64,000 nucleotides of DNA from Fusobacterium varium. GTDB lineage: Bacteria; Fusobacteriota; Fusobacteriia; Fusobacteriales; Fusobacteriaceae. Positions 1-64,000 of this stretch are shown here, in pieces. The number at the start of each line of letters is the position of its first letter. The stretch's first letter is position 1. Made by a program: the position numbers and the translations under genes. The notes beneath the pieces were generated by a model. The model saw only the letters and a program-made list of their open reading frames with translations. It was not told the origin of the DNA and made no database searches. The stretch covers positions 1,612,001 to 1,676,000 of the forward strand of contig AP017968.1 in the NCBI GenBank assembly GCA_002356455.1, read 5' to 3'.

Positions 1-909
1 AAAATAAAACCAACATTTTTTGAAGTTACAACTGCTATGATGTTCAAATATTTTCAGGACAAAGAAGTGGATTATGTAGTGCTTGAAACTGGTATGGGTG
101 GCAGATTTGATGCTACTAATATAACTAAAGCAGATTTATGTATAATAACTAATGTTACTTTGGATCATACTGAATATTTAGGAGATACTATTTATAAAAT
201 AGCCAGAGAAAAAGCAGGAATAATAAAAGAGTGTCCTAAAGTAATAGTAGCAGATAATAATGATGAATTTTTGAAAGCTATAAATGAAGAAAGAGCAAAA
301 GTAGTTAATGTTTTAGAAAAATATAAATCTGCTGAAGAAAGACTTGATTTTGAAAGATTTATAACAGAAATAAAAATAGATGGAGAGATTTTTGAGTTTT
401 CTCTGTTTGGAGATTATCAATTTAAAAATTTTCTTTGTGCTTATGAAGCAGCATTAGAGTTAGGAGTATTGAAAGAGATAATAAAGAAAGCAAGTAAGAA
501 AGTAATATGGCAATGCAGATTTGAAAGATACAGTACTAATCCTCTTGTAGTATTGGATGGAGCTCATAATCCAGATGGAATGATAGAGCTAAAAAAAGTA
601 ATAGAAAAAGGTTATAAACCAGAAGAGGTAGTAGCTATTGTATCTATATTAAAAGATAAGGATACAAAGAGTATGCTGAAGATTTTAAAAAGTGTTTCAT
701 CAACTTTAATATTGACATCTCTTGCCGAAAATCCAAGAGGAGTTTCTGGAGAGGAAATATACAAACAACTTTCAGATACAGAAGGATGCACTATAGAAAA
801 TGATTTGATAAAAGCTTATAAAAAGGCTTTATCTTTGAATAAAAAAATAATTCTTATATGTGGATCTTTTTATCTTTTAAGTAAATTTAAAGAGGAAATA
901 AATGGGTAG
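1..909 (+). CDS. folC: Folylpolyglutamate synthase / dihydrofolate synthase, C-terminal part (cut by window edge)
   Basis: Adds glutamate to folates (and to dihydropteroate in bifunctional forms) in the cytoplasm. The reading frame is open to base 1, and the first residues (KPTFFEVTTAMMF) match the family segment ahead of the ATP/Mg site, so the ATG at 37 is internal and the true start is upstream. Family motifs include ETGMGGRFDATN, ITNVTLDHTEYLG with an EKAGIIK block, and the C-terminal ligase-domain VLDGAHNPDG. The stop overlaps the next gene by 8 bp, so the two are co-transcribed and probably coupled. The N-terminal P-loop lies outside the window. The family call is firm; whether the enzyme has one or both activities cannot be judged. 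Confidence 0.95.
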   Translation, partial: KIKPTFFEVTTAMMFKYFQDKEVDYVVLETGMGGRFDATNITKADLCIITNVTLDHTEYLGDTIYKIAREKAGIIKECPKVIVADNNDEFLKAINEERAKVVNVLEKYKSAEERLDFERFITEIKIDGEIFEFSLFGDYQFKNFLCAYEAALELGVLKEIIKKASKKVIWQCRFERYSTNPLVVLDGAHNPDGMIELKKVIEKGYKPEEVVAIVSILKDKDTKSMLKILKSVSSTLILTSLAENPRGVSGEEIYKQLSDTEGCTIENDLIKAYKKALSLNKKIILICGSFYLLSKFKEEING

Positions 910-1183
910 AAAAGTAAATACTTTAGGAATATTAATAAAAATTTCAATTTTGGGAGTTTTTATATTTTATGAGTATAAGATGTATGAAGAATATAAGAGA
1001 AGTAAGAAAAATCTTGAATATGGACAAAAGATTATCAATAAAGAAGTGAGAGATTCTTTTTTACTGCGAAAAGAAAATTTTTATCTAGATAAGGATTATC
1101 AGCAAAATTTTGATAAGTTAAAAAAAACTGTGCCTGAAAATGAAATATCAGAAGAATTTCAAGGAGGAATAGTATTTGAATAG
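902..1183 (+). CDS. Small single-pass membrane protein of unknown function
   Basis: A 93-residue protein with one hydrophobic helix near the N terminus (about residues 8-24) followed by a charged, Lys/Glu-rich tail likely to be helical. I do not recognise the family. It overlaps folC by 8 bp and hprK by 8 bp, with an AAGGAGG ribosome site for hprK inside its 3' end, so it is translated as part of a tight folC-orf-hprK-nrnA operon. The layout resembles a small bitopic envelope or division protein, but no FtsL/DivIC signature is visible, so no function is assigned. Confidence 0.75.
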   Translation: MGRKVNTLGILIKISILGVFIFYEYKMYEEYKRSKKNLEYGQKIINKEVRDSFLLRKENFYLDKDYQQNFDKLKKTVPENEISEEFQGGIVFE

Positions 1184-3122
1184 AGTTAGAAAGTATAAAG
1201 AAAATATTATAGTAAGAGATATAATGGAACATTTTAATATGGATTTGATAAATGAAGGAAATCTTGATTTTGAAATAAATACTCCAAGCCTATATCAGAT
1301 AGGGTATGAATTGATAGGTTTTTTTGATGAGGATGGAGATGAATTGAATAAGTATCTTCATATATTCGGAAAAAAAGAAGCTATGTTTGTAGATAAATTA
1401 TCTTCAGAAAAAAAATCTGATATGTGGAATAAATATTTTACATATAATTTTCCAGCTCTTATTATAACTGGAGAAACAAAAGTTACAAAAGAAATGGTAG
1501 AGGCTGCTAAAAAGAATAATAAAACTATATTGAAAAGCCCTATGAGAACTTCTAAAACTATAAGAGAATTAAAATTCTTTTTATCTAAAGAATTAGCTGA
1601 AGAAAAAATGATTAATGGTTATATGCTCCTTGAAATACTTGGAGTAGGAGTAATGCTTACTGGATATGAAGATGCAAAACTTGGAGTAACTATAGAACTT
1701 TTAGAAAGAGGGCATAAACTCATAACTGATAATAATCTTATTATAAAAAGAGTGGCTGAGAATGATTTAGAAGGGTATAATCGTTTTGATAAGACTATAA
1801 TGGACAGTCATTTTTTTATAGTAAATAATAGAGATGGAAGTAAAATAGATGTAACTACTCAGTTTGGAATAAAAGCAACAAGAAAAATGAAAAGAATAGA
1901 TATGCTTGTAGTGCTTGAAGAATGGGATGAAAAAAAGTTTTATGACAGACTTGGTTTAGATGAAGTACATGAAGAATTTTTAGGAGAAAAAATTCCGAAA
2001 GTAACAGTACCTGTAAGAAAAGGAAGAAATCTTGCAATAATTTTAGAAACAGCAGCTTTAAATTATAGATTAAAAATGATGGGAGTAAATTCAGCTGAAT
2101 ATTTTATGGAAGAATCCAAAAAAATAATAGCAGCAAATAGAGTAAAACAAGGAGATAGTGATATGAATAATGATAAACTGCTTCCAGTTAGAAAATTAAA
2201 AAATGAATTTAACTTAAAAGTTTTACATGGAGAAGAAAAATTAGATAATACATATGTAAAAACAACAGGAATCCATCGGCCATCTTTAGCATTATCAGGA
2301 TATGTTGATATGTATGAAGATGAAGGATATACTGGAGTTCAGCTTTTTTCAAAAGTAGAATTTAAATATTTGGAAAGTTTATCTGAAGAAAAAAGAATAG
2401 AAAATCTAAAAAGATATCTGGAATTTCATTTTCCTATAATAGTTCTTACATCTGATGCTGAAATGCCTCAATACTTTTTTGAACTGGTAAAAGAAAAAGA
2501 TCTCATATTATGCAGAAGTCCATATAAAAAATCTTCTCAGTTGATAGCGAATTTTAATGGTTTTTTAGAAACATATTTTACCCCTAATTTGTCACTTCAT
2601 GGTGTATTTTTAGAATTATATGGATTTGGAGTGCTTCTTGTAGGAAAAAGTGGAATAGGGAAAAGTGAAACTGCACTTGAACTTATTCATAGAGGTCATA
2701 GACTAATAGCTGATGATATGGTAAAATTTGTAAAAGATGTAAGTGGCGATATAATAGGTAAGGCAGCTAAACTTCCATACTTCATGGAGATAAGAGGATT
2801 AGGGATAATAGATATAAAGACTTTATATGGATTAGGTGCTGTAAGAATAAATAAAAAATTAGATATTATAATAGAATTAAAAGAACAGGAAAGAGATAAC
2901 TATCTCACATCTGTAGATTATCAAAGTACTTCATCAGAGATATTAGGAAACAAAATACCTAAAGTAATACTATATATTTCCTCTGGAAGAAATGCAGCTG
3001 CAATGGTAGAGATAGCTGTTATGAATCTTATGGCAATAATGCTTGGTCATGATCCAGAAAAACTTTATGAAGAAGGATTAAAAAGAATGACTGAAGAAGA
3101 AAGAAAAATTTTAGAGGCTTAA
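1176..3122 (+). CDS. hprK: Double-length HPr kinase/phosphorylase: degenerate N-terminal copy fused to a catalytic C-terminal copy
   Basis: HprK phosphorylates and dephosphorylates the PTS carrier HPr on serine to control carbon use. The usual length is about 310 residues; this protein has 648 and contains the fold twice. The C-terminal copy (about 346-648) keeps His475 (LSLHG), the P-loop GKSGIGKSE near 490-498, IADD at 511-514 and the signature MEIRGLGIID. The N-terminal copy (about 30-320) aligns along its length, but its P-loop is TGYEDAKLG and the acidic pair is TDNN, so it should not bind ATP normally. It retains PVRKGRNLAII near 279-289, which is altered in the active half (YISSGRNAAAM). 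It starts with TTG at 1176 behind AAGGAGG (1161-1167). Confidence 0.9.
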   Translation: MNRVRKYKENIIVRDIMEHFNMDLINEGNLDFEINTPSLYQIGYELIGFFDEDGDELNKYLHIFGKKEAMFVDKLSSEKKSDMWNKYFTYNFPALIITGETKVTKEMVEAAKKNNKTILKSPMRTSKTIRELKFFLSKELAEEKMINGYMLLEILGVGVMLTGYEDAKLGVTIELLERGHKLITDNNLIIKRVAENDLEGYNRFDKTIMDSHFFIVNNRDGSKIDVTTQFGIKATRKMKRIDMLVVLEEWDEKKFYDRLGLDEVHEEFLGEKIPKVTVPVRKGRNLAIILETAALNYRLKMMGVNSAEYFMEESKKIIAANRVKQGDSDMNNDKLLPVRKLKNEFNLKVLHGEEKLDNTYVKTTGIHRPSLALSGYVDMYEDEGYTGVQLFSKVEFKYLESLSEEKRIENLKRYLEFHFPIIVLTSDAEMPQYFFELVKEKDLILCRSPYKKSSQLIANFNGFLETYFTPNLSLHGVFLELYGFGVLLVGKSGIGKSETALELIHRGHRLIADDMVKFVKDVSGDIIGKAAKLPYFMEIRGLGIIDIKTLYGLGAVRINKKLDIIIELKEQERDNYLTSVDYQSTSSEILGNKIPKVILYISSGRNAAAMVEIAVMNLMAIMLGHDPEKLYEEGLKRMTEEERKILEA

Positions 3123-3135
3123 TCAGGAGGGAAAT

Positions 3136-4086
3136 TTGGATAATTTTTTAGATATAAAAAATAAAATAGCAAAGAGTAAAAAAATATTTATAACTGCTCA
3201 TGTAAATCCTGATGGGGATGCAATAGGTGCTGGATTAGCTTTATTATCTGGTATTGAAAAATTTAATGATAATTGTGAAGTAAGATTTGTTCTTCAGGAT
3301 AAAACCCCTGACAGAGTAAAGTTTTTAGAACTAGAAAAAAGAGCAGAAACATATGATGAAAATAAAAAATATGATATGGATCTTGCCATATGTGTTGATA
3401 GTGCTGCTTTAGGTAGAATTGGGGATATTGAAAAAGTCATAAAAAATGTATTTACAATAAATATTGATCATCATATCAGTAACCCAAGATATGGAGATAT
3501 CAATTATGTAGAAAATGTTTCTTCTACAAGTGAAATAATATATAAATTTTTAAAATTTTTAAATGTGGAAATAGATATAAATATAGGAGAGGCTCTTTAC
3601 ACTGGACTTGTAAATGATACAGGAAATTTTAAGCATGATAATGTAACAGAGGAAACATTTAAGATGGCAGGATATTTGGTCAAGTTAGGGGTTAATAATT
3701 CTAAAATAGTCAGAGAATTTTTAAATACTAAAAGTATGGCTGCAATAAAATTTTTAGGTCAAGCTATGTATGAAATGAAATTTGATGAAGAAAAGAAACT
3801 GGCTTATTTTTACCTTTCTAATGAAGATTTTATGAAAAATGGCGGAAGAAAAGAAGATACAGAAGAAATAGTAGAAAACCTAGTATCATATGAAAAGGCG
3901 GAAGTATCTTTGTTTTTACGAGAAGATAAAATAGGAGTTATTAAAGGAAGTATGAGAAGTAAGCATGATATAGATGTGAATACCATAGCAGGAATATTTG
4001 GTGGTGGCGGGCATCTCAAAGCTTCTGGTTTTACGAGTGAACTTTCAGCTGAAGAAATTGTTAGAATGATTTTGGAAAAACTATAA
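3136..4086 (+). CDS. nrnA: DHH/DHHA1 phosphoesterase, NrnA-like oligoribonuclease / pAp phosphatase
   Basis: Predicted cytoplasmic enzyme that degrades very short RNAs (nanoRNA) and removes the 3' phosphate of pAp. DHH-domain motifs appear in order: HVNPDGDAIG near residue 20, the VDSAALGRIGD block, NIDHHISN near 110 and a DTGNFKH block near 155. The C-terminal DHHA1 motif is GGGGHLKASGF. At 316 residues the length is normal. It starts with TTG at 3136 behind AGGAGGG (3125-3131), 14 bp after hprK. The RecJ/cyclic-dinucleotide phosphodiesterase branches share the fold, but no extra GdpP-type sensor or membrane domains are present, which favours NrnA. Confidence 0.88.
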   Translation: MDNFLDIKNKIAKSKKIFITAHVNPDGDAIGAGLALLSGIEKFNDNCEVRFVLQDKTPDRVKFLELEKRAETYDENKKYDMDLAICVDSAALGRIGDIEKVIKNVFTINIDHHISNPRYGDINYVENVSSTSEIIYKFLKFLNVEIDINIGEALYTGLVNDTGNFKHDNVTEETFKMAGYLVKLGVNNSKIVREFLNTKSMAAIKFLGQAMYEMKFDEEKKLAYFYLSNEDFMKNGGRKEDTEEIVENLVSYEKAEVSLFLREDKIGVIKGSMRSKHDIDVNTIAGIFGGGGHLKASGFTSELSAEEIVRMILEKL

Positions 4087-4098
4087 GGAGTGTGAAAA

Positions 4099-5016
4099 AT
4101 GAAATCAAGAAATATTATAGGAATGATTTTTGTATCCCTTCTTCTTTTATCTTGTGGAAAAACAGGAGTAGAAAGCAATATAAAAAAAGATGATAAAGTA
4201 GTTAGTTTGAGAGAATACAGCACTTTAAAAGAAAATACCCTTCCTAAAAGAAGAGTGGTTATAGGGAAAGTAAAAAATTATTCAAGATTTGGAACACAGA
4301 GAACAGACATAACAACAAAAGATATTCTTGCTTCTGAATTCTCAAATTCTGGAAGATTTAATGTGTTAGAAAGAAGTGACTTAGATTCTGTTATGGAAGA
4401 ATTAGCATTTTCTAATACTTTAGGAGAAAAATCACTATTATCTAAACAAAAGTTCCTTGATACAGATTTTATAGTAATAGGAAGTGTAACAAAGTACGCA
4501 TTAAATACTACAGGAAATAAATCTTTATTTTCAAAGAGTAAGGAACAAAAGGCAGAAGTTGTTATAGAGTTAAAGGTAATAGATGTAACTAATGGAAAAG
4601 TTTGGATTGAAACTGGAGAAGGAAGTTCTAGTGTTACTTTCGGAACTGTACTTGGAGCTGGAACTTATGGCTCATATACTTCATTGGAAGAAGAAGCATT
4701 TAGAGCAGCAGTAATACAAGGAGTAGAAAAAATAGTAAAAAAATTAGACTCAATGCCTTGGAGTGCAAGTATTGTTAAAAAATCTGGAAATAATATAATA
4801 ATTAATTCAGGGGCTAATAGTAATTTAAAAATAGGAACTGAAATGGAAGTTTATAAAATAGGTGCTCCAATAGAATATAGAGGAGAAATTTTAGGATATG
4901 AAGAAGAAAGAGTAGGAAGCGCAGTTGTAACAAATTATATTGGTGAAGAAGCTGCTTCTTTAAGATATGAAGGAAAAAATTTTAATGTTCCTGGCATTGT
5001 AAAAATAAAAAAATAA
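4099..5016 (+). CDS. CsgG/HfaB-family outer-membrane lipoprotein
   Basis: A 305-residue lipoprotein with a signal peptide ending in a clear lipobox (LLLLSC, Cys at about residue 19). The body contains VVIGKVKNYSRFGTQ, the SGRFNVLERSDLD block and FIVIGSVTKY, which are characteristic of the CsgG / curli-production-assembly fold (nucleotide-like alpha/beta domain plus beta-hairpins). CsgG proteins form export pores in the outer membrane. No curli (csgA/B/E/F) genes are nearby, so its cargo is unknown, and a periplasmic-sensor role as in LpoB/YcfM-like relatives is possible. It follows nrnA by 12 bp with an AAGGAG ribosome site and is probably the operon's last gene before a separate sepF promoter. 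Confidence 0.8.
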   Translation: MKSRNIIGMIFVSLLLLSCGKTGVESNIKKDDKVVSLREYSTLKENTLPKRRVVIGKVKNYSRFGTQRTDITTKDILASEFSNSGRFNVLERSDLDSVMEELAFSNTLGEKSLLSKQKFLDTDFIVIGSVTKYALNTTGNKSLFSKSKEQKAEVVIELKVIDVTNGKVWIETGEGSSSVTFGTVLGAGTYGSYTSLEEEAFRAAVIQGVEKIVKKLDSMPWSASIVKKSGNNIIINSGANSNLKIGTEMEVYKIGAPIEYRGEILGYEEERVGSAVVTNYIGEEAASLRYEGKNFNVPGIVKIKK

Positions 5017-5021
5017 ATAGG

Positions 5022-5050
5022 TTGAAAAAATATAAATAAAATAGTATCCT
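5022..5050 (+). promoter_or_regulatory. Candidate promoter for sepF
   Basis: TTGAAA at 5022-5027 and TATCCT at 5045-5050 with a 17-bp spacer, 40 bp ahead of the sepF start. Seen by eye only; the -10 is imperfect. Confidence 0.45.
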
Positions 5051-5089
5051 TAAATATATAAGTACTAAATGATTAAGAGGAGATAAGAT

Positions 5090-5407
5090 ATGGATATGGA
5101 TGTCAATATAGTTTTTGTTAAACCAACTAGATTTGAAGATTGCATGAAATGTATAGAACATATAAAGAAAGATAGAATAGTCCACATAAATCTTTATGAC
5201 TTAGATGCAAGCGATTCGCAAAGAATATTAGATTATATCAGTGGAGCTGTATATATTCAAGAGGGACAAATAGTAAATCCAGGAGAGAAAGTATTCTGTA
5301 CTATTCCTAAAAATAAAAAATTTGTATTTGAATATAAAGATAGAAATAGTGTTATGGATTCAAGATATGATGAAGAAGAGGAAATAATTCCATCATATAA
5401 AAAATAA
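5090..5407 (+). CDS. sepF: SepF-like cell division protein
   Basis: A 105-residue cytoplasmic protein. The core FVKPTRFEDCMKCIEHIKKDRIVHINLYDLD and SQRILDYISGAVYIQEGQI carry the SepF fold (FtsZ-binding alpha/beta domain, with the conserved SGA turn). SepF proteins bundle FtsZ filaments and link them to the membrane. The usual amphipathic N-terminal membrane helix is absent: the protein begins almost directly with the core domain. Membrane tethering must therefore differ or come from a partner. The acidic C-terminal tail is unremarkable. The ribosome site is AGAGGAGA upstream of the ATG at 5090, and a terminator follows. Confidence 0.82.
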   Translation: MDMDVNIVFVKPTRFEDCMKCIEHIKKDRIVHINLYDLDASDSQRILDYISGAVYIQEGQIVNPGEKVFCTIPKNKKFVFEYKDRNSVMDSRYDEEEEIIPSYKK

Positions 5408-5428
5408 TTTATTGAAAAATAAAAAATG

Positions 5429-5472
5429 CTGGCTGAGAATCTTATTAAAATGGATTTGGGTCAGTTTTTTTT
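5429..5472 (+). terminator. Rho-independent terminator after sepF
   Basis: Imperfect stem (5429-5441 with 5453-5464, including G-U pairs) followed by eight T residues. It separates sepF from the rRNA promoter region. Confidence 0.6.
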
Positions 5473-5546
5473 ATTTCAAGGAATTCAATGAAATCAATAG
5501 CTCATTAATATAAAAATAAAATACTTTGAAAAATGTAAAAAAATTG

Positions 5547-5578
5547 TTGACGGAAAGTATTAATTATGGTATTATAAT
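5547..5578 (+). promoter_or_regulatory. rRNA operon promoter
   Basis: TTGACG at 5547-5552 and TATTAT at 5570-5575 with a 17-bp spacer; an overlapping TATAAT lies at 5573-5578. It is about 135 bp ahead of mature 16S, leaving a purine-rich leader (5585-5713) with no gene. No other feature is seen between 5473 and 5713. Confidence 0.65.
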
Positions 5579-5713
5579 CCTTGTCCACGAGAAAAGGGAG
5601 CAGAAAAGAAAAGCAATAAAAAAGGACATTAACAACAGAATAGAGAGAGATGAAAAAATCAACAAACAATAAATAGGTGTAAACAATCAGTTAAAAAAAC
5701 TGAGTAAATAGAT

Positions 5714-7221
<1,508 letters not shown>

Positions 7222-7314
7222 CTAAGGAGATCATTTCTCTTTCTCTATTCTATTGATGGTGTTCTTGTGATAACGGCAGTTATTATTTGAAAATAGAACA
7301 GTATCTTTATGAAT

Positions 7315-7391
7315 GCGTTTGTAGCTCAGCTGGTTAGAGCACACGCCTGATAAGCGTGAGGTCGGTGGTTCGAGTCCACTCAAACGCACCA
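7315..7391 (+). tRNA. tRNA-Ile (GAT anticodon)
   Basis: A 77-nt cloverleaf in the 16S-23S spacer. The acceptor stem GCGTTTG pairs with CAAACGC, the anticodon loop carries GAT between CGCCT/AGCGT-type arms, the T-loop is GTTCGAGTC, and CCA is encoded. Confidence 0.96.
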
Positions 7392-7399
7392 TATGGTAT

Positions 7400-7475
7400 G
7401 GGGATATAGCTCAGTTGGGAGAGCGACGCACTTGCACTGCGTAGGTCAGCGGTTCGATCCCGCTTATCTCCACCA
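7400..7475 (+). tRNA. tRNA-Ala (TGC anticodon)
   Basis: A 76-nt cloverleaf, 8 bp after tRNA-Ile. The acceptor stem GGGGATA pairs with TATCTCC (one G-U), the anticodon is TGC in loop CTTGCAC, and CCA is encoded. The Ile-Ala spacer pair is typical of bacterial rRNA operons. Confidence 0.96.
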
Positions 7476-7591
7476 AATTTTTTTTCGATTTTTTTATGGA
7501 CATTGGAAACTATATAGTAGATAAATACAATTTTAACTCTTGTTTATATAAACAGAGTTAGCTGTCAATCAAATTAAACAAAAACAAAATA

Positions 7592-10502
<2,911 letters not shown>

Positions 10503-10572
10503 AAGATTGAAAAGCGCGAAAGCGTATGCTACTATATAGTTTCAAGTGTCTATTAGAAATGATAAACACACA

Positions 10573-10690
10573 GCTTGGTAAGAATAGCTGCGGGGGTACA
10601 CCTGGTCCCATTCCGAACCCAGAAGTTAAGCCCGTAAACGCTGAAAGTACTTGGAGGGAAGCCTCCTGGGAGGATAGGAACTTGCCAAGC
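10573..10690 (+). rRNA. rrf: 5S ribosomal RNA
   Basis: About 118 nt. The ends GCTTGGTA and TGCCAAGC pair as helix I, with the family core CCATTCCGAACCCAGAAGTTAAG. The operon also lies 4 kb ahead of rnmV, which encodes the enzyme that matures 5S in Firmicutes-type systems. Confidence 0.95.
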
Positions 10691-10699
10691 TTTTTTTAT
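10681..10699 (+). terminator. rRNA operon terminator
   Basis: The closing strand of 5S helix I runs directly into seven T residues (10691-10697), with more T-rich sequence after it. No separate strong hairpin is evident, so 5S helix I may itself act as the terminator stem. Confidence 0.45.
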
Positions 10700-10766
10700 A
10701 ATATTTTTTTAGAACTCTCCATTTGGGGAATATTTTTTTATTTTTTGAAGTTTACGTGGAGGACAA

Positions 10767-11987
10767 ATGGCTAATATAAATACAGATGACAAAAATATTT
10801 ATCATAAAATAAATGTTCTCAAAAAAGGGCAAAAAGAAAAAGAGGAGAGAAAAAGAAAAAAAAGACGAAATATAACTATGATTGGATGTATTCTTATTCT
10901 GATTATACTGAGTGTTTTAAATATGCTGAGTGCAAGTTTTTACACTATCTATACAAGAGGTATAGGGATTTTTACTAATTATCTTATATATATGTTTATC
11001 AGTTTTATTGCTTTAATAGTTACTGGAAGTATAAATTATAAGCAATATAATAAAAATGGTTTTAATTTATTTCTTTTGATAATGACAATAGTTTTATTTA
11101 CATTTATATTAATAGGAGCACGAATGTTTCCTAGAATAGTTCCTAGAATAAATGGAGCTATTGGCTGGATACGTTTATTTGGTTTTAGTCTGCAGCCAGC
11201 AGAATTATTAAAACTGCCTTTTATAATACTCATTGCTCATATCTTAGAAAGATGTGAAAGAGATGGAGCTAAAAATCTTTCAGTGATTTTTTCTGTTATG
11301 CCTATAATGATTTTATTTGGATTTTTTATAATGTTTCAAGACGATTTAGGAACAATGATACATTACATTGCCATCTTGTTATTTATGCTTTTTATGTCGA
11401 GAATAGATACTAAATGGATAGTTTCAGTAATAACTGCAGGTATAGTTGGAATAGCTGGTATATGCTTTTATGTACATCATTTAGGAGATGTTTCAGATAA
11501 GGGATATAAAATGAAAAGAATAGGGAGTTTTTTAAATGGTCTTATTAATAATGAATATGATAATGCTATTGGATATCAAGTGGGACAGTCTCTTCTTGCT
11601 TTTGGAAGCGGAGGTATTTTAGGAAAAGGATATGCAAATGGCGTACAAAAATATAGCTATCTCCCAGAGATTCGAACAGATTTTATCTTAGCTTCATATG
11701 GAGAAGAACTTGGATTTATTGGAATGTTTATTATAATGATATTTTTCTTTTTAATATTTAATCTTATAAAAAGAAGTGCTATGGAATGTAAAAGTTACTT
11801 TGGAAAATATTTGGCAATAGGAATAGGAGGATATCTTATAACTCAGGTATTAATAAATATTTATGTAGCACTTGGTATGCTACCAGTATTTGGAATACCT
11901 ATGCCCATATTCAGTTATGGTGGTACTTCCCTTATAACTATATTTTCAGCTTTTGGAATAATAGGAAATATAAACTCAGAAGAATAA
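10767..11987 (+). CDS. ftsW: FtsW/RodA-family peptidoglycan glycosyltransferase
   Basis: Polytopic SEDS protein that polymerises lipid II at the septum or side wall. After a very basic cytoplasmic N terminus (about residues 1-37), some ten membrane helices follow. Family motifs: NGAIGWIRLFGFSLQPAELLKL near 130, FQDDLGT near 190, the QSLLAFGSGGILGKG loop near 275, RTDFILASYGEELGF near 305 and PMPIFSYGGTSL near the end. Closeness to sepF, interrupted only by the rRNA operon, favours FtsW over RodA, but the two cannot be separated with certainty. The ATG at 10767 follows GGAGGA. Confidence 0.88.
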   Translation: MANINTDDKNIYHKINVLKKGQKEKEERKRKKRRNITMIGCILILIILSVLNMLSASFYTIYTRGIGIFTNYLIYMFISFIALIVTGSINYKQYNKNGFNLFLLIMTIVLFTFILIGARMFPRIVPRINGAIGWIRLFGFSLQPAELLKLPFIILIAHILERCERDGAKNLSVIFSVMPIMILFGFFIMFQDDLGTMIHYIAILLFMLFMSRIDTKWIVSVITAGIVGIAGICFYVHHLGDVSDKGYKMKRIGSFLNGLINNEYDNAIGYQVGQSLLAFGSGGILGKGYANGVQKYSYLPEIRTDFILASYGEELGFIGMFIIMIFFFLIFNLIKRSAMECKSYFGKYLAIGIGGYLITQVLINIYVALGMLPVFGIPMPIFSYGGTSLITIFSAFGIIGNINSEE

Positions 11988-12056
11988 AGAATATGAATTT
12001 TTAAGAAAAAAAATGAATAACTTGTAAAAGAGGGGCTTTAATTCCCATCTCATATA

Positions 12057-12065
12057 TGATATAAT
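12057..12065 (+). promoter_or_regulatory. Extended -10 promoter ahead of the DUF896-asnS genes
   Basis: TGATATAAT (TGn plus TATAAT) at 12057-12065, about 80 bp before the DUF896 start. No good -35 is seen, as expected for an extended -10 promoter. The same TGATATAAT word stands ahead of the genes at 53450 and 56679. Confidence 0.55.
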
Positions 12066-12147
12066 GACATTATTAATTTTTTATTGTAAAAATTAAGTAT
12101 TTTATTATTAAAGAAAAAATAAAATAGTTAATAAGGAGATAACTAAA

Positions 12148-12348
12148 ATGGAAATGAATAAAATAATAGAAAAAATAAATTATTTTACAAAACTTTCAAG
12201 AGAAAGAGAACTTACTCTCGATGAAAAAAATGAGAGAGAACTTTTCAGAAGGATGTATATGGAACAATTCAGAGCTCAGGTAAAAGGGCATTTAGATAAT
12301 ATAAAAATAGTAGATGGAGAAGTTGAAAACAGTACAAAAATAATATAA
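12148..12348 (+). CDS. DUF896 (YnzC/UPF0291) small protein
   Basis: A 66-residue cytoplasmic protein matching the DUF896 family. The N-terminal helical hairpin IIEKINYFTKLSRERELTLDEKNERE is followed by RRMYMEQFRAQVKGHLDNIKI. The family is widespread in Firmicutes and Fusobacteria; its role is poorly defined. The ribosome site AAGGAGA precedes the ATG at 12148, and asnS follows after 18 bp, so the two are probably co-transcribed. Confidence 0.88.
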   Translation: MEMNKIIEKINYFTKLSRERELTLDEKNERELFRRMYMEQFRAQVKGHLDNIKIVDGEVENSTKII

Positions 12349-12366
12349 AGTTTTACGGGGGTAAAA

Positions 12367-13758
12367 ATGGAAAAAGTAACAGTAAAATCTCTATACAGAG
12401 ATAAAGAGCAATTTATTGATCAAGAGGTAGAAATATCAGGATGGATAAAAAAAATCAGAGTTCAAAAAAACTTTGGTTTTATAGAAATTAATGATGGATC
12501 ATTTTTCAAAGGAATCCAAATAGTATTTGATACAAAGTTAGATAATTTTGATGAAATTTCACGTTTGTCTATAATATCTTCAATTAAAGTAAAGGGAAAA
12601 TTGGTAAAATCTCAAGGAGCTGGACAAGATATAGAGATAGTGGCAAATGATATAGAAATATATCAAAAAGCTGATTTAGATTATCCTTTACAAAATAAAA
12701 GACATACTTTTGAATATTTGAGAACAAAAGCTCATTTAAGACCTAGAACTAATACTTTTTCAGCTGTATTTAGAGTAAGGTCAGTTATAGCTTATGCTAT
12801 TCATAAATTTTTTCAGGAAAATGGATTTGTATATGTACATACTCCAATAATAACTGGTTCTGATGCTGAAGGGGCTGGAGAAATGTTTAGAGTAACTACT
12901 TTAGATTTAAATGATTTACCTAAAGGTGAAGATGGAAAAGTAGATTCTTCAAAAGACTTCTTTGGAAAAGAAACTAATCTAACAGTAAGTGGACAGTTAA
13001 GCGGAGAAACTTATTGTGCTGCTTTCAGAAATATATATACATTTGGTCCTACATTCAGAGCTGAGTATTCTAATACTGCAAGACATGCTTCAGAATTCTG
13101 GATGATAGAGCCAGAAATAGCTTTTGCTGATCTTGAAGCTAATATGGAACTTGCTGAGGCTATGGTAAAATACATAATTAAATATGTTTTAGAGCAATGT
13201 CCAGAAGAAATGGAGTTTTTTAATCAATTTATTGAAAAAGGATTATTTGATAAACTTAATAATGTATTAAATAGCGATTTTGGCAGACTAACATATACAG
13301 AAGCTATAGAAATACTTGAAAAATCAGGAAAGAAATTTGATTATCCAGTAAAATGGGGAATTGACCTTCAAAGTGAACATGAAAGATATTTAGCAGAGGA
13401 GCATTTCCAAAAACCAGTTTTCCTTACTGATTATCCAAAAGATATAAAAGCTTTTTATATGAAACTTAATGAAGATGGAAAAACTGTAAGAGCAATGGAT
13501 TTACTGGCTCCTGGAATTGGAGAAATAATAGGTGGTTCTCAAAGAGAGGATAATCTTGAAATTCTTGAGGGAAGAATGAATGAACTAGGAATGAATATAG
13601 AAGATTATGGATTCTATTTAGATTTAAGAAAATATGGAAGCTTCCCACATTCAGGATATGGATTAGGACTTGAAAGAATAATTATGTATGTAACAGGAAT
13701 GACAAATATTCGTGACGTACTTCCATTCCCAAGAACACCTAATAATGCAGAATTTTAA
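12367..13758 (+). CDS. asnS: Asparaginyl-tRNA synthetase
   Basis: Charges tRNA-Asn with asparagine in the cytoplasm. At 463 residues it is full length. An N-terminal OB fold (about 15-100, [19 protein letters not shown]) binds the anticodon. The class II catalytic core carries motif 2 ([20 protein letters not shown], near 235) and motif 3 ([15 protein letters not shown], near the C terminus). The motif-2 region and the insert around [14 protein letters not shown] separate AsnRS from AspRS. The ribosome site is weak (ACGGGGGT) before the ATG at 12367. Confidence 0.95.
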
Positions 13759-13785
13759 TTAAAATATTAATTAAGGGGATCAAAG

Positions 13786-14814
13786 ATGGTATTGAAGTTT
13801 TTTTTGCTCTGGGTAATGATAATATTGGGGATATTTTACATAATAACTTATCCATATAAATCGAAACTTGCCAGAAAACTGAAAAGAGTTAACAGCTTTG
13901 AAGAAATTGAATTTATAAAAAATTCAGATACAAACTATTCTGATATATCACAAGAAGAAATTAATGAATATATAACTTTAGAAGAAAAAAAGATTAAAAG
14001 TTCTTTTGTGAATGAAGAAATGAAATATACTATTATTACCCCTAAAAGTAATATAAAAAATGATATTCCATGTCTTTTCCTTCTTCATGGATTGAGAGAC
14101 GAAAATAAAGACTGGTTGGAAAAAGCAAAATTATTAGAAAACTATATTTCCTTATTGAAAAAAGGTGAGATAGATCCAATGATATTTATTTTGGCATCTT
14201 CTGGTGGAGATGGACAAAGTTGGTATTCTAATTTTGCTGCAGAAAAAGGTTATCAATATGAAGATTATATAGTTGGTGAACTTATTCCAGAGATAAAAAT
14301 GCAGCTTCCAAAATCTCCTATGGGAATAGTTGGTTTTTCTATGGGAGGATATGCAGCATTTAAACTGGGACTTAAATATATAGATATATTTAAAGTTATA
14401 GGCAGTTTTTCAGGTGCAATAAATCTTATAAGAATGAGTGTTAACAGAAGGGTTATAAGACTGTTTAAATTTATTTATATTCCTAAATTTCTTTTTAGCA
14501 GTGTAGATAAAAAACAATTTATAAGAGTTTTTGGTTCATGGGGCTATAAAATATTAAAAGAAGATCCATACAGCATGATAAAATATGTGAAAGCAGAGAA
14601 ATTGAATAACAAATATTTTTATGCTAGTGTAGGAATAGAAGATAGAGTAAACCATTTAATGCTTCAGCAATGGTTGGATGTAATGGGAAGGATGAAAAAA
14701 AAGAAATATAATTTTAAAGGATATCTATGTGATGGAGAAACACATACATGGGATTATGTAGCCAGAGATATGTCTAATTTTTTAAAGTTTTTCAATGAAA
14801 AAATATATAAATAA
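13786..14814 (+). CDS. Membrane-anchored esterase of the alpha/beta-hydrolase (esterase D / PF00756-like) family
   Basis: A 342-residue protein. The first 20 residues form a hydrophobic anchor; the rest is an alpha/beta hydrolase. The oxyanion-side motif is LFLLHGLRDENKDW, the nucleophile elbow is GFSMGGYAAF (Ser near residue 186), and the probable catalytic His lies in DGETHTWDY near the C terminus. Asp is likely supplied by VGIEDRVNH. The fold matches acyl/carboxyl esterases such as S-formylglutathione hydrolase, enterochelin esterase or feruloyl esterase; the substrate cannot be told. It is 28 bp downstream of asnS with its own AAGGGGAT ribosome site and is followed by a strong terminator. 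Confidence 0.8.
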   Translation: MVLKFFLLWVMIILGIFYIITYPYKSKLARKLKRVNSFEEIEFIKNSDTNYSDISQEEINEYITLEEKKIKSSFVNEEMKYTIITPKSNIKNDIPCLFLLHGLRDENKDWLEKAKLLENYISLLKKGEIDPMIFILASSGGDGQSWYSNFAAEKGYQYEDYIVGELIPEIKMQLPKSPMGIVGFSMGGYAAFKLGLKYIDIFKVIGSFSGAINLIRMSVNRRVIRLFKFIYIPKFLFSSVDKKQFIRVFGSWGYKILKEDPYSMIKYVKAEKLNNKYFYASVGIEDRVNHLMLQQWLDVMGRMKKKKYNFKGYLCDGETHTWDYVARDMSNFLKFFNEKIYK

Positions 14815-14815
14815 T

Positions 14816-14859
14816 AAAAAACTCCTTATAAAATTAAAAATTTTTTAAGGAGTTTTTTT
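14816..14859 (+). terminator. Rho-independent terminator after the esterase gene
   Basis: A 12-bp stem (AAAAACTCCTTA with TAAGGAGTTTTT) and a T tract; symmetric, so it may work in both directions. Confidence 0.8.
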
Positions 14860-14939
14860 ATTAAACTCTATTAATTTTCTGTTATTTCTGTTACAATATA
14901 TAGGTTGATAATTCAAGATAAACAAGTATTTGAGAGGTA

Positions 14940-15488
14940 ATGATGAAAAAAAGTATAAAAGAAATAATAGTTGTAGAAGGAAGAGATGATATATCAGCAG
15001 TAAAAGCTGCTGTTGATGCTGAAGTGATACAAGTAAATGGATTTGCTGTAAGAAAGCAGGGAACTATAGAAAAAATAAAAGTAGCAGATCAAAATAGAGG
15101 AATAATAATTCTTACTGATCCAGATCATGCTGGAGAAGAAATTAGAAAATATATACATAAATTTTTTCCAGAGGCAAAAGATGCCTATATTAGAAGAATA
15201 GAAGGAACTAAAGATGGTGATGTAGGTGTAGAAAATGCTTCACCAGAAGCTATTATAAATGCATTAGAAAAAGCCAGATGCAGTGTGATAGAAGTTAAAG
15301 ATATAATCTTCACAATGGATTATCTGATGGAGTGTGGACTTGTAGGAAGTGGAGAAGCAAGTGTCAGAAGAGAAAAAGTTGGAGGAAAGTTGGGAATTGG
15401 ATATTCTAATGGAAAACAATTTTTATCTAGATTGAATAGATATGGAATATCTAAAGAGGAGTTTGAACAAGCTCTAAAGAGTATTTAA
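14940..15488 (+). CDS. rnmV: Ribonuclease M5 (5S rRNA maturation)
   Basis: A 182-residue TOPRIM-domain endonuclease that cleaves the 5S rRNA precursor. Motifs are IIVVEGRDDISAVKAA (TOPRIM Glu), the IILTDPDHAGEEIR block (the DxD of TOPRIM) and a C-terminal half with the GLVGSGEASVRREKVGGKLGIGYSNGKQFL pattern found in RNase M5. ATGATG at 14940 gives two possible starts one codon apart, behind GAGAGGT. It stands alone, close to an rRNA operon on the same strand. Confidence 0.9.
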   Translation: MMKKSIKEIIVVEGRDDISAVKAAVDAEVIQVNGFAVRKQGTIEKIKVADQNRGIIILTDPDHAGEEIRKYIHKFFPEAKDAYIRRIEGTKDGDVGVENASPEAIINALEKARCSVIEVKDIIFTMDYLMECGLVGSGEASVRREKVGGKLGIGYSNGKQFLSRLNRYGISKEEFEQALKSI

Positions 15489-15722
15489 TATAAATAAAAT
15501 ACTAAAAAAATAATTGTGCCAAAAAGAAAATTAAATTAAGTTTAAGGAAAAATTATTTATTGAACTAGAGAATAATTAAAATTTCTTTAATATTCAAAGG
15601 AAAAAAATTATAGCAGCTAAAGTTATTAGCTGCCTAATTGTTTAAATTATATAATTTTCTAAGTTTTTCATAAAATTTATATGGAATAATATGAATAAAT
15701 ATATATTTTTATAAAAATATTA

Positions 15723-15751
15723 TTGACTTTTTATTGGGTTACATATAAAAT
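15723..15751 (+). promoter_or_regulatory. Promoter of the preQ1-controlled queuine-salvage genes
   Basis: TTGACT at 15723-15728 with TAAAAT at 15746-15751 (17-bp spacer), or TATAAA two bases earlier. It is about 45 bp ahead of the riboswitch core. The stretch 15489-15722 is AT-rich and I see nothing in it. Confidence 0.55.
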
Positions 15752-15794
15752 ATAGTGTCAAATTAAATAAATCACTAAATCCTCTATAAGAGGG

Positions 15795-15834
15795 AGATGT
15801 CCTAGCGTGAACCAACCATCTATAAAAAACTAGT
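15795..15834 (+). promoter_or_regulatory. preQ1-I riboswitch aptamer
   Basis: P1 pairs AGATG (15795-15799) with CATCT (15817-15821). The loop starts with TCCTAGC and the tail ATAAAAAACTAG is the near-invariant A-rich tail of class I preQ1 aptamers. CTAG in the loop (15802-15805) pairs with CTAG at 15830-15833 to form the pseudoknot. A short CCTC/GAGG hairpin lies just upstream (15781-15793). The genes behind it encode a queuosine-linked transporter and a radical-SAM enzyme, which agrees with preQ1 sensing. Confidence 0.85.
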
Positions 15835-15848
15835 CTTTTTTTATTTAT

Positions 15849-15873
15849 GCAGGGGTTAGGCTCTGCTTTTTTT
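15849..15873 (+). terminator. Terminator of the preQ1 riboswitch expression platform
   Basis: Stem GCAGGG / CTCTGC with a 6-nt loop and seven T residues (15867-15873), 16 nt after the aptamer. It points to transcriptional control, with preQ1 causing early stop. The anti-terminator partner was not worked out. Confidence 0.65.
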
Positions 15874-15900
15874 ATTGAAAATTTTTAAGAAGGAGTAAAA

Positions 15901-16605
15901 ATGGGAATAAGGTATAATAAAATTACAGATAAACATCAAAGAGAAATAGTTCTGTTGAAAAGTTTTCCATGTAAATATGGAAAATGTAGTTTTTGTAATT
16001 ATATAGAAGATAACTCTTTAGATGAAAAAGAAATAGATGCTGTAAATATGGAAGTTTTAAAAGAAATAACTGGAGAATATGAAGTTTTAGAAGTAATAAA
16101 TTCTGGATCTGTTTTTGAATTAACGCCAAGAACTTTAGAAGAAATAAAAAAAATAGTTAAAGAAAAAAATATAAAAGTTCTCTATTTTGAAATTTATTAT
16201 GGTTATATAAAGAGAATTGAGGAGATTAAAAAATATTTTTTTGATGTAGAAATACGCTTTAGAATGGGAATAGAAACATTTGATAATGATTTTAGAGTGA
16301 AAGTATATAATAAAAATTTTATTTTAAAAGAGAAAGAAATCATAGAAATTAGTAAAAAATTATTCTCTGTTTGTTTATTAATATGTGTAAAAGGGCAAAC
16401 AAAAGAAATGATAGAAAATGATATAAAAATTGCTTTGGAAAATTTTCAAGGTGTAACTATAAATATTTTTATTAATAATGGAACTGTTATAGAGAGAGAT
16501 AATGAATTGGTAAAATGGTTCATTGAAAAGTATTCATATTTAACACTAAATGATAAAGTAGAATTACTGATTGACAATAAAGATTTAGGAGTTTTTGAAC
16601 AATAA
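15901..16605 (+). CDS. queL: Radical-SAM protein, probable queuine lyase (QueL-like)
   Basis: A 234-residue protein with a Cys cluster at C24, C29 and C32 (FPCKYGKCSFC, i.e. CX4CX2C, one residue longer than the standard CX3CX2C). It has radical-SAM-like features further on: INSGSVFELTP near 70, FRMGIETFD near 123 and CVKGQTKEMIENDI near 162. It is short for the superfamily. A radical-SAM queuine lyase (QueL) that makes preQ1 from queuine is known from Clostridioides difficile-type gut bacteria. Here the preQ1 riboswitch in front and a YhhQ transporter 20 bp behind support that role. The assignment is by context and family type, not by residue-level comparison. Confidence 0.68.
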   Translation: MGIRYNKITDKHQREIVLLKSFPCKYGKCSFCNYIEDNSLDEKEIDAVNMEVLKEITGEYEVLEVINSGSVFELTPRTLEEIKKIVKEKNIKVLYFEIYYGYIKRIEEIKKYFFDVEIRFRMGIETFDNDFRVKVYNKNFILKEKEIIEISKKLFSVCLLICVKGQTKEMIENDIKIALENFQGVTINIFINNGTVIERDNELVKWFIEKYSYLTLNDKVELLIDNKDLGVFEQ

Positions 16606-16624
16606 ATAGATTGCAGGAGGAAAA

Positions 16625-17332
16625 ATGAGAAATGAATTTTTATGGGCAATAATGTTGCTGGTAAATTTTTTAGCAATAATATTTGCTTACTCTAGATTTG
16701 GAAAAATAGGATTGTATATTTGGATACCAATATCAACTATATTAGCTAATATTCAAGTGGTTATGTTGGTAGATTTATTTGGATTTGGAACTACCCTAGG
16801 AAATATACTTTATGCTGGTGGATTTTTAGTGACTGATATTCTTGCAGAAAACTATGGAAAGGAACATGCCAAAAAAGCTGTAAAAATAGGATTTTTTTCT
16901 TTGTTGGTAATGACACTAATAATGCAGATAGCAGTAGCCTTTGTACCTTCTAATGTAGAGGAAGGATTAGTCACTTTCAATGGAGTGAAAAGAATATTTG
17001 ATTTTATGCCAAGAATAGCAATAGCATCTCTTGTATCTTATTGGATATCTCAAAGTCATGATATATGGGCATATGAAATGTGGAGAAAGAAGTTCAGTGA
17101 AAGAAAACATATTTGGATCAGAAATAATATGAGTACAATGATAAGCCAACTTATTGATAATACTATTTTTACCTTAATAGCTTTTTGGGGTGTTTATCCC
17201 AGAGAAGTATTGATGGAAATATTTATCACTACTTATTGTATGAAATTTATAGTAGCAGTTTTTGATACACCATTTGTATATATTGCTAATCATTTAAAAT
17301 TGAGTGGAAAAATAAAAGAAGCGGAATTATAA
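16625..17332 (+). CDS. yhhQ: Queuosine-precursor transporter (YhhQ / VUT family)
   Basis: A 235-residue inner-membrane protein with about six helices. The segment AGGFLVTDILAENYGKEHAKKAVKIG is the hallmark of the YhhQ/COG1738 family, and FMPRIAIASLVSYWISQSHDIWAYEMWR is also typical. YhhQ imports preQ0/preQ1, and some relatives import queuine. It lies 20 bp after the radical-SAM gene with an AGGAGG site, so both share the riboswitch. Substrate preference (queuine versus preQ1) cannot be read from sequence alone, but a queuine-cleaving partner would make queuine import sensible. Confidence 0.88.
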   Translation: MRNEFLWAIMLLVNFLAIIFAYSRFGKIGLYIWIPISTILANIQVVMLVDLFGFGTTLGNILYAGGFLVTDILAENYGKEHAKKAVKIGFFSLLVMTLIMQIAVAFVPSNVEEGLVTFNGVKRIFDFMPRIAIASLVSYWISQSHDIWAYEMWRKKFSERKHIWIRNNMSTMISQLIDNTIFTLIAFWGVYPREVLMEIFITTYCMKFIVAVFDTPFVYIANHLKLSGKIKEAEL

Positions 17333-17334
17333 AT

Positions 17335-17373
17335 AAAAAAAGGAAAACTCACATATGGAGTCTTCCTTTTTTA
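17335..17373. terminator. Bidirectional terminator between yhhQ and the convergent gene
   Basis: Stem AAAAAAGGAAAACTC with GAGTCTTCCTTTTTT (one mismatch), with T tracts on both strands. It ends yhhQ on the plus strand and overlaps the stop codon of the minus-strand gene. Confidence 0.8.
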
Positions 17374-17736
17374 TATTAGATTCTCATCTATACAAAGGCT
17401 TATTTTATTTTCAAGTTTTTCTCTTATTTCTTTTGATACAGGAATATTTTTGATTTTTCCATTCTGAATATAATAGAATAGCTTCATATCTTCTTTTACA
17501 GAAATAATATTATTTGTATATACTTTTATTAAATTTTTCCATTCTTCCATATTATCACATACTTTTTTTAAGAGCTGAACTTCTCTAAGGAGAATATCAA
17601 ATATTTCTAAAGGAAAATCATGTTCATTATCACTAAATAAAAATTTTACTACAAGATTGTTATTGTTCTCAAGATAGTTTATTAAAACATTTAAATCAAA
17701 TTTTTCACATAAATTTTTCTCTTCCAGTTCAGTCAT
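17371..17736 (-). CDS. Hypothetical protein, 121 residues
   Basis: I do not recognise the family. The protein is soluble, acidic at the N terminus and predicted mostly helical (for example LNVLINYLENNNNL and FDILLREVQLLKKVCDNMEEWKN), with no signal peptide or membrane helix. A GAGGTG ribosome site stands 7 nt before the ATG, which supports a real gene. It is a single minus-strand gene between plus-strand units. Confidence 0.6.
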   Translation of the reverse strand: MTELEEKNLCEKFDLNVLINYLENNNNLVVKFLFSDNEHDFPLEIFDILLREVQLLKKVCDNMEEWKNLIKVYTNNIISVKEDMKLFYYIQNGKIKNIPVSKEIREKLENKISLCIDENLI

Positions 17737-18335
17737 ATTTTCACCTCTAAGATTATCATTATATTATATTAAAATTATAACATTTTTATTCTTATATTTA
17801 AACTTGTTAATTAAATATTTATATATTTGAGTATAATATAAATGATATTTTTTATAAAAATTTTATGCAAATAAAAATATGAAAAATGGAGTTTTATTTT
17901 TAGAAGGTTTTTTTTAGAAAAATAAAAATAGATTTAAAGATAGAATTTATTCAAAATAAGTTTTAAAAATAATTTCTCCATATTTCAAAAGAAAAATTTT
18001 TTTTATTAGAATTTTTTTTAAGATTATAGAGTATTTTTTAGTATGATATTTTTGAGTAAAAATGTTATTTTATTTTTTGTATGTTATAATAATTATGTAC
18101 TCTCATTTTATCATACAAAAAACAAACAAATATTTGAAAAGCTCTTAATAATGAACTAAAAGGAGGAGGATTAAAAAATAAAGTTATTAAAAATAAGATG
18201 AAATAATATTTTGGGGAGGTAAAACACTAAAAAAATTATTCTAAATTTTGATTAAAATAAATTAGAAATTTAAAATTTAGAAATTAGGTAAAAGAAAAAA
18301 TATTTATAAAAATAAAATATCTGAGGGAGAAAAAG
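17737..18335 (+). other. AT-rich intergenic region with two orphan ribosome-binding sites
   Basis: About 600 bp without a full gene. Two strong Shine-Dalgarno words, AAGGAGGAGGA near 18161 and GGGGAGGT near 18213, have no start codon at the right distance. Each is followed by A-rich sequence like the first codons of the lipoprotein genes downstream (Lys-Lys-Ile/Leu). They look like the decayed beginnings of lipoprotein genes of the 20-21 kb kind. Inference only. Confidence 0.35.
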
Positions 18336-18764
18336 ATGATAAAATTAACAGAAAAGGAATTAGAAAATATAAAAGAAAATAAAGATGCAATAGCACAATT
18401 GCTTGTTAAAAAAGCTATTTTGAATGAAATAAAGGAAAAAAAATATAATGAGGAAGAAAAAAAATACTTAGAAGAACTAAAAATGAATATGGAAATTGAA
18501 TTTTATTTGACTTCTGCTGCACAGAATGATATCACTATATCTGATTATGAACTATTAGAAATATATAAAAATAATTCTGAAGCATTAAAGGATAAAACTG
18601 TAATAGAAGTGTATCCACAGCTTCAGCAAGCTTTAATAAATAAAAAAATTAATGAAAAAAAGCTTGGTGTAATCAATGAAATAATAGAGAAACACAAATT
18701 AAATGAAATTTTAAAAGATTATATTGATGAAGATAAAGAAAAAGATTTAATAACAAAACAATAA
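18336..18764 (+). CDS. SurA/PPIase-N-like helical protein without signal peptide (paralogue of the 20255 lipoprotein)
   Basis: A 142-residue, highly charged helical protein. It aligns from LTEKELENIK to KLNEILKDYI with residues about 35-165 of the lipoprotein at 20255-20791: shared blocks are LLVKKAILNEIK / ILVYKALLEEVK, a YKNNSEALKDK / YKRHKEQFDDK turn and IIEKHKLNEIL / IIEKYKLNDIL. The pattern resembles the N- and C-terminal helices of SurA/PrsA-type chaperones without the parvulin domain. It lacks the signal peptide and lipobox of its paralogue, so it would stay in the cytoplasm unless the 5' end has decayed. The ribosome site is GAGGGAG, and a terminator follows. Confidence 0.7.
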   Translation: MIKLTEKELENIKENKDAIAQLLVKKAILNEIKEKKYNEEEKKYLEELKMNMEIEFYLTSAAQNDITISDYELLEIYKNNSEALKDKTVIEVYPQLQQALINKKINEKKLGVINEIIEKHKLNEILKDYIDEDKEKDLITKQ

Positions 18765-18802
18765 AAGAGAGAATAAATTATGTTAAAATTTATAAAACAT
18801 GA

Positions 18803-18836
18803 AAGCCTGACATAAAAAATTCAGTCAGGCTTTTTT
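18803..18836 (+). terminator. Terminator after the SurA-like gene
   Basis: Stem AAGCCTGAC (18803-18811) with GTCAGGCTT (18824-18832), then a T run. It isolates this gene from the recombinase region. Confidence 0.8.
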
Positions 18837-19075
18837 AGTAAAAAATATAACTTCTTGTTTAAATAAAACCTTATTGAGTAAAAAAATAGGATAAAAATCA
18901 AAAATCGTTTATTAACATAAAATTTATTCGTAAAAGATAATTAAAAAAGTATTTATAATATAGAAAAATATTTTTATAAAAAACATTATAAAAATTTTTT
19001 ATAAAATATAATTTTTTAAAAGGAAATAAGTATTTTTTTTGTAATAGCTAGTATATAAGGGTTAATAAATAAATA

Positions 19076-19106
19076 ATGGTTAATATAAATATCTTATATT
19101 AACCAT
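19076..19106. repeat. Left recombination site: palindromic, 13-bp arms, 5-bp spacer
   Basis: ATGGTTAATATAA (19076-19088), spacer ATATC (19089-19093), then the exact inverted copy TTATATTAACCAT (19094-19106). This is the layout of a tyrosine-recombinase core site. Bases 19087-19106 recur as a perfect 20-bp inverted copy at 19861-19880, so the two sites are in opposite orientation around the recombinase gene. Confidence 0.8.
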
Positions 19107-19167
19107 CAACAACGATCTATTGATGAATTTATCATAATTTTGGAAAAAATCAAAAAAGGAGAAAAAA

Positions 19168-19764
19168 ATGGATAAAAGAGGACAGGAAGTTAAATACATT
19201 TGTAAGGAAGATTTAAAAAAATTGAGAAAATATTTCAAATCAAACGATAAAGTAGTAATTTTAGCGTTGATAAATATTGGAGTAAATGTTGGATTAAGAA
19301 TTTCTGATTTATCAAAAATAAGATTTGAAGATATAAATAGTGATTATGTTGTAAAATTAAAAGAAAAGAAAACAAAAAAAATGAGAGAGATTAAATTAAA
19401 TACAGTTTGCCAGAAGTCAATTGAAGAATTAAAGAAATATTATGAAACATTAGGATATTCTAAAGAAAGGGGATTTCTATTTAAATCTTTAAACAGAAAA
19501 TATGTAAAAGAATTGTTTGATAAGCCTATTTCAACTGTTTCAATAAGCAAATATTTAAATCAAGCTAAAGCAGATTTAAATATTTCATATCCCATTGGAA
19601 CACATTCTTTGAGAAAAACATGGGGGCATACAGTTTATAGAGGAACTTTAGATATAGCGCTGGTAATGTCTATATTTAATCATTCGTCTGCAGAACAAAC
19701 ATTAAAATATATAGGAATAGAGCAAGAAATGATTAACAAAGTATACGATAAATTCAAGATATGA
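19168..19764 (+). CDS. Catalytic-only tyrosine recombinase (FimB/FimE-sized)
   Basis: A 198-residue site-specific recombinase. The catalytic set is complete: Arg44 (GLRISDL), Lys in the 66-71 KEKKTKK strand, His146 and Arg149 (THSLRK), His172 (FNHSS) and the nucleophile Tyr181 (KYIG). It begins almost at the catalytic domain, with no separate N-terminal core-binding domain, as in E. coli FimB and FimE (198-200 residues), which flip the fimA promoter. It is encoded between two inverted recombination-type sites. The ATG at 19168 follows AAAAAGGAG. A phage or transposon integrase is less likely: the sites are inverted rather than direct, and no cargo genes are present. Confidence 0.88.
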   Translation: MDKRGQEVKYICKEDLKKLRKYFKSNDKVVILALINIGVNVGLRISDLSKIRFEDINSDYVVKLKEKKTKKMREIKLNTVCQKSIEELKKYYETLGYSKERGFLFKSLNRKYVKELFDKPISTVSISKYLNQAKADLNISYPIGTHSLRKTWGHTVYRGTLDIALVMSIFNHSSAEQTLKYIGIEQEMINKVYDKFKI

Positions 19765-19819
19765 GTTCAATTTTTTAAGTTTATAGAAAGAAAATAGTTA
19801 ATTTATTTAAAAAAAATAG

Positions 19820-19848
19820 TTGATTTATTTTCAAAAATACGATATCAT
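19820..19848 (+). promoter_or_regulatory. Outward-facing promoter inside the putative invertible segment
   Basis: TTGATT at 19820-19825 and TATCAT at 19843-19848 with exactly 17 bp between. The expected start is near 19855, just inside the right recombination site, and transcription would run into the lipoprotein/FadA genes from 19975. Inversion of 19087-19880 would turn it away from those genes. Confidence 0.55.
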
Positions 19849-19860
19849 AAAAAAAGAGAA

Positions 19861-19891
19861 ATGGTTAATATAAGATATTTTTATTACCTAA
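19861..19891. repeat. Right recombination site (inverted partner of 19076-19106)
   Basis: ATGGTTAATATAA (19861-19873), spacer GATAT (the reverse complement of the left-site spacer ATATC), then a degenerate second arm TTTTATTACCTAA. The first 20 bases are a perfect inverted match to 19087-19106. The reversed spacer predicts inversion rather than deletion of the DNA between. Confidence 0.78.
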
Positions 19892-19910
19892 TGAAAAAAC
19901 GTAATTTAAT

Positions 19911-19932
19911 AAAAGAAGTTGCAGCTTCTTTT
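19911..19932 (+). promoter_or_regulatory. Leader hairpin between the right site and the lipoprotein operon
   Basis: A perfect 8-bp stem AAAAGAAG / CTTCTTTT with a 6-nt loop, in the leader of the transcript predicted from the 19820 promoter. It is followed by GACTATT rather than a long T run, so it may be an mRNA stabiliser or weak attenuator rather than a terminator. Confidence 0.45.
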
Positions 19933-19974
19933 GACTATTATAAGTTACGAATAAGATGAAATTGGGAGGGAATT

Positions 19975-20217
19975 ATGAAGAAATTAAGTTTTTTATTTCT
20001 ATCAGCCATTTTAGTTGTTAGCTGTTCAAACGCTAAACAGAGTAGTGATGATCCTTTAGATATTCTTAATCAGAGAAGAAGAGAATATTATGAAAAGGAA
20101 AAAGAAAAAGAAGCAGAACAAGCTAGAAAAGCTGCTGAAATCTCTAGAATGACAGAAAAAGAAAGAAATGAATATGAAATTCAGAGAATAAAAGAAAAAA
20201 TTAAAGAAATGAAATAG
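19975..20217 (+). CDS. Small helical lipoprotein
   Basis: An 80-residue lipoprotein. The signal peptide ends in VVSC (Cys about residue 17). The mature part is almost all charged helix (RRREYYEKEKEKEAEQARKA), suited to a coiled coil, with no recognised domain. It is the first gene of an operon of three lipoproteins and two FadA-family genes; the ribosome site GGGAGGG precedes the ATG at 19975. Small lipoproteins are found with fusobacterial adhesin loci (the rad genes of F. nucleatum), but no direct homology is claimed. Confidence 0.78.
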   Translation: MKKLSFLFLSAILVVSCSNAKQSSDDPLDILNQRRREYYEKEKEKEAEQARKAAEISRMTEKERNEYEIQRIKEKIKEMK

Positions 20218-20254
20218 TAATTTTCTTTAAAACAAAATATCGGGAGGATTTTTA

Positions 20255-20791
20255 ATGAAAAAAATTTGTGGAATTGTATCTATTATCGCTGCGGGGATAT
20301 TAATAACAGGGTGTAATGATACAGGGAATAAAAATACTAATAATGTTTCTGCACAAATCACTTTAACTGAGAAAGAAAAGCAAAAAGACAAAGATGAAGT
20401 TGCAAGAATATTAGTTTATAAAGCATTATTAGAAGAGGTAAAGAAAGCTGAATTTTCACCTGAAGAGCTTGAAAATATTCAAATAGCTCAAAATCAAATT
20501 AAAATAAATTATTTTATAGAAAGAGAATTAAAAAATAAAACTCAAATTACTGATGAAGAGGCAGCAGATTTTTACAAAAGACATAAAGAACAATTTGATG
20601 ATAAACCTTTAGAAGAAATGCTTCCAATATTATATAAAAGTTTGGCTGTAGAAAAATATAATCAAGCACAAGTTGAATATTATAATTCTATAATCGAAAA
20701 ATATAAATTGAATGATATATTGAAAAAAGAAGGAATTATTAAAGATGAACAAGTAGAAAAAATTGATGGGAAGGAAGTGGAAAAAATATGA
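20255..20791 (+). CDS. SurA/PrsA-like lipoprotein without a parvulin domain
   Basis: A 178-residue lipoprotein: signal peptide with lipobox ITGC (Cys about residue 20), a short Asn/Thr linker, then helices that resemble SurA/PpiC-type chaperones (ILVYKALLEEVKKAEFSPEELENI, then DEEAADFYKRHKEQFDDKP and a final helix pair). The parvulin isomerase domain is missing, so a holdase role is likelier than isomerase. It is paralogous to the protein at 18336-18764. The position just upstream of two secreted FadA-like adhesins suggests a chaperone for their passage, which is inference. It overlaps the next gene by 4 bp (ATGA type). Confidence 0.75.
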   Translation: MKKICGIVSIIAAGILITGCNDTGNKNTNNVSAQITLTEKEKQKDKDEVARILVYKALLEEVKKAEFSPEELENIQIAQNQIKINYFIERELKNKTQITDEEAADFYKRHKEQFDDKPLEEMLPILYKSLAVEKYNQAQVEYYNSIIEKYKLNDILKKEGIIKDEQVEKIDGKEVEKI

Positions 20792-21282
20792 AAAAGACAC
20801 TTATAATTTTGAGTTCTTTACTATTAATAAGCTGTTCTAACAACAATGCTGAAAATACTTCTAATTTATCAGAAAAAGATATGCAGAGAGAAAGATTAGT
20901 TAGATTAGCAATAGAGAAAAAAGAAAAAGAAGAAGCAGCTAAAAAAGAAGAACTAAGACAGAAAGCATTAGCTGAAGAAGCAGAAATGAAGCAAAAAGCA
21001 GCAATTAGAGAAGCTGAATTGAAACAAAAAACTTTAGAAAAAGAAGCTGCTATGAAAGAAAAAGCAGAAGAAGCTAAAAGACAGGAAATTTTAAGAGCTC
21101 AAGAAGCTAAAGAAAAAGCAGCAGCAAAAGAACAGGCTCTTAAAGATCAAAGAATGTCTAGAGAAGAGATATTTAAAGAAATAATTAATATAAATAATGA
21201 ATTAGATGGAAAAAATGTAAGCAAGGAAAGAGTGAAAGAATTAGAAAAAAGACTTGCTGAATTGGAAAAATTAAACAAATAA
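20788..21282 (+). CDS. Long coiled-coil lipoprotein
   Basis: A 164-residue lipoprotein with lipobox LISC (Cys about residue 16). Residues about 35-125 are an unbroken Lys/Glu/Ala helix with TolA-like repeats (EEAAKKEELRQKALAEEAEM and similar), ending in a second short coiled coil (VKELEKRLAELEKLNK). It could span part of the periplasm from a lipid anchor. The start overlaps the preceding stop by 4 bp. No enzyme motif is present. Its Ala/Lys/Glu bias gives weak matches to many coiled coils, so function is open. Confidence 0.78.
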   Translation: MKKTLIILSSLLLISCSNNNAENTSNLSEKDMQRERLVRLAIEKKEKEEAAKKEELRQKALAEEAEMKQKAAIREAELKQKTLEKEAAMKEKAEEAKRQEILRAQEAKEKAAAKEQALKDQRMSREEIFKEIININNELDGKNVSKERVKELEKRLAELEKLNK

Positions 21283-21335
21283 AAAACGTTAAAAAGTTTT
21301 CTAAACAAAACTATATTATAAACTTGGAGGTAAAC

Positions 21336-21725
21336 ATGAAAAAATTATTAGTAGCAGGAACAATTTTATTATCAGCATCAGCATTTTCTACAGGGGTGAC
21401 AGCAGAATTTGAAAGCCGTTTCAACACTCTAGAGCAAGAATATAAAATGCTTATGCAAAAAGAAGATGAAAGATATAATTCTGAAAAACAAATTGCTGAA
21501 ACTGCAAAGGCAACTTTAGCAAAACAAAGAGAGTTATACAACCAAATTTCAACTAAAGCAGGAAAACTAGGGCAAATCAAAGATGTTAAATTCTACAAAG
21601 AGCAATACGGAGAATTAGCTAAAAAATACCAAGATGCACTTAAAGAACTAGAAGGACAAATGAAAGAACAAGAAAGTATCATTAACAGATTCCAACAATT
21701 ACAAGCTGTAAAAGAAGGAAAATAA
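21336..21725 (+). CDS. fadA: FadA-family adhesin
   Basis: A 129-residue secreted helical-hairpin protein. The signal peptide is MKKLLVAGTILLSASAFSTG, with cleavage probably after VTA, and the mature part aligns with FadA of F. nucleatum throughout: a LEQEYKMLMQKEDERYNSEKQ helix, the turn region, KFYKEQYGELAKKYQDALKELE and a final INRFQQLQAVKEG. FadA proteins polymerise on the cell surface and bind host cadherins. The ATG at 21336 follows GGAGG (21326-21330). Receptor specificity of this member is unknown. It is the fourth gene of the lipoprotein/adhesin operon. Confidence 0.9.
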   Translation: MKKLLVAGTILLSASAFSTGVTAEFESRFNTLEQEYKMLMQKEDERYNSEKQIAETAKATLAKQRELYNQISTKAGKLGQIKDVKFYKEQYGELAKKYQDALKELEGQMKEQESIINRFQQLQAVKEGK

Positions 21726-21774
21726 TTATCATTTTAAATACAAAAGAAAATAAAACCAGGAGGAAAGTATTATT

Positions 21775-22170
21775 ATGAAAATAAAAACAACTATGTTATT
21801 AGGAGCAGCATTATTACTAGTATCGAGCGTATCATTAGCAGCACCAGCAGCAGGAGTAGATTCAAGATTTTCTCAATTGGAAGCAGAATTAAAAATGCTT
21901 GAACAAAAAGAAAATGAAAGATTTAAAGAAGAAGAGCAAATAGCAAAATCAGCTCAAAATAATTTAAATGTACTTACAAATCTTAGAAATAAATGTGGAG
22001 AAAGAATCAACTACATGACTTCTATGGAAGGAAGAAGTATCTATTCTAATGAAATGAAAAACCTATTAAAACAATATCAAGGTTTTCTTACAGAAATTGA
22101 TAAACAATCTAAAGTAGAAGAAAGAAAAATATTCGAATTTAATCAATTAAAAAGTTTAAGAGCAGAGTAA
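21775..22170 (+). CDS. FadA-family adhesin, second diverged copy
   Basis: A 131-residue secreted protein: signal peptide with cleavage after SLA, then the FadA-type hairpin (VDSRFSQLEAELKMLEQKEN, later NEMKNLLKQYQGFLTEIDKQ and FNQLKSLRAE). It shares the layout and several blocks with the gene 50 bp upstream (SRF-LE-E-KML-QKE-ER, EEQIA), but the middle is quite different and holds a single cysteine (RNKCGER), which the first copy lacks. A disulfide-linked dimer or mixed filament is possible. The ribosome site is AGGAGG. Confidence 0.85.
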   Translation: MKIKTTMLLGAALLLVSSVSLAAPAAGVDSRFSQLEAELKMLEQKENERFKEEEQIAKSAQNNLNVLTNLRNKCGERINYMTSMEGRSIYSNEMKNLLKQYQGFLTEIDKQSKVEERKIFEFNQLKSLRAE

Positions 22171-22174
22171 TTTG

Positions 22175-22238
22175 TTTAACTATATTCTCTTAGATATAGT
22201 TAAATGAGTGGAGAATTAAGAGTATTTACTCTTAATTC
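22175..22238 (+). terminator. Two consecutive long hairpins after the fadA pair
   Basis: First: 11-bp perfect stem TTTAACTATAT (22175-22185) / ATATAGTTAAA (22194-22204). Second: 12-bp perfect stem GAATTAAGAGTA (22213-22224) / TACTCTTAATTC (22227-22238). Neither has a T tract of normal length, so they may be processing or stability structures, or binding sites, rather than simple terminators. Confidence 0.5.
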
Positions 22239-22281
22239 CCTCTCATTGATTAAATAGAGATAGAGAAAGTGAGATATAAAA

Positions 22282-22710
22282 ATGAATTATTTAGACTCAA
22301 AGTTGATTTTATATTTGGTAGTTATATTTTTTATAGTATTTATCTTTATTAAATTAAAAACTGCTTTAGCAATAAGGAATTTGAATAATAAAATTGGAGT
22401 GAGATTTTACTATAAATTCTTAGGAAATATGCAATGGCTGAAGGAACAGATACTTATGGGTAAGTATTTAGAAATGAAATATTTAAATGCAGTGGATGAT
22501 AAAAATAATTCAAATATAATAATATTGCTGGAAAAGAAAGAAGAAAACAGTATTATAAATATTTATTCAGCTAAAAATAAAACAGTGATAATTAAGAATT
22601 TAAAATTAAATGATCAAAGATTTAAAAAATTTATTGAATTTCTTCCTAGAACACTAGCAGAAGATGATTTTTCGAAAGAAAGCGAAACAAACGACTTAGG
22701 GAGGGAATAA
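22282..22710 (+). CDS. Membrane-anchored protein of unknown function
   Basis: A 142-residue protein with one strong N-terminal membrane helix (about residues 8-26, LILYLVVIFFIVFIFIKL) and a basic cytoplasmic domain. No family is recognised. The stop overlaps the start of the next HU-like gene by one base (TAATG), so the two are translationally coupled. The start is the ATG at 22282, with a weak GAAAGTGAG ribosome site. The link to two DNA-binding proteins suggests a membrane-nucleoid or regulatory unit, but that is speculation. Confidence 0.65.
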   Translation: MNYLDSKLILYLVVIFFIVFIFIKLKTALAIRNLNNKIGVRFYYKFLGNMQWLKEQILMGKYLEMKYLNAVDDKNNSNIIILLEKKEENSIINIYSAKNKTVIIKNLKLNDQRFKKFIEFLPRTLAEDDFSKESETNDLGRE

Positions 22711-22991
22711 TGAAAGAGAAAGATTTTATTAAAGTTTACAAAGAAGAAAGAAATCTAAAGAACTTAAAAGAAGCTCAGCATAGAATTTCAACTTTTTGGG
22801 AAACTGTAGAAGAAATATTGCAAGAGGATAAAAAATTAGTGTTCAAAGGTTGGGGAATATTTGAAATAAAGCCTGTAAGAGCTAGAGAATACTGTGATCC
22901 TAGAATAAAAAAAATTAAGAAAACTTTACCTAAAAATAAATTGGTTTTCAGACAGGGAAAAATACTTAAAGAAAATATCAATGTTGACTAG
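22710..22991 (+). CDS. HU-family DNA-binding protein, divergent copy 1
   Basis: A 93-residue protein with the HU/IHF layout: two N-terminal helices, then KLVFKGWGIFEIKPVRAREYCDPRIKKI, which corresponds to the beta-arm entry VxLxGFGxFxxxxRxAR-xNPxTG, and a C-terminal FRQGKILKENIN matching the FxxGKxLKxxVN end. Key turn residues are changed (CDPRIKK for NPRTG), which would alter DNA intercalation. It lies directly ahead of a second HU-like gene and after fadA genes. Confidence 0.78.
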   Translation: MKEKDFIKVYKEERNLKNLKEAQHRISTFWETVEEILQEDKKLVFKGWGIFEIKPVRAREYCDPRIKKIKKTLPKNKLVFRQGKILKENINVD

Positions 22992-23000
22992 AGGGGTACT

Positions 23001-23285
23001 ATGAATAAGAAAGATTTTATTAAACTATATAGAAAAAAATTAAATAATTTAACAATTGCAGAAGCAAAAGAAGATGTGGAAGCAATATTGGAAATTATAG
23101 AAACTGGTTTAAAAAAAGATGGTAAAGTACAATTCTTCAATAAAGGAGTATTTACTGTTGGAAATATAAAACCTAAGACTATAAGTAATCCAAAAACTAG
23201 AGAACTTATGCAAACAACTGAAATGAAAAAGGTAAAATTTAATGCTTCATTTAAGTTAAAAGATAAAATACAAGATAAGAAATAA
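23001..23285 (+). CDS. HU-family DNA-binding protein, divergent copy 2
   Basis: A 94-residue HU-like protein: N-terminal helices (KKDFIKLYRKKLNNLTIAEA), then KVQFFNKGVFTVGNIKPKTISNPKTREL, which keeps the NPKT arm turn, and VKFNASFKLKDKI in place of the FxPGKxLK end. It is 9 bp after the other copy and has the same opening (KDFIK), but the two differ strongly, so they may form a heterodimer. The AGGGG ribosome site precedes the ATG at 23001. Confidence 0.78.
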   Translation: MNKKDFIKLYRKKLNNLTIAEAKEDVEAILEIIETGLKKDGKVQFFNKGVFTVGNIKPKTISNPKTRELMQTTEMKKVKFNASFKLKDKIQDKK

Positions 23286-23376
23286 TTTATTAAATATTTT
23301 TATTTTTAATTATGAGTTTAACGGTAAAGATAATGAGAATATATTGCATTTCTAAGACAATTAATGTAATAAAAAA

Positions 23377-25147
23377 GGGGCTGTTGCAAATTAGTGATTG
23401 ATAAACTAATTTGTGCAGCCTCTCTTATTTTTCATAAAAAAATAGAAATCTATAAAATAGATTTCTGCTAATTTATATTTTTATATTTATTTTTAAGTAT
23501 CAAAAAAAGAAGTAGATGATTTTTTATTTATCTAAGCTACTTTTAATGAGTGAAGTGTTGTTCCTAAGCGATTATTTATATTTCTGCTTAGATATCTGTT
23601 GAAGTTGTAAGCGATACAAAACAAACATATTTCTCTTAAAACACTTTTTTTACTTCGAACTTTTAATTTTCGCAATTTCATATCTTCTTTCAAAACTGCA
23701 AAAGCACCTTCTACTTGAATACTTCTGTTCATTCTTAATTGTTTTCCATAATTGCTTGATACATTCTCTTTTGATTTATTTGATAAAATTCTAAATCTCG
23801 CATTGTACTTAATTTTTTTGTTAGTTTCAGGATTCCAAAAATATTGAACTGTATTATTTTTGTTAGAGTATAGAAATTCTAATTCTAATCCATCTTTTCT
23901 AAATAGCTTATTTTCAGAATGATTATATATTAAATTTTCTACTCTGTTTAAATCATTTTTAAACTTTCTGATTTTAGATTTTTCAAAATATATTGGTTTT
24001 ATATATGAAGTATAGTCCATTTTTTCCAAATATTCATAATTTGAAATACTTTCATATCCTGCATCAGCTACAATATTTTTAATTTTTAAATTTTGAGATG
24101 AAATTTTCTCTAAAAATGGAATCAAAGTTTTAGAATCAGAAGGGTTAGAAAAAATTTCATATGAAGAAATATATTCACTAATCACTCCTATTTGCAGATT
24201 ATATCCAGGTTTTAATTGACCATTTCTCATATGGTCATCTTTCATTCTCATAAAAGTAGCATCTATATCAGTTTTTGAATAGCTATTTCTACCATTAAGA
24301 TTTTTAAAATGATTAGAATATTTTTGATACTTTTCTAAGTATTCTGCGCATAATTCTAAATACTTTTGCTCTTTAGATTTTCTCTTTCCTCTACCTTTGA
24401 CTATTTGAAAATTCAAATTAGAAAGATATGAATATATTTCAAGGAAGTTGTCATATTGTAAGTTGAAATCATCATTAAAATTTGAAATTAATTCAAGAAT
24501 TTTTTCATCTAATCTAGTTCTATATTTCTCAATAGATTTTTTCCAAACAAATGTATATTTATTAGCATATGCTTCAATTTTAGTGCCATCAATATATATT
24601 GTTTCAGTGGAAATATTTTCCATTTCAAAAATTTTTTCAACGAATTGTTCAAATAGATCTGGAAGAATATCTTCAGTTTTTACTAAGAATCTAGAAATAG
24701 TAGAGTGATCAGGAATTTTAGAATCTTGTAAAAGAAACCTGAATTTAATATTTTCATGGCAAGCCATTTCTATATCTCTAGTAGAAGTTAAATTGCGCGA
24801 ATAGGCATAAACAATGATAGAAAACATTCTGATAGGATGTACCTTTGTTTTGTAAGAAAATACTTGCATTAAACTACTAAAATCTAATCCCTCCAATATT
24901 GAGCTAAGTTTTCTTACAGGATCATTATCAGAAATTTCATATTGTAAAAAGTTAAAAAGTTTAGGTTGATTTAATTGAAAAAAAATGTTATTATTAGTTG
25001 GTTTTTGCATAGGTATATTATATTAGAAATTTGAAAAAATTTTTAGTATTTTATACCTTTTTTTATTTAAAAAGAAAAAGCTGACAGGAAGAAAACTTCA
25101 AGTCAGCTTTTTTGATAATTGGGCTGTTTTAAATTTGCAACAGCCCC
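23377..25147 (-). mobile_element. IS1182-like insertion sequence
   Basis: A 1771-bp element bounded by 16-bp perfect terminal inverted repeats, GGGGCTGTTGCAAATT (23377-23392) and its complement (25132-25147), with one intact transposase gene on the minus strand. Both ends fold back on themselves: the left repeat pairs with ACTAATTTGTGCAGCC just inside, and the right one with GGGCTGTT at 25120. A terminator (25078-25113, stem AAAGCTGAC / GTCAGCTTT) lies upstream of the transposase. The right end sits 9 bp from the stop of the HdeD-like gene. No target duplication is obvious. Confidence 0.85.
23532..25010 (-). CDS. IS1182-family DDE transposase
   Basis: 492 residues, intact. The N-terminal domain (about 1-130) has the DUF772-like pattern DPVRKLSSILEGLDFSSLM, the RMFSIIVYAYSRNLTSTRDIE block and IPDHSTISRF. 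The DDE core follows, with TIYIDGTKIEAYANKYTFVW (first Asp near residue 140), NIVADAGYES (second Asp) and the C-terminal IQVEGAFAVLKEDMKLRKLKVR segment (Glu). These are standard for the family. As the gene is complete and the element's repeats are perfect, the copy may still be mobile. The start at 25010 is not well marked by a ribosome site. Confidence 0.88.
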   Translation of the reverse strand: MQKPTNNNIFFQLNQPKLFNFLQYEISDNDPVRKLSSILEGLDFSSLMQVFSYKTKVHPIRMFSIIVYAYSRNLTSTRDIEMACHENIKFRFLLQDSKIPDHSTISRFLVKTEDILPDLFEQFVEKIFEMENISTETIYIDGTKIEAYANKYTFVWKKSIEKYRTRLDEKILELISNFNDDFNLQYDNFLEIYSYLSNLNFQIVKGRGKRKSKEQKYLELCAEYLEKYQKYSNHFKNLNGRNSYSKTDIDATFMRMKDDHMRNGQLKPGYNLQIGVISEYISSYEIFSNPSDSKTLIPFLEKISSQNLKIKNIVADAGYESISNYEYLEKMDYTSYIKPIYFEKSKIRKFKNDLNRVENLIYNHSENKLFRKDGLELEFLYSNKNNTVQYFWNPETNKKIKYNARFRILSNKSKENVSSNYGKQLRMNRSIQVEGAFAVLKEDMKLRKLKVRSKKSVLREICLFCIAYNFNRYLSRNINNRLGTTLHSLKVA

Positions 25148-25156
25148 TTTCTATTT

Positions 25157-25741
25157 TTATGCTCTTTTAATTTGAATACTATATATTATAAATAATATTC
25201 CCATGAATAAAAGATAAAATCCAATAGTTATAGGAAGAAGATATCCCATTAAAAGAGGGCATACTACTAATAAAACACCAAAGATAATATCTAGAATACC
25301 TCTTGTTACTAAAATAGATCTGATATTATGTACTTCTGGTATTTCATTAGCAACAGCTTTTCCTCTAGTAAATATAAGAGAAAAACCTCTGAACAACATA
25401 AGTATACCTAAATATATGAGAAGCACTACAGCACTTTCAAAAGGGTTATAAAATATTGAAACAGCAGCTAGAATATCAATTATACCACTCACTAATACTA
25501 TTCCCCAATGGAAATATTTATTTTTTCTTCCTTGATAAGCATAATAAATATTGAGAAGTCCCATTAATAAGAATCCCCAGCTTAAAACATAAATGAGAGA
25601 AATAGAAAATCCAAGTGGGTTAAATATTCCAATCAATCCTGTTAACGCAAGAAGAATTCCAATTATAAGATAGTAATACCATATCTTTTTTAATGAACCT
25701 CCTAAATCAAACATGTCAATATAAAATTTTTCATTAGCCAT
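25157..25741 (-). CDS. HdeD-like (DUF308) membrane protein
   Basis: A 194-residue integral membrane protein with about six short helices arranged as repeated pairs (GILLALTGLIGIFNPL, SWGFLLMGLLNIYYAY, VSGIIDILAAVSIFYNP, and more). This is the HdeD/DUF308 fold associated with acid or stress resistance in enterobacteria; the role here is unknown. The GGAGGT ribosome site precedes the ATG at 25741. An IS element has landed 9 bp after its stop and has probably replaced its natural terminator, but the coding region is complete. Confidence 0.82.
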   Translation of the reverse strand: MANEKFYIDMFDLGGSLKKIWYYYLIIGILLALTGLIGIFNPLGFSISLIYVLSWGFLLMGLLNIYYAYQGRKNKYFHWGIVLVSGIIDILAAVSIFYNPFESAVVLLIYLGILMLFRGFSLIFTRGKAVANEIPEVHNIRSILVTRGILDIIFGVLLVVCPLLMGYLLPITIGFYLLFMGILFIIYSIQIKRA

Positions 25742-25805
25742 AAGACTACCTCCAGTAAAATTATTTGTCTAATTTAGGTATTCGATTTTAATGAATTTTT
25801 CCTTT

Positions 25806-26798
25806 TTAATCGGTAAAAAAATTTAATATAAAAGTTTCTACTGCTATTTCATCATCCAATGTTCCATTTTTTATATTATATTCAGCATATAAAAGTTCTT
25901 CCAGTTTTTTTTCTATGAACTCTGATTTAAATGTATCAATATTTTTAAATTTTAAAAATATTTGATATGGATGCATAAAACCATTGTCTTTTTTAAAATA
26001 TTTTTTAGTATTTTCAAAAATAGAATCATTAAATTTTTTATAAGATGTATTTTTAGTTATTATTGATTCTTTTGAAAGATAATTAAGCTTAAGATTAAGT
26101 AAAAGTTCTTCTGTTGTTATATAGAGAAATCCCATATATTCTTTTTCTTTTTGGAGAAATTCCAAAAGAGGAGCACTGTTTTTGTTGTAAAGAAAATCTT
26201 CTATTAAAGTTCTATGATTATATTCTTTAGTAATAGAAAGTATAGGCATGACTTTGGAAAGATTAAATACATTTCCATCTAAATAATTCTTAACTTTTTC
26301 AACCTCATTTTTTATTTTGAAAAAATCATCACCAATGATTTCTACAAATTTTTCAGCTTCATATTCAGATATATTTAATTCATGCTGAAGATAGAAAATA
26401 ACAGCTTTTTTCTCATTTTCTTTTCTATAGCAGATTATTTGTGCTATCTCACCAATAGAGTCTATAGCTTTTTTGGATAATGGATTTTTAATTTTACCAT
26501 AATCATTTAAAAATTCCTCATATATTATTATGATTTCTTTTTGAGAAAGATTGAAGAGTTTTAAAGATTTGAAAAAATTTTCTATATTTTTTATATCTTC
26601 AGATCTTCTTAAAATCAGCAATTCTTTAGGGTTGAAGATAGAGTTAGTAGAAATAGTTTGAAGAAAGGCTTCATCTTCTTTTTGTGAAGCATCAAAATAT
26701 TTTTCTGGTATACTAGGAAATTCATTTTTAATTTTATTTAATAACTCTTCATATTTTATTTGAAGAGGAGAAGTGTCACCATGTAAAAAATAAAGCAT
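25806..26798 (-). CDS. holA: DNA polymerase III delta subunit
   Basis: A 330-residue clamp-loader subunit. The N terminus MLYFLHGDTSPLQIKYEELL and the block IFNPKELLILRRSEDI near residue 60 match the AAA+-like domain I of delta (the hydrophobic region that opens the beta clamp). The C-terminal LLYAEYNIKNGTLDDEIAVETFIL is the characteristic delta end (LLEADLAIKTG-type). No P-loop is present, as expected for delta. The GGAGGA site precedes the ATG. Sequence conservation is low, as usual for HolA, but the ends make the call reliable. Confidence 0.82.
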   Translation of the reverse strand: MLYFLHGDTSPLQIKYEELLNKIKNEFPSIPEKYFDASQKEDEAFLQTISTNSIFNPKELLILRRSEDIKNIENFFKSLKLFNLSQKEIIIIYEEFLNDYGKIKNPLSKKAIDSIGEIAQIICYRKENEKKAVIFYLQHELNISEYEAEKFVEIIGDDFFKIKNEVEKVKNYLDGNVFNLSKVMPILSITKEYNHRTLIEDFLYNKNSAPLLEFLQKEKEYMGFLYITTEELLLNLKLNYLSKESIITKNTSYKKFNDSIFENTKKYFKKDNGFMHPYQIFLKFKNIDTFKSEFIEKKLEELLYAEYNIKNGTLDDEIAVETFILNFFTD

Positions 26799-26890
26799 TT
26801 TTCCTCCTTAGAAATGAACTGTCTTAAAAATTATTACATCTTAAGTATATCATAAGAAAAAAAGATTATAAAGGGATTCTTAAAGAGAGA

Positions 26891-26919
26891 TTGAGAGAAA
26901 ATTGATATAATGTTATAAT
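26891..26919 (+). promoter_or_regulatory. Promoter of the ABC-permease/oxidoreductase/helicase unit
   Basis: TTGAGA (26891-26896) and TATAAT (26914-26919), 17-bp spacer. The expected start near 26926 leaves little leader before the GTG at 26930 and supports the ATG at 26954 as the real start of the permease gene. Confidence 0.6.
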
Positions 26920-26953
26920 AGAATAGAAAGTGAAATTTGAAAGGAATATTGGA

Positions 26954-28471
26954 ATGAAAAATAAAGAAAAAACAAAAATTTATATGAATATATTTTATGC
27001 ATTAATGTGGTTTATACCTTTATATTTTTTTATGAGAGATTTTTTTAAAATAGAAGATGTAAATATTTTTTTTGAAAAAAAAACTTTGGATATAATTTTA
27101 TTTTCGATAAAACAAGGACTATATTCAACAGCAGCAGCTCTTGTTATAGCAATCATACCAGCATATTTTGCAGCTTATGAAAAAGGGATAGTAAGCAGAC
27201 TTCTTCATGGTCTTCTTTTTATCCCATTCTTTTTTCCAATAATATCTACAGTGACAATATTTTCAATTGTTTTTAATATGGAATTTTTTAAAAGTTTTGG
27301 AATATTATATTCTCTTAAAGCTATCATAATAGCTAATGTATTTTATAATTCGCCTATATTTATAAAGTACATCAGCGAAGGGCTAAAAAGGGTGCCTAAG
27401 GAGCTCATAGAGGCATTGAAAATGGAAGGGGCAGGAAATATAAGAATATTTTTTTCAGGACAGCTCCCATTAATATTGCCACAGATATTTAGAGGATTTA
27501 TTTTGGTATTTACTTATTGCTTTACAGGATTTGGAATAATTTTATCTCTTGGTGGAATAAGATTTTCTACTTTAGAAGTAGAGATAGCATCTACACTTAT
27601 GGGAGAACTCAATTTTTCTAAAGCAATGATTTTTGGAATAGTTCAGTTTTTTATCTTAATAATACTTAATTTAACAGGAGTATTTGTTAAAGAATATGAA
27701 TTGGAAGGAGAAGCAGATTATAAAAAACAAAATATATTCTTTAGAGGATACTCAATTATTTATCTGTTTCTGCAATATTTGGTAGTTGCTTCAAGTTTTC
27801 TATTTTCTTTTTATAATTATTATACTGGAGAGTTTTCAATTAAAGCTTATCTAAGAATATTTTCAAAAGATTTCAATGAAGATTACGAAGTCATAAAAGG
27901 AATAATAAATTCTATAGGAATATCTGCCACAGTAAGTTTTATTTCAATAATAATAATCTATCTTATAATTAAAAATTACAGCAGAATAACTGATGTAATA
28001 ATTTTTTCAAATCTTGGAATATCTGGAGCTTTTCTGGCAGTAGCACTTTTTTATTTGAATGTACTATTTAGTGTTCCATTGCTTTTACTGCTGGGAATAG
28101 GATATATTCTGGTGAGTATTCCAATTGGGTATTCTTTTATGTATCAGTATATAAAAAAATTTCCAATAAATATTTTAGAAAGTTCATTATTAGATTGCAG
28201 TAATGAACTTGAAAGATTTATATATGTAGAATTTCCAATTTTAAAAAATATTTTTTTATCAGCATTTTTGCAGATATTTGCAATTGTTTTTGGGGAATTT
28301 ACAATAGGATATACTATGCAGCTGGGAGATATAGTTCCAGTAGCATCATTAGTAAACTATTCTCTGGGATCTAATAAAAAATATTTAGAAAGTGCAGCTT
28401 TTAGTTCAGTGATACTTTTGATAGTATTTTCGTTATTTATTTTAGGAGAGTATTTAAAGGATAAAGAATAG
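26954..28471 (+). CDS. Fused double ABC transporter permease (ThiP/FbpB-like)
   Basis: A 505-residue inner-membrane protein with about twelve helices and two binding-protein-dependent permease domains in tandem, as in thiamine (ThiP) and iron (FbpB) importers. The first EAA loop is EALKMEGAGNIRIFFSGQLP near residue 155; the second is LLDCSNELERFIYVEFPILK near 415, less conserved. I chose the ATG at 26954, which has AAAGGA 8 nt upstream and fits the promoter, over the GTG at 26930. No ATPase or binding-protein gene is adjacent, so partners must be encoded elsewhere and the substrate is unknown. Confidence 0.82.
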   Translation: MKNKEKTKIYMNIFYALMWFIPLYFFMRDFFKIEDVNIFFEKKTLDIILFSIKQGLYSTAAALVIAIIPAYFAAYEKGIVSRLLHGLLFIPFFFPIISTVTIFSIVFNMEFFKSFGILYSLKAIIIANVFYNSPIFIKYISEGLKRVPKELIEALKMEGAGNIRIFFSGQLPLILPQIFRGFILVFTYCFTGFGIILSLGGIRFSTLEVEIASTLMGELNFSKAMIFGIVQFFILIILNLTGVFVKEYELEGEADYKKQNIFFRGYSIIYLFLQYLVVASSFLFSFYNYYTGEFSIKAYLRIFSKDFNEDYEVIKGIINSIGISATVSFISIIIIYLIIKNYSRITDVIIFSNLGISGAFLAVALFYLNVLFSVPLLLLLGIGYILVSIPIGYSFMYQYIKKFPINILESSLLDCSNELERFIYVEFPILKNIFLSAFLQIFAIVFGEFTIGYTMQLGDIVPVASLVNYSLGSNKKYLESAAFSSVILLIVFSLFILGEYLKDKE

Positions 28472-28499
28472 AAAAATATATGAATTCATGGAGGGAAAA

Positions 28500-29459
28500 A
28501 TGGTAAGATTTGGAATAATAGGAACGAGCTGTATAAGTGACAAATTTGTAGAGGCATTAAAAACTATAAAAAAATGCGAAGTAACAGCAGTATATTCAAG
28601 AAGTGTAGAAAAAGGAGATTATTTTGCTACAAAGCATGATATAAAAACAATATATCTTTCATTGGAAGAAATGGCTGAAAGTCAGAAAGTTGATGCAGTA
28701 TACATTGCTTCTCCAAATGGACTTCACCCATCACAGGCCATAAAAATGATGGAAAATGGAAAACATGTGATCTGTGAAAAGGCCATTGCCTCAACAGTAA
28801 AAGAACTGGATGAAATGATAAGAATTGCAAAAGAGAATAATGTGGTGCTGATGGAAGCTATGAGACCTACTTTAAATCCAAATTTTAATATAATAAAAGA
28901 AAGTTTGGAAAAAATAGGTCCTGTAAGGGGGATAACAGCTAGTTACTGTCAATATTCTTCAAGATATGATAATTTAAAAAAAGGAGAACTTACAAATATA
29001 TTTGATCCAAAATTTTCTGGAGGGGCATTATATGATATAGGAGTTTATCCATTGTATTTTACTATTGGAATGTTTGGGATACCAGATGAATATATAGGAG
29101 GAAATTATCTTGTAAGCAGTGGAGCAGATGGATATGGAAATATAATTTTAAAATATAATGATAAAATAGCAAGTATCACATATTCAAAAATAACAGATTC
29201 AAAACTGCCTTCAGAAATTCAAGGAGAAAAAGGTTCTATAATAATTGAAAAACTCTCTACTGTAAAAGGAATAAAAATATTATATAGAGATGGAAGAGAA
29301 GAAAAAATAGAAATGGAAATACATAAAAATGATATGGTCTATGAAGCAATGGAATTTATAAATCTTATTAAAAAAGGAAAACTTGAATCTGACATAAACA
29401 GTCACAAAAATTCAAGAAAAGTAGTTGAGATTATGGAAAAGCTAGCTAATAAAAACTAG
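28500..29459 (+). CDS. Gfo/Idh/MocA-family NAD(P)-dependent oxidoreductase
   Basis: A 319-residue dehydrogenase with an N-terminal Rossmann fold (VRFGIIGTSCISDKF), the DAVYIASPNGLHPSQA strand and the catalytic-type EKAIAST motif (EKP in most relatives; here Pro is Ala). The C-terminal alpha/beta domain includes SGGALYDIGVYPLYF. Substrates of the family are sugars, inositols or diols; none can be named. The ATG at 28500 was chosen because GGAGGG (28490-28495) precedes it; an in-frame ATG at 28488 would place this site inside the gene. Confidence 0.88.
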   Translation: MVRFGIIGTSCISDKFVEALKTIKKCEVTAVYSRSVEKGDYFATKHDIKTIYLSLEEMAESQKVDAVYIASPNGLHPSQAIKMMENGKHVICEKAIASTVKELDEMIRIAKENNVVLMEAMRPTLNPNFNIIKESLEKIGPVRGITASYCQYSSRYDNLKKGELTNIFDPKFSGGALYDIGVYPLYFTIGMFGIPDEYIGGNYLVSSGADGYGNIILKYNDKIASITYSKITDSKLPSEIQGEKGSIIIEKLSTVKGIKILYRDGREEKIEMEIHKNDMVYEAMEFINLIKKGKLESDINSHKNSRKVVEIMEKLANKN

Positions 29460-29471
29460 GAGGAGAGTAAA

Positions 29472-31430
29472 ATTTTTGAAGCATTTTTAAAGGTATTCCA
29501 TAAATCGAAACAAAAAGAAGAAATAAAATTTTCCAGAAAAAATGAAGAAAGTAAGGAAAGTAAAAAAGAAGAGGAATTGAAATATCTCATAAAAAAACTT
29601 GAAAAACGTGAAATAAAAGATTTCAGTAAAGATATTTTGAATGAAAAATGTAAAATAAATTATTTGAAAGAACTGAATGAAGAGCAATTGAGAGCCCTGA
29701 CTTCTTTAGAAGGTCAGTATTTGGTAATAGCTGGTGCAGGATCAGGCAAAACAAGAACAATAGTTTATAGAACATCTTTCATGATAGAAAGAGGGATATT
29801 GGAAGAAAATATTTTAATGCTTACATTTACAAAAAAAGCTGCTTTGGAAATGAAGGAACGACTACAAAATCTCACTTCTGGAAAAGAAACCAAAGTTTCA
29901 ATATCAACATTTCATTCTCTCTGTGCTGAATTGCTTACAAAATATAAAAATATATTTGAAATAGAAAAATTTAATATAATAGATGAAAATAAAAATAATG
30001 CCGTAATAAGCCTGCTTATTCGAGAGTACTCATTAAAAAAGAAAAATAATGGCAATTTTCTTTCAGAAAAAAGAGTAGTTGAGATATTTGGAGCAGCAAG
30101 AAGCAGAAAAAGGGAAATAATAGAATTTTTATCTGATAAAGAAAAGATCTATTTAGAGGATTTAGAATTTTTAAAGATAAAATATAAGAAATTTAAAAAA
30201 GAATTTCAAATATATGACTTTGAAGATTTAATAGAAAAAGTATTGGAAAAACTAAAAGCAAGCAGGATTTTTCTTGGATTATTAAGAGAAAAATATAAAT
30301 ATGTAATAGTAGATGAGTATCAGGATACTAACCCTATTCAAAGAGAATTTTTAAAACTCTTAGTAGGTATAGAAGGAAATATAATGGCAGTAGGAGATGA
30401 CTATCAAAGCATATATGGGTTCAGGGGTGCAGATTTTAAAAATATACTTAGGTTTGGAAAAGATTTTCCTAACAGTAAATTGATAAAATTAGAAAAAAAT
30501 TATAGAAGCAGTGATGAAATAATTAAATATGTGAATAGAATATCTGAAGATTTTCTTTTGAAATACAATAAAAATACAAAAGGAACTATGAGAAAAGGAG
30601 ATACTCCACATGTTATAAGTTTTCTCAATGAAGAAAAGCAAGGGGAATTTATCTGCAGAAAAATAAAAGAGCTGAAAGAAAAAGGAATCCCTTATGAAGA
30701 AATAGCTGTCCTTTATCGTAATAAATATGTAGTTCATAAGTTGGAAAAATTAATGAAAGAAAAAGGCATACCCATAAATCTTCAGGAAGGAAAAGAAAGT
30801 TTTTTTGGAAGCCCCTTAGATATTTATTTGAAAATATTAGAGGTATGGAATGACAGGGAAAATATTTTAAAATGGGAAGAATTAATAAGGATACTGCCGA
30901 AAAATTATTCATATTCTGTATTGGATATAATAAGAAAAAAAGAAACTGAGGACAGTTTATTAAATAAAATGATAAAAATAAGTGATAAAGCATCAAATTA
31001 TTCTGTAGAAGAAATAACGAATAAATGTGAAAAATTGACATTTGAAATCCTTGAAATAAAGACAGTATTTTCTAAAGAAGGAGTAGATTTTTTTAAAGAA
31101 ATAAAAAGCAGTATAAGAAAAAAAGAGAATTTAGGAGCATATATAAAAGAATTAAGAAACATTTTAAGTAATGAAAAAAAGATAACTAAAGGAAAAGTTT
31201 CTTTATTATCTGTTCATAGTTCCAAGGGATTGGAATGGGAAGCAGTATTTATACCAACATTGCTGGAAGGAGTATTTCCAAGTAATATTGGAGAAAAAAA
31301 TATAGAAGAAGAAAAAAGATTATTTTATGTAGCCTGCAGCAGGGGAAAGCAATATTTATATCTCTTATATCCAGAATATTTTTATGAAAAAGTTGGATAT
31401 TTTGATAAAAAATCTTCTTTTTTAAAATAG
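29472..31430 (+). CDS. UvrD/Rep-family DNA helicase with a probable ATT start codon
   Basis: SF1 DNA helicase of 652 residues, a little shorter than UvrD/PcrA. Motifs in order: Q-motif region LNEEQLRALTS, Walker A AGAGSGKT near residue 90, TFTKKAALEM (Ia), DEYQDTNPIQ (II), GDDYQSIYGFRGAD (III), YRSS (IV), LLSVHSSKGLEWEAVF (V) and RLFYVACSRGK (VI). ATG/GTG/TTG-based calling would start it at TTG 29577, but the frame is open to the previous stop (29457-29459), and AGGAGGAG (29458-29465) stands 6 nt before an in-frame ATT at 29472. That start adds a charged 35-residue N terminus (FEAFLKVFHKSKQKEE). Confidence 0.85.
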   Translation: MFEAFLKVFHKSKQKEEIKFSRKNEESKESKKEEELKYLIKKLEKREIKDFSKDILNEKCKINYLKELNEEQLRALTSLEGQYLVIAGAGSGKTRTIVYRTSFMIERGILEENILMLTFTKKAALEMKERLQNLTSGKETKVSISTFHSLCAELLTKYKNIFEIEKFNIIDENKNNAVISLLIREYSLKKKNNGNFLSEKRVVEIFGAARSRKREIIEFLSDKEKIYLEDLEFLKIKYKKFKKEFQIYDFEDLIEKVLEKLKASRIFLGLLREKYKYVIVDEYQDTNPIQREFLKLLVGIEGNIMAVGDDYQSIYGFRGADFKNILRFGKDFPNSKLIKLEKNYRSSDEIIKYVNRISEDFLLKYNKNTKGTMRKGDTPHVISFLNEEKQGEFICRKIKELKEKGIPYEEIAVLYRNKYVVHKLEKLMKEKGIPINLQEGKESFFGSPLDIYLKILEVWNDRENILKWEELIRILPKNYSYSVLDIIRKKETEDSLLNKMIKISDKASNYSVEEITNKCEKLTFEILEIKTVFSKEGVDFFKEIKSSIRKKENLGAYIKELRNILSNEKKITKGKVSLLSVHSSKGLEWEAVFIPTLLEGVFPSNIGEKNIEEEKRLFYVACSRGKQYLYLLYPEYFYEKVGYFDKKSSFLK

Positions 31431-31625
31431 TCATATGGAATAATTAAGTATTTATAAAAAATAATATAAAATTTTTTGAATATTGTATCTTAAAAATTAA
31501 TTTTAAAACCAATATATATTTTTATTTATAAAATCTCTCTTTTTATTTTATAAATAAAATAGATTAATTTCTTTCAATACAGTTATTTTCTGCATAGTTC
31601 ATAATGATTTAAGCGTTTAAAAAGC

Positions 31626-31654
31626 TTGACTAAAGTATTAATAATTTGTATAAT
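31626..31654 (+). promoter_or_regulatory. Promoter of the cobalamin operon
   Basis: TTGACT (31626-31631) and TATAAT (31649-31654), 17-bp spacer; transcription would begin just ahead of the riboswitch. Bases 31431-31620 are AT-rich with nothing recognised. Confidence 0.75.
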
Positions 31655-31677
31655 TGGTATGTGAAAAATAAATTTTT

Positions 31678-31846
31678 TAAGGTTTGCATATCTGCGATTA
31701 AAAGGGAAGATAAGTGAAAAACTTACACGGTCCCGCCACTGTGAAGATGACGAAAACAGGTTAACCACTGAAATATTTCGGGAAGGGCTGTTAGTAGAAT
31801 GAATCTGAGTCAGGAGACCTGCCTTAAAGACTTTAAACTATCCTGC
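31678..31846 (+). promoter_or_regulatory. Cobalamin (AdoCbl-type) riboswitch aptamer
   Basis: Conserved elements in order: GATTAAAAGGGAA near 31696, the GTGAAAAAC...CGGTCCCGCCACTGTGA block (31714-31744) and the B12 box GAGTCAGGAGACCTGCC (31807-31823). Spacing is normal. It precedes thirteen cobalamin-biosynthesis genes. Downstream, CTCCA (31879-31883) can pair with TGGAG (31894-31898), which is part of the ribosome site of a leader ORF, so the expression platform seems to act on translation of that ORF first. Confidence 0.93.
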
Positions 31847-31907
31847 GGGGACGGGAAGTGTATATTTACTATACTTCTCTCCAGTATTGAATTTGGAGGA
31901 GAAAAAA

Positions 31908-31967
31908 GTGCTTGAGTATTTTATAGTGGCTAATAATATATTTAGAATGACAGTATCAATTTTTTAA
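31908..31967 (+). CDS. Putative 19-codon leader peptide overlapping the operon terminator
   Basis: GTG at 31908 behind TTGGAGGAG (31893-31901), reading (M)LEYFIVANNIFRMTVSIF and stopping at TAA 31965-31967. The peptide is hydrophobic and has no recognised family. The ribosome site can be masked by CTCCA at 31879-31883, next to the cobalamin aptamer, and the last codons lie in the 5' arm and loop of the terminator at 31952-31982. A ribosome reaching the stop would keep the terminator from folding. The ORF is supported by its ribosome site and position only. Confidence 0.5.
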   Translation: MLEYFIVANNIFRMTVSIF

Positions 31968-31982
31968 TTGATACTTTTTTTA
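31952..31982 (+). terminator. Intrinsic terminator (attenuator) before cbiP
   Basis: Stem AGTATCAAT / ATTGATACT with an AT-rich loop and a run of T from 31975. It lies between riboswitch and first gene, so it must be passed for operon expression. Its 5' arm is coding sequence of the leader ORF. Confidence 0.8.
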
Positions 31983-32011
31983 GTATAAAAATATTCATGA
32001 GGGAGTAGATT

Positions 32012-33490
32012 ATGAAACATAGAAATATAATGATAGTAGGAACATCATCAGGAGCTGGAAAGAGTATAACTGTAACAGGATTATGCAGAATTTTTTATAA
32101 TGATGGATATAGTGTAGCCCCTTTCAAGTCACAGAATATGGCATTAAATTCATTCATAACAAAAAATGGAGATGAAATGGGGAGAGCTCAGGTAGTTCAG
32201 GCTATGGCTGGAAAAATTGAACCTCAAGCTTTTATGAATCCAGTTTTACTAAAACCTACAACTGCTAAAAAAATACAGGTTATAGTAAATGGAAAATCTA
32301 TTGGAAATATGAGTGGATTGGAGTATGGAAAATTTAAACTTACTTTGAAACCAGAAATAATGAATTCATACAATAAAATTAAAGAGAACTTTGATATATG
32401 TGTAATAGAAGGAGCAGGAAGTCCAGTAGAAATTAATATTAAAGAAGAGGATATAGCCAATATGGGAATGGCTGCTATGGCAGATGCACCTGTAATTTTG
32501 GTTGCAGATATAGATAGAGGCGGAGTATTTGCTTCTGTATACGGAACAATAATGCTTATGACACCAGAAGAAAGAGCCAGAGTAAAGGGAGTAATAATAA
32601 ATAAATTCAGGGGAGATGTAGAAATACTTAAACCAGGATTAAAAAAATTAGAAGAACTTACAGGAGTTCCAATTGTGGGAGTGCTTCCATACAGTGATGT
32701 AGATATAGAAGATGAAGACAGTTTAACAGATAAATTTAAAAAATCAAAAAATACTAAGGGAATAAAAGTTTCTGTTATAAAATTAAAACATATTTCTAAT
32801 TTTACAGATTTAGATGCTTTGGGTATACAGGAAGATGTAAGCATAAATTATGTAACTTCAGCAGAAGAATTAGGAGATGAAGATATAATTGTCATTCCAG
32901 GTTCTAAAAATACAATAGATGATCTGAAGGATTTAAAAGATAGAGGAATTGCTGTTGAGATTATAAAAGCTTCAAGAAAAGGAACAGTAATAATAGGAAT
33001 ATGTGGTGGTTTCCAAATGCTTGGAGAAAGGGTAAAAGATCCATATGGAATCGAAAGTGATATTAAAGAGATACCAGGACTAGGTATATTGGATATGGAA
33101 ACTATAATGGAAAAAGAAAAAAATACAACTCAGTATTCAGGAAAATTCAATAATACAACTGGGATTATTTCAGGATTAGATGGAATAAAAATAAAAGGAT
33201 ATGAAATACATCAGGGAGTTACAGCTGGAAATGAAAGAGCAGTAACAAATGATGATCATATAGTTGCAGTGGTAAAAGATAATATATTTGGAACATATCT
33301 TCATGGGATATTTGATAATGAAGAAGTGACAAGAAATATATTAAATAAGATAAGAGAGAAAAAAGGCTTGGAAAAAATGGAAGCAGGAATTACCTTTGAT
33401 GAATATAGAGAACAGGAATTTGATAAACTTGAAAAAATATTTAGAGAAAATTTAGATATGAAAAAAATATATGAAATACTAGGTGAGTAG
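32012..33490 (+). CDS. cbiP: Cobyric acid synthase (amidotransferase)
   Basis: Amidates four side chains of adenosylcobyrinate a,c-diamide using glutamine and ATP. 492 residues. N-terminal dethiobiotin-synthetase-like ATPase with P-loop GTSSGAGKS and FKSQNMALNS; C-terminal class I-like glutamine amidotransferase domain with GICGGFQMLG (nucleophile Cys near residue 330) and the catalytic His in TYLHGIFDN near 430. First gene of the cobalamin operon, with a GAGGGAG ribosome site behind the leader terminator. All normal family residues are present. Confidence 0.95.
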   Translation: MKHRNIMIVGTSSGAGKSITVTGLCRIFYNDGYSVAPFKSQNMALNSFITKNGDEMGRAQVVQAMAGKIEPQAFMNPVLLKPTTAKKIQVIVNGKSIGNMSGLEYGKFKLTLKPEIMNSYNKIKENFDICVIEGAGSPVEINIKEEDIANMGMAAMADAPVILVADIDRGGVFASVYGTIMLMTPEERARVKGVIINKFRGDVEILKPGLKKLEELTGVPIVGVLPYSDVDIEDEDSLTDKFKKSKNTKGIKVSVIKLKHISNFTDLDALGIQEDVSINYVTSAEELGDEDIIVIPGSKNTIDDLKDLKDRGIAVEIIKASRKGTVIIGICGGFQMLGERVKDPYGIESDIKEIPGLGILDMETIMEKEKNTTQYSGKFNNTTGIISGLDGIKIKGYEIHQGVTAGNERAVTNDDHIVAVVKDNIFGTYLHGIFDNEEVTRNILNKIREKKGLEKMEAGITFDEYREQEFDKLEKIFRENLDMKKIYEILGE

Positions 33491-33493
33491 AAG

Positions 33494-34462
33494 ATGAATT
33501 TTATAATGAAGTATGGAATTGCATATGTAATGGATTTGATATTTGGAGATCCGCATTGGTTTCCACATCCTGTAAGGATTATAGGAAAACTTATCAGTTT
33601 TTTGGAAAAAATATTATACAGCGCTTCGAATAAAAAAATATCAGGTGCTTTTCTAACATTTGCAGTAGTAGGAGTTACATTTGTTATTTCTTATTACATA
33701 TCATCTGTTTCATATATTTTAGAAATTTTCTTTCTGTACACTACTCTTGCTACAAAAAGTCTGGCTGATGAAGGTTTTAGAGTATGTAAAATTCTTACAG
33801 AAGGTGATTTAGAAAAGGCTAAAAAAGAATTATCTTATCTTGTAAGCAGAGATACAGGAAATATGGATATAGGACAGATTACAAGAAGTGTACTTGAAAC
33901 AATAAGTGAAAATAGTGTAGATGGAGTTATAGCCCCAATGTTTTTTGCCTTTTTAGGAAGTTTTTTTCATATAAATGGAGTTTCTCTTGCCCTGCCATTC
34001 GCCATGGGATATAAGGCAATAAATACTCTTGATTCTATGGTAGGCTACAAAAATGATAAATATATGGATTTTGGAATGGTATCTGCAAAGACAGATGATG
34101 CAGCTAATTTTATACCTGCAAGAATAACAGGAGGATTTATTATACCAATAGCAGCAATGATATTGAGATTTGATTATAAAAATGCCTGGAAAATATTTCT
34201 AAGAGATAGATTGAATCATTCAAGCCCTAATTCTGGGAATTCAGAAGCAGCTTTTGCTGGTGCATTAGGGGTACAATTTGGAGGAAAAACAAGTTATTTT
34301 GGAAAAATACACGAAAAACCAACTATTGGAGATAGAAAAAAAAGTTTTGATTTGAGAGATATTATGAAAGCTATAAAACTTTTGTATGTATCTTCATGGG
34401 TAGGGATAGGATTATTTACATTAATTACTTATTTAACAGATTTGTTACTAAAAAAAATGTAG
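33494..34462 (+). CDS. cbiB: Adenosylcobinamide-phosphate synthase
   Basis: A 322-residue inner-membrane enzyme that attaches aminopropanol (phosphate) to adenosylcobyric acid. The N-terminal signature AYVMDLIFGDPHWFPHPVRIIG and the later SENSVDGVIAPMFFA, KAINTLDSMVGYKN and RLNHSSPNSGNSEAAFAGALG are diagnostic for CbiB. Several membrane helices are visible. It starts 4 bp after cbiP with its ribosome site (AGGTGAG) in the cbiP 3' end. Its substrate partner enzyme (cobD) is the next gene. Confidence 0.95.
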   Translation: MNFIMKYGIAYVMDLIFGDPHWFPHPVRIIGKLISFLEKILYSASNKKISGAFLTFAVVGVTFVISYYISSVSYILEIFFLYTTLATKSLADEGFRVCKILTEGDLEKAKKELSYLVSRDTGNMDIGQITRSVLETISENSVDGVIAPMFFAFLGSFFHINGVSLALPFAMGYKAINTLDSMVGYKNDKYMDFGMVSAKTDDAANFIPARITGGFIIPIAAMILRFDYKNAWKIFLRDRLNHSSPNSGNSEAAFAGALGVQFGGKTSYFGKIHEKPTIGDRKKSFDLRDIMKAIKLLYVSSWVGIGLFTLITYLTDLLLKKM

Positions 34463-34474
34463 AAGGAGAAAAAT

Positions 34475-35533
34475 ATGGATCTGCATGGAGGAAATATCTA
34501 TAGATTAAAAAGAGAAGGAAAAGGAGAATTATTAGATTACAGTTCTAATATAAATCCTTTAGGAGTGCCTGAATCTTTTAAAAAAGCAATAATAGAAAAC
34601 TTTGATATTCTTGAAAAGTATCCAGACCCTGACTATGTAGAATTAAGGGAAAATATAGGAAAATATAATAATGTTGAAGTTAAAAATATAATAGCAGGAA
34701 ATGGAGCAACAGAAATTTTATTTTTGTATATGAAAGCTATGCAGCCTAAAAAAACTTTAATAGTATCTCCAAGTTTTGCTGAGTATAAAAGAGCATTAGA
34801 AAGTGTAGGAAGTGAAATAATTTATTACCCATTACTGGAAAATAATAATTATAACTTAGATGTGGAAAATTTTATAAAAGAAATGCCTCAATGTGATCTT
34901 GTTGTTATATGCAATCCAAATAACCCTACAGGAAGTTTTATTACTTTAAAAGATATAGAAAGAATAAACAGTGTTTTATCTGAAAGAAAAATAAAATTAT
35001 TCATAGATGAAGCTTTTATAGAGTTTATAAAAGGCTGGGAAGATATGACAAGTGTGCTTTTAAAAGATAAGAATATTTTTGTAATGAGAGCTTTAACTAA
35101 GTTTTTTGCTGTACCAGGAGTAAGATTAGGATATGGAATAACTTATGATGAAGAGATAATGAAAAAAATGGAAAAATATAAAGAACCTTGGAGTGTAAAT
35201 AGTTTTGCTGATATAGCTGGTAAAATTATGCTGTGGGATAAAGAATATATAGAAGCAACTGAAAACTGGATAGAGGAAGAAAAAAAATGGTTTTATGAAG
35301 AAAGCTGTAAAATTAAAAATATAAAAACCTTTAAAACAAATGTAAATTTTATTCTGGTAAAACTTTTGAAGAAAAACTCATCTGCTGTAAGAGATGAAAT
35401 GATAGAAAAAGGTGTAGTTGTGAGAGATGCTTCTAATTTTAAATTTTTAAATAATCAATACATAAGACTTGCAATAAAGAATAGAGAAAATAATATAAAG
35501 GTATTGCAGGCTCTGAAAGAGGTGATGTTATGA
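34475..35533 (+). CDS. cobD: Threonine-phosphate decarboxylase
   Basis: A PLP enzyme of 352 residues that makes (R)-1-amino-2-propanol O-2-phosphate for the nucleotide loop. It belongs to the histidinol-phosphate aminotransferase fold. The family N terminus LHGGNIYRLKREGKGELLDYSSNINPLG separates CobD from HisC. The PLP lysine lies in MRALTKFFAVPGVRLGYG near residue 210, with NPNNPTGS near 148 and DEAFIEF near 178. HisC activity cannot be excluded, but context settles it. It overlaps cbiA by 4 bp (ATGA). Confidence 0.92.
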   Translation: MDLHGGNIYRLKREGKGELLDYSSNINPLGVPESFKKAIIENFDILEKYPDPDYVELRENIGKYNNVEVKNIIAGNGATEILFLYMKAMQPKKTLIVSPSFAEYKRALESVGSEIIYYPLLENNNYNLDVENFIKEMPQCDLVVICNPNNPTGSFITLKDIERINSVLSERKIKLFIDEAFIEFIKGWEDMTSVLLKDKNIFVMRALTKFFAVPGVRLGYGITYDEEIMKKMEKYKEPWSVNSFADIAGKIMLWDKEYIEATENWIEEEKKWFYEESCKIKNIKTFKTNVNFILVKLLKKNSSAVRDEMIEKGVVVRDASNFKFLNNQYIRLAIKNRENNIKVLQALKEVML

Positions 35534-36855
35534 AAGCCTTTATGCTTGCAGGAATAAGCAGTGGAATAGGAAAAACGACAGTTTCTATGGGGCTTATGTC
35601 ACTCTTTGAAAATGTATCGCCATTTAAAACTGGACCTGATTATATAGATCCTGGCTTTCATCAGTTTGTAACTGGAAATAAAAGTTATAATCTGGATTTA
35701 TTTATGATGGGAGAAGAGGGAGTAAAATATAGTTTCTATAAACATCAAAAAGATATATCAATAGTAGAAGGGGTAATGGGGCTGTATGATGGAATAGATA
35801 ATTCTCTAGATAACAACAGCTCGGCACATCTGTCAAGAGTTCTTGAAATACCTGTAATATTAGTAGTGGATGGAGTAGGAAAAAGTACAAGTATAGCTGC
35901 TCAGATACTTGGATATCAATTGCTGGATAAAAGAGTAAATATAGCAGGAGTCATTATCAATAAAGTTTCAAGCAAAAAAACTTATGATATTTTCAAAGAA
36001 GCAATAGAGATGTATACAGATATAAAGTGTTTGGGGTATGTACCTAAAGATGAGTCACTGCATATAGGGAGCAGACATTTAGGACTGCTGCAGGCAGAAG
36101 AAATTGGAGATTTAAAAGTTAAAATTTCTTCTCTTGCTGAAGTTTTGAAAGAAACAATAGATGTAGATGGAATATTGGAAATAGCAGCCAAAGCTGAAAT
36201 AGAATCAATGGAAAATCCTTTTAAAAAAGAAAAAGACAGATATAAAGGATTGAAAATAGGAATAGCAAAAGACAGAGCTTTCAGTTTTTACTATAATGAT
36301 AATATAGAATTGCTGGAATATTTAGGAGTAGAGATAGAATATTTTTCTCCTGTCTATGATAAAAAAATACCAGAAAATATAGATATATTATATTTTGGTG
36401 GAGGGTATCCTGAAAATTTTGCAAAGAAGCTTTCAGAAAACAAAAGTATGATAGAATCAGTAAATAAATTTTATCATGATAATGGGAAAATATTTGGTGA
36501 ATGTGGAGGATTCATGTTTTTATCTAAAGAGATAGAAACAGCAGATGGTGAAAAATTTCCAATGTGCAATATAATAGACTGCAGTATAAAAATGGGAAAC
36601 AGACTTGACATTTCCAGATTTGGATATATAAGTTTATTAAAAGAAAATAAGATTATTGGAAAAGGACATGAATTTCACTATTCCAAAATAAAAGAGATAG
36701 GAAATGATACAAGAAAATATACTGCCAGAAAAAAAGATGGCAGAGAGTGGAGTTGCATATTTGAAGAAAAGGAATTAAAAGGTGGATATCCTCACATCCA
36801 TTTCTTCACAAGTTTTGATTTATTGAAAGATATACTAGAAAAGGAAGGTAAATAA
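35530..36855 (+). CDS. cbiA: Cobyrinate a,c-diamide synthase
   Basis: Amidates the a and c side chains of cobyrinate (anaerobic pathway). 441 residues: N-terminal ATPase with GISSGIGKTTVSMGL, FKTGPDYIDPGFH and VEGVMGLYDG; C-terminal glutamine amidotransferase with FGGGYPENFAKKL, GECGGFMFL (Cys near residue 325) and GHEFHYSK, followed by the family end GYPHIHF. It starts inside the cobD stop (ATGA overlap), so translation is coupled. Confidence 0.95.
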   Translation: MKAFMLAGISSGIGKTTVSMGLMSLFENVSPFKTGPDYIDPGFHQFVTGNKSYNLDLFMMGEEGVKYSFYKHQKDISIVEGVMGLYDGIDNSLDNNSSAHLSRVLEIPVILVVDGVGKSTSIAAQILGYQLLDKRVNIAGVIINKVSSKKTYDIFKEAIEMYTDIKCLGYVPKDESLHIGSRHLGLLQAEEIGDLKVKISSLAEVLKETIDVDGILEIAAKAEIESMENPFKKEKDRYKGLKIGIAKDRAFSFYYNDNIELLEYLGVEIEYFSPVYDKKIPENIDILYFGGGYPENFAKKLSENKSMIESVNKFYHDNGKIFGECGGFMFLSKEIETADGEKFPMCNIIDCSIKMGNRLDISRFGYISLLKENKIIGKGHEFHYSKIKEIGNDTRKYTARKKDGREWSCIFEEKELKGGYPHIHFFTSFDLLKDILEKEGK

Positions 36856-37503
36856 ATGAATACTTATATAAAAGTACCACAGGACATAGAAAAAAGAAGT
36901 TTTGAAATAATTGGAGAGGAACTGGGAAATAAAATTAATAAATTTGATGATACAACTCTTCCAGTGATAAAAAGAGTTATACATACTACTGCAGATTTTG
37001 AATATGCAGATTTAATAGAATTTATGAATGATGCTATAAATAGTGGAAAAGAAGCTCTTAAAAATGGATGTAAAATATATTGTGATACAAATATGATAGT
37101 GAATGGAGCAAGCAAAATGGTGCTTTCTAAATTTAACTGTGAAGCTTATTGCCTTGTAGCAGATAGTGAAGTAGCTAAAGAAGCAAAAGAAAGAGGAGTT
37201 ACAAGATCAATAGTAGGAATGGAAAAGGCAGCAAAAGATCCAAGTACAAAAATATTTCTTATTGGGAATGCTCCTACTGCTCTTTACCAGTTAAAAGAAA
37301 TGATAGAAAGAAATGAAATAGAAAGACCTGCTCTTGTAGTTGGAGTTCCAGTAGGATTTGTTGGAGCTGCAGAATCAAAAGAAGCTTTTAAATCATTAGG
37401 AATTCCATATATAACAATAAATGGAAGAAAAGGAGGAAGTACAGTAGCAGTTTCTATTCTTCATGGTATACTATATCAAATGTATCAAAGAGAGGGATTC
37501 TAA
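36856..37503 (+). CDS. cbiC: Cobalt-precorrin-8 methylmutase
   Basis: A 215-residue enzyme moving the C-11 methyl to C-12 to give cobyrinate. The catalytic His is in KRVIHTTADFEYADL near residue 41. Other family blocks are IYCDTNMIVNGASK, IFLIGNAPTAL and PALVVGVPVGFVGAAESKE. Length is normal. It follows cbiA without a gap, and its stop overlaps the cbiD start (TAATG). Confidence 0.95.
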   Translation: MNTYIKVPQDIEKRSFEIIGEELGNKINKFDDTTLPVIKRVIHTTADFEYADLIEFMNDAINSGKEALKNGCKIYCDTNMIVNGASKMVLSKFNCEAYCLVADSEVAKEAKERGVTRSIVGMEKAAKDPSTKIFLIGNAPTALYQLKEMIERNEIERPALVVGVPVGFVGAAESKEAFKSLGIPYITINGRKGGSTVAVSILHGILYQMYQREGF

Positions 37504-38624
37504 TGAATGAAGAACTAAGAAGCGGTTATACTACTGGTACTTGTGCAGCAGCTGGAACAAAAGCAGCTTTAGAAGCCCTTCTTTATGGAAAGGAATCTTC
37601 TGAAATAGAAATAACAACTCTTAATGGGGTAGAACTTACTATTCCTGTATTTAAATTAAGGGTGAGAAATAACTTTGCTACTTGTGCTGTAGTAAAATTT
37701 GCTGGAGATGATCCAGATGTAACTAATGGAATTAGAATATGTGCAAAAGTAAAATTAGTTAAGGAGCTTCCTCAAATAGAAAAAGGACACTATTTTGATA
37801 AATTTGTTCTGGTGGGAGGAAGAGGAGTAGGAACAGCGACTAAAAAAGGAGTACAAGTTCCATTAGGAAAATCGGCAATAAATCCTGGGCCGCAAAAGAT
37901 GATATCAGAAGTGGTCAATGAATTGTTAGAAGATAAAGAAATAAAAGCTGTAGTTACAATTTATGTTCCAGAAGGAAAAGCAAAATCTCAAAAAACCTTT
38001 AATCCTAAACTGGGAATAAAAGGAGGTATCTCTATATTGGGTTCTACTGGAATAGTAAAGCCTATGAGCGAGGAAGCCTTAAAAGATTCCATGTATGCAG
38101 AATTGAAAGTATTGAGAATGGATAAAGACAGAGATTGGGTAGTTTTTGCATTTGGAAATTATGGGAAAAATTATTGTGAACGGTTAGGATTAGACTTGGA
38201 ACAGATGATAGTCATAAGTAACTTTGTAGGATTTATGATAGATTCTGCTGTTAAACTTGATTTTAAAAGAATAATTCTTTTGGGACATATAGGAAAAGCT
38301 GTAAAAATAGCTGGAGGAATATTTAATACCCACAGCAGAGTAGCAGATGCAAGAATGGAAATAATGGGAGCAAATGCTTTTCTTGTTGGAGAAAGCTGTG
38401 AAAATATAAGAAAAATACTGGAAGCTAATACAGTAGAAGAAGCCTGTGATTATGTAGAAAAAAAAGAACTCTTTACAGTAATAGCGGAAAAAGTTAAGAA
38501 GAAAGTTATGGAATACAGCAGAACAGATGACTTAAGATGTGAATCTCTAATATTTTCATTTAAGGGAGATACTTTGGGATATAGTGATGGATTTTACGAA
38601 TTGGCAGGTGAGGTAGCTGAATAA
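37503..38624 (+). CDS. cbiD: Cobalt-precorrin-5B C1-methyltransferase
   Basis: SAM-dependent C-1 methyltransferase of the anaerobic route, 373 residues. The N-terminal LRSGYTTGTCAAAGTKAAL, the FAGDDPDVTNG block, GGRGVGTATKKG, ILGSTGIVKPMSEEAL and LLGHIGKAVKIAGGIFNTHSRVAD are hallmark CbiD segments. CbiD, cbiG, cbiJ and cbiK/X-type genes mark the oxygen-independent pathway. The 3' end contains the probable start of cbiE. Confidence 0.95.
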   Translation: MNEELRSGYTTGTCAAAGTKAALEALLYGKESSEIEITTLNGVELTIPVFKLRVRNNFATCAVVKFAGDDPDVTNGIRICAKVKLVKELPQIEKGHYFDKFVLVGGRGVGTATKKGVQVPLGKSAINPGPQKMISEVVNELLEDKEIKAVVTIYVPEGKAKSQKTFNPKLGIKGGISILGSTGIVKPMSEEALKDSMYAELKVLRMDKDRDWVVFAFGNYGKNYCERLGLDLEQMIVISNFVGFMIDSAVKLDFKRIILLGHIGKAVKIAGGIFNTHSRVADARMEIMGANAFLVGESCENIRKILEANTVEEACDYVEKKELFTVIAEKVKKKVMEYSRTDDLRCESLIFSFKGDTLGYSDGFYELAGEVAE

Positions 38625-39261
38625 GATAAATGTAGTTGGATTAGGGCCAGGAAATTTAGATTATCTTACTGGAGCTGGAATAAAAGCTATAAAAGATTGT
38701 GAAATAGCTATTGGAGGAAAAAGACAGCTGGAGGAAATTGACATACTCCTATCAGAAAACTGTGAAAAATATGCTTTGGGAAAACTTTTAGATTTAATTA
38801 ATTATATAAAAGATAACAGGAATAAGAAAATAACAGTAGTTGTATCAGGGGATACGGGATTTTACAGCCTTCTTCCTTTCCTAAAGAAATATTTTTCAAA
38901 TGAAGAACTGGAAGTGATTCCCGGAATTTCCTCTTATCAATATATGTTTTCAAGAATAGGAGAATGCTGGCAGAATTTTATTCTGGCAAGTGCTCATGGA
39001 AGGGATTTTGATTATATAAAAGCAATGGATGAAAAAGATGGGGTGGTTCTTCTTACAGATGAAAAAAATACTCCATATAACATTGGAAAGAAAATCTATG
39101 AATCAGGAATAAGAGGAGTGGAAATAATAGTAGGTGAGAGACTGTCTTATCCTGATGAAATAATAACTAGAGTAGATGCAGAGAATTTTGAAGAATTGAA
39201 TAAAGAATTTAAAATGAATATTGTGATATTGAAAAAAGGAGAAAATTATGCACATCTATGA
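38617..39261 (+). CDS. cbiE: Cobalt-precorrin-7 C5-methyltransferase, probable CTG start
   Basis: A 214-residue SAM-dependent methyltransferase. An ATG/GTG/TTG search would begin at TTG 38776, but the family N terminus INVVGLGPGNLDYLTGAGIKAI is encoded upstream in the same frame. The only stop-free start options are CTG 38617, 5 nt after AGGTGAGG (38605-38612), or ATA 38626. CTG is the better choice and overlaps the last 8 bases of cbiD. Further motifs are VVVSGDTGFYSLLPFL and PGISSYQYMFSRIG. It overlaps cbiT by 14 bp; in some organisms the two are one fused protein (CobL). Confidence 0.88.
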   Translation: MNKINVVGLGPGNLDYLTGAGIKAIKDCEIAIGGKRQLEEIDILLSENCEKYALGKLLDLINYIKDNRNKKITVVVSGDTGFYSLLPFLKKYFSNEELEVIPGISSYQYMFSRIGECWQNFILASAHGRDFDYIKAMDEKDGVVLLTDEKNTPYNIGKKIYESGIRGVEIIVGERLSYPDEIITRVDAENFEELNKEFKMNIVILKKGENYAHL

Positions 39262-39826
39262 TAATGAATTTATACATGGAGAACTCCCTATGACTAAACA
39301 GGAAGTGAGAGTGGTATCTATTGCAAAACTCAGATTAAAAGAAGATTCTGTATTGATAGATGTGGGAGCTGGAACAGGTACTATTGGAATAGAAGCTGCT
39401 ACATATTTAAAAGATGGAAAAGTAATAGGAATAGAAAAAGAAGAAAAAGGTCTTGAAGTAATAAGAGCAAATGTAAAAAAGTTTAATCTTAAAAACTATT
39501 ATCTTATACATGGAAGAGCACCACAGGATATTCCAGAGACACACTATGACAGAATGTTCATAGGAGGTTCTACAGGTGGAATGAAAGAGATAGTGGAACA
39601 TTTTATAAAGTATTCTAAACCTGATTCGAGATTGGTTATAAATGCAATAACACTTGAAACATTAAATAGTGCTATGACTATATTGAAAGAAAAAGGTTTT
39701 AATAATATAGAAGTTGTAAATATGTCAGTATCAAGAGGAAAGAAAGTCGGTCCATATACTATGATGTATGGAGAAAATCCGATCTATATAATAACAGCTG
39801 TGAAGGAGGAAATTGTAAATGGATAA
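39248..39826 (+). CDS. cbiT: Cobalt-precorrin-6B C15-methyltransferase (decarboxylating)
   Basis: A 192-residue class I methyltransferase with the SAM motif DVGAGTGTIGIEAA near residue 38. The N terminus DNEFIHGELPMTKQEVRVVSIAKL is the characteristic CbiT entry, and FIGGSTGGMKEIV follows. It methylates C-15 and removes the C-12 acetate carboxyl. It starts with ATG inside the end of cbiE and overlaps cbiL by 8 bp. Confidence 0.93.
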   Translation: MHIYDNEFIHGELPMTKQEVRVVSIAKLRLKEDSVLIDVGAGTGTIGIEAATYLKDGKVIGIEKEEKGLEVIRANVKKFNLKNYYLIHGRAPQDIPETHYDRMFIGGSTGGMKEIVEHFIKYSKPDSRLVINAITLETLNSAMTILKEKGFNNIEVVNMSVSRGKKVGPYTMMYGENPIYIITAVKEEIVNG

Positions 39827-40541
39827 CAAATTTTATGGGATTGGAGTAGGAGTAGGAGACCCTGACCAAATCACATTAAAAGCAATAAAGACGTTAAAGA
39901 AATTAGATGTAGTAATATTACCAGAAGCAAAAAAAGATATGGGGAGTACAGCTTATACAATAGCTAAAGAATATTTGAAAGAGGATGTAGAACTTGTATT
40001 TATGGAATTTCCAATGTTGAAAAATCCTTTAGATAGAGTAGAAGGAAGAAAAGCAAATACAAGAGTTGTGGAAAAATTATTGGATGAAGGAAAAAATGTA
40101 GGATTTCTTACTATAGGAGATACTATGACATACAGTACATATGTATATATACTAGAGCATCTTGATAAAAAATATGAAGTGGAAACTATTCCTGGAATAT
40201 CTTCATTTGCTGATATATCTTCAAGATTTAATCTGCCAATAGTAATGGGAGATGAATCATTGAAAATAATCGGTCTTAGTGAAACTACTGATATAGAAAA
40301 AGAAATAGAAGGAAGTGATAACCTTGTATTCATGAAAGTCAGCAGAAATTTTGACAGACTGAAAGCAGCATTGGAAAAAACAGGAAATATGGAAAATATA
40401 ATACTGGTTTCTAATTGTGGAAAGGAAAATCAGGAAGTATATTTTGATATTTCTCATTTAGAAAAAGATGATATTCATTATTTCTCTACAATGTTATTAA
40501 AAAAAGGAGGAATTGAGCAATGGAAAAAGTTTATTTCATAG
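39819..40541 (+). CDS. cbiL: Cobalt-precorrin-2 C20-methyltransferase
   Basis: A 240-residue corrin methyltransferase of the tetrapyrrole-methylase fold. The SAM loop is YGIGVGVGDPDQITLKAI, followed by FLTIGDTMTYSTYVYIL and ETIPGISSFADISSR. These match CbiL/CobI. It acts first among the methyltransferases of the pathway. The 3' end overlaps cbiF by 22 bp, the longest overlap in the operon. Confidence 0.93.
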   Translation: MDNKFYGIGVGVGDPDQITLKAIKTLKKLDVVILPEAKKDMGSTAYTIAKEYLKEDVELVFMEFPMLKNPLDRVEGRKANTRVVEKLLDEGKNVGFLTIGDTMTYSTYVYILEHLDKKYEVETIPGISSFADISSRFNLPIVMGDESLKIIGLSETTDIEKEIEGSDNLVFMKVSRNFDRLKAALEKTGNMENIILVSNCGKENQEVYFDISHLEKDDIHYFSTMLLKKGGIEQWKKFIS

Positions 40542-41278
40542 GAGCAGGACCTGGAGATCCTGAACTAATAACTATAAAAGGGCAAAGAATAGTAAAAGAA
40601 GCAGATATTATTATATATGCTGGTTCTTTAGTACCAAGAGAGGTAATAGAATGTCATAAAGAGGGAGCAGAGATATATAATTCAGCTTCTATGACATTGG
40701 AAGAGGTTATGGATGTAACTGTAAAAGGAATAAAAGCTGGAAAAAAAGTTGCCAGAGTACATACTGGAGATCCTGCTATATTTGGTGCACACAGAGAACA
40801 AATGGATGTCTTAGATGAAAATGGAATAGAGTATGAAGTTGTTCCAGGAGTAAGTTCATTTCTTGCTTCAGCAGCAGCAGTAAAAAAAGAATTTACACTT
40901 CCATCTGTATCACAGACAGTTATCTGTACAAGACTGGAAGGAAGAACACCAGTTCCAGAAAAAGAATCATTGGAAAGCCTTGCTGCTCACAGAGCCTCTA
41001 TGGCAATATTCCTTTCTGTACATATGATAGGGGATGTAGTAAAAAGGCTTGCTACTTCTTATCCAATGACAACTCCTATTGCAGTAGTTCAAAGAGCTAC
41101 ATGGGAGGATCAAAAAGTGGTAATGGGAACATTGGAAACTATAGAAAAACTTGTAAAAGAAGCAGGAATATCTAAAACAGCTCAAATATTAGTTGGAGAT
41201 TTTTTAGGAAATGAGTATGAAAAGTCTAAATTATATGATAAAACTTTTACACATGAATTCAGAAAAGGAATAGAATAA
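40520..41278 (+). CDS. cbiF: Cobalt-precorrin-4 C11-methyltransferase
   Basis: A 252-residue tetrapyrrole methylase. FIGAGPGDPELITIKGQRIV, the IIYAGSLVPREVI block, RVHTGDPAIFGAHREQM and VPGVSSFLASAAAVKKEFTLPSVSQT are typical CbiF/CobM sequence. The ribosome site AGGAGGA lies inside cbiL. One base separates its stop from the cbiG start. Confidence 0.94.
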   Translation: MEKVYFIGAGPGDPELITIKGQRIVKEADIIIYAGSLVPREVIECHKEGAEIYNSASMTLEEVMDVTVKGIKAGKKVARVHTGDPAIFGAHREQMDVLDENGIEYEVVPGVSSFLASAAAVKKEFTLPSVSQTVICTRLEGRTPVPEKESLESLAAHRASMAIFLSVHMIGDVVKRLATSYPMTTPIAVVQRATWEDQKVVMGTLETIEKLVKEAGISKTAQILVGDFLGNEYEKSKLYDKTFTHEFRKGIE

Positions 41279-41279
41279 A

Positions 41280-42266
41280 ATGAAACTGGCTGTATGGACT
41301 GTTACAAGAGGAGCAGGTCATTTAGGAAAAAAATATGGAGAGATATTAGAAGCTGATGTTTTCACACTGAAAAAATTTCAGATAGAAAGTACATTGCAAA
41401 TGGAAGATTTTACAAGTACTTTAAATGAAAAGTTCAATAAATACGATGGTCATATATTTATTATGGCTACAGGGATAGTTATAAGAAAAATAGCTTCTCT
41501 GATAAAAAGTAAAGATGTAGATCCAGCAGTATTAGTTGCAGATGAAGGTGAAAATTTTATTATTTCTCTTCTTTCTGGGCACTTAGGTGGAGCTAATGAT
41601 CTCACTAATGAGGCTGCTGAAAAACTTGGACTTCTACCAATAATCACTACCAGCTCAGATGTAACTGGAAAAATAGCAGTTGATACTATTTCTCAAAAAA
41701 TGCAGGGAGAATTAGAAAGTCTTGAGAAGGCAAAAAATGTTACTTCACTTATAGTTGATGGAAAAGAGGTAAATATTCTTCTTCCTAAAAATGTAAAATT
41801 TAACAGTGATACAAATGAAGAGGGAATAATAATAGTTTCTAATAGAGAAAAAATAGAAACTATTAGAATATATCCTAAAAATCTGATTCTTGGTATAGGA
41901 TGCAGAAGAGGTATAGAAACAGAAGTGATAATGGAAGGAATAAAAAAAGCTATGGAGGCTCGTAATCTTTCTGTTAAAAGTATAAAGAAAATAGCTACTG
42001 TTGATTTGAAAGCTGATGAGGCAGGGATAATAGAAAGCAGTAAATTATTGAAAAAAGAATTGGTTATAATTTCCAGAGAAGACATAAAAAAAGTTGAAGA
42101 TAGGTTTGAGGGTTCAGAATTTGTAAAAAAACAGATAGGAGTATCTTGTGTATCTGAACCTTGTGCACTTTTAGCTTCAAATGGAAAAGGAAAATTTATT
42201 GAAAATAAATTTATTTATAATGGAATGACAGTATCCATTTATGAGGAGAGTTTTAATGATGAATAA
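41280..42266 (+). CDS. cbiG: Cobalt-precorrin-5A hydrolase
   Basis: A 328-residue enzyme that opens the delta-lactone and releases acetaldehyde, specific to the anaerobic route. The N-terminal CbiG domain has FIMATGIVIRKIASLIKSKDVDPAV and DEGENFIISLLSGHLGGANDLT; the C-terminal domain has ILGIGCRRGIETEVI and KQIGVSCVSEPCALLAS. Both domains are complete. The ribosome site for cbiH is inside its 3' end. Confidence 0.94.
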   Translation: MKLAVWTVTRGAGHLGKKYGEILEADVFTLKKFQIESTLQMEDFTSTLNEKFNKYDGHIFIMATGIVIRKIASLIKSKDVDPAVLVADEGENFIISLLSGHLGGANDLTNEAAEKLGLLPIITTSSDVTGKIAVDTISQKMQGELESLEKAKNVTSLIVDGKEVNILLPKNVKFNSDTNEEGIIIVSNREKIETIRIYPKNLILGIGCRRGIETEVIMEGIKKAMEARNLSVKSIKKIATVDLKADEAGIIESSKLLKKELVIISREDIKKVEDRFEGSEFVKKQIGVSCVSEPCALLASNGKGKFIENKFIYNGMTVSIYEESFNDE

Positions 42267-42990
42267 AGGAAAAATATATGTAGTAGGAATAGGTCCTGGA
42301 AATATGGAAGATATCAGTGTAAGAGCTTATAATACGCTTAAAAATGTTGATATAATCGCAGGATATACAACTTATGTAGATTTAGTAAAAGATGAATTTA
42401 AAGATAAAGAGTTTTATGTATCAGGAATGAAAAAAGAAATAGACAGATGCGAAAAAGTTCTTGAATTAGCAGAAGAAGGAAAAACAGTTGCATTAATCAG
42501 CAGTGGAGATGCTGGAATATATGGAATGGCTGGTATTATGATAGAGGTAGCTGCTGACAGTGGAATAGAGGTAGTGGTAATACCAGGGATAACTGCATCA
42601 GTGGCAGGAGCAGCTCTTGTAGGAGCACCTATAATGCATGATCAGGCTGTTATAAGTTTGAGTGACCTTTTGACTGACTGGGATGTAATTACTAAAAGAA
42701 TAGATAAAGCAAGTGAAGGAGATTTTGTAATTTCTCTATATAATCCTAAAAGTAATGGAAGAACTACACAGATTGTTGAAGCAAGAGAAATAATGATGAA
42801 ACATAAAGCTTCAACTACTCCAGTAGCTTTATTAAGACATGTAGGAAGAGAAGATCAGAACTATACATTAACTGATCTTGAGCATTTTCTTGAACATGAA
42901 ATAGATATGTTTACAGTAGTTATAATTGGAAATTCAAAATCTTATGTAAAAAATAATAAAATGATTACACCTAGAGGGTATAAGTTATGA
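42256..42990 (+). CDS. cbiH: Cobalt-precorrin-3B C17-methyltransferase
   Basis: A 244-residue tetrapyrrole methylase performing the ring-contraction methylation. VVGIGPGNMEDISVRAYN, IAGYTTYVDLV, SSGDAGIYGMAGIM and PGITASVAGAALVGAPIMHD are typical of CbiH/CobJ. ATGATG at 42256 (or 42259) was chosen because GAGGAG (42243-42248) precedes it; the in-frame ATG at 42241 has no ribosome site. It overlaps cbiG by 11 bp and cbiJ by 4 bp. Confidence 0.93.
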   Translation: MMNKGKIYVVGIGPGNMEDISVRAYNTLKNVDIIAGYTTYVDLVKDEFKDKEFYVSGMKKEIDRCEKVLELAEEGKTVALISSGDAGIYGMAGIMIEVAADSGIEVVVIPGITASVAGAALVGAPIMHDQAVISLSDLLTDWDVITKRIDKASEGDFVISLYNPKSNGRTTQIVEAREIMMKHKASTTPVALLRHVGREDQNYTLTDLEHFLEHEIDMFTVVIIGNSKSYVKNNKMITPRGYKL

Positions 42991-43733
42991 TCTGGGTTAT
43001 TGGCGGAACAAAAGATTCAAGAGTATTCCTAGAGAAATTTGCATCTGCTGATAAGAATATTATAGTTTCAACAGCTACTGAGTATGGAGGAAAACTTTTA
43101 GAGGGACTTCCAGTAAAAGTGGTATCAGAAAGACTGTCTTTAGAATTAATGAGAGGATTTGTAGAAAAAAACTCTATAAAAGCCATTGTAGATATAAGCC
43201 ATCCCTATGCTTTTGAGGTTTCTAAAAATGCAATGAAAGTTGCTGAAGAATTTTCTATAGCTTATTATAGATTTGAAAGAGAGGAAATACATATTATTCC
43301 TGATAGATTCACTGAATTTCAAAATATAAATGATTTGTTAGAGTATTGTGATAAATTGGAGGAGAATATTCTTGTAACACTTGGAAGTAATAATATAGAG
43401 TATTTTTCTAAGCTAAAAAACCTAGAAAAATTTTATTTCAGAATACTTCCTAAATGGGATATGGTAAAGAAATGTGAAGACAACGGTATACTTCCCAAAA
43501 ATATAATAGCTATGCAGGGACCTTTTTCTTTGAATATGAACAAAGCCATGATAGAACAGCTGAATATAAAATATTTAGTGACTAAAAAAGGTGGAGTTAC
43601 AGGAGGAGAAAGGGAAAAAATAGATGCTTGTAATGAAAAAGAAATAGAAGTAATACTTTTGGATAAACCCAAAATTCAATATCCTAACTGCTATGGAAAT
43701 ATAGATGACTTGATAAACAATATTAAATTATAA
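42987..43733 (+). CDS. cbiJ: Cobalt-precorrin-6A reductase
   Basis: A 248-residue NADH-dependent reductase of the corrin ring. The nucleotide-binding start IWVIGGTKDSRVFLEKF, the DISHPYAFEVSKNAM block, LVTLGSNNIEYF and the C-terminal LVTKKGGVTGGEREKIDAC match CbiJ/CobK. It is the last gene of the operon; a terminator follows at once. Cobalt chelatase (cbiK/cbiX), sirohydrochlorin-forming and nucleotide-loop genes (cobU, cobS, cobT) are not in the window. Confidence 0.93.
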   Translation: MIWVIGGTKDSRVFLEKFASADKNIIVSTATEYGGKLLEGLPVKVVSERLSLELMRGFVEKNSIKAIVDISHPYAFEVSKNAMKVAEEFSIAYYRFEREEIHIIPDRFTEFQNINDLLEYCDKLEENILVTLGSNNIEYFSKLKNLEKFYFRILPKWDMVKKCEDNGILPKNIIAMQGPFSLNMNKAMIEQLNIKYLVTKKGGVTGGEREKIDACNEKEIEVILLDKPKIQYPNCYGNIDDLINNIKL

Positions 43734-43739
43734 AATTAA

Positions 43740-43781
43740 AGCAGCTTTTTATGTGTAACAGCATGAAAAGTTGTTTTTTTT
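43740..43781 (+). terminator. Terminator of the cobalamin operon
   Basis: Stem CAGCTTTTTATG (43742-43753) with CATGAAAAGTTG (43762-43773; contains one mismatch and G-U pairing) and eight T residues. Confidence 0.75.
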
Positions 43782-43887
43782 ATGATACTATTTTTTTAAA
43801 AAATAAAAAAATAAAGAGTTTTCGCCACAAAATTGTCACAAAAGAATGATATATTAAATATATAAAATCTTTCCCCAAGATGTTTTA

Positions 43888-43922
43888 TAAAAAATCCTCC
43901 TAATTTTTTAGGAGGATTTTTA
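43888..43922. terminator. Terminator for the convergent minus-strand gene
   Basis: Perfect 12-bp stem AAAATCCTCCTA / TAGGAGGATTTT (43891-43902 and 43909-43920) with T runs on both strands. It serves the gene at 43933-44922 and backs up the cobalamin terminator. Confidence 0.8.
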
Positions 43923-43932
43923 ACATATGGAA

Positions 43933-44922
43933 TTAATCAATTTTTTCAATTCTTTCAAAATGATATACTTCATTCTTATTTTTCTCTTTCTCTCTGCATA
44001 AATAAATACAATCTTTTTCTATAAAAGTTTTGGGATTATCTTCTTTATTTGCAGCAATTACTTTCAATCTAAAATATTTTTCCTCTTTTTTACTTATTTC
44101 TTCCTCTTCATCATAAAATAAATCAGCATCAAAATTTTTCTCTGGAATTCCAAGAAAATCCCTAAAAAAGAATAAATTATTTTTAAAACTTTTTTCTCTC
44201 AGTATTTCCATTACAAATTTTTTAAGATTGGTTTCAAAATAAGGGCTTCTATTATAGACTAAAGCATCTATACGTTTAGTATATTCAATATGCTTTATAC
44301 TTGTAATACCTAAAGTGATATGTGCATCTGCTCCAATCATTTTAAGCAGGTCAAGAGGCTTGCTGTCATCTTTTCCCTTAAAAGTCACTATGGTGATATC
44401 TGGATAAAGATTTTTGACTTTATGATAATTACACATAATTTTATCATATGTAGTATCACTGATAAAAAGAAGTCCAGTACCATTAACAGAGGTAATCCAG
44501 GGATCATTTTCATCATATATATCTATTTTGTATGAAAATTCTGCTGAATTTTCTACAAGAAAATTTTCTAATGTTTTTTCTGAAAAATTGTATTTTTCAT
44601 ATAATAAATTTAAGGAGTTAATATCAAACTGCTGTATATTTTTAGCTGTTATTACAGCTTTAACTCCCATATCATTTGCAAGATATTCTCTTTCAGTAAA
44701 TATTATTGTATTAGGCAGATATTCACATTTAGAAGGATTAAAAAAGTATCTTTTGAGCTCCCTAAGAAGTTCAAGATTTTCTTCAATATTATTTTTGAAA
44801 ACTAAAAATATCAAATAATTTATATCTGGATCTCTCAAAATGAGAGCTATAGAAGATTCAAAATTTGTTTTGTCTACCAGTATTATTTTTTTAGATTTAA
44901 GAAAAGTGGAATTTTTTTCCAT
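43933..44922 (-). CDS. Hypothetical cytoplasmic protein, 329 residues
   Basis: I do not recognise the family. No signal peptide or membrane helix is seen. The first half alternates short beta strands and helices (KKIILVDKTNFESSIALIL, YLIFLVFKNNIEENLELLRE, NTIIFTEREYLANDMGVKAVITAKN). The second has TGLLFISDTTYDKIM and DITIVTFKGKDDSKPLDLLKMIGADAHITLG, which suggests two response-regulator-like or Rossmann-like alpha/beta domains. The C-terminal 80 residues are very acidic, then charged. A GAGGT site precedes the ATG, so expression is likely. Its own transcription unit points away from the cobalamin operon. Confidence 0.72.
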   Translation of the reverse strand: MEKNSTFLKSKKIILVDKTNFESSIALILRDPDINYLIFLVFKNNIEENLELLRELKRYFFNPSKCEYLPNTIIFTEREYLANDMGVKAVITAKNIQQFDINSLNLLYEKYNFSEKTLENFLVENSAEFSYKIDIYDENDPWITSVNGTGLLFISDTTYDKIMCNYHKVKNLYPDITIVTFKGKDDSKPLDLLKMIGADAHITLGITSIKHIEYTKRIDALVYNRSPYFETNLKKFVMEILREKSFKNNLFFFRDFLGIPEKNFDADLFYDEEEEISKKEEKYFRLKVIAANKEDNPKTFIEKDCIYLCREKEKNKNEVYHFERIEKID

Positions 44923-45175
44923 AAAGTGACCTCAATTTTAGAATTAATTATGATAAAATTATTCTACCATTTTTTTATGTGAATTACAATGAAGTAGATT
45001 GGTAGTTGTTCAAAAAATGAAAGATGAAAATTTTGAATATTTTTTATAGCTAATTATTATGTAAATAAAGGCTGAGATTAAAAAAACTGAATAAAAATAT
45101 TTGAATAAGTTCAGTTTATCATGTAAAATATTATAAATGGTAATGTTAAAGATTAAAATGAAAGCGGGGGTAAAT

Positions 45176-45532
45176 TTGAAAATAGGAGTAGTGATTTTAG
45201 TTTTTTTTGCAGTTTTTAACTTAGTGAATTTTAAGAAAAAAGTTTCTTTGAATAATTCAGAAGAAAAAATAAAATTAGAAAATCTGTATAATTTAAATAA
45301 AAAGGGAGAATTTAAAATATACTATGAAAATGGGAAAATTTCTACTATAGGAAATTACAATGATTTTAAATTAAATGGGAGTTATGTATCATTTTATGAA
45401 AATGGGGCAGTTGCAAGTGATGGTTTTTATAAAAATGGGCTTCTCGATGGTGAATGGAAATTTTATTCTAAAAATGGCTCTCTTGAAAAAATAGAGAAAT
45501 ATAAAAATGGAATGATAGTAGAAAATAATTAA
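45176..45532 (+). CDS. MORN_2 (YwqK-type) repeat protein with signal anchor
   Basis: A 118-residue exported or anchored protein. TTG at 45176 was chosen: GCGGGGGT is the only ribosome site near, and the protein then begins with a hydrophobic signal anchor (KIGVVILVFFAVFNLVNF). The C-terminal half has three YYENGK-type repeats (FKIYYENGKISTIGNY, YVSFYENGAVASDGFYKNG, WKFYSKNGSLEKIEKYKNG), the MORN_2 motif shared with YwqK-like proteins. Such proteins are often expanded in fusobacteria; function is unknown. It ends at a terminator (45538-45582, stem AGGATAAG / CTTATCCT). Confidence 0.75.
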   Translation: MKIGVVILVFFAVFNLVNFKKKVSLNNSEEKIKLENLYNLNKKGEFKIYYENGKISTIGNYNDFKLNGSYVSFYENGAVASDGFYKNGLLDGEWKFYSKNGSLEKIEKYKNGMIVENN

Positions 45533-45537
45533 AATTA

Positions 45538-45582
45538 AGGATAAGTAATAGGAAATTTTTTTATTGCTTATCCTATTTTTTA
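45538..45582 (+). terminator. Terminator after the MORN_2 gene
   Basis: Stem AGGATAAG (45538-45545) and CTTATCCT (45567-45574) followed by A and a run of T. Confidence 0.7.
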
Positions 45583-45693
45583 TTTCTTAGGAAATTATAA
45601 TTTGATAAATTTGTTGAAAAAATAAAAAATATTAATTATTTTGTATTTATATTAGATATATTAATTGAATAAGATTAAAATTGACAGCACAAA

Positions 45694-47020
45694 AAAGCTG
45701 ATTGTTAATCAGCTGTTTAGCGATATTCTTTCCAGCAAATGGAGCCTGTATGTATATTAAAATATGATATTTTTTTAACTTTCATTCTGGCATTACATTT
45801 AAAACAATAAAAAGGATTTACTCCAAAAGCTTTCCATATTTCAAGTTGATAAAAAGTAGAATTGGAATATTTAGAGACATATTTTCTCATGAATTTCATG
45901 ATATTTTTAAGTTCTGATTTAATATTTCTAGAATAGATTCCAAAGCGCCTAATCATTTTGAAATGTTTAGGGGGAATGTGAATAATTAATTTAGAAAGAA
46001 ATGTTTCTGCATCTAAAGTAAGCTCAATTCTTTGTTTATCATCAGCAAGACTTTCATAATAGAAAGTAACCTTATTATCATAGAAATCAATAATTTTATA
46101 TTCTGCGATAGGAGCTCTTGACAGGTATCTGCCAATATATTTAATTGCATAAATATTATTATTTAAATCATTTTTTGCAACATTGAAAAAGAATCTTGTA
46201 TTTTTGCGATAAAGGGAGTTAGCAGCAGCATAAGCTTTAGCTTTAATTTCAGGCTTGTCATAATTTCCAGATTTAACAATATCAATAACCATTTTTTTCC
46301 ATTGTCCAGCAATGGAATTGACATGAAAATATTTTTTTTCAAGAAATTGGTAGTTTTTATTGAATCCACCTAAAGTAACAATAGCATGAATATGAGGATT
46401 CCATTTAAGATCGCGTCCAAAGGTATGAATAACAGTAATCAATCCATAATGAATGATATCTGAGTTAGTAAAGTATTTAGAGGAATATTTTGAAATTTTA
46501 TGAATTCTTTGATTTTTTGCTTTAATGTTATGAAATTGATATTTAAAAACATCATTAACAGCATAAGCAAGCTTAGTTAAAAGGTCTCTATCATAGAAGA
46601 AAAACATTCTAAGTTCTTCAGGAATAGTAAAAAGGACACTTCTATGTTTAACATCAATAAGAGAAGTGGAAGTTTTTTCAGTTCAAACAGCAGAATAACG
46701 TTTACCGCAGGAAGGACAAAATCTAGATTTACAAGTAACTTTAATTTTATGCGCCTCATGACAATTAGGGCATTGAAGAGAGAGAAAAGATTTATCAATA
46801 GAACAGGCTAAGAATTTTTGAATAGTCTGTTTAACATCCTCAAAATGCTCATTTTTAAAATATTTTTTGATTTTACCTAAAAGATTTGTTATATTGATTT
46901 TAGAGATAATATGTTTGATTTGCATGAATGTCTCCTTTGCATAATTAGGGTGGTAACTATATTATACAAAAAAGAGAGCTGAGTAAAACATTTTTTTTAA
47001 ATGTTACTCAGCTTTTTTTA
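45694..47020 (-). mobile_element. IS91-type element (approximate bounds)
   Basis: A minus-strand IS91-like transposase gene is flanked by two hairpins: AGCTGATT/AATCAGCT at 45696-45714 on its 3' side and AGCTGAGTA/TACTCAGCT at 46977-47013 on its 5' side. IS91 elements lack terminal inverted repeats and carry such hairpins at their ter and ori ends, so these are taken as limits, but the true ends are uncertain. Confidence 0.5.
45717..46925 (-). pseudogene. IS91-family transposase interrupted by one in-frame TGA
   Basis: About 402 codons. The first 80 codons (46925-46683) encode the zinc-finger start (LQCPNCHEAHKIKVTCKSRFCPSCGKRYSAV) and end in TGA; the same frame continues with TEKTSTSLIDVKHRSVLFTIPEELRMFFF and the HUH-type body (RDLKWNPHIHAIVTLGG), with LSRAPIAEYKI further on and a CFKCNARMKVKK motif near the end. 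Relatives have Trp at the stop position (AVWTEK type), so a single G-to-A change (TGG to TGA) explains it. No other lesion is visible. Most likely a recently inactivated transposase; a sequencing error is possible. Confidence 0.82.
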
Positions 47021-47620
47021 TAATCTGGAAAAATGCTTTAGTAAAAGTAAAAATAAAATTATATTTATTGTATATTTAAATATAGAAATTTTTTAAACCC
47101 ATATAATTTTAGCAGTAAATATACTAAATTCTATGTTTTTTATATTTAAAAGTTGATAAGGTTTTATATACTGTACAGTCTTGTTATTTATATTTTATTT
47201 CAATAATAATTGTATTAAAGAAAAAAAGAAAATGTAAAAAATAATAAAAGAATAGGAACGAATGAAGAGAATATATTAGATAGTCTGCTAAATTAATAAA
47301 GGTTGATTGGGAAGCAATTCTTTTATAGTGAAGAATTAAAAAAATAAATAAAAAAATTGTTAATGGGGGAATTGTACTTTTAGAGTAAATTAATTAATCT
47401 TAATATAGTTTTAATTATTTATTTAGTTTAAAAAATAAAATAGTTTTTTAAATATTATTAAGCTGAAAAATACTCTAGGAAAAAAAATTTCATTTTTTAA
47501 TTTTTTGAAAACTAATATTTTAAATAGGAATTATGAGGCATTTAAAGAAAAATTTACTTTTAAATTTAAATAAAATATGCTATAAAATAGGTTAATGATA
47601 TTTATATGATTAAAATATTC
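47021..47620. other. AT-rich intergenic region
   Basis: About 600 bp between the IS91-type element and the DUF969 gene, with many short A/T runs and stop codons in all frames. I see no gene, clear hairpin or convincing promoter here. Confidence 0.5.
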
Positions 47621-47632
47621 AAGGAGGAAATT

Positions 47633-48295
47633 ATGATTAAGTTGATAGGAGTATTGATAATACTTTTAGGATTTGTATTAAAATTTGATACTATAGCTGT
47701 TGTACTTATAGCAGGAGTGGCAACAGGTTTAGTTGCAGATATGGGATTTATTGAAATTCTTGAAGTGCTTGGAAAAGCCTTTGTGAGCACAAGATATATG
47801 ACTCTTCTTCTTTTAACACTGGCAGTAGTGGGGATTTTGGAAAGAAATGGACTTAGAGAAAGAGCAGCAAAATGTATTTCTGAATTAAAGGGTGCTACAT
47901 GTGGAAAGGTTTTAAGTATTTATGTTATTGTAAGAACAATTGCAGCAGCATTTTCACTTAGATTGAGTGGTCATGTGCAATTCATCAGACCTCTTGTTTA
48001 TCCAATGGTAAAAGGAGCAGCAGAAAAAGAAGGAACAGTAGATGCTAAAACTGATGAAAAATTAAAAGCTCTTGCTACAAGTATGGAAAACTATGGAAAC
48101 TTCTATGGACAGAACGTATTTATAGCTTCATCAGGAGTATTATTAATAGTTGGAACTCTAAAAGAATTAGGAATAACAAATGTTGAACCTTATGCTGTAG
48201 CAAAATGCAGTATTCCAGTTGCAGTGATTTCAATAGCTGTTTCTATTATAAGAAACTATATGTTTGATAAGAGTTTGAGAAATACTAAGAGATAA
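47633..48295 (+). CDS. DUF969-family membrane protein, probable 5-oxoproline (pyroglutamate) transporter subunit
   Basis: A 220-residue inner-membrane protein with about five helices, matching the DUF969 family (GFVLKFDTIAVVLIAGVATGLVA, LLLTLAVVGILERNGLRERA, ATSMENYGNFYGQNVFIASSG). It forms a conserved pair with the DUF979 protein 14 bp downstream, followed by pyroglutamyl peptidase. This association suggests uptake or release of pyroglutamate or pyroglutamyl peptides, by context only. ATG at 47633 was chosen for its AAGGAGG site (47621-47627) over an upstream in-frame ATG at 47606. Confidence 0.85.
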   Translation: MIKLIGVLIILLGFVLKFDTIAVVLIAGVATGLVADMGFIEILEVLGKAFVSTRYMTLLLLTLAVVGILERNGLRERAAKCISELKGATCGKVLSIYVIVRTIAAAFSLRLSGHVQFIRPLVYPMVKGAAEKEGTVDAKTDEKLKALATSMENYGNFYGQNVFIASSGVLLIVGTLKELGITNVEPYAVAKCSIPVAVISIAVSIIRNYMFDKSLRNTKR

Positions 48296-48309
48296 TGGGG
48301 GAGAGCTAA

Positions 48310-49233
48310 ATGAAAGAAACTATAAATTTAATTTTAGAAATAATGTATGTTATCTGCGGAGTAATCTCTATACTATGTGGAATATATGCTTTGAGAGATC
48401 AAAAAAATGATAAAAGAATTGGAAGTGCAGCATTCTGGATAATCTTTGGACTTGTATTTATATTAGGACCATATATAAATCCGGTTATAGTTGGAGCTTC
48501 TCTTCTTGTAATGGGATTGATTACAGCTACTAAAAATATAAAAATAGGATCACTGGCAAACAGCAGTGAAGAATTTAGAGAAAAACAAGCAGCAAAATTA
48601 GGAAATCTTATATTTTTTCCTGCCTTATCAATAGGAATAGTAGCTTTTGCAATAGCTCAGTTCACTCCATTAGGAGGTCTTGTAGGACTTGGAGGAGGGG
48701 CATTGGCTGCCCTTGCTATATCACTAATAGTAACTAAAGAATCACCTGCTATGATACCTCATGAGTCTTCAAGAATATTACAGCAAATGGGAGCAACAGT
48801 TATTTTACCACAGCTTCTTGGAGCATTGGGATCTGTATTTGCTAAAGCTGGAGTAGGAGAAGTTATTGCTTCATTGATGGGAGGAGTTATTCCAGATGGA
48901 AACAGATTATTTGGAGTAATAGGATATTGTGTAGCTATGGCAGTATTTACAATGATAATGGGAAATGCCTTTGCAGCTTTTGCAGTTATTACAGCAGGAA
49001 TAGGAGTTCCATTTGTTATTAATTTAGGAGCTAATCCAGCATTAGTTGGAGCATTGGGATTAACAGCAGGATACTGCGGAACTTTAATGACACCTATGGC
49101 AGCTAACTTTAATATTGTTCCAGCGTCTATTTTGGAAATGGAAAATAAAAACAGTGTTATATTTGTTCAGGCACCAATAGCTATAGTAATGCTTATAATC
49201 CATATTATTATAATGTATTTATTTGCTTTCTAA
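48310..49233 (+). CDS. DUF979-family membrane protein, partner of the DUF969 protein
   Basis: A 307-residue polytopic membrane protein, about nine helices, with the DUF979 segments ALAISLIVTKESPAMIPHESSRILQQMGA, LIGGVIPDGN-like LMGGVIPDGNRLFGVIGYC, and GLTAGYCGTLMTPMAANFNIVPASIL. The gene pair DUF969-DUF979 beside pcp is common in Firmicutes and Fusobacteria. It probably forms one transporter with the preceding gene product. The ribosome site GGGGGAGA precedes the ATG. Confidence 0.85.
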   Translation: MKETINLILEIMYVICGVISILCGIYALRDQKNDKRIGSAAFWIIFGLVFILGPYINPVIVGASLLVMGLITATKNIKIGSLANSSEEFREKQAAKLGNLIFFPALSIGIVAFAIAQFTPLGGLVGLGGGALAALAISLIVTKESPAMIPHESSRILQQMGATVILPQLLGALGSVFAKAGVGEVIASLMGGVIPDGNRLFGVIGYCVAMAVFTMIMGNAFAAFAVITAGIGVPFVINLGANPALVGALGLTAGYCGTLMTPMAANFNIVPASILEMENKNSVIFVQAPIAIVMLIIHIIIMYLFAF

Positions 49234-49276
49234 TTGGCAATTTAAATAGAGAAAAGAAAAACTGAGGAGGTAATAT

Positions 49277-49921
49277 ATGAAAGTATTAATAACTGGTTTT
49301 GATCCATTTGGAGGAGAAAAAGTAAATCCTGCATGGGAAGCAGTAAGAGCTTTACCTGATAATATTGATGGAATAGAAGTGATAAAACTTCAGATTCCAA
49401 CTGTATTTAAAAAATCAGCAAAAAAATTATTTGAAAATATAGATTCTGTAAAACCTGATGTGGTAATATGTGTAGGTCAGGCAGGAGGAAGATATGAATT
49501 TTGTGTAGAGAGAGTAGCTATAAATTTAGATGATGGAAGAATACCTGATAATGAGGGATACCAACCTGTAGATACTCCTGTATTTGAAGATGGAGATACA
49601 GCATATTTTACTTCTCTTCCAATAAAAGGAATGGTAGAAGAATTGAAAAAAGCTTCTATTCCAGCAGCAGTATCAAATACAGCAGGAACATATGTGTGCA
49701 ACCACATTATGTACTCTCTATTATATTATTTAAATAAAAATAAATTAGATAATATCAGAGGTGGATTTATCCATGTTCCATATATACCTGAACAAGTAAT
49801 AGATAAAAAAAATACACCATATATGGAACTATCAAGAATTACAAAAGCTTTGGAAGTATCGATAAAAGCAGTTAAAACTTATCAAAAAGATATAGTTGTA
49901 TCTGGTGGAAAAGAATTCTAA
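49277..49921 (+). CDS. pcp: Pyroglutamyl peptidase I
   Basis: A 214-residue cytoplasmic cysteine peptidase that removes N-terminal pyroglutamate from peptides. Motifs: [19 protein letters not shown] at the N terminus, [28 protein letters not shown] with the Glu of the triad, [15 protein letters not shown] with the nucleophile Cys near residue 143, and [10 protein letters not shown] with the His near 167. The gene completes the DUF969/DUF979/pcp set and ends at a terminator. The ribosome site is GAGGAGG. Confidence 0.95.
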
Positions 49922-49932
49922 TTAAAAAATAA

Positions 49933-49967
49933 AAAAAGAGGTCAGTACATTTGCTGATCTCTTTTTA
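49933..49967 (+). terminator. Terminator after pcp
   Basis: Stem AAAAAGAGGTCAG (49933-49945) with CTGATCTCTTTTT (49954-49966), one mismatch. Confidence 0.75.
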
Positions 49968-49969
49968 AA

Positions 49970-49998
49970 TTGACATGGAGAAAAAGAAAATGTATAAT
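49970..49998 (+). promoter_or_regulatory. Consensus sigma-70 promoter
   Basis: TTGACA (49970-49975) and TATAAT (49993-49998) with a 17-bp spacer: an exact consensus, the best promoter in the window. It drives a short leader unit with a 33-codon ORF and, past an attenuator, the MATE gene. Confidence 0.8.
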
Positions 49999-50027
49999 TA
50001 AAATATATTGCATAAGGAGAGTGCTTT

Positions 50028-50129
50028 ATGTTTGAAATGTTATTAGGGAAGTTTTGTATATCAATAAGCTCTGACAATTGGATAGATGAAACATTGTGCG
50101 GAGCTGTTCTTATTATTCATCAAAAATAA
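50028..50129 (+). CDS. Putative 33-residue small protein in the MATE leader
   Basis: ATG at 50028 with AAGGAGA (50014-50020) 7 nt upstream, ending at TAA 50127-50129. The peptide begins MFEMLLGKFCISISSDNWID and continues with LCGAVLIIHQ. No family is recognised. The exact-consensus promoter 30 bp upstream and good ribosome site argue that it is expressed. It may be a leader peptide for the multidrug exporter or an independent small protein. Confidence 0.5.
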   Translation: MFEMLLGKFCISISSDNWIDETLCGAVLIIHQK

Positions 50130-50183
50130 TCATTAAAAACATATAATTTATATGTTTTATTTTGATATGTTTTTGAAAATATA

Positions 50184-50256
50184 GAGGCTGGGCAGGTGTT
50201 TCCAAAGCCTTTTGTTACAAAAAACTTGAGCAGAAGGAATAGCTTCTGTTTTTTTA
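50184..50256 (+). promoter_or_regulatory. Structured leader with intrinsic terminator before the MATE gene
   Basis: AGGCT (50185-50189) can pair with AGCCT (50206-50210) around GGGCAGGTGTTTCC, then a TTTTGT/ACAAAA dyad (50211-50224 region), then a terminator: CAGAAG (50231-50236) / CTTCTG (50243-50248) and a T tract to 50255. The layout (structured aptamer-like part, then terminator, then gene) is that of a riboswitch or attenuator, but it fits no riboswitch class that I know. Confidence 0.5.
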
Positions 50257-50290
50257 TTTTTTGTAAAATTTAGAGTTAAGGAGATATCAA

Positions 50291-51640
50291 ATGAAAAATA
50301 CAAAAATGGATCTAACAACAGGAAATGTATCTGTACAATTGATAAAATTTGCTGTACCATTATTTATAGCAAATTTACTGCAAGCATTTTATAATATTGC
50401 AGATATGGTAATAGTAGGAAGAATAATAGGAAGCAGAGGTGTTGTAGCTATAAGCAATACCTCAATGCTGTGCTTTATAATAAATTCTATATGTATAGGA
50501 ATAACTTTAGGAGGAACTGTATTAATAGCACAATATAGAGGAAAAAAGAATAATGAAAGCTGCAAAGAAGTTATAAATTCAATATTTTTTCTTATAATAA
50601 TTATATCGATAGCAGTTACAGTATTAGGAGTACTGACATGCAGACATGTATTTGTTTTGCTTAGAGTCCCTGAGGAAGCATTACAGGAATCCATAGAATA
50701 TATGAATATAATTTATCTGGGAAGTATTTTTGTCTTTGGTTATAATAGTGTGAGTTCAGTAATGAAGGGAATAGGGGATTCACAAAAACCATTATACTTT
50801 GTTTTAATAGCAGCAATCTTGAATATAGGATTGGATTTTTTTCTGGTAGGAAGTGTGAATATGGGAACCAAAGGGGCAGCAGTTGCTACAGTTATTTCTC
50901 AAGGAGTATCTTTTTTATTGGCAATATTATATTTAAAAAGATATGAAAATATATTTGAATTTTCTTTTAAGTATATAAAAAAAGAAAAGATAAAAGACAT
51001 TTTAAAAATTGGTATATCAGCAGCCTTGCAGATGCTTATAATTAATATAGCATATTTGATAATGACTGGATTATTTAATGGATATGGAATAATAATATCA
51101 GCTGCATCAGGAATTGGACTGAAAATAAATACTTTCGCAGGAATGCCGTGCTGGGCAGTGGGACAGACAGTTACAGCTATGACAGGACAGAATATGGGTG
51201 CAGGTAAAATAAAAAGAGTTGAAGAAGTAGTAAAAACTGGAATAAAAATAGGGTTTTTACTGACATTGATAACAGTTATATTTGTTCAGTTAACTGCTGA
51301 GAAATTAGTAACGATATTTGAAAAAGAGAATCAGGGTATAATAACAGAGGGAGTAAAATATTTGAGAATCTGCTGTTCAGTAAATAGTTTGATATATTCA
51401 GCAATGTATATTTATGATTCTTTTGCAATAGGTGTAGGAAATTCTTTTTTAGCAATGTTGAATTCTTTTCTTGATTCAATAATTATAAAGTTATTTTTAA
51501 GTTTTATTTTTACTTATTTTCTTTCGTATGGAGTAAACAGTCTATATGCAAGTCAGGCAGTTTCACCTATAATTCCAGCAGCAATAGGATGGTTGTATTA
51601 TAAAAAGGGAAATTGGAAAGGTAAAATAGAAATAATATAA
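50291..51640 (+). CDS. MATE-family multidrug efflux transporter
   Basis: A 449-residue inner-membrane antiporter with twelve helices in two related halves. The N-terminal half has LIKFAVPLFIANLLQAFYNIADMVIVGRIIG, GVVAISNTSML and the GTVLIAQYRG block; the C-terminal half repeats the pattern (DILKIGISAALQMLIINIAY, AVGQTVTAMTGQNMGAGK). It belongs to the NorM/DinF-like bacterial MATE group, which exports cationic drugs using H+ or Na+. It is preceded by a consensus promoter, a small ORF and an attenuator-like leader, which suggests induction by a ligand or by translation stress. The AAGGAGA site precedes the ATG at 50291. Confidence 0.92.
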   Translation: MKNTKMDLTTGNVSVQLIKFAVPLFIANLLQAFYNIADMVIVGRIIGSRGVVAISNTSMLCFIINSICIGITLGGTVLIAQYRGKKNNESCKEVINSIFFLIIIISIAVTVLGVLTCRHVFVLLRVPEEALQESIEYMNIIYLGSIFVFGYNSVSSVMKGIGDSQKPLYFVLIAAILNIGLDFFLVGSVNMGTKGAAVATVISQGVSFLLAILYLKRYENIFEFSFKYIKKEKIKDILKIGISAALQMLIINIAYLIMTGLFNGYGIIISAASGIGLKINTFAGMPCWAVGQTVTAMTGQNMGAGKIKRVEEVVKTGIKIGFLLTLITVIFVQLTAEKLVTIFEKENQGIITEGVKYLRICCSVNSLIYSAMYIYDSFAIGVGNSFLAMLNSFLDSIIIKLFLSFIFTYFLSYGVNSLYASQAVSPIIPAAIGWLYYKKGNWKGKIEII

Positions 51641-51667
51641 AAATTGATTAAATACAGGGAGATAAGA

Positions 51668-52189
51668 ATGATATTAGAAACAGATAGATTATATTTGAGA
51701 GAAATGACAGAAAATGATTTAGAAAATTTATCAACACTTTTAAAGGACAAAAGAGTGATGTATGCTTATGAGCATGACTTTGATATGAATGATATAAAAG
51801 AATGGCTGTATAGACAAATGAGAAGGTACCAGAAAGATAATTTTGGACTTTGGGCAATTATATTAAAAGAAACAAAAGAATTTATAGGTCAGGGAGGTCT
51901 TACGTTACAAAAATGTGAAGGAGAAGAGGTGCTGGAAATAGGATATCTTCTTAAATATGATTGCTGGCACAAAGGATATGCACTTGAAACAGTGAAAGGA
52001 TGTAAAAAATATGCTTTTGATAATTTAAAAGCAGAGGCTGTGTATTCTATAATTAAGCATGACAATATTTCTTCCCAGAGGGTAGCTGAAAATTTAGGAA
52101 TGACAAAAGTAAAAGAGTTTATAACACAATACTATAATGGAGATATACTTCATTATCTCTATAGGATGGAAAATAAAAAAGATAAATAA
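51668..52189 (+). CDS. GNAT-family N-acetyltransferase (RimJ/RimL type)
   Basis: A 173-residue acetyltransferase. LETDRLYLREMTENDLENL is the typical RimJ/RimL-like N terminus; FIGQGGLTLQ, VLEIGYLLKYDCWHKGYALETVKG holds the acetyl-CoA-binding loop (consensus Q/RxxGxG/A, here HKGYA), and SIIKHDNISSQRVAENLGMTKVKE is the conserved C-terminal part. It may acetylate proteins, amino acids or drugs. I chose ATG 51668 with AGGGAG 6 nt upstream rather than TTG 51644. It is 27 bp after the MATE gene and may be co-transcribed with it. Confidence 0.88.
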   Translation: MILETDRLYLREMTENDLENLSTLLKDKRVMYAYEHDFDMNDIKEWLYRQMRRYQKDNFGLWAIILKETKEFIGQGGLTLQKCEGEEVLEIGYLLKYDCWHKGYALETVKGCKKYAFDNLKAEAVYSIIKHDNISSQRVAENLGMTKVKEFITQYYNGDILHYLYRMENKKDK

Positions 52190-52193
52190 GAAT

Positions 52194-52222
52194 AAAAAAA
52201 CTCAAAACCAAATAGTTTTGAG
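52194..52222 (-). terminator. Terminator for tRNA-Glu (minus strand)
   Basis: Perfect 8-bp stem CTCAAAAC (52201-52208) / GTTTTGAG (52215-52222); on the minus strand it is followed by seven T residues. Confidence 0.75.
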
Positions 52223-52235
52223 CTTAAATACATAG

Positions 52236-52310
52236 TGGTACCCCGTAGGGGAATCGAACCCCTGTTGCCAGAGTGAAAATCTGATGTCCTTACCACTGAA
52301 CGAACGGGGC
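52236..52310 (-). tRNA. tRNA-Glu (TTC anticodon)
   Basis: A 75-nt cloverleaf on the minus strand. The acceptor stem GCCCCGT pairs with ACGGGGT (first pair G-U), the anticodon stem is TCAGA/TCTGG with loop TTTTCAC, the T-arm contains GTTCGATTC, and CCA is encoded. It has its own promoter and terminator. Confidence 0.94.
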
Positions 52311-52324
52311 TTTTGAACTAAGAT

Positions 52325-52353
52325 ATGGTATCATGAAATAGAATAAGTGTCAA
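52325..52353 (-). promoter_or_regulatory. Promoter of tRNA-Glu
   Basis: Minus strand: TTGACA (52353-52348), 17-bp spacer, TACCAT (52330-52325), with a TG one base before the -10 (extended type). Confidence 0.65.
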
Positions 52354-52380
52354 TTATTTTTTTCTATAATTCAATATTTT

Positions 52381-53307
52381 TTATATATGATAGTATTTTA
52401 ATAATGGTAAAAGATCATAATAAGTTTTATCTTCTATTAAAATATTTTGATTATCTTCCACAGAGAATTTATTTATTCTCAAGAAAATAAAAGCAAGTGC
52501 CATTTTTAATATTCCCATATCCAGAAGAGATTTTTCCATTGAAGAAAGTTTTCTGATACTTTCATAGGATTTTAAAAATATTTCAATATATTTATTTTCA
52601 GTTTCTGATGAAAAATTATTTATTCTTATCCAGTAATTTATAACTATTCCAAGATCAAAAATAAAGGGAGCATAAGTAGAATCATTAAAATCAATAACTC
52701 CAGAGATAGTTCCATCTTTTATGAGAATATTGTCTGGGAAAATATCATTATGAATTATACCACAAGGAAGAGAAGAAAAGTCTATCATAGAAATTTTTTC
52801 ATATAGAGATAAAAGAATTTTTTTCTCTTCTTCTGTTATAGGAATCTGCTTCATGTCTATTTTTGAAAAGTAGTATTTTTCATCTATTCTTGTTTTCCTG
52901 TTCAATTTTTTATTTTTAGAAAAAAGATGCATCTTACCTAGTAATATTCCAATTTCAGATAAAAAATGTTCATTTATTTCAGTGAGTTTCTCACCTTCAA
53001 CAAAATAAAAAAGGCTCATCATTTTTCCGTTATACTTTATCAATACTTCACCATCTGTAGTACTGCAGGGAACAGAGCAAGGAATTACTGCATTTAATTC
53101 CAAAAGAAAATCTAATTCTTCTTTTTCGGCTTCATAACTGCGATGACCTTCTAAAACTCTCAATACGAATTTTCCTTTTGCGGTGGAAATAAGGTAGTTA
53201 GTATTGAGTATTCCATCTTTTATTCCCTCATATTGTAAAGGAATAAGATTATATTTAGCTAAAATAGTAGTAATGTTCTCTATATCAAGAACTGTATAAA
53301 CAGCCAT
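52381..53307 (-). CDS. Homoserine kinase type II-like phosphotransferase (APH fold)
   Basis: A 308-residue aminoglycoside-phosphotransferase-fold kinase. The N terminus (AVYTVLDIENITTILAKYNL, then the LQYEGIKDGILNTNYLIST block) follows the ThrB2-type pattern (EGIxxGxxNTNY). GKFVLRVLE supplies the nucleotide lysine region, GIIHNDIFPDNIL is the catalytic Brenner-type loop (HxDxxxxN; Asp near residue 190), and ISGVIDFNDS is the Mg-binding part. Choline kinases and antibiotic kinases share the fold, but the N terminus favours homoserine kinase. ATG 53307 was chosen over an upstream start because GGAGGA (53316-53311) lies just before it. Confidence 0.78.
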   Translation of the reverse strand: MAVYTVLDIENITTILAKYNLIPLQYEGIKDGILNTNYLISTAKGKFVLRVLEGHRSYEAEKEELDFLLELNAVIPCSVPCSTTDGEVLIKYNGKMMSLFYFVEGEKLTEINEHFLSEIGILLGKMHLFSKNKKLNRKTRIDEKYYFSKIDMKQIPITEEEKKILLSLYEKISMIDFSSLPCGIIHNDIFPDNILIKDGTISGVIDFNDSTYAPFIFDLGIVINYWIRINNFSSETENKYIEIFLKSYESIRKLSSMEKSLLDMGILKMALAFIFLRINKFSVEDNQNILIEDKTYYDLLPLLKYYHI

Positions 53308-53449
53308 TTCTCCTCCAATCAAAAAAACATTTCAATAAATTCTAACATTTTTAACTAAATTTTTCTACTTAAATAAATACTTTGAATATGTTTTTGTGGT
53401 TTATATATGATATAATTATAATATAAATTAAGTGATAAAAGGAGAAAAG

Positions 53450-54142
53450 ATGAAATTTGATCTGGTATTATTTGATATAGATGGCACACTTCTTGATTTT
53501 GATTTAGCTGAGAAGAATGCATTGGCTGATACATTAAAAGAGTATAATTTTATCTGTAATGATGAGATTTTAAATAGATACCATGAGATAAATATTTTTT
53601 ATTGGAAACAGCTGGAAAAAGGACTTGTAGATAAAAAGCAGCTGGCTCATAAAAGATATGAACAATTGTTTTCAGAATATAGGATAGAAACTGATATTGA
53701 TATATTTAATTTTAAATATAGAAATAAATTAAAAGAAGGAGCCTATCTTTTAAATAATGCTATGGCAATATGTAAAGAGCTTTATATAAATAAAGTAAAA
53801 ATAGGAGTAGCCTCTAATGGCGGTAATGATATACAAATAAGAAGAATAAAAAAAACTGGGTTGGATAAATATTTGACTTATATGTTTGTATCAGAAGATA
53901 TAGGATATAATAAACCTCACAAAGAATACTTTGAATACATATTTCAAAAAATAAAAAATGTATCAAAAGAGAAAATAATAATGGTAGGAGATTCTCTTAC
54001 TGCTGATATACAAGGTGGAAAAAATGCTGGTATAGCAACGTGCTGGTATAATCCAAATGGTGAAGCAGGCATGGAAAGTATAAGACCTGATTATGAAATA
54101 AAAGATCTTTTAGAATTAAGAGGGCTGATAGGTATAATTTAA
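53450..54142 (+). CDS. YjjG-like HAD-family phosphatase (pyrimidine 5'-nucleotidase type)
   Basis: A 230-residue cytoplasmic HAD hydrolase. Motif I is LVLFDIDGTLLDFD (nucleophile Asp near residue 9), motif II is VASNGG near 122, motif III includes KPHKEYFEYIF near 165, and motif IV is MVGDSLTADIQGGKNAG near 185. The cap (DLAEKNALADTLKEY, HEINIFYWKQLEKG) follows YjjG, which dephosphorylates non-canonical pyrimidine nucleotides. The extended -10 TGATATAAT stands at 53408-53416. ATG 53450 was chosen for its AAAGGAG site (53438-53444). A strong terminator follows. Confidence 0.85.
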   Translation: MKFDLVLFDIDGTLLDFDLAEKNALADTLKEYNFICNDEILNRYHEINIFYWKQLEKGLVDKKQLAHKRYEQLFSEYRIETDIDIFNFKYRNKLKEGAYLLNNAMAICKELYINKVKIGVASNGGNDIQIRRIKKTGLDKYLTYMFVSEDIGYNKPHKEYFEYIFQKIKNVSKEKIIMVGDSLTADIQGGKNAGIATCWYNPNGEAGMESIRPDYEIKDLLELRGLIGII

Positions 54143-54145
54143 TAA

Positions 54146-54185
54146 AAAAAGAGATCAGCAGCATTAAACTATGATCTCTTTCTTT
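54146..54185 (+). terminator. Terminator after the YjjG-like gene
   Basis: Perfect 10-bp stem AAAGAGATCA (54148-54157) / TGATCTCTTT (54172-54181). Confidence 0.8.
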
Positions 54186-54299
54186 AGGATTAGGAATATC
54201 CTAAAATTGTATGGTTTATATAAACAAGCCCCAATCACAAAGCTTATTTTTGGTCATAAATTAAACAAAAATATTTATTTGAAATATATTTTATTTATT

Positions 54300-54428
54300 A
54301 ATAAGGGAAACCCCAACCTATGTAAGTCAGGGTTATATGGGTTGTTCACATGAGTGAACTATGGGTATTAGAAACAAACTGTCATTGTTCTACCTCCTTA
54401 TGATATCACACTATAATTGTATAGTCAA
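54300..54428 (-). promoter_or_regulatory. Minus-strand leader-like unit with a 5-codon ORF
   Basis: On the minus strand: TTGACT (54428-54423) and TATCAT (54405-54400) 17 bp apart, a strong site AAGGAGG (54399-54393), then ATG-ACA-GTT-TGT-TTC-TAA (54385-54368), a perfect hairpin GTTCAC-ATGA-GTGAAC (54344-54359) and further dyads around 54311-54345. It looks like an attenuation leader, yet no minus-strand gene follows. The rest of 54186-54590 is AT-rich without a gene. It may be a stranded regulatory remnant or a small RNA. Confidence 0.4.
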
Positions 54429-54603
54429 TCTTTTAATCAATTCATAGTTTATATGAAATAGATTTTTTACATAAATATGATTAAAAAATAATCCATAAAT
54501 GAATATAAAGTATTCGAAAAAAAATTTTCGTTATTAAAATAACTTGTATAAAAACAGTTTATTAGATAATATATAGGTAGAGAATATAAAGCAGGAGGAA
54601 ATG

Positions 54604-55464
54604 ATGAGTGTAATAGTAAAATTCTTGGGAACAGCACAGGATGGAGGAATCCCACAAATTGGATGTAAGTGTGAAATGTGTACTGATATAAGGATAGGAA
54701 AAAGAAAAGAGGTACTGCAGGCAGCAATCGGAATAGAAAATACTGAAACAGGAAATAGATATATGATAGAGGCAACACCTGCTTTTTCTAAACAATATCA
54801 AAGTTTTATAGCAGATAAAAATGGAAATTTAGATGGAATATTTTTGACACATGCACATATGGGACATTATACAGGATTGATGTATCTAGGAAAAGAAGCT
54901 CTCAATTCAAAAGAAACGAAAGTATATGTGAGCAAAAAAATGGCAGAGTTTTTAAAAAATAATGCTCCATGGAGTCAACTAGTAAAACTTAAAAATATAG
55001 AATTAATAGAATTTGAAAGTGGAAAAGAATTAAGTTTAGATAATGATATAAAAATAATTCCAGTGGAAGTTCCACATAGAAATGAATTTGCTGATACACA
55101 TGGCTTTATAATAAAAGGAAATAAAAGTTTTTTCTTTGTTCCTGATATAGACAGTTGGGAAGGATTTGAAAATCAACTGAATGATATTTTTAAACAATGT
55201 GATTATCTGGCAGTAGATGCCACTTTTTATACAAAAGAAGAAATTGGGAATATAAGAGGAAGAAATTTTAAAGAAATTCCTCATCCTACTGTAGAAGAAA
55301 CAATAAATTTTATAGAAAAAAATAAATGGAATTTAAAAGATAAAAAAATTATATTAACTCATTTTAATCACACTAATCTTTTATTTACAAATAAAGAATT
55401 GAAAGAAAAAGTAGAAAAATCAGGAATAATAATATCTGAAGATGAAATGGAAATCACTCTTTAA
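54604..55464 (+). CDS. PqqB-like metallo-beta-lactamase-fold hydrolase
   Basis: A 286-residue MBL-fold protein. FLGTAQDGGIPQIGCKCEMC at the N terminus is typical of the PqqB/PhnP-like group, with cysteines that may bind a structural metal. The metal motif is FLTHAHMGHYTG near residue 80 (HxHxxH with Met in place of Asp, as in PqqB relatives). Later ligands lie in VPHRNEF and LTHFNHTN. No other PQQ genes are near and fusobacteria are not known to make PQQ, so a different ester or phosphodiester substrate is likely. ATGATG at 54601; 54604 suits AGGAGGA (54593-54599) better. Confidence 0.82.
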   Translation: MSVIVKFLGTAQDGGIPQIGCKCEMCTDIRIGKRKEVLQAAIGIENTETGNRYMIEATPAFSKQYQSFIADKNGNLDGIFLTHAHMGHYTGLMYLGKEALNSKETKVYVSKKMAEFLKNNAPWSQLVKLKNIELIEFESGKELSLDNDIKIIPVEVPHRNEFADTHGFIIKGNKSFFFVPDIDSWEGFENQLNDIFKQCDYLAVDATFYTKEEIGNIRGRNFKEIPHPTVEETINFIEKNKWNLKDKKIILTHFNHTNLLFTNKELKEKVEKSGIIISEDEMEITL

Positions 55465-55547
55465 ATGTAATAATATTATTTTAAATTGATTTTATTTGAA
55501 ATATAGAGTATTATATAAGAGCAGAATAGATGTAAGGAGTGATAATT

Positions 55548-56438
55548 GTGCAGAAAAAGACTGTATGTAAAATTGCGCTGGTATGTGTAGCAGCGACTTG
55601 GGGTGGGGGTTTTCCTATAACAAAAATAGCATTAGATAGTGGGATGGCACCAAATGCTATTATGAGTTTAAGATTTTTAATAGCTTCTCTCTTAATATTT
55701 TTATTCCTTTTTGTAAAAAAAGTGAAGATAACAAAAGATGAAATGAAACTTGGACTGGGAGCTGGATTAGTTTTAGGAACTGCTTTTTCACTGCAGACAG
55801 TAGGGCTTATGCATACAACTTCGTCAAAAAATGCTTTCATAACTGGAGCTTACGTTGTATGTGTACCATTTATGTTATGGATGCTTACTAAAAAGAGGCC
55901 TAAATGGGTGACTTATTTATCTTCTATAATATGTTTTACTGGGATAGGATTTCTATCTTTAGATGGAGATTTATCAATGAATTATGGAGACGTACTGACA
56001 TTAATATGTGCTTTTTTCTTTGCTCTTCAAATATCTATTATAGGAGCTAAAATAGGCAATATGAATCCGATAGTTATAAATGCTTTTCAAATGTTTAGTG
56101 GAGGATTGCTGACACTTCTATTAAATATAACTTATGAAAATTTTTCTATTGTTACTACAAAACTTACAGGTGTGCAGATAATGGCAGTAGGATTTTTAAT
56201 AATATTTAATACCTTAATTGCATATCTGGTGCAGACAACTGCTCAGAAATATGTTGAATCTTCAACAGCATCTCTTATACTGTCTACTGAAATACTTTTT
56301 GGAGCAATAACTTCTGTTATTCTTTTAGGAGATCCAGTGACAATAAAAACCGTTTTAGGGGGTCTGCTGATATTCGCATCAGTAGTTATAGCAGAAACAG
56401 AACTGAAATTTTTTACTAAAAAATATATAGAAAGCTGA
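55548..56438 (+). CDS. EamA/DMT-family transporter
   Basis: A 296-residue inner-membrane protein with ten helices in two EamA repeats. The first has VAATWGGGFPITKIALDSGMAP and SLRFLIASLLIFLFL; the second has GDVLTLICAFFFALQISIIGAK, and the final ILSTEILFGAITSVILLGDPVTIKTVLGGLLI is the family's best-conserved segment. Such exporters move metabolites such as amino acids; the substrate is unknown. The GTG at 55548 follows TAAGGAG (55532-55538). The stop codon lies in the stem of a tight terminator. Confidence 0.88.
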   Translation: MQKKTVCKIALVCVAATWGGGFPITKIALDSGMAPNAIMSLRFLIASLLIFLFLFVKKVKITKDEMKLGLGAGLVLGTAFSLQTVGLMHTTSSKNAFITGAYVVCVPFMLWMLTKKRPKWVTYLSSIICFTGIGFLSLDGDLSMNYGDVLTLICAFFFALQISIIGAKIGNMNPIVINAFQMFSGGLLTLLLNITYENFSIVTTKLTGVQIMAVGFLIIFNTLIAYLVQTTAQKYVESSTASLILSTEILFGAITSVILLGDPVTIKTVLGGLLIFASVVIAETELKFFTKKYIES

Positions 56439-56462
56439 AGGAGGTCGAAAGATCTCCTTTTA
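56438..56462 (+). terminator. GAAA-tetraloop terminator after the DMT gene
   Basis: A 9-bp stem AAGGAGGTC / GATCTCCTT (56438-56446, 56451-56459, one G-U pair) closed by GAAA, followed by T-rich sequence. It starts on the last base of the stop codon. Confidence 0.82.
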
Positions 56463-56678
56463 TTTTAACAACAAATTCTATTAAAAATATTGTATTGTTA
56501 TCTTGATTAGAATAGGATAAAAAATTATTACATAAAAAGACTTTTCTATTTATCCTATAAATTTTGGCAATCATAGAGAAGTTATATTTTAAAACTAATA
56601 TAAGTAAAATGAAAATCATAAATTTTCTAAAAATGTGATATAATTATTGTAAATAACAATGAATGAAAGGAAAAGTTT

Positions 56679-57878
56679 ATGATAAAAATAGCGATTTTAA
56701 CTCCTAAAAATTCTTACTCTTATGTAAGAGATGCATTAAAAGATGTAGAGGGAGAAAAGGAATATATTTTTTATGATAATCTTAACCAATTAAAAGATAT
56801 ATATAGAGAAAATGCTCATAAGTTTGATGGAGTAATTACCAGTGGGCCAATTGGTTTTGAGATTATAAAAAAAAATACAAAAATAACTACACCTGTATAT
56901 TACATAGAAATAGCAAAATACGAGCTCTATAAATGTCTTTTTCAGGTTCTGTCTGAAAATCCGGGAATAGATTTTTCAAGAGTTTATATAGATTTTGTAT
57001 CTGAGGATGAAAAAGAATATTGGCTGGAAGATACTTTTTTGAAGGGAAAAGAGCCAATATTTTTACCTTTGGATTATAGTGATGTGAAGTTATATGAAAA
57101 TTTTAAAGAAAAGTATCTTAGATTGATAGCTGAAGATAAAGTTGATTTGATTTTAACAAGAATAAGTAATATGCTTTCATTTTTAGATACTTTAGATATC
57201 CCTCATATATTTCTATTCCCATCTAAAAATACTATAAAGGAGACAGTTGAGTTTGCTATTAGAGATATTAAAGCTTCTAAGGCTGACAGCAAAGAAATAG
57301 TAATGGGAAAAATAACCTCTGATGGCGATATAAATGAATTAAAAAATAGGCTTGGATATGATTTTAAAAATTTCATTACTCAAAAAGTAGACAATTATGT
57401 AGAAGTATTTATGCTGAAAAAAGAATTTTTTAATATTAATCCTAAAGAAATAATTAAAAAGGAATATAAATCAAAAGTAAATATTGGTTGGGGTGGTGGA
57501 GCTAGTATCAGTGAAGCCAGATTCTATGCTGATGAATCATACAGAAAAAATGTAGAGTCTAATGGAGAAGTGTTGTGTTTAGTAGAAGCTGGAGAAATAA
57601 CAATTCTTACTGGCACTTCAGAAGAAAGTAAAAAAGATTTAGATATAATAGAAAGGTTAAAAGAAATAAATGTAACTGGAGAAAAAGCGAGAGAGCTTAT
57701 TGAACTCTATAAAAGAGGTGAAGAAGTAACAATAGATAAATTAGCAAAATATCTTAATACTACTGAAAGAACAACAAGCAGAATACTTCTTAAACTTGAA
57801 GAGAATAAAATGGCAGATTATTTCATTGAGAAGATAACCAGAGGACGTCCTAAAAAGGTATATAAGTTTAAATTTTAA
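56679..57878 (+). CDS. Transcriptional regulator: PrpR_N-like sensor, GGDEF/cyclase-like middle, winged-helix C terminus
   Basis: A 399-residue cytoplasmic protein. Residues about 1-190 resemble a PrpR_N-type periplasmic-binding-like sensor (KFDGVITSGPIGFEIIKK, FLFPSKNTIKETVEFAI). Residues about 205-320 have a cyclase/GGDEF-like pattern with VNIGWGGGASISEARFYADESYR, in which GGGAS replaces an active-site loop. The C-terminal 75 residues form a winged helix (VTIDKLAKYLNTTERTTSRILLKLEE) ending in a basic wing (ITRGRPKKVYKFKF). This is a sensor plus DNA-binding layout; the ligand is unknown. The extended -10 TGATATAAT is at 56636-56644. The DMT gene upstream may be a target. Confidence 0.68.
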   Translation: MIKIAILTPKNSYSYVRDALKDVEGEKEYIFYDNLNQLKDIYRENAHKFDGVITSGPIGFEIIKKNTKITTPVYYIEIAKYELYKCLFQVLSENPGIDFSRVYIDFVSEDEKEYWLEDTFLKGKEPIFLPLDYSDVKLYENFKEKYLRLIAEDKVDLILTRISNMLSFLDTLDIPHIFLFPSKNTIKETVEFAIRDIKASKADSKEIVMGKITSDGDINELKNRLGYDFKNFITQKVDNYVEVFMLKKEFFNINPKEIIKKEYKSKVNIGWGGGASISEARFYADESYRKNVESNGEVLCLVEAGEITILTGTSEESKKDLDIIERLKEINVTGEKARELIELYKRGEEVTIDKLAKYLNTTERTTSRILLKLEENKMADYFIEKITRGRPKKVYKFKF

Positions 57879-57918
57879 TAGTAATTTAAACTAGGTAAAG
57901 GGATATTTATTTTAATAA

Positions 57919-57965
57919 AAAAATCATCACCTGCAAGGTAAATTTACCTCACAGGTGATTTTTTG
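57919..57965 (+). terminator. Terminator after the PrpR_N-like regulator
   Basis: Long imperfect stem: AAATCATCACCTG...AGGTAA with TTACCT...CAGGTGATTT, then a T run. Confidence 0.8.
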
Positions 57966-58205
57966 TTTTGGTATTTTATTTCTAGAAATTATGACAAAAA
58001 TGATAAATTTGAGGAAATGGAAAAATTTACCAATGAAGGTCTCACATCGGTTTTTTTGCGTTTCGGCACCAAACTTACAACTATCTCAATAAAATCAATG
58101 GCTACTCACTAGAGTAGCTTTTTTGTTATTCTTAATTATTAATTAATACTATAAACTATTTTTAAAACTAAAATTAGATTTTTGGAAAACTTATTGTTCT
58201 AATAA

Positions 58206-58334
58206 GGTGTACCTTTTTCAGAAAATTGGGAAAATGTTTATAGTAGTTGGAAAACTAGAAAGATTACAGGAATTAGAGTTATGGAAATTCTAAAATTAAA
58301 AAAAACAACATTTTATAAACTACTTAAAAATTGA
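58206..58334 (+). pseudogene. C-terminal remnant of a serine recombinase (resolvase/invertase)
   Basis: One short open stretch encodes WENVYSSWKTRKITGIRVM and EILKLKKTTFYKLLKN up to a TGA at 58332. This is the Hin/resolvase-type C-terminal helix-turn-helix (usual form: VYxxWKxxxITAxxAMxxLNLKxTTFYRxVKxYE). The catalytic N-terminal domain is gone, and bases after the stop have no open frame. It is probably the recombinase once encoded by the element with the 43-bp repeats. Confidence 0.7.
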
Positions 58335-58450
58335 GAAGGCATACAGAAAAGGAATTTAAAAGAGTAACTCATTTAAGAACAAGGATATAAACTTTCTTAG
58401 AAAATATATATTTGAGGAAATTAAAATAGAAACAAAAGATGGATTAAAAA

Positions 58451-58675
58451 AAATCAAGGATTAAATAATTAATGTTTAGTCCTTGATTTTAATTTCTCAT
58501 TATTTATATTTTTTAATCTTTCATTAGCTCGATTACTACAGATGAATTATTAGAAATTGAACTGAGTTCCTCTATACTTGTATTAATTTTTCCTAATGGA
58601 ACTTTTTCAGATCAGTATCCAATATATTCATAATAAAATCAAGGCATAGGCATTAGTTGTTTAAGCCTTGATTTT
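58451..58675. repeat. Pair of related palindromes (ATCAAGG type)
   Basis: AAATCAAGGA/TCCTTGATTT (58451-58460, 58480-58489) and AAAATCAAGGC/GCCTTGATTTT (58635-58645, 58665-58675). Loops of similar size and sequence (TTAAATAATTAATG..., ATAGGCATTAGTTG...) suggest that one copy derives from the other. Confidence 0.6.
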
Positions 58676-58780
58676 ATTGAAAAAGTTACAAGTTTGGTAC
58701 CAAAACACAAAAAAACAGATGTGAGGTATAATAAATATAGATAGAAGATAAATATGGAGACTTTATTCTAACATAGTAAT

Positions 58781-59707
58781 TTAATACCAATCGTGTTTTT
58801 CATTGCGATTAAGGTCATTAATTTTTTTCATTTCTTCTTCTGTTAGCTCAAAATCATAAATCTCTATATTCTCTTTTATATGACTTGGGTTACTTGATCC
58901 AGGAATTACAATAATTCCTTTTTGTAAATTCCATCTTAAAATTATCTGTACAACTGATTTGTTATGATTAGATGCAATGTCTACTAGAATTTTGTCATTT
59001 AATAATTCATTTTGATGACCTCGACCACCCAAAGGATACCATCCTTCTACTACAATTCCTTTATTATGTATATAATCAACTACATCACTATCTTGATAAT
59101 ATGGGTGTATTTCATTTTGTATAACTGCTGGTATAATTTCAATTTTTGGTAAAAATTCTTCTAATTCTTTAATATACCAATTTGAAAGACCAATTGAACG
59201 AATTTTACCCTCTTTTACTGCTTTTTCCATTGCCTTATATGCTTCTATATCATACATACCTGGATTTAAATCAATATAATCTACATTTAACTTTTCAAGA
59301 GCTTCATCAATTGCAATTTTTGCATTTTTATACTGATTCATATATAATTTTGTTGTTATAAAAACTTCTTTTCTTGGAATCAAAGACATTCTAATACCCT
59401 CTCCAACACTTTCTTCATTATTGTAAATATGAGCAGAGTCAATTAGACGATATCCATTTTGGAGAGCAATTGATACAGAATTAATGCATTTATCATTTAA
59501 TAAGCTATATGTCCCTAGTCCATTTAATGGCATTTTATATCCACTATTTAGGGTTACAGTTCTTGATTCAAAGTCAAAAAAAATGCTTTGATTTTTTATG
59601 TTTTCCTTATTCACAATACTTTTTAATTTATTAGTACTTTGTTCACTATATGTAGTTATAGAGAATAGAAATAAATAAATAAATAAAGGTATAGATATGC
59701 TTTTCAT
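58781..59707 (-). CDS. Exported aldo/keto reductase lacking the catalytic histidine
   Basis: A 308-residue protein: signal peptide (SIPLFIYLFLFSITTYSEQS) then an aldo/keto reductase barrel from about residue 45. Catalytic Asp and Tyr are present (LIDSAHIYNNEESVGEG), as is Lys (FITTKLYM). The strand that should read YIDLYLIHxP reads YIDLNPGMYDIEAY: four or five residues including the catalytic His are missing, as if cut out in frame. NADPH-binding segments (IPGSSNPSHIKENIEI) remain. Export of an NADPH enzyme is itself unusual. The active paralogue lies 53 bp upstream. Activity is doubtful; the reading frame is intact. Confidence 0.82.
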   Translation of the reverse strand: MKSISIPLFIYLFLFSITTYSEQSTNKLKSIVNKENIKNQSIFFDFESRTVTLNSGYKMPLNGLGTYSLLNDKCINSVSIALQNGYRLIDSAHIYNNEESVGEGIRMSLIPRKEVFITTKLYMNQYKNAKIAIDEALEKLNVDYIDLNPGMYDIEAYKAMEKAVKEGKIRSIGLSNWYIKELEEFLPKIEIIPAVIQNEIHPYYQDSDVVDYIHNKGIVVEGWYPLGGRGHQNELLNDKILVDIASNHNKSVVQIILRWNLQKGIIVIPGSSNPSHIKENIEIYDFELTEEEMKKINDLNRNEKHDWY

Positions 59708-59760
59708 TTTAACTTTTTCCTTTCACTAGAAGTTATTATAAATATCTTTTGTAAAAATAG

Positions 59761-60612
59761 TTATTGTTTAAATTTTATATTGTTAAGGCGATAAACTTCA
59801 TCTAAACTTTGAATTTTTAAAATTAAAGGTTCTTTAAAATCAAGATTTTCAATTAACTTTAAGTCTAAATTTGATAGAGTAAAATCATCAATCATATAGT
59901 TCTCCTTAATTCTTTCAATATGAATTGATTTGGGGATGGTTATTATATTATTTTGATTAAACCATTGTAAGATCACTTGTGCAGGAGTTTTATTATATGC
60001 TTTACCAATATCAACTAAAGTTTTGTTGTAAAATATTTCATTTTTCCCTTCAGCAAAAGGAGCCCATCCCATTGGCTTTATATTAAATTTTTCCATAATA
60101 TTACAAAGTTCTTTTTGTTGGCAAAATGGATGCAATTCAATTTGATTCACAGTTGGAATTATTTTATTATTTAAAATTAAATCTATTAATCTATCCTGTA
60201 AAAAATTACACACACCTATGGACTTTATTTTTCCCTCAAAATATAACTCTTCCATAGCTCTCCAAGAACCATAATAGTCACCATATGGCATGTGAATAAG
60301 GTATAAATCTAAATAATCTGTTTGTAGATTTTCTAATGTTTTTTTAAAAGATTCTTTTGTTTTTTCATAACCAGAATCTTGAATCCAAACTTTTGAAACA
60401 ACAAAAACCTCTTCTCTAGAAAGACCACTTCTTTTGATAGCTTTCCCAACTGCTTCTTCATTTCCATAACAAGCTGCAGTATCAATCATGCGATAGCCAA
60501 TTCTTAATGCATTAAAAACACTTTCTTCACACTGAGCTTGGTCTGTTATTTGGAAAACTCCAAAACCAAGCGAAGGAATTTTCACTCCATTATTTAATTC
60601 AATTTGTTTCAT
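59761..60612 (-). CDS. Aldo/keto reductase
   Basis: A 283-residue cytoplasmic NADPH-dependent reductase of the AKR5-like type. It has the full tetrad: Asp and Tyr in MIDTAACYGNEEAVG (near 44 and 49), Lys in VVSKVW (near 74) and His in LYLIHMPYGDYYGSWRAMEE (near 107). The coenzyme motif is ITIPKSIHIERIKEN. Substrates may include methylglyoxal and diketones. It is in a minus-strand set with a cyclophilin-like protein, a DUF3737 protein and an esterase; the ribosome site is AAGAGGT. Confidence 0.92.
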   Translation of the reverse strand: MKQIELNNGVKIPSLGFGVFQITDQAQCEESVFNALRIGYRMIDTAACYGNEEAVGKAIKRSGLSREEVFVVSKVWIQDSGYEKTKESFKKTLENLQTDYLDLYLIHMPYGDYYGSWRAMEELYFEGKIKSIGVCNFLQDRLIDLILNNKIIPTVNQIELHPFCQQKELCNIMEKFNIKPMGWAPFAEGKNEIFYNKTLVDIGKAYNKTPAQVILQWFNQNNIITIPKSIHIERIKENYMIDDFTLSNLDLKLIENLDFKEPLILKIQSLDEVYRLNNIKFKQ

Positions 60613-60649
60613 ATTTTGACCTCTTTTTAAATTTAATATATTAAAAATA

Positions 60650-61084
60650 TTATTGTGAAATTTTCTCTATTTTAACAGAAATTTTATTGTTTATTCCTAA
60701 AAGAGCTTCTAGTCCAGTTTCAATTTTACCAATAGGAGTTAATTGACTTCCTTGACCATAGTCTTTATAAAAAAATGCTAAATTTCCCCAAGGAATATAA
60801 TATGTCAAATCTCCTGTTTTTGCATTACAACTTTTAGATGCATGACCAAGATTTAATTTTTGGGGAAGATAGGCAATTTTTTCACTTCCTGCATAATCTG
60901 TAAATTCAACAGTCAATGGCAGTTGTTTTAGTAAATCTTTTGCGGCATCATTATTGTTTAATATAACTATTACTTCTTTATCAGCAAAAGAAAATTTTAT
61001 TTTCTCAGCTTTATCTGTAGCATAAGTTAAGAATGTACTTGAGAAAAATATTATTAAAGTAATTACTATAATTTTTAATTCCAT
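60650..61084 (-). CDS. Secreted cyclophilin-like-fold protein
   Basis: A 144-residue protein with an N-terminal signal peptide (IIVITLIIFFSSTFLTYA). The mature part matches the cyclophilin-like domain found in many gut bacteria (FADKEVIVILNNNDAAKDLLKQLPLTVEFTDYAGSEKIAYLP, then LTYYIPWGNLAFFYKDYG and LTPIGKIETGLEALL). It is not a classic cyclophilin, and the isomerase residues are not evident; its function is unknown. Members often stand beside aldo/keto reductases, flavodoxins and alpha/beta hydrolases, as here. The ribosome site is GGAGGGA. Confidence 0.83.
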   Translation of the reverse strand: MELKIIVITLIIFFSSTFLTYATDKAEKIKFSFADKEVIVILNNNDAAKDLLKQLPLTVEFTDYAGSEKIAYLPQKLNLGHASKSCNAKTGDLTYYIPWGNLAFFYKDYGQGSQLTPIGKIETGLEALLGINNKISVKIEKISQ

Positions 61085-61098
61085 AAATATCCCTCCAA

Positions 61099-61932
61099 TT
61101 ATATTGTTGTAACAATTTTACACTCTGTTTCTTTTTCTAAAATTATTTGACCTATTTTATCAGCTTTAATGATTCCTTTTTGAGGGTTTTTAATACTCAC
61201 TATTTCACCTTTTATTGTTGCAGTTACATCACTATTTTCAAAAGCTAAATCACAATCAATCATTTCACAATCCTCCAATACTAATCCTTTTGCATAACAT
61301 AAAGGTTGTGTTCCAATGATTTTACAACGGATAAGCTTTAAATTTTGAGAATACCACCCTAAATATTCTCCTTTTATTATACTATCAGTAATAGTTAAAT
61401 TGTTGCTATGCCAGAAAGCATCTTTTGTATCTAAATTAGAATTTTTAATTATACTATTTTGAACATATTGAAAAGAATATTTTCCTTGCAAAGTAAAATT
61501 ATCTAATTCTATATTTCTACTTTGCATAAATGGATATTCTGATATAAGTTCTGTATTTTTAATTTTCATTTCACTACAAAACCACGCAAATTCAGAAGAA
61601 TTTATCTTTGAATCTTCTATTATTACATTATTACATTCTCGAAAAGCTTTAATTCCATTTAAATTAGATTCTTTCATAATTATATTTTTATCATACCATA
61701 AAGCTGCACGACACTTTTCACTCATTGAACACTTAATTATTGAAGCTTTTGTTACATGCCATAAAGGATAACGAAGATTAAAATTAGAATTTTTAATTTC
61801 TAATAAACTTGCTCCTTTTAAGGCTGATTCACCATCTTTTGGTCCATCAAATTCACAATTTAAAATTTGTGCTCTCATTATTCCATATAAAGCTCTTTCT
61901 TCATCTAAAACTAGGTTTTTATATTCCTTCAT
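61099..61932 (-). CDS. DUF3737-family right-handed beta-helix protein
   Basis: A 277-residue cytoplasmic protein made of short repeating strands (ALWYDKNIIMKESNLNGIKAFRECNNVIIEDSKI, and similar), typical of DUF3737. The N terminus YKNLVLDEERALYGIMRAQILNCEFDGPKDGESALK is the family signature. A parallel beta helix is expected. The function is not known. It sits between the esterase and the cyclophilin-like gene, 14 bp from the latter, so it is probably co-transcribed. The ribosome site is GGGAGGA. Confidence 0.85.
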   Translation of the reverse strand: MKEYKNLVLDEERALYGIMRAQILNCEFDGPKDGESALKGASLLEIKNSNFNLRYPLWHVTKASIIKCSMSEKCRAALWYDKNIIMKESNLNGIKAFRECNNVIIEDSKINSSEFAWFCSEMKIKNTELISEYPFMQSRNIELDNFTLQGKYSFQYVQNSIIKNSNLDTKDAFWHSNNLTITDSIIKGEYLGWYSQNLKLIRCKIIGTQPLCYAKGLVLEDCEMIDCDLAFENSDVTATIKGEIVSIKNPQKGIIKADKIGQIILEKETECKIVTTI

Positions 61933-61982
61933 TATTTAAAATCCTCCCTTTTTTTATATAGTAAACTAATTAATTTTTTATT

Positions 61983-63005
61983 TTATTTGTAAGAATTATT
62001 TAACATATAATTTATATTTTCATGAATTTTATTCCAAAACTCTTTTGTTTGTTGTGCTTCAGGATTAGCTAAATCAAATGAATGATAAAGTCCTCTGATT
62101 AAATGCAGTTCAGTAGGAACTCCAGCCTCAATAAGTTTGCTAGCATAAATTAAGTTTTCATTTGCAAATAGGTCTAAATCTCCTACATAAATTAAAGTAG
62201 GAGGTAAATTACTAAAATTTTGTGCTTGAGCTGGAGAAAAATAAGGAATCATCTCATTTGAAATTTCTTTATTTCCTTTTAAGTTTTTCCAAGCAAATTT
62301 ATTTGTTTCTTTATTCCATGTTATCTCCCCAGCAAATGGGGCATGATAAAGAGAACTTTCACTGCCGGTTCGACTATCAAGCATTGGATATACTAATACT
62401 TGTCCTAAAATTTTTATATTAGCATTATCTCTATTATAAAGAGCTACACTTGTAGATAGCCCTCCGCCTGCACTATCTCCCATAAGTATGATTTTATCAG
62501 AATCAAGATTTAAGTTTTTCCCCTCTTTTTTGATATAGAGAAGACCAGTATATACATCATTCAGTGCTGCTGAAAATGGAGCTTCTGTTGATAGTCTATA
62601 TTTTGGAACAACAACAGCTACATTATGGGTATCAGCTAAATTTTGATAAATTTGATAATGATTTAAAGCTAATCTAAGTAAAAATCCACCTCCATGAGAA
62701 TAATAAATAACTGGAAGTAACTTATCTTTCGACTTTTGTGGACGATAAATATACAAAGGAATATCAATGTTTTCATCAGCTTTATATATTAAAACGGAAT
62801 CAGGCTTGAAGATAGAAGGAATTTCTTGAAATTTTAATTTATCTATTTTTTTGAGGTCTTCATCTGAAATATAACTGTGAGACATAAAAGAATAAGCAGC
62901 TTCTTGGTAATCTTTACTAACTTTATCAATAGTTTTAATTTCAATTGCTTGAATTTCAAATATGATAGATATCATTAAAATAAATTTAGTTAATATTTTT
63001 TTCAT
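61983..63005 (-). CDS. Exported alpha/beta-hydrolase esterase (HSL/acetyl-esterase type)
   Basis: A 340-residue protein with a signal peptide (ILTKFILMISIIFEIQA). The hormone-sensitive-lipase pattern is complete: oxyanion motif YSHGGGFLLRL near residue 107, nucleophile elbow GDSAGGGLSTS near 175, Asp in IYVGDLDLFANE near 275 and His in GLYHSFDLA near 308. It probably hydrolyses short acyl esters in the periplasm. It is the first gene of the minus-strand set; AGGAGA stands ahead of the ATG at 63005. Sugar or xenobiotic esters are possible substrates. Confidence 0.88.
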   Translation of the reverse strand: MKKILTKFILMISIIFEIQAIEIKTIDKVSKDYQEAAYSFMSHSYISDEDLKKIDKLKFQEIPSIFKPDSVLIYKADENIDIPLYIYRPQKSKDKLLPVIYYSHGGGFLLRLALNHYQIYQNLADTHNVAVVVPKYRLSTEAPFSAALNDVYTGLLYIKKEGKNLNLDSDKIILMGDSAGGGLSTSVALYNRDNANIKILGQVLVYPMLDSRTGSESSLYHAPFAGEITWNKETNKFAWKNLKGNKEISNEMIPYFSPAQAQNFSNLPPTLIYVGDLDLFANENLIYASKLIEAGVPTELHLIRGLYHSFDLANPEAQQTKEFWNKIHENINYMLNNSYK

Positions 63006-63190
63006 AATAAAGGTTCTCCTTATATCTATTTTTTATAATTTCAATTTTTATTATCTAAAACTTATAAATATTCTTGGATAGGGAAATAAAGAATATTTTA
63101 AAAATCATCTTAAGTATAATCCCTTGAGTTAGCTCTAGGTCAAGAATTAATTTTTATTTTTTCTTTATTTTATAAAATACACTTCAAATT
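63006..63190. other. Upstream region of the minus-strand esterase gene
   Basis: About 185 bp, AT-rich. It should contain the promoter of the 58.8-63.0 kb set, but no convincing -35/-10 pair or operator was picked out by eye. Confidence 0.35.
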
Positions 63191-63487
63191 TTACTTTAAA
63201 CTTATTTTAAAGAAATTAACTAATTTGTCAAATGGAATTCTATCAACATAATCATATTAAGTCTACATATTCAGTCCCAGAAATAATATATGATTCTTTT
63301 GGTTCATCTACACATTTATATGCATCTTAACTAAATTCTTTTGAATGAGCTTGATCATCAGTAATAAATAACATTGGATGAGAAGAAATAGTTTCAATAC
63401 CATTAAATAGGTAGAAATTCATGAATTTTATGCTACTTGCAAGAGCAGGGTGTGTTGTTGAAAAGTAGCTTCTTTAGGTGTAAACTC
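63191..63487 (-). pseudogene. Decayed alpha/beta hydrolase, C-terminal part
   Basis: Pieces in three frames give FTPKEATFQQHTLLLQVA, then KFMNFYLFNGIETISSHPM with LFITDDQAHSKEFS, DAYKCVDEPKESYIISGTEYVDLI and finally YVDRIPFDKLVNFFKISLK. Together they make the C-terminal third of a COG1073-type alpha/beta hydrolase, including the His strand (here GTEYVD for GAGHVD). At least two frameshifts and one stop separate them, so it is dead. It lies upstream of the intact minus-strand set. Confidence 0.7.
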
Positions 63488-63538
63488 CCTACATGAAGGA
63501 CAATAAAGATCATGGGTATGGCATCTTACTTGTACTTC

Positions 63539-63718
63539 ATAAGGAAACATTTTAATTAAAGCATGTGTTATTTCACTATTATTTAATGTTCCAAGAATAA
63601 TTACATCACCAAAATGCATATTAGTTTTAGTTCCATTTTTTAAGATTTTCTCTTTGTAGTTGCGCATTATTGCTACTTTTTTACTTCTGATGTAAAGTTT
63701 ATATTTCCAAGGAGTCAT
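63539..63718 (-). pseudogene. Cyclophilin-like domain fragment fused to hydrolase remnant
   Basis: The open frame at 63428-63718 begins with sequence like the cyclophilin-like family (MHFGDVIILGTLNNSEITHAL, then IKMFPYEVQVRCHTHDLY) and after about 60 residues runs into the hydrolase remnant. It has no good start or ribosome site. Most likely a deletion joined the beginning of a second cyclophilin-like gene to the end of a hydrolase gene. Confidence 0.5.
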
Positions 63719-63736
63719 ATAAATACCTTCTGAGTT

Positions 63737-64000
63737 TTAACGCTTTTTCCCTAAATTAAAAGATTCCTTTAAAGTATCAGGAAAATTTCTAATAGTTCCA
63801 GTAATATCTATACCAAATCTTTTTACTACACCTTTTAAATTTATTTTTTTCAAAACAATCTATCCAACCTTGTAGTCCTTTAATAGCCTCAATCATTGAA
63901 TTTTTATTGTTATCTGTTGCTGTCATCAGAAGATAAATATCAATAAATGAATAATCTAATGGAAATAGAGGATTTGTTCTATCTAATAAAGCTTTCATTT
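63737..64000 (-). pseudogene. Flavodoxin-family NAD(P)H oxidoreductase, 3' part, frameshifted (runs off the window)
   Basis: From the window edge: LDRTNPLFPLDYSFIDIYLLMTATD, then NKNSMIEAIKGLQGWIDCFEKNKFK matches the C-terminal half of multimeric flavodoxin (FMN reductase-like) proteins. After that the normal frame is lost at a run of A near 63837; the +/-1 frame continues with GVVKRFGIDITGTIRNFPDT and LKESFNLGKKR and stops at 63737. One extra A explains it. The upstream half lies beyond base 64000, so a second lesion cannot be excluded. Confidence 0.7.

Follow-up and report, generated by a model that had tools for sequence, protein, structure and literature searches.

Introduction

In the Salmonella Hin/fljBA system, a segment of about 1 kb carries a recombinase gene together with a promoter that reads outwards into an operon. 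Hin is a serine recombinase which uses hix sites and a Fis enhancer. In Bacteroides, the recombinases Mpi and Tsr are associated with many invertible promoters ahead of surface-structure genes, Mpi being a serine recombinase as well. Tyrosine recombinases consisting of the catalytic domain only (198-200 aa) flip the promoter ahead of an adhesin operon in E. coli fimS (FimB/FimE) and in ipuS (IpuA/IpuB). FimB and FimE are encoded outside fimS, and in the UPEC ipuS system the distal repeat lies inside ipuA (PMC6083910). In the Streptococcus pneumoniae PsrA/cod system, a tyrosine recombinase gene lies within a locus that is rearranged via inverted repeats, but it is hsdS coding sequence that is shuffled and not a promoter (PMC7096588).

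Here we describe a locus from Fusobacterium varium Fv113-g1 (genome G000), a strain that originated from a patient with ulcerative colitis (PMC5720691). The stretch of DNA analysed, hereafter the window, is 64,000 nucleotides long. With a probability of about 0.84 we read this locus as a self-contained site-specific inversion switch controlling an operon of FadA-family genes, in which the catalyst, the use of the promoter and switching within a culture are inferred. As with Hin, the recombinase gene lies inside the invertible segment and the test of architecture is met. However, the enzyme is a tyrosine recombinase, failing the test for a serine recombinase, the sites are of a 13-5-13 form and no enhancer was recognised. 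The fimS and ipuS sites are shorter than those found here. Unlike the Mpi and Tsr systems, the window locus comprises one pair of sites, one recombinase and one operon; it is a second class of sites in the F. varium clade, described below, that resembles multi-promoter inversion in Bacteroides.

Results

Layout of the locus

Twelve genomes of the genus were compared. The recombinase gene adjoins the same FadA operon in three relatives besides G000 (G008, G009 and G010), and all comparisons of the locus are therefore between four genomes only, one per species. The features of the locus are as follows (positions in the window; a dot marks features without a strand).

18805..18836, +, intrinsic terminator GCCTGAC-12-GTCAGGC-T6, 3′ of an upstream gene of 142 aa (sequence)
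19005..19075,., conserved non-coding element of the left flank, outside the segment (83-90% identity, four genomes)
19076..19106,., left recombination site, ATGGTTAATATAA-ATATC-TTATATTAACCAT (identical in four genomes)
19106..19135, +, weak candidate promoter of the recombinase, TCAACA-18-TATCAT, inside the segment (inference only)
19107..19860,., body of the invertible segment (reversed in G009 and G010 between colinear flanks)
19168..19764, +, tyrosine recombinase of 198 aa, catalytic domain only (PF00589)
19820..19848, +, candidate operon promoter TTGATT-17-TATCAT, at the right end inside the segment (position, conservation)
19861..19891,., right recombination site, ATGGTTAATATAA-GATAT-TTTTATTACCTAA (sequence)
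19900..19949, +, possible operon-leader hairpin (folding)
19975..20217, +, small lipoprotein, operon gene 1 (lipobox in translation)
20255..20791, +, lipoprotein of 178 aa (lipobox)
20788..21282, +, Lys/Glu-rich lipoprotein of 164 aa (lipobox)
21336..21725, +, FadA-family gene 1 (PF09403, 1.5e-30)
21775..22170, +, FadA-family gene 2 (PF09403, 2e-27)
22710-22991 and 23001-23285, +, two HU/IHF-family genes 3′ of the operon (PF00216)

Both FadA-family genes contain the Pfam domain above its gathering score, which satisfies membership of the FadA adhesins (PF09403), adhesion itself being inferred only from the family. The 178-aa lipoprotein has 13 matches within G000, itself included. The HU/IHF-family pair is kept beside the locus in all four genomes; that it serves as an accessory factor of the switch is no more than a guess. 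HU genes are also found near other recombinases and FadA genes of G000.

The terminator stem downstream of the 142-aa gene is present in the three relatives too, its 12-nt loop exceeding the range of the terminator scan, and it should insulate the switch from upstream read-through. Across the whole 230-bp left flank the four genomes are 70-75% identical, against the higher identity of positions 19005-19075. No promoter could be recognised in this conserved element.

Two inverted sites share a crossover spacer

The left site is a perfect palindrome of two 13-bp arms around the spacer ATATC. At the right site the inner arm is the same as that of the left site, the spacer is the reverse complement and the outer arm is degenerate. 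The sites match exactly in inverted orientation over 20 bp (19087-19106 / 19861-19880), and over 25 of 26 positions when extended (19081-19106 / 19861-19886). When the two intergenic flanks were dinucleotide-shuffled 200 times, exact inverted matches reached at most 15 (20 observed) and scores at most 16 (23 observed). Inverted recombination sites with an identical crossover spacer, one of the features that define a DNA inversion switch, are thus present. The first-pass annotation had proposed these inverted sites, with their ATATC and GATAT spacers and 20-bp match, and both the sequence and the shuffles uphold it.

The arm does not occur as a paired site elsewhere in the G000 genome; a 12-bp arm at position 1690168 was rejected as a lone half-site without a partner. 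The exact left site had no match in a scan of genome contigs from which near records may have been left out, and the exact right site was absent from viral contigs.

The recombinase

The product of 19168-19764 matches Phage_integrase (PF00589, 5e-21). The catalytic residues R44, H146, R149, H172 and Y181, together with the beta-hairpin lysine, are invariant in ten homologues. The R-K-H-R-H/W-Y set within a PF00589 domain qualifies the protein as a tyrosine recombinase, and the initial description of a catalytic-only enzyme of 198 residues with all catalytic residues was correct. We infer that this protein is the catalyst of the inversion. The hexamers of the only candidate for its own promoter are poorly conserved. 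In G010, single-base indels, most of them in homopolymers, disrupt the reading frame (L030:8542-9325); these are likely to be sequencing errors, though a decayed gene remains possible.

The recombinase belongs to the same broad phage-integrase family as FimB and FimE (phrog_216). By length, with a catalytic domain only (198 aa against 200 and 198), it passes as a member of the FimB/FimE group, but a close sequence relationship is lacking: identity with FimB is 20% over 162 aa and no useful alignment with FimE was obtained. The first-pass annotation had likened the locus to the fim switch. This likeness holds for the size of the enzyme and for the proposed inversion of a promoter ahead of adhesin genes, but not for the position of the recombinase inside the segment, which is Hin-like, nor for its sequence.

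Other Fusobacteriaceae have homologues at 47-57% identity, most of them plasmid-borne or on plasmid-like contigs, and the nearest outside the clade are small tyrosine recombinases, ~50-57% identical, mainly from Fusobacterium plasmids and plasmid-like contigs. A scan of genome contigs with the recombinase protein returned no relative, with the same caveat that near records may have been left out. Among the homologues tested, no convincing inverted sites were found around the gene; only at the FadA locus do such sites flank the recombinase (score 23-24 against 11-14 in shuffles). The simplest reading, which is an inference, is that the switch arose when a plasmid-type recombinase was taken over. 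These plasmid-borne relatives would also suit a plasmid-type module for resolution or integration whose insertion ahead of the operon was accidental, inversion being only a side reaction that brings the host no benefit. We regard this as very unlikely, since inverted sites permit inversion but neither resolution nor excision, and the module has the same position in four species with its promoter end conserved.

A paralogue of 75-77% identity beside an autotransporter operon (L002/L003, L017, L015) was considered as a second switch and rejected, having no significant flanking inverted repeat and the same order in three genomes. Separately, a 6.4-kb stretch containing a 76% recombinase paralogue is present in two copies in G000 that are 99.95% identical (L002 and L003; G000:C1:3156432 and 3237238).

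The segment has inverted repeatedly

The order of the segment in G008 is that of the window. In G009 and G010, the equivalent of 19081-19886 aligns in reverse (90% in each) and the flanks on both sides are colinear. The first-pass annotation had asked that the inverted order should be sought in related genomes and that the repeats should be conserved there; the former is seen in G009 and G010, and the latter are kept in every relative carrying the locus. Both orientations between unchanged flanks are thus observed, as expected of a DNA inversion switch, between species and not within a culture. Within the 26-bp match the outer arms differ at a single base (19086 / 19881); in every genome this base stays with its flank, which places the crossover inside the shared 20-bp core (19087-19106 / 19861-19880). 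The degenerate outer arm of the right site likewise remains with the right flank in both orientations.

The four genomes were grouped using twelve flanking genes (5.3 kb). G000 with G010 and G008 with G009 was supported by 124 sites, against 45 and 36 for the other groupings. The window orientation is shared by G000 and G008 and the inverted one by G009 and G010, and orientation therefore differs within both sister pairs. This conflict with the tree of the flanking genes requires at least two inversions. Both orientations exist in nature, their junctions fall within the 20-bp core and flips have recurred.

Nothing direct suggests that the inverted order is an assembly artefact in both genomes, beyond the fact that a repeat, albeit a short one, is present. 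A repeat of 26 bp is too short to mislead a long-read assembly, G009 and G010 are both single contigs and the flip was seen separately in each; this explanation is scarcely credible. More serious is the possibility that inversions were rare events fixed as the species diverged, with no switching rate relevant to a population and hence no phase variation. Each assembly shows a single orientation and, in one of the four, the recombinase gene as sequenced is interrupted, as this would predict. However, the sites, the catalytic residues and the promoter end are retained in all four genomes, and orientation differs even between sister genomes. We consider rare fixed inversions unlikely and favour a working switch, in which alternation among the cells of one culture (phase variation) is an inference, every assembly giving one orientation.

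A candidate promoter inside the segment faces the operon

The candidate TTGATT-17-TATCAT is the only plus-strand sigma-70-like promoter in the ~225 bp that precede the first gene of the operon. It lies where it had first been placed, just inside the right site and facing three lipoprotein and two FadA genes. Its score (9/12) is no better than chance in such AT-rich DNA, with 12 sites of this strength over 1.4 kb against 10.9 expected. As sites of equal strength are common by chance, the call rests on position and conservation and not on score. The non-coding stretch that bears it (92-98 bp) is 91-96% identical across the four genomes, against 88-92% for the coding part of the segment and 70-75% for the left flank. 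In G000 and G008 a promoter is directed at the operon, whereas a search upstream of it in G009 and G010 revealed no sigma-70-like promoter.

Published RNA-seq of Fv113-g1 described two neighbouring FadA homologues, FV113-G1_14340 and FV113-G1_14350, as 'highly constitutive', a term that compares growth conditions and not orientations (PMC5720691). Interpolation of locus tags gives an index of 1421 for the FadA pair of the window and of 1119 for the one remaining adjacent pair; on this assignment the expressed genes are very probably the window pair. High expression in the predicted ON orientation is consistent with the switch and does not prove it.

The same data could be taken to mean that the operon has its own promoter, located right of 19891 and driving it in either state, the sites being real and used but switching chiefly the recombinase or a leftward transcript. 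The FadA pair was called constitutive (PMC5720691), and the leader to the right of the site is both conserved and structured, its hairpin folding in three of the four genomes (z approximately -1.7 to -2.5) with some paired changes. Nevertheless, the interval from the right site to the first gene showed no sigma-70-like promoter in any one of these genomes. Moreover, read-through from upstream is unlikely because a stem-loop followed by six T residues closes the upstream gene and should stop it, and high expression was reported for a strain whose segment lies in the predicted ON orientation. A constant promoter right of the site is accordingly improbable in our view. An open reading frame running from the right site into the lipoprotein in G008 was dropped as it is not conserved.

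We therefore prefer the inversion switch as the reading of this locus, and infer that the operon is transcribed from the segment promoter, its expression being switched by inversion. In the proposed mechanism, the 198-aa recombinase encoded within the segment would bring about exchange between the inverted sites at the ATATC spacer that they share, flipping ~0.78 kb that carries its own gene and the promoter at the right end. As oriented in the window, the promoter is predicted to read into the three lipoprotein and two FadA-family genes (ON). When flipped, it would face the terminator of the upstream gene and leave the operon without a recognisable promoter (OFF).

A second class of invertible promoters

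A paralogous operon at 1.301-1.304 Mb comprises two HU genes, two lipoprotein genes, two FadA genes and an autotransporter gene. Ahead of it lies a perfect inverted repeat of 26 bp, its copies 207 bp apart. The elements of this class are located as follows.

L101:4131-4156 / 4364-4389 (G000:C1:1301130-1301388), second FadA switch, with the other class of site (perfect 26-bp inverted repeat)
L165-L184, 21 second-class pairs in G000:C1; further pairs in L185-L237

The L101 segment contains a promoter, TTGACA-18-TATACT, that faces away from the HU-HU-lipoprotein-lipoprotein-FadA-FadA-autotransporter operon, and this second switch is apparently OFF as sequenced.

The motif GTTCNCNTTTATNNATAAANGNGAAC was searched with up to two mismatches, a palindromic site being counted once per strand, and occurs at 45, 30, 44 and 46 places in the four genomes. 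It was found in none of 57 other Fusobacteriaceae genomes, and a reversed control pattern did not occur. No second-class site lies within the window. From 72 regions in the four genomes, 65 inverted pairs were obtained, 115-207 bp apart. The central dinucleotide agrees in the recombination register in 64 of these, whereas shuffling of partners gave 20.5 on average and never more than 31, and the agreement holds over several different dinucleotides. The 65 pairs are not independent, many elements being duplicates of each other.

Most of the segments contain a near-consensus promoter, typically TTGACT-17-TATAAT. By best score this points away from the neighbouring gene in 55 of 65 cases and towards it in 7 (3 uncalled), several of these calls resting on weak promoters. 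Two elements, one in G008 and one in G009, are flipped relative to their homologues. Judged from translations, the downstream genes are mainly autotransporter-like, with some of outer-membrane, capsule and acyltransferase type.

A gene for a tyrosine recombinase of 189 aa sits beside an HU gene (L024:9828-10397, minus strand, with HU at 9439-9711, minus strand; L202:6126-6695, with HU at 6813-7085). It occupies the same place in G000 and G008 and is present in 10 of the 12 genus genomes. This protein is a candidate for an invertase acting in trans, without direct evidence. Its distribution does not support its being the second-class enzyme, as it also occurs in most other Fusobacterium genomes, which lack the motif.

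Discussion

We found no earlier account of promoter inversion in Fusobacterium, although key genome-wide surveys of inversions were not covered and their tables could list these loci. We think it very probable that the F. varium / F. ulcerans clade has a genome-wide programme of surface phase variation of two kinds, on the scale of that in Bacteroides and undescribed in Fusobacteriota: the self-encoded FadA switch, and some 15-22 short invertible promoters per genome that share a 26-bp site, are served in trans and keep a second FadA operon and numerous autotransporters switched OFF apart from rare ON variants.

The locus offers a compact natural test case: a single tyrosine recombinase, a pair of sites and a single promoter fit into less than 0.9 kb. 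Fusobacteria are believed to attach to host cells in colitis and colorectal cancer through two groups of surface proteins, FadA-family adhesins and autotransporters. If the genes for these proteins do switch, the state of the switch, and not the strain or the medium, may be what separates the isolates, inocula and transcriptomes compared to date. Should this be true, results on host binding would need the state of the switch to be stated.
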